Virus record (IMG/VR): IMGVR_UViG_3300020454_000048
Location: 1-30,352 of that record
Source: a virus
Strand: one strand, 5' to 3'
Length of the DNA stretch: 30,352 nt
The notes beneath the pieces were generated by a model that had not been told where the DNA came from, searched no databases, and saw only the letters and a list, made by a program, of their open reading frames with translations. A program made the translations under genes and the position numbers. Every line of letters begins with the position of its first letter. Position 1 is the first letter of the stretch. Below are positions 1-30,352 of this stretch, piece by piece.

Positions 1-2147
1 GCAAATTTACTAGTCTTACCTTGTTCTAAACTTTCTGCATAATTAATAGTTTTAGGTATTACTTCTGCAGGTGGTAGTAATCTTTCTTGTTTTACTGTTT
101 CTTGTTGTACTAATTCTGCAATAGATTCTGGAGGTAACTTACCTTCTGCAGTAAGTCTTGCACCAAACTCTTCTGGTGTTTCATTAAAACCTTCTGCTCT
201 TCTAGCTATATCAAACTCAAAGTTATCTCTAATCTTATAGTTATTAGTACCTTCTATTTTTTCTGCTCTATTGCTATAAATTAAATCATTAAGAAATTGT
301 TCATTTTTACCTATTTGTTTTAAAGATTGTTTATTAAAAGTCATATTATTGCTTTTCATTTCAGCAACAAAATCTGCCATATCTTGTGCAGAATAATCTC
401 TTGGTCTAAAGTCTGGGAAAGTTGTTCTTGAATTGAACTTAGGAAGTGAATGAATTTTAGCCAAAAATAATTCTTTTTGACCTGTATTCATTTTTTTAAA
501 CTCAGGTGTACCTGTATATTTTTCTGCTGCATATTGAACAGCAGGTGATTTAGTATCTAAGTCTATATTTTTTGATGCAGCTATTTCTTTAATATATGAA
601 ATAGTTGTATTAGGTTTTTGTTTATCAGCAACAATAGAAGGTTCGCCTTTTTTTTCAGATGCTCTAAATATTCTTTGTGCTTCATCAGATGCAAATTCAT
701 TAAACTGTTTAGGCGTTAATAATTGTTTAACATTTGTCATAGGTTTTCTAGGATAACTACGAGAAGTTTTGCCTGGATTTTGTGCAACAAAACTATTTAC
801 TAAACCTCTAAGTATTACTTCTTGTTTAGAATCTTTAGGCACACTATTTATTAACTGGTGTATTCTTACATCAGAAGCTTTACTATCAGATATACTTAAA
901 CCAATATCATAAGCAGTAGAACTATTAACCAGTCCTAGATTATAAATATCATTATCTAATTTAGATTTTAACTTTTTAACATCAAAATCTTTTGTTATTT
1001 TTTCTCTAACAGCAATAGCTTCAGCTTCTGTATTTTTTAAATCTATTTGATTTGGAGTTTCAGGATTTGATATATCAACAACAGCAAATTGTTCTTGTGG
1101 TGTCATAACAACTTCTATTTCTGGTTCTGCTGCTAATTCTGCTGGCGTATCTACTTCTGGAACTGTAACCAAAGGTATGTCTTGTACTTCTTCAAGAGTT
1201 CCTTGTTCTATTGCAAGTTCTGATTTTTTTTGATTTAGTATTTTATTTTTAGTTTCTTCTGCTCTTAAATCATCTTCTTGGGCATACTTTTGTGCAACAG
1301 ATTTTTTACCTGCCATACTAGATACAACTAAATCAGCAGCACCACCAATAATACCGCCAATAGTAAACTCTTCAAACATACTATCTGCTATAGGTAAGTC
1401 CTCACTATAAAGACCTCTAGCTGTTAAATCTTGTAATATACTTGCAGCTACTTCTTGTCCACCCTCAGCAGCTCCTGATTGTAATGCTGATACTAATTTT
1501 TCTTTAGTAGATAATGGTGCGTTTTTGTGAACTTTGCCTAATATATTAGCAATAGGTAATACTTCAGTTATACCTATAAGACCACCAAATAATTCAGCAG
1601 TAGTCTCAGTTAGACCACTTACATCTTCACCCATATCTCTAGCCATCTGTAGTCTATCGCCTTGTGCTGCTATACCTGTTGGTATTGCTAAAGCTGTTGG
1701 TGCTGTAAATGTTGGTGATAGTATGCCCTTAGCTGCTCCTGGTGCTTTAGCTAGTGCTCTACCTACCATACCTGCACCTAAGAATGGTCCGAATGAACCT
1801 ATGCCTTCTCCTAGTTTTGTAGAAAACTTATCAGCATATGCAGGGTCTCCTGCTAATATAGAATCTTCTCTTAGTCTATCTTGTAGTCCTTCAAGACCTT
1901 TATATAAGTTACTGTCGTTGCCAATATCAAATAAACCAACAATACCTGTAGGCACATCTAAAGCTAATCCAGCAGCACCTCTTGGTATTGATTTTATAAA
2001 TTCGCCTACTTGTCCTAATGCAGATGTTTGGTCTAAATCTTCACCATATCTTTCTTTAACAGCAGCAACAAATTGAGCTCTTTCATTTGGGTCTGATGGA
2101 ATAATAAACTTATCTCCGCTTCCATCTGGTGCTTTATATATTGCCAT
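1..2147 (-). CDS. Large virion protein, probably internal/ejection type (C-terminus outside window)
   Basis: An uninterrupted minus-strand reading frame starts with ATG at 2147 (MAIYKAPDGSGDKF) and runs about 715 codons off the left edge without a stop. The visible protein mixes Ala/Gly-rich hydrophobic stretches near residues 50-70, 110-150 and 235-260 with long polar, Lys/Glu-rich stretches. I recognise no enzyme motif in the visible part. It lies last in a run of large structural genes downstream of the tail nozzle, where short-tailed phages usually keep internal virion proteins that enter the host envelope with the DNA. Its start is 7 bases after the upstream gene's stop. The family is not identified; the structural role is inferred from size, composition and position. 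A lytic transglycosylase or other domain could lie in the missing part. Confidence 0.7.
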   Translation of the reverse strand, partial: MAIYKAPDGSGDKFIIPSDPNERAQFVAAVKERYGEDLDQTSALGQVGEFIKSIPRGAAGLALDVPTGIVGLFDIGNDSNLYKGLEGLQDRLREDSILAGDPAYADKFSTKLGEGIGSFGPFLGAGMVGRALAKAPGAAKGILSPTFTAPTALAIPTGIAAQGDRLQMARDMGEDVSGLTETTAELFGGLIGITEVLPIANILGKVHKNAPLSTKEKLVSALQSGAAEGGQEVAASILQDLTARGLYSEDLPIADSMFEEFTIGGIIGGAADLVVSSMAGKKSVAQKYAQEDDLRAEETKNKILNQKKSELAIEQGTLEEVQDIPLVTVPEVDTPAELAAEPEIEVVMTPQEQFAVVDISNPETPNQIDLKNTEAEAIAVREKITKDFDVKKLKSKLDNDIYNLGLVNSSTAYDIGLSISDSKASDVRIHQLINSVPKDSKQEVILRGLVNSFVAQNPGKTSRSYPRKPMTNVKQLLTPKQFNEFASDEAQRIFRASEKKGEPSIVADKQKPNTTISYIKEIAASKNIDLDTKSPAVQYAAEKYTGTPEFKKMNTGQKELFLAKIHSLPKFNSRTTFPDFRPRDYSAQDMADFVAEMKSNNMTFNKQSLKQIGKNEQFLNDLIYSNRAEKIEGTNNYKIRDNFEFDIARRAEGFNETPEEFGARLTAEGKLPPESIAELVQQETVKQERLLPPAEVIPKTINYAESLEQGKTSKF

Positions 2148-2153
2148 AATTTA

Positions 2154-3557
2154 TTATGCAGGTATTTTAGTTTTTTTAAATATATCCATATCTTTTTGTA
2201 CTAATCCAGTTTTTTCTAAATTTTGTAGTAAACTAATTTGTAAACTAATTTGTTCTAACATTTCTGAACCTTTAGTTCTATCTAAAGTACCTTCTGTAAT
2301 AGCATCATTTACAAGTCCAAATGTTGTTTGTAATTCTTTTAAATCCATACCAGCTATATTAGTTTCAATATTTTTAATTTGTGCTTCTAATAGTCTACCC
2401 TGTAAACCTTTAAATTCTGAAGCTTGTTCTGCTGATTTAACTCCAAAATAAGCATCAGATATACCGCTACTTAATTCTCCTAGATTTCTAGCAGAACCTA
2501 TAGCACCACCAAGACCTATTAACATATCTGCTTGACGAGATTCTTTAGCTTTTGCAAGTCTTTGATTTTCTATTTCTTCTGCTGCTTGTTGTCTTGCTGC
2601 TATATCTGCTTCTCTTTTTGCAGCAGCTTCTGCTGCTAATCTAGCTGCTTTTTCTTCTGCTGTTTCTGTTTCTGTTGTTTTTATTTTATCAGGTAATAAT
2701 TGAGGAATTATAATTCCAGCTCCAATAGCTCTTGGAGTTACATCTTTTACAACTTCTAATCCCATATCTCTAAATTTACTTGCAGGTACTGGTAGATTGC
2801 TTGTAGATTGTGGTGAAGCTATTGGATTGTTAAATCTTTTACCTTCTGTAATTCTTGATTTTAATCTTCCTAAAGAAGATAAACCTTTATCTATAGTTTG
2901 TTTAGGATTTCTTACAAGATTAAATAATCCTTTACCAGCACCAGCAATACCTCTTAAAGCACCACCTACAACAGTTGTTGTTGGTTCTGGAGCGAATATC
3001 ATTGCTAATGTTGCAGTATTAAAACCATCTAGTGCTGCTCTTCCAAAATCAATGCTTCCATCTGGTTTTGTATATCTTTTTTTAAGAAAACCTTTTTGTT
3101 CTTCTGTTATTTGTTCTTGCATTGGATTATTAAGTGTTGATTCTATGCCGCCACCTATTCCTGCACTTTGTAGAAATTGATTTTTTAACATTTCTTGTTC
3201 AGTCATACCACCTGCTTGATAGCCTGTTAATCCACCACTAGCAGCAGTCATTAAAGGAGAGGGCGGAGCCATGTTACCCATTTCACCCGATTGGAAAGCA
3301 TTTGGTGTATCAGATGATTGAGCCATAGCTCCTAAACCAGATGGACTTCCTGCAAATTCTGCTACTAATTCATCAGATACTGTTGTATCTGGTTTAGGCT
3401 GTTGTGCAGCATACATTTTTTCCATTTGTGTTCTTCGTTGTATTTCAGATAATACTAAATAAGAAGGATAAGTAGAGTTAGGGTCTTGCGACATTTGTAT
3501 TAACTGTTCTTTTGGAACAAACTCTAATTCATTTGATAGTTCTACTAAATTTGCCAT
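2154..3557 (-). CDS. Virion structural protein, ejection-type candidate
   Basis: The 467-residue protein has a helical N-terminus, a flexible Gly/Ala/Met/Pro-rich segment (about 70-135) containing a GYQAGG motif, a short hydrophobic segment around 180-205, and an Ala/Glu/Arg-rich probable coiled coil at about 295-345. The GYQ-GG motif also occurs in the protein encoded at 5706-8111, which suggests the two share a location or partner. Start and the preceding stop share one base (3557), so translation is probably coupled. I recognise no enzyme family. Low-complexity, coiled-coil proteins in this position of short-tailed phages are usually internal virion or tail-associated proteins, so I infer that role. 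Confidence 0.65.
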   Translation of the reverse strand: MANLVELSNELEFVPKEQLIQMSQDPNSTYPSYLVLSEIQRRTQMEKMYAAQQPKPDTTVSDELVAEFAGSPSGLGAMAQSSDTPNAFQSGEMGNMAPPSPLMTAASGGLTGYQAGGMTEQEMLKNQFLQSAGIGGGIESTLNNPMQEQITEEQKGFLKKRYTKPDGSIDFGRAALDGFNTATLAMIFAPEPTTTVVGGALRGIAGAGKGLFNLVRNPKQTIDKGLSSLGRLKSRITEGKRFNNPIASPQSTSNLPVPASKFRDMGLEVVKDVTPRAIGAGIIIPQLLPDKIKTTETETAEEKAARLAAEAAAKREADIAARQQAAEEIENQRLAKAKESRQADMLIGLGGAIGSARNLGELSSGISDAYFGVKSAEQASEFKGLQGRLLEAQIKNIETNIAGMDLKELQTTFGLVNDAITEGTLDRTKGSEMLEQISLQISLLQNLEKTGLVQKDMDIFKKTKIPA

Positions 3558-5230
3558 TAACTCATTCCTTTATATAAACCCAGTCCTTGTAATCCCATGC
3601 CTAAAGCTGATTGGAATAATCCTGGTTGTTGTTGAAAAGTGCTTACTTGTTGATTAGGTTGTACAGGCACACCTCTTAATAATCCACCTAAGAATCCTAA
3701 TTGTTGTTGACCAAATCCTTGTTGTCTTAAAAAGTCTTGATAGCCCATATCCATAGATGCTTGTTGCATTGCTCTTTGCTGTGAACCTATACCTTGTAAT
3801 GCTGCTATTCTTTGTCTTACATCATCTTGTATATCTCCACCAACACCTCTAAGAGCATCTACAGATGCCAAACCATATCGTTGAGACATATCATAAGCTG
3901 ATTGACCAAATTTTTCTTGTGCTTGTCTAGCAGCTTCTTGGGCTTTAAATCTTTCAATATCTTGTCTACCTTGTTCTTGAAATGATTTTTCAGTCATAGC
4001 ATATGCACTTTGCATATATTTTTCTTGTGCTTGTCTTGCTGCTTCATTTTGTTGTGCTGCTGTTAATCCTAACTTAGCTGCTGCTTGTTTTGCAGCTTCA
4101 CCTGCTTGGTATCTTTTTAAATCTATTTCTGCTTGTTTCTGATATGAGCCTTCTGTTAATTGGAATCCGCTTTGTGCAAACTTTTCTTGTGCTTGACGAG
4201 AAGATTCTGTTTGAGCAAATGCAGACTGTCTATATTGTTCTTGGGCTTGTCTGGCTGCTTGATTTTGTTGTCTAGCAGTCATACCCATTTCTGCTGCTCT
4301 TTGTCTAGCTTGTTCACTAACTTGAAAAGCTTGTTGTTGCATTTGTTCTTCTGCTTGTCTTGCTTGTTCACTAGCAGTAAATTGTTGCAGACCAAATCTT
4401 GAAGCATCTAATCCTGTTGCTCTTTCTGCTGCAAGTTGTGCTTGTGCTGATTGAAAACCTGCTTGACTACCTTTTGCTTGAATATCATCAAGTTGTTGAC
4501 CTAAATTACGCTCTCTTTCTGCTTGTAAAATAGCTTCACGATAACCACCTAAACCACCAGACATAGCTGCTGCATCAGCAGTTTTATCGCCCATCATTTC
4601 TGATTGTCTTGTTGCTTCTCTTTTTTGTATATCAGTTACAGCTTGTTGATATGGAGACATAAATCTATTTATGTTTTCTTCATATCCTAATGGTGTATAA
4701 GCTGGACCTACTTGTCCTGCTTGATATTGAGATGCTCTAGCAAATGGATTGTAAGTAGAAAAATTATCTTGTGCTCTATATCCAGATTGTAATCCTTGTG
4801 CTTGAAAACCTGGTTGATATGATTGTGCATCATAAGCTTCTCTTTGTTGTCCTGCTTGATAATTAGAACCTACTAAACCAGCTTGATAACCAGAACCATA
4901 TCCTTGTGCATCATATGTATTGCCTAAGTAATCAGCTTGATAACCAGAACCATATGGTCCACCTAACATAGCAGCTCTTTGTGAAGCTAATTGATATTCT
5001 GGTGGAGTTCCTGCTTGTGCATAACCTCTAGTCATGCCTTGACTAGCTAATTCATCAGGAGAAAAATACGCTATTCTTTCTCCACCATATGGAGTGTATG
5101 GTTGATTAGATTCTGCTTCTCCTCTTTTTAGGAGTCGCTCAAAATATGGTTGTACATATTCTGGTAAATCTGTATTTACTACTTTTGTTTCTGTTGGTGC
5201 TGATGAACCGCCGCCTTTAAAATATCTCAT
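3557..5230 (-). CDS. Repeat-rich coiled-coil virion protein
   Basis: The 557-residue protein has three zones. Residues 95-175 carry about nine short Tyr-(Gln/Asp/Arg)-Ala or Phe-Gln-Ala repeats spaced roughly 8-12 residues apart. Residues 190-450 are Gln/Ala/Glu/Arg-rich and built of repeated blocks resembling ARQAQEKFxQSAY, a strong coiled-coil signature. The C-terminus (480-557) is Gln/Gly-rich and partly hydrophobic. It begins MRYFKGGGSS, and its start overlaps the stop of the gene before it by one base. The composition resembles internal virion or tail-associated proteins of marine podovirus-like phages. No catalytic motif is visible. The structural role is inferred from repeats, length and neighbours. 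Confidence 0.68.
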   Translation of the reverse strand: MRYFKGGGSSAPTETKVVNTDLPEYVQPYFERLLKRGEAESNQPYTPYGGERIAYFSPDELASQGMTRGYAQAGTPPEYQLASQRAAMLGGPYGSGYQADYLGNTYDAQGYGSGYQAGLVGSNYQAGQQREAYDAQSYQPGFQAQGLQSGYRAQDNFSTYNPFARASQYQAGQVGPAYTPLGYEENINRFMSPYQQAVTDIQKREATRQSEMMGDKTADAAAMSGGLGGYREAILQAERERNLGQQLDDIQAKGSQAGFQSAQAQLAAERATGLDASRFGLQQFTASEQARQAEEQMQQQAFQVSEQARQRAAEMGMTARQQNQAARQAQEQYRQSAFAQTESSRQAQEKFAQSGFQLTEGSYQKQAEIDLKRYQAGEAAKQAAAKLGLTAAQQNEAARQAQEKYMQSAYAMTEKSFQEQGRQDIERFKAQEAARQAQEKFGQSAYDMSQRYGLASVDALRGVGGDIQDDVRQRIAALQGIGSQQRAMQQASMDMGYQDFLRQQGFGQQQLGFLGGLLRGVPVQPNQQVSTFQQQPGLFQSALGMGLQGLGLYKGMS

Positions 5231-5709
5231 TATTCATTGTCCTCAAATTCATATTCAAAGAATACTGCTGTTTTTTTCCAATCTTCTCTAGCTTTAATCC
5301 AGTTCCAAAATCCTTCTCTGCCAACTCCTTCTATGCCTTTACAGTCATTAGCTTTAGCCCATTTATATATAACTTTAAGACCTCTATCAGCCCAATTATT
5401 CATTTTCTTACCAGTTACATGGTCAATGTTTAACATTCTTTTACCAGTAGGATATTGATTTATTTTTGTAATAGCACATCCAACAATGTCTAAACTACCT
5501 TTATCAAAAATAATCCATAATGAAGCTCTGTTATTAAGGCAATCATAAAATACATCTTTAGGTGTACTTCTACCATTAGAGCGTTTACAAGATTTTTCTA
5601 GAAATTTTTCACATTGTTCCCATACAAGAGTCATCTTATCGCTAGGCATTAACGATATTTCAAAACCTTCTTCTGCTTCTACTTCTATTTTTTCTGCTAC
5701 TTGATTCAT
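5230..5709 (-). CDS. GNAT-like small protein between virion genes
   Basis: The 159-residue protein reads like the acetyltransferase (GNAT) fold: a central strand pair (SLWIIF, DIVGCAITKI), then a strand (RMLNIDHVTG) leading into a helix (NNWADRGLKVIYKWAKANDC) and a final strand near the C-terminus (KTAVFFEYEF). The usual acetyl-CoA loop pattern is weak, so catalysis is uncertain. In T7-like phages a small GNAT-fold protein (gp13) lies among the internal virion proteins, and this gene sits in the same sort of position, overlapping the start of the 801-residue gene upstream by four bases. I read it as a GNAT-fold virion-associated protein; a real acetyltransferase is the alternative. Confidence 0.55.
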   Translation of the reverse strand: MNQVAEKIEVEAEEGFEISLMPSDKMTLVWEQCEKFLEKSCKRSNGRSTPKDVFYDCLNNRASLWIIFDKGSLDIVGCAITKINQYPTGKRMLNIDHVTGKKMNNWADRGLKVIYKWAKANDCKGIEGVGREGFWNWIKAREDWKKTAVFFEYEFEDNE

Positions 5710-8111
5710 GCTGGCATTACCTTTTGTGGATTTAATGGTGGAGCTTGTGTTTTACCACCAGTTTTTGCTTGTCTTACTCTATCTAACATACCATCTAATT
5801 GTTTAGAACCTGCATCAGAACTACCATCACCTAACATAGATACAACATCTGCTGGAATAATATATTCATCTTGTGATACAGCAGCTATTGCTTTATTACC
5901 TATATTCATAGGTAAATCATCTGCCATACCGCTATTGCCATTGCCTTCTATTAATCCTTCTGTTTGTACATCTGGATTACCTGCAGCTTGTTTTAATACC
6001 ATATCTCTTAACATCATAAGTTGTTCTTGACCATACTTAATAATAAACTCATTTATAATTTCATTATTATCTGTTTCACCAAGAATAAACTGTATAACTT
6101 CTTGCACTATAGGGTCTTGCATCATCATATCTGTTGATTGACCAGTAGGCATAGGAATATTTATATCTTGACCTTCTTGATAACCCATTGCTTCTACAAC
6201 TTTTTTACCTTTTTCTGTTTTAGCTAAAGCTTTTAATCCTTCATTAGGTAATTCTTTATTAGTATCTCCACCTTCTGCAAACATAGGTGCTCCAAAAATA
6301 CCACCACCTGGTCCGCCTATAGACATAGGTGGTTGCTCAGGAAATTTTTGCATAGGTGTATTAGCTGGTGCTGCTGGTGTAGGTGATGTATTGTAGGGAA
6401 TATTTTTACCTATAGACATTTCATCACGCATAGCATCTCTATTCTCCAAACCTCTAATCATAGGAGGAGTTATTGGAGTTTTTATTTTACTAAAATCAGG
6501 TATTGTTACATCTGCTCCACCTTCAATAGGTATTCTTATTGTAGGAGGAGGTGTATTTATAAGTCCTCCAATAGGTTGAGAAGGCATAAATTCACTTGGA
6601 GGTAATATAGGTTTAGGTCTATCTCTATAAAAATCTATAGGTCTAGGCATAGGCATATCTATAGGTCCAGGAGTAACGAAATTATCTGGTGGACTTATAG
6701 GTTCTATATTTCTAATTGTACCTTTACGACCTATGTCAGGTGGAACTATAGGTCCATCTGGTGGTGGTACATCTGGTGGTGGTGGAGGTGGTGGAGGTGG
6801 TGGCGGTGGTGGTGGTGGTGGAACAGGTCGTGTAAAGTATGGTTGTATAGGCTGTTGTGTAAATCTTGCATATGGATTAATCATGCTACTCATTTGAGGA
6901 TTACTATAAAAACTTCTATAACTTGGTGCTTGCATAAAAGGATTGCCATAACCACCAAATGTTGGAGGCGGCATGAATCTACTTGGAGGTGATAATGGTT
7001 GTAATCTTTGTGGTCTAAATCCTCTATAATTTTGAGAGGGCATAGAATAATTTTGAGAAGGTATAGAATAACTATATGATTCCATTTGTGGATTACTACT
7101 ATCTTCTATATCTCCAGCATATCTTGTTAAATAACTTTTTGGGTCATTTCCTTTAAAGTATCTGTTTTCAGGAGAAAAACCTGCCATAAATCCAGGTGTA
7201 ATTCGTCTAGTTTGTCTAGTAGTAGTTGGGTAACTATTTTGCATTGGATTATAATTCATATTCATTATTGGGTCATAGTTTGAATAAATATTACGACCTC
7301 CTTGATAACCTGTTGTACCACCATCTGCAAAATTAGTGCTACCGCCTGTAGCTATTGGTATTTGCTCAGGGTATCTTTCATACATTAATCTTTTGCGTTC
7401 TTCTTCATCTATATCCATTTGTCTTAACATTGCTTCAAATTCATCTTGTGATTGCATTACAGCTCCAGTACCTGCTGTAGTTGCTGCTAACATACCAGTA
7501 GGAGTCATTGCTGCACTTCCTAATGATTTTATACCTTCATCTAATCCAGGACTAAATATTTTTTGTAAAGATGCTCCTGGTCCACCTACAGTTTGTCTTA
7601 CTGCTTGTTCTGCAGCTTGTTGACCAGCTAAAGTTGTAGGTGGTGTTTGTGCAAAACTTGTAGGTGGTGTTACAGGTCCAACAAAACTTGGGTCAACAGG
7701 TGTACCTATACCTGCTGTAACTTGTGCATCAGCTATAGCTGTATCTAAACCTGGATTTGCTACACCTTCTAAAGCTTTTGTACCTAATCCTGCTGTAAGA
7801 CCTGATAGTAATGCTTTACTTCCAGAACCACCTGTTTGTGCATATGTAGCTAAACCTGCTCCTATACCTGCCATAGCTCCTGCTGATAATCCACCAATGC
7901 CTAATGCAGCAAAAGCACTAGGTGCTAATAAACTACCTAACATAGGTGCTAAGAAAGGTAAGAAAGCTTCTGGCTGTCCTGTATCTGGATTTATTGTTAT
8001 AGGCATAGCAGATGCTAATCCTTTAACTTCTGCAGGATTTACATGAAGTAACATAGAATCGCCAAAACGACCTTGTGCTGCTACATTTTTGGTTTGTTGT
8101 TTTATATCCAT
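5706..8111 (-). CDS. Large proline/glycine-rich virion protein with a 16-proline run
   Basis: The 801-residue protein has a hydrophobic Ala/Gly-rich N-terminal region (about 48-100) that could insert into or lie on membranes. A Tyr/Asn/Met/Pro-rich middle (260-420) leads to sixteen consecutive prolines followed by more Pro-Asp-Gly repeats. The more ordered C-terminal part (630-801) contains FAEGG and NEIINEFIIKYGQEQLMMLR. GYQGG and FADGG motifs echo those of the protein at 2154-3557. No enzyme signature is seen. It follows the nozzle and two small proteins in a tightly packed late operon, so an internal-virion or tail-associated role is inferred. Uninterrupted proline runs normally need elongation factor P for efficient translation. 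Confidence 0.66.
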   Translation of the reverse strand: MDIKQQTKNVAAQGRFGDSMLLHVNPAEVKGLASAMPITINPDTGQPEAFLPFLAPMLGSLLAPSAFAALGIGGLSAGAMAGIGAGLATYAQTGGSGSKALLSGLTAGLGTKALEGVANPGLDTAIADAQVTAGIGTPVDPSFVGPVTPPTSFAQTPPTTLAGQQAAEQAVRQTVGGPGASLQKIFSPGLDEGIKSLGSAAMTPTGMLAATTAGTGAVMQSQDEFEAMLRQMDIDEEERKRLMYERYPEQIPIATGGSTNFADGGTTGYQGGRNIYSNYDPIMNMNYNPMQNSYPTTTRQTRRITPGFMAGFSPENRYFKGNDPKSYLTRYAGDIEDSSNPQMESYSYSIPSQNYSMPSQNYRGFRPQRLQPLSPPSRFMPPPTFGGYGNPFMQAPSYRSFYSNPQMSSMINPYARFTQQPIQPYFTRPVPPPPPPPPPPPPPPPPDVPPPDGPIVPPDIGRKGTIRNIEPISPPDNFVTPGPIDMPMPRPIDFYRDRPKPILPPSEFMPSQPIGGLINTPPPTIRIPIEGGADVTIPDFSKIKTPITPPMIRGLENRDAMRDEMSIGKNIPYNTSPTPAAPANTPMQKFPEQPPMSIGGPGGGIFGAPMFAEGGDTNKELPNEGLKALAKTEKGKKVVEAMGYQEGQDINIPMPTGQSTDMMMQDPIVQEVIQFILGETDNNEIINEFIIKYGQEQLMMLRDMVLKQAAGNPDVQTEGLIEGNGNSGMADDLPMNIGNKAIAAVSQDEYIIPADVVSMLGDGSSDAGSKQLDGMLDRVRQAKTGGKTQAPPLNPQKVMPA

Positions 8112-8113
8112 AT

Positions 8114-8455
8114 TTATCTATCTTCCTCTTTGGTTTCGCAACCAAACATATTAAAACTCATATCTACTGCACTTGTATAAACTTTTACGACATCTGTCTG
8201 ATTTAATGTTATACCTAAAACTATTGATAATGAATCATTTGCTGCTACTGATTTATCATAAAAAAGAAATTGTTTATCATCTGCACCTGCACCAGCTACA
8301 TGAACACTTAATCTAAATGTTATTGCAGACCCTGTTCTATTTGCTGCAACTATAGAACTAACTGTTGTTTGTGTCATATTAGGCACAGTATAAAGTGTAG
8401 TTGTTGTTGTTGCTGCAGGGTCAACTTGACCTAATACTTTTAAATTATCAGCCAT
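8114..8455 (-). CDS. Small beta-rich structural protein
   Basis: The 113-residue protein is Thr/Val/Ala-rich with alternating hydrophobic residues (TTTLYTVP, TVSSIVAANRTGSAITFRLSVHV), suggesting a beta-sandwich. It starts MADNLKVLGQ. I recognise the general type from marine phage genomes, where such proteins occur among virion genes and are often annotated only as structural or hypothetical. It overlaps the preceding gene by eight bases and is followed two bases later by the large proline-rich virion gene. A similar Thr-rich composition appears in the proteins at 23512-23877 and 29020-29427. Function beyond a probable virion component is unknown. Confidence 0.6.
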   Translation of the reverse strand: MADNLKVLGQVDPAATTTTTLYTVPNMTQTTVSSIVAANRTGSAITFRLSVHVAGAGADDKQFLFYDKSVAANDSLSIVLGITLNQTDVVKVYTSAVDMSFNMFGCETKEEDR

Positions 8456-8651
8456 GTTTCATTCCCATTAATAAAAATTGATGTCTTTTTAGTCCTTTAC
8501 TTACTACGACACTTTGTAATTTTTGTAGTTTGTCTAATTCTATAGCTAAATCTTGTATTGCTTGTTCCATTATTCTTCTTGTAACTGCCTCATCTGCGGA
8601 ACTATATTCTTGCTGTGCTAAAGGTAATGCTATTGATTTAGGATTTGCCAT
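8448..8651 (-). CDS. Small helical protein next to the tail nozzle
   Basis: The 67-residue protein is mostly helical: after MANPKSIALPLAQQEYSSAD comes a run with heptad-like leucines (IQDLAIELDKLQKL), so a short coiled coil is likely. Its start codon overlaps the stop of the nozzle gene by one base (TAATG), indicating translational coupling. Its own end overlaps the next gene by eight bases. I recognise no function. Placement directly after the nozzle suggests a tail component or assembly factor, which is inference only. Confidence 0.55.
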   Translation of the reverse strand: MANPKSIALPLAQQEYSSADEAVTRRIMEQAIQDLAIELDKLQKLQSVVVSKGLKRHQFLLMGMKHG

Positions 8652-10501
8652 TATCTTTTACCATCTGGTCTTATATCTAATCTTAAATCACCAAGTCTCC
8701 AACCATAATCATTTGATGAATTAGATACTCTAATAGCACATTGTCTACTTCTAGCTCTTGTATTAGTAAATGTTGAAGCTGGTGTAACTGATACAGTAGA
8801 TAAAGTAGATAAATCTTCTAATGGATAATTTCTACCTTTAATTGTAATAGTTACATCATCAGATGTAGATTTTTGGTCTCTAAATTGTATATCAGGTATT
8901 ATTTTATTTACTGCTATAAATTTTTCACCATCAGGGTCTAAGTCAAAATCACTTGATTCTATATATGCAGTAAAGTTACTACCATCATTACCATGTCCTA
9001 CTTCATGTGAGAACAAATAGTTATTATTATTTGTACTACTATTTTTACTAGCTGCTATAGGATTATCTAATATATAAGCTTCATCCCATGCAGTTCTAAC
9101 AAAATCATCTGTTGTAGTGCCTATAGACCAAACTTGTTCTAAATAATTATACATTACATATTTATCTACTTCTAAACTATCTCCTGATGGGTAGAACCAT
9201 ATAATTTCATTAGCAATACTATTAACTGCACCAAACACTTTAAATGCTTGACCTTGATTTAAATCACTTAATACATAATCTAATACAGTACATGGTAATC
9301 TTTGAGCACTACCTGCATATGTATAGAACCCACCATTATCCATAAAATAAACTTGGTTATTAGCATTAACTGCTGCATTAGGAGATATTAAAGATGGACC
9401 ATTAGCAACTTCATTAAATGAAAATACAAATGGTGCTCCTACAAATCTCATAGAAACCATGCCTACATCAGTCCATATAAGTATTTCTTGTCTTGTTCTT
9501 AAAGCTGCTATTATTGTAGAACCCATTGATAATTGTACTCCACCAGCTTGATTGGTTGCTGTTGGTGTCCAGTCAGTAATACTTTCTGTATCTGAAAATC
9601 TTACCAGTAAAGGGTTTAAAGTAGAAGAACCTATAGGATTACATCCAAATGCTATAACATGCTTGTCTACATCTGAAAGCATAATTTGAAATGTTTTTGT
9701 TGGCACATCACTAGCACCACTCAAACTTGTAACATTTACTGCTCTGTTATCAGTTCCAGATGATTCATCCCAATAATAAATACCATCAGACCTAGGATTT
9801 AATAAAGTATCATCACCAAAATTATCTATTGACCATAATCTTAATTGATTACTTGATTCTAAATTACTTGTAGAACCCCATGTTCCTGTATTCCATGTAC
9901 CTGCACCCCAACCCGTAGATTGCACATATATATCTAATCCAGAATTAATTTGATAAACGCCATCAACACCAGAACCACCATTACCAGTATCACTAGAATT
10001 AGCTGTTGCTGTAGCTGTAAATGTATATGTATTATCAGTAGGTACTGAATCTATTTGATATTCTTTATTTAAAACTGTAGCTGTTATATTTCCACCTAAA
10101 CTTACAGCTTGACTAAATGTAACAAAATCTCCTGTAACTGCTCCATGAGAAGCATCAGTTGCTGTTATAGTAGTGCTACCATTAGTAGCAGAAAAAGTAA
10201 TAGCATTAGTCGCTGTTTCTCGTATGGGGGTAATATCATTATAATTTCCTCCTTCTAACACATAAAATTTTTGATGTGTTCCTAAAGTAATATAATCTGT
10301 ACCTACAGAAGATTTATATGGATATATTTTTCTACAAGTTCCTATAAAACTATTTGTACTTTGTTTTTCCCATCCACCTATTCTTTCAGGTCTACCTTTT
10401 CTAAATCTAACTTTATCTGCATCAAACCAGCCGCCTTCGTTACTATAATTAGTACCTTCTTTATTTATACCTGGTCTAAATACATATTTGGCTAATGTCA
10501 T
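8651..10501 (-). CDS. Tail nozzle / P22 gp10-like tail hub protein
   Basis: The 616-residue protein begins with a pattern I associate with P22 gp10-like hub (nozzle) proteins of short-tailed phages: PGINKEGTNYSNEGGWFDAD, followed by KVRFRKGRPERIGGWEK and then a long series of beta-strand-rich repeats. Sequences such as DVGMVSMRFVGAPFVFSFNE and NNQVYFMDNGGFYTY look like blades of a beta-propeller-like hub. Such proteins close the distal end of the short tail and retain packaged DNA. Length is typical for the family. It starts two bases after the endolysin stop and is coupled to the next small gene. No truncation is seen. Assignment to a gp10-type nozzle is from motif memory and context. Confidence 0.72.
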   Translation of the reverse strand: MTLAKYVFRPGINKEGTNYSNEGGWFDADKVRFRKGRPERIGGWEKQSTNSFIGTCRKIYPYKSSVGTDYITLGTHQKFYVLEGGNYNDITPIRETATNAITFSATNGSTTITATDASHGAVTGDFVTFSQAVSLGGNITATVLNKEYQIDSVPTDNTYTFTATATANSSDTGNGGSGVDGVYQINSGLDIYVQSTGWGAGTWNTGTWGSTSNLESSNQLRLWSIDNFGDDTLLNPRSDGIYYWDESSGTDNRAVNVTSLSGASDVPTKTFQIMLSDVDKHVIAFGCNPIGSSTLNPLLVRFSDTESITDWTPTATNQAGGVQLSMGSTIIAALRTRQEILIWTDVGMVSMRFVGAPFVFSFNEVANGPSLISPNAAVNANNQVYFMDNGGFYTYAGSAQRLPCTVLDYVLSDLNQGQAFKVFGAVNSIANEIIWFYPSGDSLEVDKYVMYNYLEQVWSIGTTTDDFVRTAWDEAYILDNPIAASKNSSTNNNNYLFSHEVGHGNDGSNFTAYIESSDFDLDPDGEKFIAVNKIIPDIQFRDQKSTSDDVTITIKGRNYPLEDLSTLSTVSVTPASTFTNTRARSRQCAIRVSNSSNDYGWRLGDLRLDIRPDGKR

Positions 10502-10503
10502 AT

Positions 10504-10947
10504 TTAAACCTCATGCCATTCTTTGCCTTCAAATAATAAGGATTCTGCTTCTCTTCTTCGTACTAAACCCTGTTTTACTTGACCACCAGCTTTATTCCAT
10601 CTTTTAATTTGATTTGGCACATCATCCCAATCTTTGTTATTTAATTTTTGCAAAAGTGTACTGCTAGAAAGGTTTGATGGACCTAAATTAAATACCCATG
10701 ATACAAGTGAGTCAAATTCATTTTGTTTTAAATCAGATTTTACCATGTTATTTATATAACTCTCATACTCATCCATTTCATGTAACAATAAACTATCTGC
10801 TTCTTCTTGTGTAATAGTATCGCCTTCTTTAACACCTTTAGTTGAGCCATATCCTATTGTTAAAACATTAGCTGCACAACGATAAGCTTCAAGTTCACAA
10901 CCCTCAAACTTTTTAATTAAGGATAAACCTTCTTGTGATATTTTCAT
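10504..10947 (-). CDS. Endolysin, phage lysozyme (glycoside hydrolase 24 type)
   Basis: A 147-residue muramidase that should cleave the glycan strands of peptidoglycan at lysis. The start at 10947 (MKISQEGLSLIKKFEGCEL) is preferred over an upstream ATG at 11010 because AAGGAG lies seven bases before it and the family normally begins here. The catalytic triad has the E-x8-(D/C)-x5-T pattern: Glu15, Cys24 and Thr30, so Cys stands where T4 lysozyme has Asp20. FNLGPSNLSSSTLLQKLN and the RRREAESLLF end are typical of the family. No signal peptide or signal-anchor is visible from this start, so it depends on a holin for release. It follows the o-spanin gene with one base between. Confidence 0.93.
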   Translation of the reverse strand: MKISQEGLSLIKKFEGCELEAYRCAANVLTIGYGSTKGVKEGDTITQEEADSLLLHEMDEYESYINNMVKSDLKQNEFDSLVSWVFNLGPSNLSSSTLLQKLNNKDWDDVPNQIKRWNKAGGQVKQGLVRRREAESLLFEGKEWHEV

Positions 10948-10948
10948 A

Positions 10949-11332
10949 TTACTGCTCCTTTTTTGTTGTAGTAACTGTCCTATAATACACAACAACTTCT
11001 TTAAGTTCATTTATATACCTTTTAAGTTCTTGCATATTGTAAGCCATTACCTCGTAATCAGGTATTGTCATAGCTAAAAATACAAGTTCACCTTCTTGTT
11101 TTTCTATTCTTGCAAGTTGTTCTTCCCAGTTTTCAGAAGTAACAACAATCCACATAGGTTCCTTTAAATCTATTTCTCTAGGCATAATAGGTTGAACTAT
11201 TGTTCTATCTAGTGGTTTTGCTGTAACTTGTATTTCTTTAGTTGGAATTAGGCTGCAACTGCAAACCATCATCAAGGTCGTCAACAACATTGCTGATTTC
11301 TTCGATTTCTTCCATAATGTGTTTTGTACCAT
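10949..11332 (-). CDS. o-spanin (Rz1-like outer-membrane lipoprotein)
   Basis: The 127-residue protein has a basic N-terminus and a hydrophobic segment ending in a lipobox-like V-C-S-C, with Cys26 the likely lipidated residue (Cys24 is a less likely alternative). A helical periplasmic part (ENWEEQLARIEKQ, YNMQELKRYINELKE) follows. The gene starts inside the i-spanin gene in another frame, overlapping it by 95 bases, and ends one base before the endolysin start, the classical Rz/Rz1 layout. A GGAAAGGAAAA stretch precedes the ATG. With its partner it should fuse inner and outer membranes in the last step of lysis. It is longer than lambda Rz1, as in several marine phages. Confidence 0.75.
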   Translation of the reverse strand: MVQNTLWKKSKKSAMLLTTLMMVCSCSLIPTKEIQVTAKPLDRTIVQPIMPREIDLKEPMWIVVTSENWEEQLARIEKQEGELVFLAMTIPDYEVMAYNMQELKRYINELKEVVVYYRTVTTTKKEQ

Positions 11333-11633
11333 TATTTATTTTCCTTTCCATTTCTACTGGGTCTGCAAGTATTTTTGCAGACAACTCATAGTCTTTTATA
11401 AACTGTGTGTATCTATTTAGTTCTCTTTGTGCTGCTTGACTTTTAATTACAAGGTCATTTAACTGTCCTGTTTGTAATTCAAAATCATTTTGTAAGTTTG
11501 TGATTGCTTCTTCTTGTGTGGCTATAGCACCTTCTAAAGCTATGTTATTAGCTTTTAAAGTTATGTTTTCGTTATATAGCCAATAACTACCAAAACCTAA
11601 AATTAAAATTATGCCTATTAATACTTGTTGCAC
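11238..11633 (-). CDS. i-spanin (Rz-like inner-membrane protein)
   Basis: The 131-residue protein has one N-terminal membrane anchor (residues 4-19, IGIILILGFGSYWLY) followed by a long coiled coil in the periplasm (about 24-90; LEGAIATQEEAITNLQNDFE and onward) and an acidic C-terminal helix. This is the architecture of Rz-type i-spanins. The C-terminal 95 bases overlap the o-spanin gene in another frame, and the endolysin follows, which supports the assignment. Its start shares one base with the stop of the 74-residue gene upstream. Sequence alone would allow any anchored coiled-coil protein; the context makes spanin the best call. Confidence 0.78.
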   Translation of the reverse strand: MQQVLIGIILILGFGSYWLYNENITLKANNIALEGAIATQEEAITNLQNDFELQTGQLNDLVIKSQAAQRELNRYTQFIKDYELSAKILADPVEMERKINNGTKHIMEEIEEISNVVDDLDDGLQLQPNSN

Positions 11634-11857
11634 TAAATATCCTCAATAATGTAATTTAAGCCTGATGCACTTCTATATTCTATAAGTCTGTTATCGTCAT
11701 CACGAAATTTAAGGTGTTTTTCTTTTTGCACTAGAATTTTTTTTGATATGTAAGTTTTATCATCTAAATCACCATATTCTTTATTAAAAGATACAGTTAT
11801 TTTATACCTTGTTACAAATAAACTAATAATCCAATTAATTATTTGTTTTAATTCCAT
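11633..11857 (-). CDS. Small conserved phage protein of unknown function, coupled to the cyclase gene
   Basis: The 74-residue protein begins MELKQIINWIISLF, an amphipathic or membrane-associating helix, and continues with a charged beta-rich part (KITVSFNKEYGDLDDKTY, LKFRDDDNRLIEYRSASG). I recall similar small proteins in marine phage genomes but know no function. It overlaps the end of the adenylate cyclase gene by ten bases and shares one base with the i-spanin start, so it is co-translated with both. It could belong to the lysis set or to the cyclase module; the sequence does not decide. Confidence 0.65.
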   Translation of the reverse strand: MELKQIINWIISLFVTRYKITVSFNKEYGDLDDKTYISKKILVQKEKHLKFRDDDNRLIEYRSASGLNYIIEDI

Positions 11858-13614
11858 GTATACACCTGTAACTTTTCTTTTTTACCTTTAGCTTCTATTG
11901 GTTCTAAAGGTATTAAATCAAATTCTAATGCATTTTGTGTGCTTTCGCCAATTAGTAAGTTTACACCAGCTTGTTTTGTACCTGACTCTAATCTAGCTGC
12001 AATATTTACTGCATCACCTATTGCTGTGTAATCAAACCTTGTTTCACTACCCATATTACCAATAACTGCATAACCTGTATTAATACCTATGCCAATTTGA
12101 ACTGCAGCAATTCCTTTGTTAATAAGAACATAGTTAAGTTCTATCATATTTTTTTGTATATCCATTGCACATAATAATGCTTTTTCTTCATGTTTTTCTA
12201 AATCTAATGGTGCATTAAATATAGCCATCATTGCATCGCCAATATATTTATCTACCATACCGCCATGTTTTTGAACTGCATTAACTTGTGCTGTAAGTGC
12301 TTTATTCATAATATATGTAACATCTTCAGGTTCTAATGTTTCTGATAGTGCAGTAAAACCACGAACATCTGTAAATAAAAATGTGCAGTATCTTCTTTCA
12401 CCACCTAATACTAATGAATCTGGATTATCTTGTAATTTTTTAACTTGCCTTGGGTCAAGATAATGTTCAAATTGTTTTTTAATTTGTTGTCTTAATTTGT
12501 ATTGTTCTCTAAATCTTAAATAAAAACCTATTGATGCTGTTATAAACTGTGAAATTAATGTCCAACTTACATCTATTAGTATTCCACGCTGTATTAAATA
12601 GTGTCCGATAAATATTGTTAAAAAGAATAATAGACTGGTAAATGTTATTCCTAGCGTCATTCCAAAAATATTTACACATAACCAGACAAAAGTTACTGTT
12701 ATCACTAAAATTAATAGTTCAACAGCTAAATGCCAATCAGGTATATAAGGACTATCTTGTATAAGTATTGATTCTGCTAGTGCTGCTTGTATTTTATGTG
12801 GTTCTAATAAACCAACAGGAGTTGCAACTTGTGGCATTACTCCATTAGCCGTAACTCCAATAAATACAAATTTACCATTTACATCCATTTCTTTTAAATT
12901 AGTTTGTTCTGTATCTATCCAACTAATCCATTTGCGACCAAGGCTATCTGTTTTAACTGGTGGTATTCCTCTGATTGATATTTCTTCTATACCATTATCA
13001 TTAGTTTTTATAATGTAAGTTTTTACACCAAACAAAGCTTTATATATTTGTGTACCAAAACTAGGAATCCAATTATTATTAGGTGTTTTTACTAAAAGAG
13101 GTATTCTTCTTACAAGTTGGTCAACTTCGGTGGGAGCAATAGCTAAACCAGATAGCGTATTATTTGCTAAAAGAGGATGGTTTTGTTTCACTCCCAAAGA
13201 TACTATACCACCATTATCTTCACCTTTCACTACAGTTCCTGTTGGCTTAGGATAATTACCTTTACCATCTTCAAACATAGCTATAACAGAAGGTGCATAT
13301 CCTAAAGACCTTCCAAAATCTTCATCTCCACCCATTCTGTCTGCTTGTGGAAAAGATATAACCCAACCAACTCCTAAAGCACCTTTACCAATAATTTCCA
13401 TTTGTATATCAGCTAATCTTTTTCTAGGTAATGGATAGCCACCTTCACGCTCTACATCTTCTTCTGTTATGTTTAATATAACAAAATTACCTGATGGTTC
13501 TGGTGTTTTTATAAATGAATCAAATACTTTTAGTTTTAATATTTCTGTAGGTGTTGACTGATATATTAATGGCAGTAAAAGTATTGTAAGTATCGGTAAT
13601 ATTAATTTTTTCAT
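11848..13614 (-). CDS. CHASE2-domain class III adenylate cyclase, membrane bound
   Basis: The 588-residue protein should make cAMP from ATP. An N-terminal membrane segment (4-19) leads to a periplasmic CHASE2-like sensor (about 30-290; FVILNITEEDV, KFVFIGVTANGV). Three membrane helices lie near 297-316, 319-340 and 347-365, and a cytoplasmic class III cyclase domain covers 402-588. The catalytic set is complete: metal-binding Asp416 (FTDVRGF) and Asp460 (DKYIGDAMMAIF), purine-selecting Lys456 and Thr530 (FDYTAIGD), and transition-state Asn537 and Arg541 (VNIAARLE). A Lys/Thr pair is the adenine-specific form known from cyanobacterial CyaB-type enzymes. Its start overlaps the FecR stop by one base. 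A full-length receptor cyclase is very unusual in a phage. Adenylate rather than guanylate specificity is inferred from Lys/Thr. Confidence 0.93.
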   Translation of the reverse strand: MKKLILPILTILLLPLIYQSTPTEILKLKVFDSFIKTPEPSGNFVILNITEEDVEREGGYPLPRKRLADIQMEIIGKGALGVGWVISFPQADRMGGDEDFGRSLGYAPSVIAMFEDGKGNYPKPTGTVVKGEDNGGIVSLGVKQNHPLLANNTLSGLAIAPTEVDQLVRRIPLLVKTPNNNWIPSFGTQIYKALFGVKTYIIKTNDNGIEEISIRGIPPVKTDSLGRKWISWIDTEQTNLKEMDVNGKFVFIGVTANGVMPQVATPVGLLEPHKIQAALAESILIQDSPYIPDWHLAVELLILVITVTFVWLCVNIFGMTLGITFTSLLFFLTIFIGHYLIQRGILIDVSWTLISQFITASIGFYLRFREQYKLRQQIKKQFEHYLDPRQVKKLQDNPDSLVLGGERRYCTFLFTDVRGFTALSETLEPEDVTYIMNKALTAQVNAVQKHGGMVDKYIGDAMMAIFNAPLDLEKHEEKALLCAMDIQKNMIELNYVLINKGIAAVQIGIGINTGYAVIGNMGSETRFDYTAIGDAVNIAARLESGTKQAGVNLLIGESTQNALEFDLIPLEPIEAKGKKEKLQVYTWN

Positions 13615-14732
13615 TAATCACTTTGAGTTATTGTTATTGTAGAATCACTACCACCATTAACTTTTATTATGTTAGAAATGCCATCTTGTATAAATATTAC
13701 TGTGTAAGCATTATTTCCATCTAAATCTAACTGTACGCTTTCGCTAACACTTCTTCTTAAACTAACAACTTGTCCTGTAATTATAGTTGTTATTTGTGTA
13801 TCTGGGTCTTTACCTAATAATGTTCCTGATATTTGTGTGCTTGTAGCTTGTGCTAATTGTTCTTCTTCTTCAGCTATAGCTAATCCATCTAAAACATTTA
13901 ATAAATCTTCTAAGTAATTTACATCAAGATAATTTATGTCTAGTTCTGTAAATTGTAAGTTATCTTCCTTTAAATAATCCTCTGCAAGATAATCTATATC
14001 TAAATCATTAAAATCAAGTACGCTATCTGTTTGTGTGCTTGTAGTTTCTTCTTGTATTACTACCTCTTCTTTAGGAGGCGTAACAATTAACATATTGTCT
14101 ATTACATCTAATGTTAAATCTAATATAACTGGTTTGCTTGGTGCTGATTCAAATACACTTACTGTAGTTGCTTCGTAAGGTTTGTTAAGTAAAACTGTTC
14201 CCATAGCAGTAACTACTTCTATTTCGCCACTAGAGAGCCCTAGAGAGTCTGGTAGCAGTATTATAAGGCTACGACCTAATTCATCTACTGTAGCCGTAAA
14301 ATCAGTACCACGAATAGCTATATTAGCTGTAGGTGTTTTAAGAGATATGTTTTGTTTATCTATACGATTTAAATTGCCTGTAATAAATCTTGCTGTACCA
14401 ATACCAAAGGTAAGAGCCATTTTTGCTTTGCTTGGGTCAGGGTCATAAATGTACTCATCTATTAATAGTTGTGAGTGTTCAGTAAGCTTTACAATAGAAT
14501 CATCAAGAAATGTAATAGCCATTCTTCCATTAGTAGTAATAGCTTCATCATTACTTTGTATAGAAAATTTTAATTCGGCATCTAATGGTTTATCTCTTAC
14601 TATTTGTGCTGAACCATTTAGTTCAGATATATCTCCAATATTAACAGCTTGTGCTTGTACCTTGGTCGTTTTGGATAACGCAAACAGTAGAAGCAGCATT
14701 GCCACCGATTGATATAATTTTAAGCCAGTCAT
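13614..14732 (-). CDS. Secreted FecR-domain protein with a curlin-like C-terminus
   Basis: The 372-residue protein has a signal peptide (cleavage probably after VQA-QA, about 27-29), a FecR-type beta domain (about 60-195; GRMAITFLDDSIVKLTEHSQ, ISLKTPTANIAIRGTDF) and a Glu/Thr linker. A strongly acidic zone at 237-278 follows, with repeated LDxxYL motifs. The C-terminal segment 343-372 contains the curlin signature QxGxxN (Gln349-Asn354) followed by alternating hydrophobics. FecR domains sense or relay signals in the periplasm. The gene is translationally coupled to the CHASE2 cyclase, so a sensor partnership is likely. The start at 14732 overlaps the curlin gene by 92 bases and lacks a clear ribosome site; ATG at 14699 is an alternative that shortens the signal peptide. 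Confidence 0.88.
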   Translation of the reverse strand: MTGLKLYQSVAMLLLLFALSKTTKVQAQAVNIGDISELNGSAQIVRDKPLDAELKFSIQSNDEAITTNGRMAITFLDDSIVKLTEHSQLLIDEYIYDPDPSKAKMALTFGIGTARFITGNLNRIDKQNISLKTPTANIAIRGTDFTATVDELGRSLIILLPDSLGLSSGEIEVVTAMGTVLLNKPYEATTVSVFESAPSKPVILDLTLDVIDNMLIVTPPKEEVVIQEETTSTQTDSVLDFNDLDIDYLAEDYLKEDNLQFTELDINYLDVNYLEDLLNVLDGLAIAEEEEQLAQATSTQISGTLLGKDPDTQITTIITGQVVSLRRSVSESVQLDLDGNNAYTVIFIQDGISNIIKVNGGSDSTITITQSD

Positions 14733-15372
14733 TATCTTGGGTACTCAGTTGTTGTATGTTAAAAGTTCTTTGACCGCCTGTATGGTCTAGCCAAAAATAT
14801 CCACCTGCTGAAGCATTAACACCAGTACCTGTATAATTTACTGTATTATCAGAACCATCTATATCCATATAGTTTGTAGCACCATCAATATTTATATTTG
14901 ATGTTACTGTGTTGCTAGAACCTTGAATAATCCAATCTAAATTTAAATTTGCTGCTATTGCTGTAGTACCTTGATTTAAGGTAAATGTATTACTACTACC
15001 TGTAACTGCTATATTTTGGTCAGAACCTGCAGAACTATATGTATTAGTTGGGTCTACTTGTATCGTAAAAGTATTTGTATCTCCAGTAAAATTATATAGC
15101 CCTGTAAAAGTAGTAGCGTTTATATCACCTAAAAATTTATTGGTATTACCAATCATATTAATATCAAGTGTCATAGTAGCACCATCTAAATCAAAAGCAT
15201 TTAAAGACCCCGCAGTAGAATTTAAACCACCAATAATATTAGATATACCTAGTTGTTCTAGGTCTATATTTGCACCAGTACCTGACTGGTCTACATAAAT
15301 TTCGTTATCAGCCGCGTAAATTGTTGATGCACTCAGCATCACAATCAGGCTCATTAATTTCAATTTCTTCAT
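14641..15372 (-). CDS. Curlin-like secreted repeat protein, candidate amyloid subunit
   Basis: The start at 15372 (MKKLKLMSLIVMLSAS) gives a clean signal peptide ending IYAA and has AGGAG eleven bases upstream. The ATG at 15402 lacks these. The mature 220-odd residues are rich in Asn, Thr, Gly and Ser. The first repeat carries two curlin signatures, QSGTGAN and QLGISN (Gln40-Asn45). It is followed by five G-x-x-N-(T/K)-(F/V) units at about 75, 97, 125, 151 and 173, spaced 22-28 residues, near the 22-23 residue curlin period. The protein ends with two Cys. It directly follows CsgG, overlapping it by 65 bases, so it is the natural substrate of the channel. Only one curlin-like gene is present, so nucleator and major subunit are not separate. 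Confidence 0.82.
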   Translation of the reverse strand: MKKLKLMSLIVMLSASTIYAADNEIYVDQSGTGANIDLEQLGISNIIGGLNSTAGSLNAFDLDGATMTLDINMIGNTNKFLGDINATTFTGLYNFTGDTNTFTIQVDPTNTYSSAGSDQNIAVTGSSNTFTLNQGTTAIAANLNLDWIIQGSSNTVTSNINIDGATNYMDIDGSDNTVNYTGTGVNASAGGYFWLDHTGGQRTFNIQQLSTQDNDWLKIISIGGNAASTVCVIQNDQGTSTSC

Positions 15373-16180
15373 ATTTCCAAAAACTCCTGTCATAACCGAC
15401 ATTAATTATTTCTAATACAGCACTTTCAATAGCTTTTGTTAATGCTATTGTTGTTGATTCATTCCTGGAATTACCCATTTCTATCTCAACAAGTTCTGTT
15501 CCTGCTTCTATAAAACGAAATACATCTTCTGATTTACCATAACTAAATATAGTTTTTTCAGTCATTACTTCTATTAGTATCTCACCTGTGGCTACTGATA
15601 CCATTCTTAAAGTTGTTGTTACACTATCTTCTCTATACTGAGCACTAGAACCAATACCTAAATATCTAGCTCCTATACCACCTGTATTTAGATTAGTTTC
15701 ATAAGCTATAACAGCACCTTCAATTAAAACTCCTGCAAATAATAAAGGTCTAAGTGCTTTCTTTTTTTCTTCATCTGATAAAGTTTGTTCTCTAGCAGAC
15801 CTTATTAATTGTCTTTCTTTTGTTAAATTATCTAAACCTACTCTTTCAACTACTGTAAAGAAATCACCATTACCTGCGTGTTTAAGAGCTCTTATAAGTA
15901 AAGCATTAGGCTGTTGTGTTATTGCTGTACTAAATAAAGCAAACTCGCTGTTACTTTTACGCTGACCTGTTTGGTCAGTAAAAGCTGTAGGATATACAGC
16001 AACTACAGGTTTAATTATTGGTTTTTTTACATTAGCTAATTCTTTAGATTGTAGCTCAGATATTTTTACAATATTATTTTTTTTTAATCTTTGTTCGTAT
16101 GTATCTTCTAGCTGATGTGTAATAGAGCAACTAGAACAAAAAAGTACCAATAGGTATAGAAATTTCAGTAATTGTTCCAT
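15308..16180 (-). CDS. csgG: CsgG-like curli secretion channel lipoprotein
   Basis: The 290-residue protein matches bacterial CsgG in length and along its whole sequence. It has a lipoprotein signal with lipobox C-S-S-C (Cys18). The VYPTAFTDQTGQ block aligns with VYNIQDETGQ of E. coli, followed by FSTAI, VGLDNLTKERQLIRSA, the transmembrane hairpin region YETNLNTGGIGARYLGIG, LRMVSVATGEIL, FRFIEAGTELVE and DRSFWKYE. CsgG forms a nonameric outer-membrane barrel that exports unfolded curlin. Of the E. coli constriction residues Tyr51, Asn55 and Phe56, only the Phe is kept (Phe83). Asn is replaced by Leu82, Tyr is absent, and the loop is one residue longer. It overlaps csgF by 50 bases and the curlin gene by 65. 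Confidence 0.95.
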   Translation of the reverse strand: MEQLLKFLYLLVLFCSSCSITHQLEDTYEQRLKKNNIVKISELQSKELANVKKPIIKPVVAVYPTAFTDQTGQRKSNSEFALFSTAITQQPNALLIRALKHAGNGDFFTVVERVGLDNLTKERQLIRSAREQTLSDEEKKKALRPLLFAGVLIEGAVIAYETNLNTGGIGARYLGIGSSAQYREDSVTTTLRMVSVATGEILIEVMTEKTIFSYGKSEDVFRFIEAGTELVEIEMGNSRNESTTIALTKAIESAVLEIINVGYDRSFWKYEEIEINEPDCDAECINNLRG

Positions 16181-16643
16181 CGGCTTCCGTTATTTTAAGT
16201 GTTAATGTTACACCATCACTTGTATATTCAATGGTGTTTCCTTCTAAAGTTATTGTTCCTGAATCAGATGGTGTTTCTCCAAAAAGATTATTTACTAATT
16301 GCCTTGATAACTCTGCATAGACTCTTGATTCTAAGTTACGCATAAACCTTGCAAGTGTAGAGTTTTCTTTTTCTCTTTCTATTTCTTCTTGTAAAGCTTT
16401 TATTTCTTCTTTAATTGTTAGCTTACGACTAAACTCTTGATTTTCTATAGTTAAATAATGAGAAGATGTACCTACACCATTAAAGCTAGGGGATTTAAAT
16501 TTAAAAGTTATAGTATCTGCTTTTACATTAGTACCAATAATACCTAAAAATAATACAAAACCTATAAAAACTAAAATTACTATAAGTCTATATTTTTCTA
16601 GTTCTAGTGCTTCTATTTGTTTTTTTGTTATTTTTCTGTTCAT
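16131..16643 (-). CDS. csgF: CsgF-like curli assembly factor
   Basis: The 170-residue protein has a basic 18-residue lead, a hydrophobic signal segment (19-38) and a probable cleavage site at NVKA before residue 43. The mature N-terminus ITFKFKSPSFNG aligns with MTFQFRNPNFGG of E. coli CsgF, the part known to insert into the CsgG pore. A helical middle (65-122; RFMRNLESRVYAELSRQLVN) corresponds to the CsgF helix, and the end DGVTLTLKITEADGTITEIS matches the CsgF beta-strands. CsgF couples secretion to fibre nucleation at the cell surface. AGAGG precedes the start, which lies inside the upstream membrane-protein gene (56-base overlap). The n-region and helix are longer than in E. coli. Confidence 0.9.
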   Translation of the reverse strand: MNRKITKKQIEALELEKYRLIVILVFIGFVLFLGIIGTNVKADTITFKFKSPSFNGVGTSSHYLTIENQEFSRKLTIKEEIKALQEEIEREKENSTLARFMRNLESRVYAELSRQLVNNLFGETPSDSGTITLEGNTIEYTSDGVTLTLKITEADGTITEISIPIGTFLF

Positions 16644-16881
16644 CTAATGCCTCTTGTTCTTTAAGTTCTAAAACAGTATTTACTTTTTCTTGTAAACGAA
16701 TCATATCTTGGTCTAATAAACGAAGTTGGTCTGTTAGTCTTATAATTGTTTTTTTCATTTCTGATACAGCAGGGTCTATAATATTTGTAATTGTTTGCCA
16801 TACAAAATAAACAAAATATCCTAGTCCTACTACCATAATTGTTGTAAAACCAAACTTTTCTACTAAAACAACTATATCCAT
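16588..16881 (-). CDS. Small membrane protein, paralogue B (holin-like)
   Basis: The 97-residue protein has one N-terminal membrane helix (about 10-33; MVVGLGYFVYFVWQTI), a coiled-coil stretch (45-75; TIIRLTDQLRLLDQDM) and a basic Lys/Arg/Asn-rich tail. It resembles its neighbour at 16881-17174 in length, in an EKxG lead, in GYFxxF within the helix and in a D-M/I-IR...L-LK pattern, so the two look like a tandem duplication. It starts in the stop of that neighbour (one-base overlap) and overlaps csgF. A role in lysis, or as an inner-membrane part of the curli module, is possible; I recognise no family with certainty. Confidence 0.6.
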   Translation of the reverse strand: MDIVVLVEKFGFTTIMVVGLGYFVYFVWQTITNIIDPAVSEMKKTIIRLTDQLRLLDQDMIRLQEKVNTVLELKEQEALDEQKNNKKTNRSTRTRKI

Positions 16882-17174
16882 TAATCTCTTCTAGCGTCTA
16901 TTTTTCCATCTTCTACAAAATTTTCTGCTCTTGCTATTCTATCTAAATCTGGTTTTAAATTAAGAGCACTTGATACTGATGTATCTATTCTAATTATATC
17001 GTTATTCATTATTGATGCTCTTGTAATAAGCATTTTAGTAATGCCTTGTATTCCTTTTATATCGCTTACAAGATTACCCATAAGTTGTTTCATAATAAGA
17101 AATATAAAATAACCCATAACTAAACCACCAGCTATAGGTAAGCCGACCTTTTCTATAAGGTCAAATGCTTCCAT
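16881..17174 (-). CDS. Small membrane protein, paralogue A (holin-like)
   Basis: The 97-residue protein has a single N-terminal membrane helix (about 10-35; LPIAGGLVMGYFIFLIMK) followed by an amphipathic helical part and an acidic/basic end. It is similar in plan and in several aligned residues to the next gene downstream (16588-16881). It begins one base inside the stop of the holin candidate at 17174-17566. Such short anchored coiled-coil proteins occur around phage lysis genes, but without a family match I only call it holin-like. It may equally have arisen to serve the curli-type genes that follow. Confidence 0.6.
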   Translation of the reverse strand: MEAFDLIEKVGLPIAGGLVMGYFIFLIMKQLMGNLVSDIKGIQGITKMLITRASIMNNDIIRIDTSVSSALNLKPDLDRIARAENFVEDGKIDARRD

Positions 17175-17566
17175 TAATCTTTACTAGCTTCGCCTTTAAA
17201 TGATTTGCTTGAACCTGATGTTCCTGCGTATAAACCAAACCAAGCAGCACCTGCACCTACAACAATAGATATAAGACCTGATTGTTCAAAACTTGGTGAT
17301 TCTAATGCCATAAACCAAAATGTCGTGTAGTAAAGTAAATACATATAAACACTTAAAAACATTCTTGGAAATATTCTCCAAGAGTCTACAGCTTGTGCTA
17401 GATGTATAACTTTTTGCCATGGATTAACATTAGTTGTATCTTCTAAATCTCTTATCTTATCTTTTAATTCTGATATTTCTTGAATCATAGCCATGAACTT
17501 ATTTAAGTCCATTTCTACTTCATTTCTATCCATATCTCCACCAAATCTACCTTGTCCGTCATTCAT
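17174..17566 (-). CDS. Holin candidate with two membrane helices
   Basis: The 130-residue protein has a polar, acidic, coiled-coil N-terminus (about 14-45; LNKFMAMIQEISELKDKIRD), a linker NPWQKVIHLAQAVDSWRIFP, then two hydrophobic helices at about 69-88 (FLSVYMYLLYYTTFWFMAL) and 95-115 (SGLISIVVGAGAAWFGLYAG) and a Ser/Lys-rich tail. I recall very similar proteins in marine phage lysis regions annotated as holins. Two helices, small size and position upstream of spanin and endolysin fit a holin, which would permeabilise the inner membrane so the endolysin can pass. The separation from the endolysin by about 6 kb of curli-type genes is unusual. Confidence 0.62.
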   Translation of the reverse strand: MNDGQGRFGGDMDRNEVEMDLNKFMAMIQEISELKDKIRDLEDTTNVNPWQKVIHLAQAVDSWRIFPRMFLSVYMYLLYYTTFWFMALESPSFEQSGLISIVVGAGAAWFGLYAGTSGSSKSFKGEASKD

Positions 17567-17946
17567 TAGTAATCACCCCATATTTTAGTTTTTTTACCAC
17601 CTTCATAAGTAACAGCATGACCCTCATCAATAAGCATTTGACAAATATCTTGACCATCTTGTGTATAAGGTATTCCTAATATACGACCATATTTACCTTT
17701 ACCTAAAGACTTAACTTTTAGATTACCTACACAAAGTTCTTTTAATCTTTCTTTAGCAGCAAGACCTAGTTTTTTTTCAGCTAAGTCTCTAGTACGACTT
17801 TCAGGAGTATCAATACCAGCAAGTCTTACACGCTGTTTATGTAGTTTTACATCAAATCCTAAATCAAGACAACAATCAAATGTATCTCCATCTACTATTC
17901 TTTCTAGTGTAGCGTTATATACAAACGCATCTGGTGCATTAGACAT
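17566..17946 (-). CDS. Thermonuclease-like (staphylococcal nuclease fold) nuclease
   Basis: The 126-residue protein shows the conserved core of the nuclease family: RIVDGDTFDC with Asp21, RVRLAGIDTPES with Arg41, Asp46 and Glu49, and GKYGRILG with Arg88. These match the calcium ligands and catalytic Arg/Glu/Arg of staphylococcal nuclease. No signal peptide is visible, so it should act in the cytoplasm, unlike many secreted bacterial relatives. Its start overlaps the stop of the basic protein upstream by one base. Likely roles are degrading host DNA for nucleotide recycling or attacking competing DNA. Small versions of this family are common in marine phages. Catalysis is inferred from intact residues. 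Confidence 0.88.
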   Translation of the reverse strand: MSNAPDAFVYNATLERIVDGDTFDCCLDLGFDVKLHKQRVRLAGIDTPESRTRDLAEKKLGLAAKERLKELCVGNLKVKSLGKGKYGRILGIPYTQDGQDICQMLIDEGHAVTYEGGKKTKIWGDY

Positions 17947-18182
17947 TATCTATAACTCCTTGTTTTTTTAGCTATTTTTTTTGGTTGTTTAACAAATTGT
18001 TTACCAGCTCTATTACCTTTAGCTTTTGCTCTATTAGTTGCAGCTTTTTCACTTTTTGTTAAAGATTTCCATGCTTTATCAGGTAAATATCTTCTTTTGC
18101 CTTTACTTGGTTTACCGCTTGAAGTACGCCACTTTTGTTTACCCCAATCTTTTAATGACCTTTGAGATTTTTTTAATGGCAT
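17946..18182 (-). CDS. Small very basic protein (DUF5872-like)
   Basis: The 78-residue protein is about one third Lys/Arg, with the core SLKDWGKQKWRTSSGKPSKG followed by RRYLPDKAWKSLTKSEKAATNRAKAKG. From memory this corresponds to a short domain of unknown function (DUF5872) found in phages and large DNA viruses. It probably binds nucleic acid by charge. It sits between a conserved phage protein of unknown function and the nuclease, coupled to both by one-base overlaps. It resembles the basic protein at 18869-19057 in composition. Function unknown. Confidence 0.68.
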   Translation of the reverse strand: MPLKKSQRSLKDWGKQKWRTSSGKPSKGKRRYLPDKAWKSLTKSEKAATNRAKAKGNRAGKQFVKQPKKIAKKTRSYR

Positions 18183-18868
18183 TATTCTTCCTCTATTTTT
18201 TCATTGTATAAATTATCAAATACTTGGTTTACATCTAAAGTGTAATCTAAATCAGATTTACTATAGTGAATATGTTGAGAAGGTTTAAAGTCTGGAGCAC
18301 CTTCTCCTAATTCAAATTGTGCAGGTCTTGTAACTCTTACTCTATTATTAGGTAAAGCAACTATATTGCCTGTCCATTTACCTGCATCTAATAATTCAAG
18401 AACATGATTTTGTTTATGTTGAGCAGGGTCATCTGCTGTATCAGATTCTGTATAATCTACAGTAAAGTAATACTTTGCAGGATAAAATTTACCATCAATT
18501 TTTGCCATCCAAGGACAAGGAGAACAATTTTCTAATACATATATACTATGTGTACGAGATGCACAATCCCAAGGTTGTGCTTCCCAAACTTCCATAGGTT
18601 CAGCCCATTCTTCAAAAGGGGTATCTCCAACAAGAGCTGTAATAGGCATCCTTGCCCACATAGCTCCACCATGAACATTTGGTTCATCTGTATCGTAAGT
18701 TTCTGCACCTGTAAAAATTACTTGGAATGATAGACAGCGTTTTTGAATTGTTGTAACTCCAATAACCATAGCGTGTAAAAATTCACCATGATATTTTTCG
18801 TGATTGTGTGTGTATTCTTTTCTAACCCAACACTTAAAATAAGGTATGCTGCTTTGCAAATAAGCCAT
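18182..18868 (-). CDS. Conserved phage protein of unknown function
   Basis: The 228-residue soluble protein begins MAYLQSSIPYFKCWVRKEYT and contains many aromatic and His/Cys residues (ENCSPCPWMAKIDGKFYPAK, WDCASRTHSIYVLE). I recognise it as a type that recurs in marine and cyanobacterial phage genomes, where it has no assigned function. There is no signal peptide or membrane segment. It starts directly after the stop of the small basic protein upstream and overlaps the next gene by one base. The two Cys-rich patches could bind a metal, but no standard zinc motif is seen. Confidence 0.66.
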   Translation of the reverse strand: MAYLQSSIPYFKCWVRKEYTHNHEKYHGEFLHAMVIGVTTIQKRCLSFQVIFTGAETYDTDEPNVHGGAMWARMPITALVGDTPFEEWAEPMEVWEAQPWDCASRTHSIYVLENCSPCPWMAKIDGKFYPAKYYFTVDYTESDTADDPAQHKQNHVLELLDAGKWTGNIVALPNNRVRVTRPAQFELGEGAPDFKPSQHIHYSKSDLDYTLDVNQVFDNLYNEKIEEE

Positions 18869-19057
18869 TTACTTATATCCACCACCAGCTTTTTTATAAG
18901 CTTTAGCCATCATCTGTGCTTTACGAGCTGACCATTGTCCAGGTCTACCACCTTTACTACCAGATTTTATTCTACTAAATATTCTTTTTCTTAAACCAGG
19001 TTTAGTATAATTACCAGCTTCATTAACTCTTGATTTAGATTTTTTAGCTCTACTCAT
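18869..19057 (-). CDS. Small basic protein of marine phage type
   Basis: The start at 19057 (MSRAKKSKSRVNEAGNYTKP) is preferred over the ATG at 19111 because it overlaps the stop of the upstream gene by four bases (ATGA), and the extra 18 residues of the longer form are just the frame-shifted copy of that gene. The 62-residue product is rich in Lys, Arg and Gly and ends GQWSARKAQMMAKAYKKAGG followed by GYK. I recall this ending from cyanophage and other marine phage small proteins. Nucleic-acid binding is likely from charge; function is unknown. Confidence 0.66.
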   Translation of the reverse strand: MSRAKKSKSRVNEAGNYTKPGLRKRIFSRIKSGSKGGRPGQWSARKAQMMAKAYKKAGGGYK

Positions 19058-19239
19058 GCTATAAATCCTGCTGTTATTACAGTAGCTACTATAAATGGAT
19101 AGACTGCCCATATCATCATTTCAATTTTATCAAAACGCTGTGAGCCATCTTCTAATCTTTTGTCAATGCTTTTGTATAATGCTTTACATTCTCTTTCGTG
19201 TGCTTCTATAGCATTTAAAGCATCTTTAATAGTTGCCAT
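19054..19239 (-). CDS. Small coiled-coil/membrane protein (XhlA-like layout)
   Basis: The 61-residue protein has a charged helical N-terminus (ALNAIEAHERECKALYKSID to about residue 40) and one C-terminal membrane helix (IWAVYPFIVATVITAGFIA). This is the layout of XhlA-type small membrane proteins linked to phage lysis, though no family residues confirm it. It starts one base before the stop of the 56-residue membrane protein upstream (TAATG) and shares ATGA with the basic protein downstream. Together with that neighbour it may form an additional holin or membrane-disrupting pair. Confidence 0.6.
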   Translation of the reverse strand: MATIKDALNAIEAHERECKALYKSIDKRLEDGSQRFDKIEMMIWAVYPFIVATVITAGFIA

Positions 19240-19409
19240 TACTTTTTTGGTGCTACTTCTTTAGCTTTACCTATATTTAAAGCTAACATATCAATAAATT
19301 TATAAAGTTTACCAATCCACATATCGTCTTTAGGTGTTGGCGTACTTGCTGCTATTATTGAAGCAACTGTTACTATTGTTGTTATCCACATAATAATTTC
19401 TATTATCAT
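19239..19409 (-). CDS. 56-residue membrane protein
   Basis: An ATG at 19409 preceded by AAAGGAG opens a 56-codon frame (MIIEIIMWITTIVTVASIIA, then ASTPTPKDDMWIGKLYKFID) ending in a TAA that overlaps the next start. Residues 3-22 form one membrane helix, followed by a polar STPTPKDD turn and an amphipathic helix. I recall very similar short proteins, always of unknown function, in many phages of Proteobacteria. It is the first gene after a promoter-like site (19452-19479), so it heads the transcription unit that contains the holin candidate and the curli-type module. A holin or antiholin role is possible. Confidence 0.7.
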   Translation of the reverse strand: MIIEIIMWITTIVTVASIIAASTPTPKDDMWIGKLYKFIDMLALNIGKAKEVAPKK

Positions 19410-19486
19410 AGTTTCTCCTTTGTTTTAATCTGCGTTTGCAGACTTAATGTTATTATAGTGCAAAAACATTTATCCGCAATCTGCAC
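19410..19486 (-). promoter_or_regulatory. Intergenic promoter-like site with leader hairpin
   Basis: This 77-base gap is one of only two sizeable spaces between genes in the window. On the minus strand it holds a perfect TATAAT at 19457-19452, with TTGCGG (a partial -35, 3 of 6) sixteen bases upstream at 19479-19474. A short inverted repeat TCTGC-AAAC-GCAGA (19442-19429) lies just after the expected start of transcription, and AAAGGAG precedes the ATG at 19409. A promoter here would let the membrane, nuclease, curli and lysis genes be expressed separately from the capsid and tail genes. Confidence 0.5.
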
Positions 19487-20029
19487 CTATAAAAAATTAA
19501 ACCACCCTGTAATAATATATTTTTCTTGATTTTTAGATATTTGTCCTCTATGAGCGTGTGTCCAACCCGCAGGAAAAATAATTGTTGAACCTTTTTTAGC
19601 TTTAGTAACACAATCTTGATATAAGAATTCTGTTCCTCCATTTTTAACATTGTTTAAATATGTGCTAAAAACCAAGTGTCTGTTTATAACACTAGGATTA
19701 CCATCGTTTTCTATATGCCATTTATAAAAACCCCATCCTTTATCATAATATTGTATTTTAGGACGGTGATTAATACCATAAAACTCTACATCATCTGCAA
19801 ATTTATATTTTGAAGTGTATTGTTTTAAACATTTTAATAATTCATTTTTATATAAAAGGTTTGTTAAATCTTCTGGAGCTATCATTATCTCTAATGATTT
19901 TTTTACTTTCTCATCTAACTTACCATTACCAACTCTACCATCTTCTGCGTTAGCTTTATTAACGTTCCAATAATTAATTAGTTCATCAACAGCTTCTTCA
20001 CTTATTTGATATTCGCCTATAAAGTTCAT
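19487..20029 (-). CDS. Fe(II)/2-oxoglutarate-dependent oxygenase, copy 3
   Basis: The 180-residue protein has the double-stranded beta-helix signature of the superfamily: GFYKWHIENDG supplies His105 and Glu107 (an HxE variant of HxD), and FPAGWTHAHRG supplies the distal His (158 or 160). Lys170 in EKYIITGW is a candidate for holding the 2-oxoglutarate carboxylate. GGTEFLYQD and the GSTIIFP strand are typical of small phage and prolyl-hydroxylase-like enzymes. The substrate is unknown. It overlaps copy 2 by four bases and is the last gene before the intergenic promoter-like site. Catalytic function is likely but the HxE and Lys choices are less common. Confidence 0.85.
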   Translation of the reverse strand: MNFIGEYQISEEAVDELINYWNVNKANAEDGRVGNGKLDEKVKKSLEIMIAPEDLTNLLYKNELLKCLKQYTSKYKFADDVEFYGINHRPKIQYYDKGWGFYKWHIENDGNPSVINRHLVFSTYLNNVKNGGTEFLYQDCVTKAKKGSTIIFPAGWTHAHRGQISKNQEKYIITGWFNFL

Positions 20030-20622
20030 TGTTTAAAATAAGCAGGTAAACCAATCATAGGTCTACCATCAAATTTATTTTGTTTAGCATCTTTACTACT
20101 TGCATCGTTGTAGTGTAAAAATACCTGCCCACAATCTTTACCTTCAAAAGGTTTTCTCCAATGTTCTACATCACAACCACGATACATTAACATATCCCCT
20201 TGGTTTAAATTTATTTCAATATCAGGTTCTAAATATATTGACCAATTATCACCACCTAAATTCAAAGTAGTAGATATTTCACAAGAGTATCTATCTTTAT
20301 GTCTTTTTAACTCATCACCATTTTTATAAATTCTTGCATAAGAATAAGTTTCAATTAGCTTTACACCTGATTCTTTTTCCATTATTGGCTTAACTTTTTG
20401 TAATAAAGTTTCCATAACTATATCAGCGTAATGTGAATAAGTTTCAGGTATTTGATTGTCATTCCAAACTCCAAAGTATTCAGTAAACTGTGATATATAT
20501 TTTTCATCAAACAAATATCTTGCTACATCTCTTTTATTTAAAAAATATTGATAACAAAAATCTGCTAGTTCTTTTGATATAGCACCTTTAATTACTTGGT
20601 ATTTATTTTTTTTAAAACTCAT
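20026..20622 (-). CDS. Fe(II)/2-oxoglutarate-dependent oxygenase, copy 2
   Basis: The 198-residue protein has the metal site His108-Lys-Asp110 (ELKRHKDRYSCEIS) and distal His154 (YRGCDVEHWRKPFEG) in a beta-helix core; INLNQGDMLMYRG precedes the distal His as in other family members. The final strand CGQVFLHYND lacks the usual Arg for 2-oxoglutarate, with Gln or another residue in its place. Its substrate may be a protein, a sugar or a nucleobase; sequence does not say. It overlaps copy 1 and copy 3 by four bases each, so all three are co-translated. Confidence 0.85.
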   Translation of the reverse strand: MSFKKNKYQVIKGAISKELADFCYQYFLNKRDVARYLFDEKYISQFTEYFGVWNDNQIPETYSHYADIVMETLLQKVKPIMEKESGVKLIETYSYARIYKNGDELKRHKDRYSCEISTTLNLGGDNWSIYLEPDIEINLNQGDMLMYRGCDVEHWRKPFEGKDCGQVFLHYNDASSKDAKQNKFDGRPMIGLPAYFKQ

Positions 20623-21239
20623 TTAAATGGGTATCCTAAATTCCAACACACTAAAGAGTGTCTTATACCTTTTGTTACAGGTTTAACTCTGTGCCAAACA
20701 AAAGAAGGAAAAACTATTACACTTCCTTTTTGTCTTATTTCCTCACATATTCTTGGTTGTGAGCCTTCATCTGTATTTCTAAAATCAAACTCTAAATCTC
20801 CACCTTTATATTCTTCAGGGTCAGTAAGTGATACAGTCATACTAAGTTTTCTTAGCTTACCATGTCTATTTGGGTTTTTTGGTTCGTCATAGGGTTCTCC
20901 AAATGAATCACAATGCCAATCATAAAACTGACCTTTTTTATACTCAGTAAATTGACAAGGCTCTGACCAATCCCATTCAAAATTCCAACCCGCATTTTCA
21001 TTTGCTTGATGTATGTAAGGTTGTATTTCGTTATATATCCATCTATCAGACATCCATACCACATCTGACTTTCTTTTCTTTTGAATGTTTTTAAGTTGTG
21101 CTTCTGTAAGTTTGTTTTTATTATTGTTTCCTGTAGTAGCCATTTGTTTATCTTGTTCTTTACCATAGCGTACTATATCATCGCATATTCTTTCAGGTAT
21201 AGCAGATTTAAAATACCAATAATACCATTTAAGATTCAT
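20619..21239 (-). CDS. Fe(II)/2-oxoglutarate-dependent oxygenase, PiuC/prolyl-4-hydroxylase-like, copy 1
   Basis: The 206-residue protein is the clearest of the three: QFTEYKKGQFYDWHCDSFG gives His109 and Asp111, GGDLEFDF is the conserved turn, and VFPSFVWHRVKPVTKGIRHS gives distal His183 and 2-oxoglutarate-binding Arg193. This pattern matches PKHD-type hydroxylases (PiuC-like) and the oxygenases common in cyanophages and other marine phages. The enzyme would hydroxylate an unidentified substrate using iron, oxygen and 2-oxoglutarate. It overlaps the sulfotransferase-like gene by eleven bases, so the two may modify the same target, perhaps a surface glycan or a virion protein. Confidence 0.92.
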   Translation of the reverse strand: MNLKWYYWYFKSAIPERICDDIVRYGKEQDKQMATTGNNNKNKLTEAQLKNIQKKRKSDVVWMSDRWIYNEIQPYIHQANENAGWNFEWDWSEPCQFTEYKKGQFYDWHCDSFGEPYDEPKNPNRHGKLRKLSMTVSLTDPEEYKGGDLEFDFRNTDEGSQPRICEEIRQKGSVIVFPSFVWHRVKPVTKGIRHSLVCWNLGYPFK

Positions 21240-22002
21240 ACTCTTTTCCTGTATTTTTATATTTTTCTATAACAGAAGGAAGTAAAAAATCTTCTATTGC
21301 ATATGGTTTTTTTTCTATTTTATCCGTTCTTATTGTATGTAAATCTACATCACCAAAAATAGAATCATCATATTTTATACCTTGTATTTCAAATTGTTTT
21401 AAGTTTTTAAAGTTATGTTCAAACTTAGGTATATTAAAAAAATTATAAACACTATTAACTGTACTTTGTGGGTTAGCAATTAACTGGTCGTATGTAATAA
21501 ATAAATGCTCATAGTTTTTCTGTATTAAAGGAATTTGTTTAATGGCATTTCCTAAAACACCTGTTTCTGGGTGCATAAAATAGTCTGCATCTGTTTCAAT
21601 ATTTTCTTTTTTGACTTTAAATGCTTTTAATAACGAAGCTAAACATTCTAGTGGGTTTCTATACAAAATTAAAAATTTAATTTTTTTATCAAAATACTTT
21701 TCTAATAATTCAAGGTTTCCGTCTGAACCCCAATTACACCTATTAATAACATATTTTGTTTTAAATGTTTCAGAATAAGTATAAAAAGTTTTTCTAATAA
21801 CATTGTCTAAAGACTCATTATGAGGAAAGTTTTGGTGTTGAGATAATGTTAAATCTTTTTGATTTTTAATTAAATCAAGCTGGTAAATAATTTCAGTAAG
21901 AGGACTATTAGCTGTAAAAGTTATATCTGTATTTTGATTTAAAATACTACCAAGTAAAGTATTACCTGCACGTTGTAAACTTATACAAAAATATAATTCC
22001 AT
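21229..22002 (-). CDS. Sulfotransferase-like enzyme
   Basis: The 257-residue protein shows both PAPS-binding elements of sulfotransferases: the 5'-phosphosulfate loop at the N-terminus (ISLQRAGNTLLGSIL, residues 7-21) and the 3'-phosphate motif FLILYRNPLECLASLLKAF with Arg115 and Ser123. FITYDQLIANPQSTVNSVYN is the typical helix near the C-terminal half. The first loop has Arg-Ala-Gly-Asn in place of the usual Arg-Ser-Gly-Thr/Ser, still compatible with phosphate binding. It should transfer sulfate from PAPS to an unidentified sugar, lipid or protein. It follows the glycine-rich adhesin gene by twelve bases, so virion fibre or host surface modification is plausible. Confidence 0.86.
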   Translation of the reverse strand: MELYFCISLQRAGNTLLGSILNQNTDITFTANSPLTEIIYQLDLIKNQKDLTLSQHQNFPHNESLDNVIRKTFYTYSETFKTKYVINRCNWGSDGNLELLEKYFDKKIKFLILYRNPLECLASLLKAFKVKKENIETDADYFMHPETGVLGNAIKQIPLIQKNYEHLFITYDQLIANPQSTVNSVYNFFNIPKFEHNFKNLKQFEIQGIKYDDSIFGDVDLHTIRTDKIEKKPYAIEDFLLPSVIEKYKNTGKEYES

Positions 22003-22014
22003 TAATAGGTTAAG

Positions 22015-23034
22015 TTAAATCCAATCGCCTTCTTTTTTTAATTCAAATACTCTTCTTAAATTCCAAACACTTGATGCAGCAAAATCACCGTTTGGGTCAT
22101 TAACAGCAACAAATCCTGAACCACCATTGCCACCCATTCTTGACGAAGATGCAGGACCATAAGCACCACCACCACCTCCGCCACCTTTATTAGTAGCACC
22201 AGCAGTTGATGCCAAATCAGATGCAGAGCCGCTTCCATATCCTGTTCCGCCAGTTCCTCCTGGTCCAGGAGCTCCTCCTTTGTCATTAGGAGCTGAAAGA
22301 TTGCTATCACCTGCTGCTCCTCCACCACCGTCTGCTCTAGCTACTGGAGAACCTGTAATAGAAGATGCTACACCTTGTCCGCCTCTACCTCCGATAACAT
22401 TATCAGGGTTTCCTTTTTGACCAGCTTCACCTGCTCCACCGCCACCTACAGCACAACCATAGTTTGAGTCTGGACTTCTAGCACCTCCACCTGGATAACC
22501 TTGATTAGCTGTTCCTGCACCCGCAGCACTTCCGTCAGGTTTATTACCAACACCATACCAAATACCAGAACCTCCGCCTGAGCCTCCATCTTGTCCAAGC
22601 TGACTACCACCAGCATTACCACTTGGATTAGTATAAGCAAACCTACTTCCGCCTGAGCCTCCGCCAGCAGAAGTTATGGGTCCAAAACTAGAATCTGCTC
22701 CAGGTCGCCATTCTCCATGTGCTCCTACAGCAACTCCCCCTGCTCCAACTACAACAGGTACTGTTGAGCCTGCGGTAACAGTTAAAGCTGATTCTGCGGA
22801 AGCTCCACCACCAGATGCTTCGCCTGGTGTAGATGACCTGTAACCACCAGCTCCTCCACCTCCGCCAAAAAAACCTCCTGCTCCACCACCAGCAACTACT
22901 AAATAAGTTACTGAGGTTGTTTTAGAAGGTACTGCATAGTTTGTACTACTGTTAAAAGATGTTACTTTTGCTGAAAAAACTGGTTCATGGTCTGCTCCAA
23001 TTAATTGACTTCTTTGATTTCTTGTAATAGGCAT
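22015..23034 (-). CDS. Glycine-rich tail fibre / receptor-binding adhesin
   Basis: The start at 23034 (MPITRNQRSQLIGADHEPVF) is chosen over 23079 because GGAG precedes it and it follows the upstream stop by four bases. A short N-terminal region is followed by a beta-strand VTYLVVAGGGAGG and then about 230 residues dominated by Gly, Ser and Ala with GGGGAGG-type runs, ending in a distinct tail (SSVWNLRRVFELKKEGDWI). Such glycine-rich domains fold as polyglycine-II bundles in phage adhesins such as T4-type gp38 and bind host receptors. Its position after the other fibre genes supports a tip adhesin. The C-terminal tail is probably the trimerising or attachment part; that is inference. Confidence 0.8.
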   Translation of the reverse strand: MPITRNQRSQLIGADHEPVFSAKVTSFNSSTNYAVPSKTTSVTYLVVAGGGAGGFFGGGGGAGGYRSSTPGEASGGGASAESALTVTAGSTVPVVVGAGGVAVGAHGEWRPGADSSFGPITSAGGGSGGSRFAYTNPSGNAGGSQLGQDGGSGGGSGIWYGVGNKPDGSAAGAGTANQGYPGGGARSPDSNYGCAVGGGGAGEAGQKGNPDNVIGGRGGQGVASSITGSPVARADGGGGAAGDSNLSAPNDKGGAPGPGGTGGTGYGSGSASDLASTAGATNKGGGGGGGAYGPASSSRMGGNGGSGFVAVNDPNGDFAASSVWNLRRVFELKKEGDWI

Positions 23035-23038
23035 AATA

Positions 23039-23500
23039 TTAAATCTCCGTCCATTGTAAATTAGTAGCATCCCAAACATAATCAGTTTCTGTTACTGGAT
23101 TAGTACTTTCGTCAAATGTTTTACCTATCCATCTTAAGTTAGCTTCATCCCATCCTGCATTAGCTCTAAGACCACTTATATCTGTTTTATTTGGAAAAGT
23201 TACTGGAGCCTGCCAATCGTCATTTGAATCTAAAGACCAAGATGAAAATTGTTGAGGTTGTAAAAATTTATCTTTAGAGCTATCATAAATATAATCAATA
23301 CCACAGTATTGTTTTCTAAAATTATTGTTATAAGAAGTTTGTTTCCAAGCAACGCCATTTTCTGAATATGGAACAATAGACGCTACAAATGTTTCTGCGT
23401 CTGCGTGTAAATCGCCACCATTAGCATCTACATCCTCGTTGGATATTACTACTACTCGTATTACTTTATTATCGCTATCAAGTTCTGCAAAGTGAGCCAT
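23039..23500 (-). CDS. Tail-fibre-associated conserved phage protein
   Basis: The 153-residue protein begins MAHFAELDSDNKVIRVVVIS and contains WKQTSYNNNFRKQYCGIDYI, patterns that I recognise from a conserved family of cyanophage and other marine phage proteins usually found near fibre genes. The C-terminus has two Trp-rich repeats (RWIGKTFDES and VWDATNLQWTEI), as in fibre modules. It lies between a small beta protein and the glycine-rich adhesin and is probably part of the fibre or its assembly. No enzyme motif is visible. Confidence 0.68.
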   Translation of the reverse strand: MAHFAELDSDNKVIRVVVISNEDVDANGGDLHADAETFVASIVPYSENGVAWKQTSYNNNFRKQYCGIDYIYDSSKDKFLQPQQFSSWSLDSNDDWQAPVTFPNKTDISGLRANAGWDEANLRWIGKTFDESTNPVTETDYVWDATNLQWTEI

Positions 23501-23511
23501 CTTCTAACTCC

Positions 23512-23877
23512 TTAAGCATCGTCTAAGATTTCACCAGATACTGTGTATTCTAAATCATTATTAGCACTACCCTGTATTTTCAATATATCTGTTTCATCTA
23601 AGTAAAATGAAGAGTTTTTATCTGTAACTATTAGAGTTGAATCTGCTGGTACTGCAACTGTTGATGCAATTGCATGAGAAGTTGAGCCATTATCATTTGA
23701 AATTGAAATAGTTACAGTAGCTGAATTAGTACCATCTATATTTGCAATTATTATTGTGTTTACTTTATGTAGTTTATCGGCAGCTACATCTATAATGTCT
23801 TGATTTGAAGTTGTAACTGCACCATTAATTGTGAATGGTAAAATGGATGTTACGTTTACTATATTTACTGATGCCAT
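23512..23877 (-). CDS. Small beta-rich structural protein
   Basis: The 121-residue protein (MASVNIVNVTSILPFTINGA) is made of alternating hydrophobic and Thr/Ser/Asn residues (VNTIIIANIDGTNSATVTIS, STLIVTDKNSSFYLDETDIL), suggesting a beta-sandwich like many virion decoration or fibre domains. Its composition is close to the proteins at 8114-8455 and 29020-29427. It sits in the fibre cluster. The exact role is unknown. Confidence 0.62.
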   Translation of the reverse strand: MASVNIVNVTSILPFTINGAVTTSNQDIIDVAADKLHKVNTIIIANIDGTNSATVTISISNDNGSTSHAIASTVAVPADSTLIVTDKNSSFYLDETDILKIQGSANNDLEYTVSGEILDDA

Positions 23878-23891
23878 TGTTGTCTCCTATG

Positions 23892-24878
23892 TTATCCGAA
23901 TACAATAGCCATGGCAATGGCTTTACCTGTTGAGGTTTTTGTATCAAGTTGGGTTTGTATGTTGGAAGTTACTCCATCACTAAAATTAAGTTCTGCTGCT
24001 GTTGAAGTAATAGTGGTACTCGCAATAGATAAAGCGTCTGTTTCTAATGTACCATCTATATCTACATCTCCTGATATATCTAAACTAGCTGCTGTTATTT
24101 CACCACCAACTGTAAGTGTAGTAGCCATATCAACCGCACCATCTATATCTACTACATCTAAATTAGTAGTTCCATCTACATCTATATCTCCTGAAATATC
24201 TAAAGCTGTGCCAATTAAAGTTTGTGTTAATGTTATTTGACCATTAGCAGCAATAGTCATAGCATCTACATCTGAAGCAGAGCCTATAGTTTTACCATCG
24301 CCAATAATAATATCATCACTAAAAGTAGCTGTTTGTGCAAAAGTAACACCTCCACCATCAGCTATGGTCATGGCATCATCTCCATCAGTATATTCTATTA
24401 AGGGGGTTTGAATTGAAGAGCTGGTTTCAATAATACCACTTGTTTGTAAATTTAAAGTAGCAAAAGCATCTACCATAGCTCCGCCAGAACCAGCACCATC
24501 AGAATAAATAACTTTAGTCTTACCTGAAGGTATAGTAACTGTGGCTCCACTACCTTGTTTAATTATTATAGATTGAGAACCACTTGTTCCATTTTCTATA
24601 ATCCATAGTTTAGATACTGTATTTGGTCCTATAGTAATAGTACAGGTAGAATCTAATGTACCTGTATATTTTAAGAATATAGACCTACCTGGGTCTGTTG
24701 CTCCATCTGCTATTGTAGTTGTGTGGGTATCAGCATTAGTTGTAATACCTTCTGTGCCATAACTAAAAGCTTCTGCTATTAATTCAAGATTTGTATTTGT
24801 AGTATCACCCCATGTTCCACTAGCATCGCCAGTAGCCATTTCGTTTAATCTTAAATCATTTACATATGAACTTGCCAT
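23892..24878 (-). CDS. Tail fibre protein with beta-helical repeats
   Basis: The 328-residue protein begins MASSYVNDLRLNEMATGDAS, a lead I recall at the start of marine phage fibre proteins, followed by a beta domain and then repeats of the LDISGDIDVDGTTNLDVVDI type (about 225-280). These form extended trimeric beta fibres. It ends with TITSTAAELNFSDGVTSNIQ and then TQLDTKTSTG, a segment common just before the C-terminus of such fibres. It is translated after a 19-base gap from the repeat protein upstream and probably forms the shaft that carries the adhesin. Host-range function is inferred. Confidence 0.8.
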   Translation of the reverse strand: MASSYVNDLRLNEMATGDASGTWGDTTNTNLELIAEAFSYGTEGITTNADTHTTTIADGATDPGRSIFLKYTGTLDSTCTITIGPNTVSKLWIIENGTSGSQSIIIKQGSGATVTIPSGKTKVIYSDGAGSGGAMVDAFATLNLQTSGIIETSSSIQTPLIEYTDGDDAMTIADGGGVTFAQTATFSDDIIIGDGKTIGSASDVDAMTIAANGQITLTQTLIGTALDISGDIDVDGTTNLDVVDIDGAVDMATTLTVGGEITAASLDISGDVDIDGTLETDALSIASTTITSTAAELNFSDGVTSNIQTQLDTKTSTGKAIAMAIVFG

Positions 24879-24897
24879 AATTTTTTCCTTTTATTAA

Positions 24898-25428
24898 TTA
24901 AGCTACTTCACTCCAATTTGGAGTTTGTGAAGTAGAAACTTCTGTGTAATTTGGTGTTTGAGAAGTGTCAACTAAACCCCAAACATTTACTCCTGTAATT
25001 CCTGATAATAATTCATCTAATGTAGTAATTGTTATATCTGCATTAGCTTTAACTGTTTCACTACCTAAAGCTGTTGTTCCTGATAAACCAGTAACTGATA
25101 ATATATTAACACTAATTGTACTAACTGTTCCTAAAGAACTTGTAATAGAAATACCAGTAACAGAAACATTAGCTGCTGCAGAAACTGATTCATCACCAAG
25201 AGTTCCTGCTGAAGCAGAACCAGATACACCTGTTACTGCTGCACCTGATGTTATAGCATTACCTAGTGCTGATGTTCCTACATTACCTGAAGGTGATATA
25301 TTAGCTGTACCAGTAACTGTTTCGCTACCTAACGCAGATGTACCTACATTACCTGTAACTGAAACATCTACAGAAGTAGCACCCCAGTAGTCAGAACCCC
25401 AAGTACCTCTACCCCAACCAGTTGCCAC
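24898..25428 (-). CDS. Repeat-containing virion protein, probably fibre related
   Basis: The 176-residue protein begins with MATGWGRGTWGSDYWGA, then has five imperfect repeats of a VTGNVGTSALGSETV unit at residues 24, 46, 65, 90 and 113, spaced 19-25 residues, and two C-terminal copies of a TSQTPN(Y/W)xEV motif (155-176). Repeats of this kind build beta-solenoid or Ig-like stalks. The gene stands at the head of the fibre cluster, nine bases after the upstream gene. It is probably a virion surface component, but no family is named with certainty. Confidence 0.62.
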   Translation of the reverse strand: MATGWGRGTWGSDYWGATSVDVSVTGNVGTSALGSETVTGTANISPSGNVGTSALGNAITSGAAVTGVSGSASAGTLGDESVSAAANVSVTGISITSSLGTVSTISVNILSVTGLSGTTALGSETVKANADITITTLDELLSGITGVNVWGLVDTSQTPNYTEVSTSQTPNWSEVA

Positions 25429-25436
25429 TTAAAATC

Positions 25437-25868
25437 CTATGCTATTCTTATAATAGCATTTGAAGCATCTGCTGTTGGAAATTGAATAGTAAAATCTCCT
25501 GCTGTTGATGTTTTATCTCCACCAAAAGCAAGAACACAGACAGCAGGGTCTCCTGATGCACTATCATTAAATATTAAAGCTCCATTAGCAGTTATAGTGG
25601 CTGTACTAAATGTTAAATCAGCAAAATCTGTTAATGCTGTTGTACCTGATGTTGAAGGGTCAACTCTTGTTAATGTTCCACCTTTAGCAGTATAGTTAGT
25701 ACCACTAACTTCATTAGAAGTTGTATATGCAGTTGTACCTGCACCTAATGATGCAGAACTTGTATATAGTGCTAATTGAAAAGTATTACCACCACTATTT
25801 TTAAAATTATGCACTCCTTCTAATAATTCTTGTTTAAATGAAGTACACATTGCTTGTGAAATTGCCAT
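25437..25868 (-). CDS. Virion structural protein of marine phage type
   Basis: The 143-residue protein (MAISQAMCTSFKQELLEGVH, FQLALYTSSASLGAGTTAYT) resembles a conserved structural protein I recall from many marine phages. It has a short helical start followed by Thr/Ala-rich beta-strands. The start codon shares a base with the stop of the upstream gene. It lies after the adaptor genes and before the fibre genes, where neck or fibre-attachment proteins are expected. Role inferred. Confidence 0.65.
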   Translation of the reverse strand: MAISQAMCTSFKQELLEGVHNFKNSGGNTFQLALYTSSASLGAGTTAYTTSNEVSGTNYTAKGGTLTRVDPSTSGTTALTDFADLTFSTATITANGALIFNDSASGDPAVCVLAFGGDKTSTAGDFTIQFPTADASNAIIRIA

Positions 25869-26158
25869 TAAAGTCTCCTTATAATATCAGCCATATCTTT
25901 ATGACCTTGTTTTTGTAATAATCCTGCTACAGTAGCTCTATCACTAGCTATAGCTTGTTTTAAATATAGAAGTACAACTTGTGTCATACTATCTTTAAAT
26001 GCTTGTGCTTGTGCTTTAACCATAGGGTCAGCATTATCACTAATAGATATTAATCTATCTATAATTCTTTCAGTCCAATATTCAGGACTTAAACCTTTGT
26101 TGTTAGTAGTTTTAACTGATATATCACCAACATTACTTGTTACATCTACACTAAACAT
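25868..26158 (-). CDS. Small conserved phage protein
   Basis: The 96-residue protein has a short beta lead (MFSVDVTSNVGDISVKT), a helical WTERIIDRLISISDNADPMV and further helix ending KQGHKDMADIIRRL. It seems all soluble. The pattern is familiar from marine phage neck regions but without a known function. It overlaps both neighbours by one base, giving tight translational coupling with the adaptor gene. It may help join head and tail; this is only positional inference. Confidence 0.6.
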   Translation of the reverse strand: MFSVDVTSNVGDISVKTTNNKGLSPEYWTERIIDRLISISDNADPMVKAQAQAFKDSMTQVVLLYLKQAIASDRATVAGLLQKQGHKDMADIIRRL

Positions 26159-26799
26159 TATGTTACCTGTTGCCTTACAGGACCAGTCCTATAGTTATCT
26201 TTAGTATTTTTACCTTCAGAAAATACTTTTAATCTTTGTATTGCTTCTTGAAATCTTTTTTCATAATTAACCATAATATCTGGTTCACCTTTCATAAAAG
26301 TATATGCTTCTACTAATGAACCATATAATAAACAATCTGATGCATTTGTACCTAAATAACTTGTTCCATCACTACTTGTTGTAATAGATGTTGGTGTATA
26401 TTCATAATGTAATTCTGCAGTAAAATTTGCATTAGGTGTAGGTGCTACAATAAAAGTATCTTCATCAAATCTAGCATAATATTTAGGTATTCCTGTTGTA
26501 GAACTACTAGGATATGCTTCTCTAATAAAAGCTACATCTTTAAATAATAAATATTCATAGCCACTATTATCTACAGATAATGAATGTGCTGATAAAAAGT
26601 CTGTAGGTGTTGATAGATATTGATTGCCAGATGTTAAAGTACCTGTAACATTTTTTCTAAATACTGGAAGAGATACTAATTTTTGTATTCTATCTTCAGT
26701 ATTAACAATAAATTCATCTAAGTTATTTACAAAAGTTGTTTCTGTATTATTAGTATAATCTTGTATTGCTGTTTTTAATGTTGTAAATGTCCATGCCAT
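26158..26799 (-). CDS. Phage head-tail adaptor protein
   Basis: The 213-residue protein begins MAWTFTTLKTAIQDYTNNTE and has NLDEFIVNTEDRIQKLVSLP, matching the helical start of the adaptor family of short-tailed phages (SU10/P22-type). A beta part PKYYARFDEDTFIVAPTPNA and a helical C-terminal part (SLVEAYTFMKGEPDIMVNYE) follow, giving the usual order of helix bundle, beta insert and helix. It probably forms a twelve-fold ring linking the portal to the nozzle. Neighbouring genes are another adaptor-like gene and a zinc-ribbon protein, which supports the call. Confidence 0.75.
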   Translation of the reverse strand: MAWTFTTLKTAIQDYTNNTETTFVNNLDEFIVNTEDRIQKLVSLPVFRKNVTGTLTSGNQYLSTPTDFLSAHSLSVDNSGYEYLLFKDVAFIREAYPSSSTTGIPKYYARFDEDTFIVAPTPNANFTAELHYEYTPTSITTSSDGTSYLGTNASDCLLYGSLVEAYTFMKGEPDIMVNYEKRFQEAIQRLKVFSEGKNTKDNYRTGPVRQQVT

Positions 26800-27113
26800 T
26801 ATTCTGTACTCACTTTAACTGTTCCTGTTTTTGTTCTTAAAACTAAACCTGTGCTTGATACAGGATTAAATCCATAATATTCGGTTGATATTTTTTCACC
26901 TCTATCAGGTCTTGGATTATAAAGTGATTGATTGTCTGATGTATCTACCTCACCAATTTTTAATTGAGGATGGTCTATATCTAAACAATCATCACAAACT
27001 CTTAATCCATTACGAATACCATCTTCTATTTCGTATTTTAAATCGTTTAACTTATAAGTAAAACCGCATCTATCACAGTCTCCTAAAGCTTTTTTACCTA
27101 GAGCATAACTCAT
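26799..27113 (-). CDS. Zinc-ribbon neck-region protein
   Basis: The 104-residue protein has two Cys pairs, CDRCGF (Cys13, Cys16) and CDDC (Cys40, Cys43), spaced as in a zinc ribbon, followed by an acidic, Asp/Pro-rich part (PRPDRGEKISTEYYGFNP). Similar small zinc-ribbon proteins occur between adaptor genes in marine phages. It overlaps the upstream adaptor by four bases and the downstream adaptor by one. It may stabilise the head-tail joint or assist assembly; function unknown. Confidence 0.7.
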   Translation of the reverse strand: MSYALGKKALGDCDRCGFTYKLNDLKYEIEDGIRNGLRVCDDCLDIDHPQLKIGEVDTSDNQSLYNPRPDRGEKISTEYYGFNPVSSTGLVLRTKTGTVKVSTE

Positions 27114-27805
27114 CTGTAAACATTCATATCAGGTACAAATTTAACTGGAGCTCTTTCTCTATCTGAATCGCTTACATCATTCCAAAGTTCATCGTATCTT
27201 TGTTTTATCATTGGAACTCTATTTACTGCTTCTGGTATTTTACAAGCTAAATTATATGCAAGTGCATATGTAAGACAAGGTAAGTATCTATTAGGAACAT
27301 CTGCATTATTACTTGCAACATTACCTGCATCTTCTATTCTTTTAATATAGTCATAGACTAAAGTATATGTTTCTGAAGAATCAGGAGTTGCCCACAATAC
27401 TATATTGTTAGAGCTAGTTCCTTTATCTACAAAAAACTGTGTTGGTTTTGATTGTAATAATTTAACAGCTTGATGATTGTATTCTGTTCTTGATATTCTA
27501 TTTAGTCTTTGGTCAAACTGATTAGAAGTATCTCCTGCATCAGTTCTAATAAAAGCATCTACAACTTCAAGAGCACTAGATTCTATTGCGTAACTACTTG
27601 TACCAGCAGTAAGTGTTTGAGTAGCTTGTTCTATTTTCCAAAGGTTTAATCCTTTGTTTTGCCATTCTAAGAATATAAGATTTAAAGCTCTTTTAGCTCC
27701 TTTATAGTCATAACCAGAACGCAATTCACTACCGCACAAATCATAGGCTTCTTCCATGATGTCGGCTAAATCTAATGTAAATGTTGTTGTTCCACTTGTT
27801 GCCAT
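27110..27805 (-). CDS. P22 gp4-like head-tail adaptor / tail accessory factor
   Basis: The 231-residue protein begins with LDLADIMEEAYDLCGSE and YDYKGAKRALNLIFLEWQNK, the helical signature I associate with P22 gp4-like adaptors. A beta part (FDQRLNRISRTEYNHQAVKL, PTQFFVDKG, VLWATPDSSETYTLVYDYIK) and helical C-terminal part (PCLTYALAYNLACKIPEAVN) follow. It should bind under the portal and seal the DNA-filled head. Muramidase activity, reported for P22 gp4, is not supported by any motif I can see here. It overlaps the small basic gene upstream by one base. Confidence 0.78.
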   Translation of the reverse strand: MATSGTTTFTLDLADIMEEAYDLCGSELRSGYDYKGAKRALNLIFLEWQNKGLNLWKIEQATQTLTAGTSSYAIESSALEVVDAFIRTDAGDTSNQFDQRLNRISRTEYNHQAVKLLQSKPTQFFVDKGTSSNNIVLWATPDSSETYTLVYDYIKRIEDAGNVASNNADVPNRYLPCLTYALAYNLACKIPEAVNRVPMIKQRYDELWNDVSDSDRERAPVKFVPDMNVYR

Positions 27806-28065
27806 TATTTTTCTTCTTTATAGTCAGTAGAATACCTTTTAAAAGCTCTGTCTCCTTTAAGTTTATACATAAATTCTTTATTTGGTCCTAGTTTTTTTCT
27901 AGCTTTTTTAAAAGCAGCATCAAAGTTTGATTCGTTAGTAGCTCCTTTAGGTACTCCAGGAATAATAGTATTTGCAAAAGAAACTGCTTTTTGTTTAGCC
28001 GTTCCGCTACGCTCTGAGCTATTATCATTTGTATCTTTACCTTCAGAAAATCTATTTCTTTTCAT
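27805..28065 (-). CDS. Small basic phage protein
   Basis: The 86-residue protein has a polar, Ser/Asn-rich start and a C-terminal core FDAAFKKARKKLGPNKEFMY followed by KLKGDRAFKRYSTDYKEE. The AF..AR..LG.....F...RYST pattern is familiar from short modules in many phages. It carries a net positive charge and is the last of the basic small proteins before the adaptor gene. Packaging- or neck-related function is guessed from position only. Confidence 0.62.
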   Translation of the reverse strand: MKRNRFSEGKDTNDNSSERSGTAKQKAVSFANTIIPGVPKGATNESNFDAAFKKARKKLGPNKEFMYKLKGDRAFKRYSTDYKEEK

Positions 28066-28078
28066 AATTTATTCCTCA

Positions 28079-28369
28079 TCAACACTTCCACCTTCTACGA
28101 GCCTGTCTAATTCTTGAATTAGGGTCGTTTCTAGTTTTAGCTGAACTTCTTTTAAGTTGTCCTAAAGACCTTGCACAGTAAGACTTTCTGCGTTTTGCAG
28201 CCTTACTACCTTTCTTTACTTTACCTGTTACTGCTGTTTTTAATTTAGAACCAGGATTTAAACGCCTATAAGCTTTAACACCAGCTTTAGTCATACCAGC
28301 ACCAGATTTAGTAGAACGAAAGTTCTTCTTATTCCTAGATGGCATTTTAGCCTGTTTTCTTATAGGCAT
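28079..28369 (-). CDS. Very basic small protein (DUF6321-like)
   Basis: The 96-residue protein has SGAGMTKAGVKAYRRLNPGS, KLKTAVTGKVKKGSKAAKRR, KSYCARSLGQLKRSSAKT and NDPNSRIRQARRRWKC. From memory this order matches a domain of unknown function (DUF6321) shared by phages and giant viruses. Two Cys and many Lys/Arg suggest nucleic-acid or capsid-interior binding. It precedes the basic gene at 27805-28065 by thirteen bases. No function is established to my knowledge. Confidence 0.7.
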   Translation of the reverse strand: MPIRKQAKMPSRNKKNFRSTKSGAGMTKAGVKAYRRLNPGSKLKTAVTGKVKKGSKAAKRRKSYCARSLGQLKRSSAKTRNDPNSRIRQARRRWKC

Positions 28370-28378
28370 AAGTATTAG

Positions 28379-28690
28379 TTAAGACTTACCGCCTTTAGCG
28401 TAGCTTTTGGTTTTCATCATGCGTTTTGTGTTTTTACCACCACGCATACCACCTTTGGTTTTCATCATGCGTTTTGTGTTTTTACCACCAGCCATACCGC
28501 CTTTGGCTTTCATCATAATTTTTTTACCTGCAGCATATCCTTTATTTTCCATAGGAGTATCGCTAGTCATTTTAGTATTCATACCCATACTAAACATTCT
28601 TTTAACATACTGTTTATTAGATTCAGCTCCCATTTCAGTTGCTTTTAGTCGTCTGCCACCAGACATACCACCTTTAGGTTTCATTTTCAT
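28379..28690 (-). CDS. Lys/Gly/Met-rich protein with 16-residue tandem repeats
   Basis: The 103-residue protein (MKMKPKGGMSGGRRLKATEM) is extremely rich in Lys, Gly and Met. Its C-terminal half has two nearly identical 16-residue units, GGKNTKRMMKTKGGMR type, encoded by the direct DNA repeat at 28406-28501, plus partial copies before and after. It stands in a cluster of positively charged small proteins downstream of the capsid gene. Candidates are a DNA-condensing internal head protein or a flexible scaffold-like peptide; sequence does not decide. Confidence 0.62.
   Translation of the reverse strand: MKMKPKGGMSGGRRLKATEMGAESNKQYVKRMFSMGMNTKMTSDTPMENKGYAAGKKIMMKAKGGMAGGKNTKRMMKTKGGMRGGKNTKRMMKTKSYAKGGKS
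28406..28501. repeat. 48-base direct tandem repeat, two copies
   Basis: Units 28406-28453 and 28454-28501 are almost identical over 48 bases (differences only near the end), and a third partial copy follows from 28502 to about 28516. The repeat is in frame in the Lys/Gly/Met-rich gene, giving sixteen-residue protein units. It is likely to vary in copy number by slippage. Confidence 0.85.
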
Positions 28691-28701
28691 AATTAGTTCC
28701 T

Positions 28702-29007
28702 TTATTTTTTAGCTACAGTTTTTTTCTTAGCTGTAGTTTTTTTAGTTGTTTTTTTCTTAGTTGGTTTTTTACCACCAACATAAGCTTCGTTTATATCTGG
28801 AGTAGATGGGTCATCGCCGATAAGTTGTCCTTTATCGTTTCTTGCTCTTTCACCATTCATTTCAGCACATTTGCGTTCTGCATCTTCTAAGTCTGGGTCT
28901 GGACCAAATATTGGTCTATAGATACCATCTTCGTCAAGATGTAACACTTTATATTGTGGTGGAAATTCACCAGTTTCTGAAATTACATAATTTTTACTTT
29001 TTGCCAT
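28702..29007 (-). CDS. Small protein with histone H1-like lysine tail
   Basis: The 101-residue protein has a folded-looking N-terminal part (YVISETGEFPPQYKVLHLDE, DLEDAERKCAEMNGERARND) and a C-terminal tail from about residue 77 made almost only of Lys, Thr and Ala (KKTTKKTTAKKKTVAKK). The tail resembles those of histone H1-like bacterial proteins and should bind DNA. It follows two decoration-like genes and precedes the other basic proteins. It could be a packaged DNA-binding protein; unverified. Confidence 0.65.
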   Translation of the reverse strand: MAKSKNYVISETGEFPPQYKVLHLDEDGIYRPIFGPDPDLEDAERKCAEMNGERARNDKGQLIGDDPSTPDINEAYVGGKKPTKKKTTKKTTAKKKTVAKK

Positions 29008-29019
29008 AATTAATTCCTA

Positions 29020-29427
29020 TTAATCAGAGTACACTTTTACCATTTCTAAAGTAATAGAATAAGTGTCTCCTGAAGAGTGTCCTTTAGTAGTAAATAGAAT
29101 ATCTCCATTTTTACCACTACCTGCGTTATTTGGAAGTCCGCCAAAATCTTTAAAGTCCATATGTCCATTACTACTTTCAGCAAGTTCTACTAATAAAACA
29201 TTAGAAGAAGCATTTAAAAATAATTGAACAGACATACCAACAATAGCATGGCTAATACGCAATACTCTAACTTCTGAACAGGCTATACCTGCTGCATTAG
29301 AAGCCAAAGCAGATACATCTACCTTAGCTACTGCTGATTCTCCTGTGCCATCGCTGACATTAGTAAACTTCATAACACAATTTCTTTCACCATCAATAAT
29401 AGTTTGTGATGTTACTGCGTCTGCCAT
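29020..29427 (-). CDS. Beta-rich structural protein, decoration candidate
   Basis: The 135-residue protein (MADAVTSQTIIDGERNCVMK) shows alternating hydrophobic and polar residues (VRVLRISHAIVGMSVQLFLN, VLLVELAESSNGHMDFKDFG, TYSITLEMVKVYS), fitting a beta-sandwich. It is the second gene after the capsid protein, a typical place for capsid decoration proteins. A clear ribosome site (GGGAG) precedes it. No firm family assignment. Confidence 0.65.
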   Translation of the reverse strand: MADAVTSQTIIDGERNCVMKFTNVSDGTGESAVAKVDVSALASNAAGIACSEVRVLRISHAIVGMSVQLFLNASSNVLLVELAESSNGHMDFKDFGGLPNNAGSGKNGDILFTTKGHSSGDTYSITLEMVKVYSD

Positions 29428-29437
29428 AATTTACTCC

Positions 29438-29986
29438 CTACGCTATTTGAGTGTATTCAATAATAAACGTGAAAGAACCTGCAGTTGTAGCATCTACTGT
29501 GTTAGTGATATTACAATAAATAGTTCTTTCTGTGTCTGTGTATTGAACAGAAGCTGGAGCTGTTGTGCCATCTTGGGTTTGTAAAACTAAACTGGTTACA
29601 GTTACATTGTGAGCAACAACAGTTGTTCCACCATCAAGTATCTCATCAGTCTGAGCTGCAACAATTTGTGCACCAGAAGATGATGTACCTACTTCGTAAC
29701 CAATATCGCCTGTTCCAATAACGGGAGAAACATCACAGAATATTTTTATATCAGTAATGATTGTGTTTGCTGGTTGTGTAAATTCACCTATAGATGGAGA
29801 ATCTCCTGCTGTAGTATTTACTGTTACGCCAGTTGCAAAGCCAACGTGCTTTACATATTTATCTGTAACAATACCTGTAGATGCAATAGTTGCTACATCT
29901 GAAACTGCACCTGTACTTGAATTTTTTGAAATGACCTTGAATCCGCCTTCGGCTCTTACTGGTCCATTAAAAGTTGTGTTAGCCAT
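29438..29986 (-). CDS. Structural protein, head decoration candidate
   Basis: The 182-residue protein begins MANTTFNGPVRAEGGFKVIS and continues with Thr/Val/Ala-rich strands (EFTQPANTIITDIKIFCDVS, TVTSLVLQTQDGTTAPASVQ, SFTFIIEYTQIA). It is first in the transcription unit behind the terminator and promoter-like leader, with AGGAG before the start. The lead NGPVRAEGGFKV is one I recall from abundant marine phage virion proteins encoded next to the capsid gene. High expression and a capsid-surface role are inferred. Confidence 0.7.
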   Translation of the reverse strand: MANTTFNGPVRAEGGFKVISKNSSTGAVSDVATIASTGIVTDKYVKHVGFATGVTVNTTAGDSPSIGEFTQPANTIITDIKIFCDVSPVIGTGDIGYEVGTSSSGAQIVAAQTDEILDGGTTVVAHNVTVTSLVLQTQDGTTAPASVQYTDTERTIYCNITNTVDATTAGSFTFIIEYTQIA

Positions 29987-30090
29987 AATTTTCTCCTAAA
30001 AGAAATAATCTATCATCTCGGCAAGTGTCTGCTAGGTCAGTTGATAGACAAGTTAATAAAATACCTAGATTTATAATATACCATAAAAAA
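29987..30090 (-). promoter_or_regulatory. Promoter-like site and structured leader
   Basis: Just past the capsid terminator, the minus strand reads TGGTATATT (30083-30075), an extended -10-like element (TG, one base, then five of six matches to TATAAT), with an overlapping TATTAT. No convincing -35 is seen. The leader to the start at 29986 can form a stem TGTCT/AGACA (30050-30046 with 30030-30026) or an alternative stem CTATCA/TGATAG (30047-30042 with 30015-30010), which exclude one another in part. A good AGGAG ribosome site follows. A promoter for the neck and tail operon is plausible. Confidence 0.4.
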
Positions 30091-30112
30091 AAGGGGAGCG
30101 TGTGCTCCCCTT
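30083..30112 (-). terminator. Rho-independent terminator after the capsid gene
   Basis: On the minus strand a nine-base-pair stem AAGGGGAGC / GCTCCCCTT (30112-30104 with 30099-30091) with the four-base loop ACAC is followed by eight T residues (30092-30085, overlapping the end of the stem). It lies eight bases past the capsid stop codon. Abundant capsid transcripts probably end here, with partial read-through to the tail genes. Confidence 0.92.
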
Positions 30113-30120
30113 AACAGTTC

Positions 30121-30352
30121 TTACGAACTACCTGGTGAACCAAAGATACCTAGTGGGTCAGATACACCGAAAGAATATCTTTCTCTCGCTTTATATCTAA
30201 CATTACCAGTATCGAAGTCTCCATCCATAGTAGTAGTCATAGGAGCTCTAACAAAATGCTTCATTCCGTCAGGAACATCAGTAGTGATAAAGAAAGCATT
30301 AGTATCAGTTAAATAATGATTAACTGAATAACCTTCTGGAATCACTCCATTA
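30121..30352 (-). CDS. Major capsid protein, C-terminal end (gene continues beyond right edge)
   Basis: The frame is open from the window edge to a TAA at 30121 and gives 76 residues. The text NGVIPEGYSVNHYLTD, FFITTDVPDGMKHFVRAPM, and DGDFDTGNVRYKARERYSFG, ending SDPLGIFGSPGSS, matches the C-terminal end of HK97-fold major capsid proteins of podovirus-like marine phages as I recall them. A GTG at 30345 is inside the gene and is not its true start. The following strong terminator fits a highly expressed capsid gene. The identity rests on C-terminal motifs only, since the rest is outside the window. Confidence 0.85.
   Translation of the reverse strand, partial: NGVIPEGYSVNHYLTDTNAFFITTDVPDGMKHFVRAPMTTTMDGDFDTGNVRYKARERYSFGVSDPLGIFGSPGSS

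Follow-up and report, generated by a model that had tools for sequence, protein, structure and literature searches.

Gene organization of the locus

The window, which is the whole stretch of DNA analysed here (30,352 nucleotides; IMG/VR record IMGVR_UViG_3300020454_000048), belongs to a marine virus whose host is probably the ocean bacterium SAR11. A first-pass annotation had proposed four coupled genes for modifying enzymes behind an adhesin gene at positions 19487–22002, and four open reading frames with short overlaps are indeed located there, all on the minus strand. In reading order, they encode a sulfotransferase, S (21229–22002, 257 residues), the 2OG-Fe(II) oxygenase OxA (20619–21239, 206 residues), OxB (20026–20622, 198 residues), which has a predicted 2OG-Fe(II) oxygenase fold, and a further 2OG-Fe(II) oxygenase, OxC (19487–20029, 180 residues). 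S and OxA overlap by 11 nucleotides, and the OxA/OxB and OxB/OxC overlaps are 4 nucleotides each.

A gap of 12 nucleotides separates the start of S from the end of Gly (22015–23079, minus strand, 354 residues as listed), a glycine-rich putative adhesin or receptor-binding gene that matches PF21722 (4.3e-8) and the tail fiber assembly family phrog_863 (1.9e-5). Because many relatives begin Gly past the stop codon of U153, its true start is likely Met16 (position 23034). The genes upstream, also on the minus strand, are U153 (23039–23500; phrog_7759, 9e-32), a small gene for a fibre partner, found alongside the cassette in different phage types, the conserved gene U121 (23512–23877), and U328 (23892–24878; phrog_31104, 5e-14), a putative fibre gene that is the first of the conserved block.

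The oxygenases OxA and OxC

The HxD, HxD and HxE metal motifs ascribed to the three oxygenases in the first-pass annotation are present as H109-C110-D111 in OxA (20907–20915), H108-K109-D110 in OxB (20293–20301) and H105-I106-E107 in OxC (19709–19717). OxA, a member of phrog_61, and OxC both match PF13640 above its cut-off (2OG-FeII_Oxy_3; 1.6e-15 and 1.5e-9, respectively), and both carry the metal triad together with the R/K anchor: H109, D111, H183 and R193 are invariant in 32/32 aligned OxA sequences, and H105, E107, H160 and K170 in 13/13 aligned OxC sequences. Profile searches against the PDB placed OxA nearest to PKHD-type hydroxylases (2e-8), although its score is well below the NCBIfam equivalog cut-off for that family (57.6 bits versus 143), and OxC nearest to prolyl 4-hydroxylases (P4H; 2.6e-8). 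The prolyl 4-hydroxylase signature is HxD...H...K; OxC retains the distal histidine and the lysine, but has HxE in all 13 sequences. The "DNA endonuclease" label that OxC receives through a phrog_2297 match is judged doubtful.

The three proteins are only distantly alike, as had been noted from the sequence. OxA and OxC are related at a BLASTP E-value of 6e-5 and a profile-profile probability of 95.6%, whereas the BLASTP match between OxA and OxB is not significant (E 1.7) and OxB has no profile-profile match to either of the other two.

OxB is predicted to be 2OG-oxygenase-like

OxB belongs to phrog_2954 (2.2e-51), which is annotated as "ferrochelatase" and has been treated as metabolic in those parts of the published work that were available (PMC9599517, PMC11561400). 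No match to the curated ferrochelatase (HemH) families, nor to any oxygenase family, was found for OxB in Pfam or NCBIfam, and a profile search against the PDB returned nothing useful. Two homologues annotated as "putative ferrochelatase", HTVC033P gp58 and Mosig_00059, likewise have no ferrochelatase family match in Pfam.

Structures of OxB and S were predicted with AF2 from alignments of 15 and 16 sequences, composed of the window and IMG/VR loci. The OxB model (pLDDT 84.3, pTM 0.84) gave 489 Foldseek matches at E ≤ 0.001, led by a P4H from P. putida (2.4e-8) and followed by PHD2, with VIA Z-scores of about 15–16; the fold list also includes ALKBH5 (Z 14.7). Ferrochelatase is absent among the best 50 matches in each fold list, an absence that in itself is no test. 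H108, D110 and H154 are invariant in 20/20 aligned sequences, so that the predicted model combines the double-stranded beta-helix fold with the HxD/E...H triad of the 2OG-Fe(II) oxygenase superfamily. The R/K anchor of the P4H/PHD clade, 10–12 residues past the distal histidine, is replaced by an invariant glutamine (Q166); other 2OG oxygenase clades anchor 2OG elsewhere. On the basis of fold, motif and family searches, a ferrochelatase identity was rejected, and we describe OxB as 2OG-oxygenase-like from its predicted fold and metal triad.

The sulfotransferase and its sulfate donor

S matches Sulfotransfer_1 above the Pfam cut-off (8.6e-12), and also Sulfotransfer_3. The closest PDB folds to its AF2 model (pLDDT 83) are TPST1/2 (Z 15.4–15.8, 229–237 residues aligned, 12–15% identity), tied with a cyanobacterial olefin-synthase sulfotransferase (Z 15.3), and heparan sulfate sulfotransferases are also near (Z about 13). 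Residues 9–16 (21955–21978, minus strand) and 114–123 (21634–21663, minus strand) form the 5'-PAPS-loop-like and 3'-phosphate-binding-like motifs, and within them R11, G13, T15, R115 and S123 are invariant in 17/17 sequences (alignment A4). Fold, motif residues and family match are thus those of a PAPS-dependent sulfotransferase. Despite the likeness to TPST1/2, the catalytic glutamate of these enzymes, E99 past the 5' loop in TPST2, is aligned by profile with A31/N32 in S.

The supply of PAPS in SAR11 is doubtful. Genes for this sulfate donor are absent from the cultured SAR11 strain, and a complete PAPS route is present in 11 of the 147 sampled genomes of the order. One Pelagibacter MAG that includes a contig with the S cassette encodes both ATP sulfurylase and APS kinase, within a gene cluster of surface-polysaccharide-like type. 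Synthesis by the phage itself was considered, but APS kinase is absent from 13/13 S-containing records (the window and 12 others), all of which may be fragments.

Conservation of the cassette in related phages

Loci were collected with U153 and with OxB, keeping the best 80 of at least 600 matches in each scan; they share ancestry, and the counts therefore describe close relatives rather than all phages. Among the loci fetched with U153, a query that contains no oxygenase, OxA is present in 60 of the 61 that extend at least 2.5 kb downstream; of the 40 that extend at least 4 kb, all contain OxA and 39 contain OxB. Conversely, the OxB-fetched loci contain OxA in 66/66 cases with at least 1.5 kb upstream, and Gly (37/37) and U153 (36/37) where at least 3.5 kb upstream is available. 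S, wherever present, lies immediately before OxA (40/40 loci) and immediately after Gly (38/38 where visible). By these counts, co-occurrence of the cassette genes exceeds chance.

For comparison within a phylogeny, a tree was built from 140 loci after removal of 17 duplicates (16 repeat contigs and the window's own locus, L124), the reference loci L119–L123 and loci lacking a full OxA (195 residues or more). In the 127 loci of this set in which OxB is visible, 15 arrangements are found, with other oxygenase types swapped in and out. The optional extra oxygenases are OxC in the window and X1, X6, X7 and X12 in relatives, with up to four divergent oxygenases per locus. For X1 and X7, neither of which, like OxB, matches an oxygenase family in Pfam, the oxygenase-like designation comes from metal-like motifs and genomic context; a profile search of the PDB with X1 gave nothing useful. 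X1, in which H113-D115-H163-R174 is conserved in 18/18 sequences, aligns with Mosig_00058; the "DNA endonuclease V" label of the latter also appears doubtful. OxC was found in 25/32 loci with S versus 1/41 without it, but the association loses significance when the tree is taken into account: S and OxC as a fixed unit would rest on 2–3 independent pairs, and HTVC008M has an OxC homologue and no S in its cassette.

The OxA-OxB-U153 unit also occurs in the cyanomyoviruses S-SSM5, P-RSM4, S-MS29 and S-CAM8, and is shared by podo- and myoviruses. In the OxA, OxB and OxC alignments, the metal sites are kept down to 33–48% identity. A U153 homologue is present in 29 phage records; in 6 of the 14 isolates examined from these, no oxygenase was found with it. 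Among 50,697 phage records, OxA-like, OxB-like and OxC-like proteins are found in 344, 156 and 380, respectively. The first-pass annotation had named two outcomes that would refute its proposal, single and random occurrence of the genes or inactive metal sites. Neither is observed: OxA-OxB is near-constant behind the adhesin, the position of S is fixed and the metal sites are conserved. Its interpretation is supported in part. Action in sequence on one target is conjectural, and a strict pathway is unlikely, because S, OxC and the other oxygenases are gained and lost separately.

Association of S with adhesin type

Adhesin genes at this locus are hypervariable. For 123 of the 140 tree loci, those with an adhesin of over 250 residues upstream and known S status, adhesins were compared at equal OxA similarity (0.85–0.90): median adhesin similarity is 0.70 when both loci contain S (278 pairs), versus 0.27 when one does (1365 pairs) and 0.28 when neither does (670 pairs). 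Locus L079 is instructive, as its OxA is closest to a relative without S, yet its adhesin and S are those of the main S-containing group. Tyrosines 175, 207, 281 and 307 of the adhesin are invariant in 29/29 adhesins of this group and in L079, and absent from the two adhesins compared from loci without S. S therefore travels largely with one adhesin type. The coupling is not strict: in L129 and L138, an S with about 70% similarity to that of the window lies next to an unlike adhesin (0.31) lacking the four tyrosines. Moreover, across pairs containing S, the partial rank correlation given OxA is 0.48 between adhesin and S versus 0.47 between adhesin and U153.

Comparison with known systems

Co-location of a 2OG-Fe(II) oxygenase with a "ferrochelatase" has already been published for HTVC023P-type pelagiphages (PMC9599517; also PMC11561400). 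HTVC023P and HTVC033P share the OxA (phrog_61) and OxB (phrog_2954) families with the window, arranged as OxA-X6-OxB. In the accessible portions of these papers, "ferrochelatase" is taken at face value, the genes are regarded as AMGs and the text makes no tie to the adhesin; the word "sulfotransferase" is absent from the main text of PMC9599517. In the T4-like cyanophages S-SSM5 and P-RSM4, OxA (GC412), OxB (GC615, "ferrochelatase") and U153 (GC616) are adjacent. These phages differ in having no adjoining Gly-S pair and in their unlike further downstream oxygenases, one of which is annotated "leprecan-like". The 2OG genes of T4-like cyanophages, T4-GC 412/615/616/619, were interpreted as modulating 2OG and nitrogen in the part of that report available (PMC3037559).

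Prokaryotic P4H/PKHD-type hydroxylases are related to OxB by fold and to OxC (P4H) and OxA (PKHD) by profile, but differ from them in the HxE of OxC, the missing R/K anchor of OxB and the distance of OxA from the PKHD cut-offs. Searches of open-licence PMC found no literature on a phage or viral sulfotransferase, and nothing on topic among the matches listed for phage tyrosine sulfation or a tail-fibre sulfotransferase, or for prolyl hydroxylase with phage tail fibres. The present analysis adds the corrected fold of OxB, the linkage to the adhesin and the sulfotransferase.

Functional implications

Because relatives reshuffle the same enzyme set at the same place, the data suggest that viruses of this kind may modify their attachment proteins chemically. 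Our preferred reading, with a probability of about 0.5, is that the cassette is modular and hydroxylates the adhesin or its partner, with sulfation added in some phages. The cassette would be a protein-tailoring unit attached to the receptor-binding locus, in which the constant part, OxA and OxB, probably hydroxylates side chains in the adjacent tail protein (the glycine-rich adhesin or U153), while the extra oxygenases and the PAPS-dependent S would be optional additions matched to the adhesin variant carried. In the window phage, the adhesin might end up carrying hydroxylated residues together with sulfate esters, on tyrosines for instance, and its receptor binding or stability might change. 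Kinship of the enzymes with protein hydroxylases (P4H/PHD2 by fold for OxB, P4H by profile for OxC) and with TPSTs (S) argues for this reading. Of the three targets listed in the first-pass annotation, the virion fibre fits best, given the link between the cassette and the adhesin/U153 locus and the fact that S largely follows one adhesin type; a host glycan or a lipid is retained as a less probable substrate. Several observations weigh against tailoring of the adhesin: adjacency is no proof of substrate, since adjacent genes can be co-inherited; S lacks the TPST glutamate, OxB lacks the usual anchor and PAPS supply is doubtful; and the equal adhesin-U153 coupling, L129/L138, U153 without oxygenases and the non-significant OxC-S link all loosen the association.

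The likeliest alternative, itself rather improbable, is that S sulfates and the oxygenases hydroxylate surface molecules of the infected cell (LPS, capsule or lipid), for example in a superinfection block, and that the enzymes adjoin the adhesin because they and the adhesin deal with one and the same receptor. In SAR11 myophages, host-recognition regions do contain glycosyltransferases presumed to modify the cell surface, according to the part of PMC7029224 available, and the polysaccharide-like cluster of the Pelagibacter MAG and the heparan sulfate sulfotransferase likeness of S point the same way. However, the best structural matches of S are TPSTs, no glycosyltransferase was detected within the window cassette with Pfam or PHROGs, and the OxA-OxB pair is kept while adhesins and hosts differ widely. 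It is quite unlikely that the genes are a selfish or neutral block kept in a tail-fibre recombination hotspot that does not act on fibres; adhesin hypervariability and the equal coupling of U153 and S to the adhesin would be expected of such a block, but not the conserved metal sites, the maintained short overlaps and the sharing of the unit by podo- and myoviruses. Slightly less likely still is an auxiliary metabolic role at an incidental genome position. The oxygenases would then consume 2-oxoglutarate or have small metabolites as substrates, a proposal made for cyanophages by Sullivan et al. 2010 (PMC3037559); the pelagiphage papers (PMC9599517, PMC11561400), in the sections available, likewise treat the genes as AMGs. 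Such a role leaves up to four divergent oxygenases per tail locus, the adhesin linkage and the adhesin bias of S unexplained. We consider nucleic-acid modification or repair of the TET/JBP or AlkB kind the least probable reading: 2OG oxygenases do modify and repair nucleic acids in other systems, and ALKBH5 is in the fold list of OxB, but protein hydroxylases make up most of the nearest matches, the genomic setting is that of tail fibres and we know of no role of sulfotransferases on DNA.

A bolder form of adhesin tailoring, offered tentatively, is that marine phages of several families use interchangeable oxygenases, some with a sulfotransferase, to build a modified receptor-binding adhesin, hydroxylated at some residues and sulfated at particular tyrosines (175, 207, 281 and 307 in the window protein), so that attachment specificity evolves through enzyme swapping in addition to adhesin mutation. 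If so, phages with S would be confined to those SAR11 lineages that produce PAPS yet do not assimilate sulfate.

Phages of SAR11 and marine cyanobacteria commonly carry members of these gene families, which have so far been read as metabolic; one of them, the "ferrochelatase", has been described as a marker of seasonal viruses. Should OxB be an oxygenase acting on tail proteins, the reading would shift from host metabolism to host recognition. The cassette offers a testable idea for how phages may diversify their adhesins chemically, and it poses a well-defined question on PAPS in SAR11.

Gene layout and likely host

The first-pass annotation had described a four-gene block at 19487-22002 directly behind an adhesin gene, and this was confirmed in the window record (30,352 bases from one IMG/VR virus, probably a fragment). 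The genes lie on the minus strand, where the sulfotransferase S (21229-22002) and the oxygenases OxA (20619-21239), OxB (20026-20622, assigned by predicted fold) and OxC (19487-20029) overlap by 11, 4 and 4 nt, and S follows the glycine-rich putative adhesin gene (22015-23079) after a 12-nt gap. The host is likely of SAR11 type, since the closest isolates at the DNA level are SAR11 phages (HTVC033P, HTVC023P, HTVC027P and others). Elsewhere in the window, a gene for a 228-aa protein (18182-18868) matches phrog_3704, 'ferredoxin' (3.1e-28), a name that may be unreliable, and a small nuclease-like protein (X2, 17566-17946), by eye of staphylococcal-nuclease type, is encoded downstream of the cassette and kept in many relatives.

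Oxygenases

OxA and OxC both fall in phrog_61 and PF13640. H109-D111-H183-R193 of OxA are kept in all 32 aligned relatives, down to 48% identity, and its closest solved structures are PKHD-type hydroxylases (2e-8, profile search). The profile of OxC is closest to prolyl 4-hydroxylase (2.6e-8). Its H105-E107-H160-K170 are kept in 13/13, homologues at 39-43% identity included, so the HxE motif is a stable character of OxC rather than a defect.

OxB belongs to phrog_2954, named 'ferrochelatase' in PHROG (2.2e-51). That identity was rejected: Pfam and NCBIfam gave no ferrochelatase family match, H108-D110-H154 are kept in 20/20 aligned sequences, and the predicted structure (pLDDT 84.3) matches P. 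putida P4H (Foldseek 2.4e-8) and PHD2. In the top rows of a structure comparison (Z about 15-16), the epimerase SnoN ranks level with P4H and PHD2. Where P4H-type enzymes carry Arg or Lys, OxB has an invariant Gln, so it may bind 2OG in another way or not at all. The phrog_2954 members examined (window 20026-20622, L119:15481-16125 and L122:5208-5978, the last two from reference loci) look like 2OG oxygenases. The 'ferrochelatase' name has propagated through phage annotation and ecological papers. The gene at L122:4696-5208 (Mosig_00058), annotated 'putative DNA endonuclease V', aligns to the oxygenase-like family X1 with an HxD...H...R pattern.

Sulfotransferase

PAPS-loop-like residues of S are kept in 17/17 aligned sequences. 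Profile searches returned TPST1 (5e-10 to 8e-10) and polyketide/olefin-synthase sulfotransferases (4e-10 to 1e-9), and the S model (pLDDT 83) is closest to TPST1/2 (Z 15.4-15.8), with 4gox tied (15.3) and heparan sulfate enzymes next (about 13). Unlike TPST, S lacks the catalytic Glu in the profile alignment. Of 50,697 phage records, just 6 contain a relative at 1e-5, and none of these is a SAR11 isolate; IMG/VR gave 37 closer loci (81-100%) and two distant ones.

Conservation and modularity of the cassette

The small fibre-partner gene U153 (23039-23500), a query outside the finding, was used to fetch loci, of which the best 80 of a longer list were taken. Among these, loci with at least 2.5 kb downstream carry OxA in 60/61, OxB in 53/61 and S in 10/61, and those with at least 4 kb in 40/40, 39/40 and 8/40, respectively; about 3.7 kb was seen of the sole OxA-negative locus, L164. 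Conversely, OxA is present in all 66 of the best 80 OxB-fetched loci that have enough upstream sequence. The position of S is fixed, after the adhesin gene in 38/38 and before OxA in 40/40, with the 11-nt overlap in 37/40. Additional oxygenase-like genes separate OxA from OxB or follow OxB; X6 and X12 match PF13759, and X1 and X7 are oxygenase-like by motif alone. There are 15 arrangements among 127 loci, and an OxA tree of 140 loci requires at least 21 changes for X1, 9 for X7, 7 for X6, 6 for S and 3 for OxC. Therefore, the cassette is a core OxA-OxB pair with replaceable parts. A tandem pair of glycine-rich genes precedes OxA in many relatives without S (L041, L042, L054, L069 and others), and a single one in most main-group loci with S.

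U153 has oxygenases nearby in 8 of the 14 isolates examined: the cyanomyoviruses S-SSM5, P-RSM4, S-MS29 and S-CAM8, where OxA, OxB and U153 occur together, and HTVC033P, HTVC023P, HTVC008M and DSL-LC04. The stretches of 6.8 to 12.4 kb covered in the other six (ct2KA10, Greip, Bellamy, HTVC025P, CRP-207 and CRP-143) yielded no oxygenase family member. The gene ahead of U153 is usually a glycine-rich or other fibre gene.

Link of the sulfotransferase to the adhesin

Among phage pairs matched for OxA similarity, adhesins are shared far more between two S-carrying phages (median similarity 0.70) than in mixed pairs (0.27) or pairs without S (0.28), and in L079 adhesin and S were replaced jointly on an S-negative background. 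However, L129 and L138 share the S type with a different adhesin, and adhesin-U153 coupling equals adhesin-S coupling in strength, which counts against a specific link. Four tyrosines present in the main S-associated adhesins (29/29) and in L079 are missing from both S-negative adhesins compared and from L129/L138; they are candidates only.

Sulfate donor

HTCC1062 is described, in the accessible part of one report, as without cysDNCHIJ and sat (PMC5069961). Among 147 sampled genomes, of unstated completeness, from the order of a Pelagibacter MAG, an APS kinase match over at least 140 of 152 positions occurs in 24 (121 at E 0.001 alone, but the shorter, lower-scoring hits probably belong to other kinases and were not counted), a strong CysD-like match scoring over 170 bits in nine (112 in the full tally of that search), ATP sulfurylase in seven and a complete CysD-CysNC or Sat-ApsK pair in 11. 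The Pelagibacter MAG MED605 holds the only genome contig found carrying S. In this MAG, the genes for ATP sulfurylase and APS kinase share one cluster (L204:2451-5461, G001:C11) with those for an Asn synthase, a PEP mutase and a GDP-mannose dehydratase-like protein, and a family search of the MAG gave no PAPS reductase match. Supply of PAPS for surface sulfation by this cluster is possible; the co-occurrence with S is a lead, because binning may have joined unlike contigs. APS kinase was found in none of the 13 S-carrying phage records searched.

Proposed function of the cassette

In the accessible text of Wittmers et al. 2022 (PMC9599517), 2OG oxygenases and 'ferrochelatases' are co-located in HTVC023P-type phages, every ferrochelatase adjoining an oxygenase, and the corresponding part of a 2024 time series counts phrog61 and phrog2954 among potential AMGs of seasonal occurrence (PMC11561400). 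Some genomes in an OM43-phage paper carry sulfotransferase and 2OG genes, the role of the former being called unclear in the portion consulted (PMC10580990). Neither the phrog_2954 correction nor an adhesin-linked cassette was found in the accessible portions of the literature searched. For cyanophages, a 2OG/nitrogen role was proposed by Sullivan et al. 2010, as far as the available text goes (PMC3037559). Genomic context supports the joint modification system suggested in the first-pass annotation, and the ordered pathway proposed with it is unsupported. The best explanation, at a probability of about 0.5, is a modular cassette of putative enzymes that would tailor the adhesin or a tail protein.
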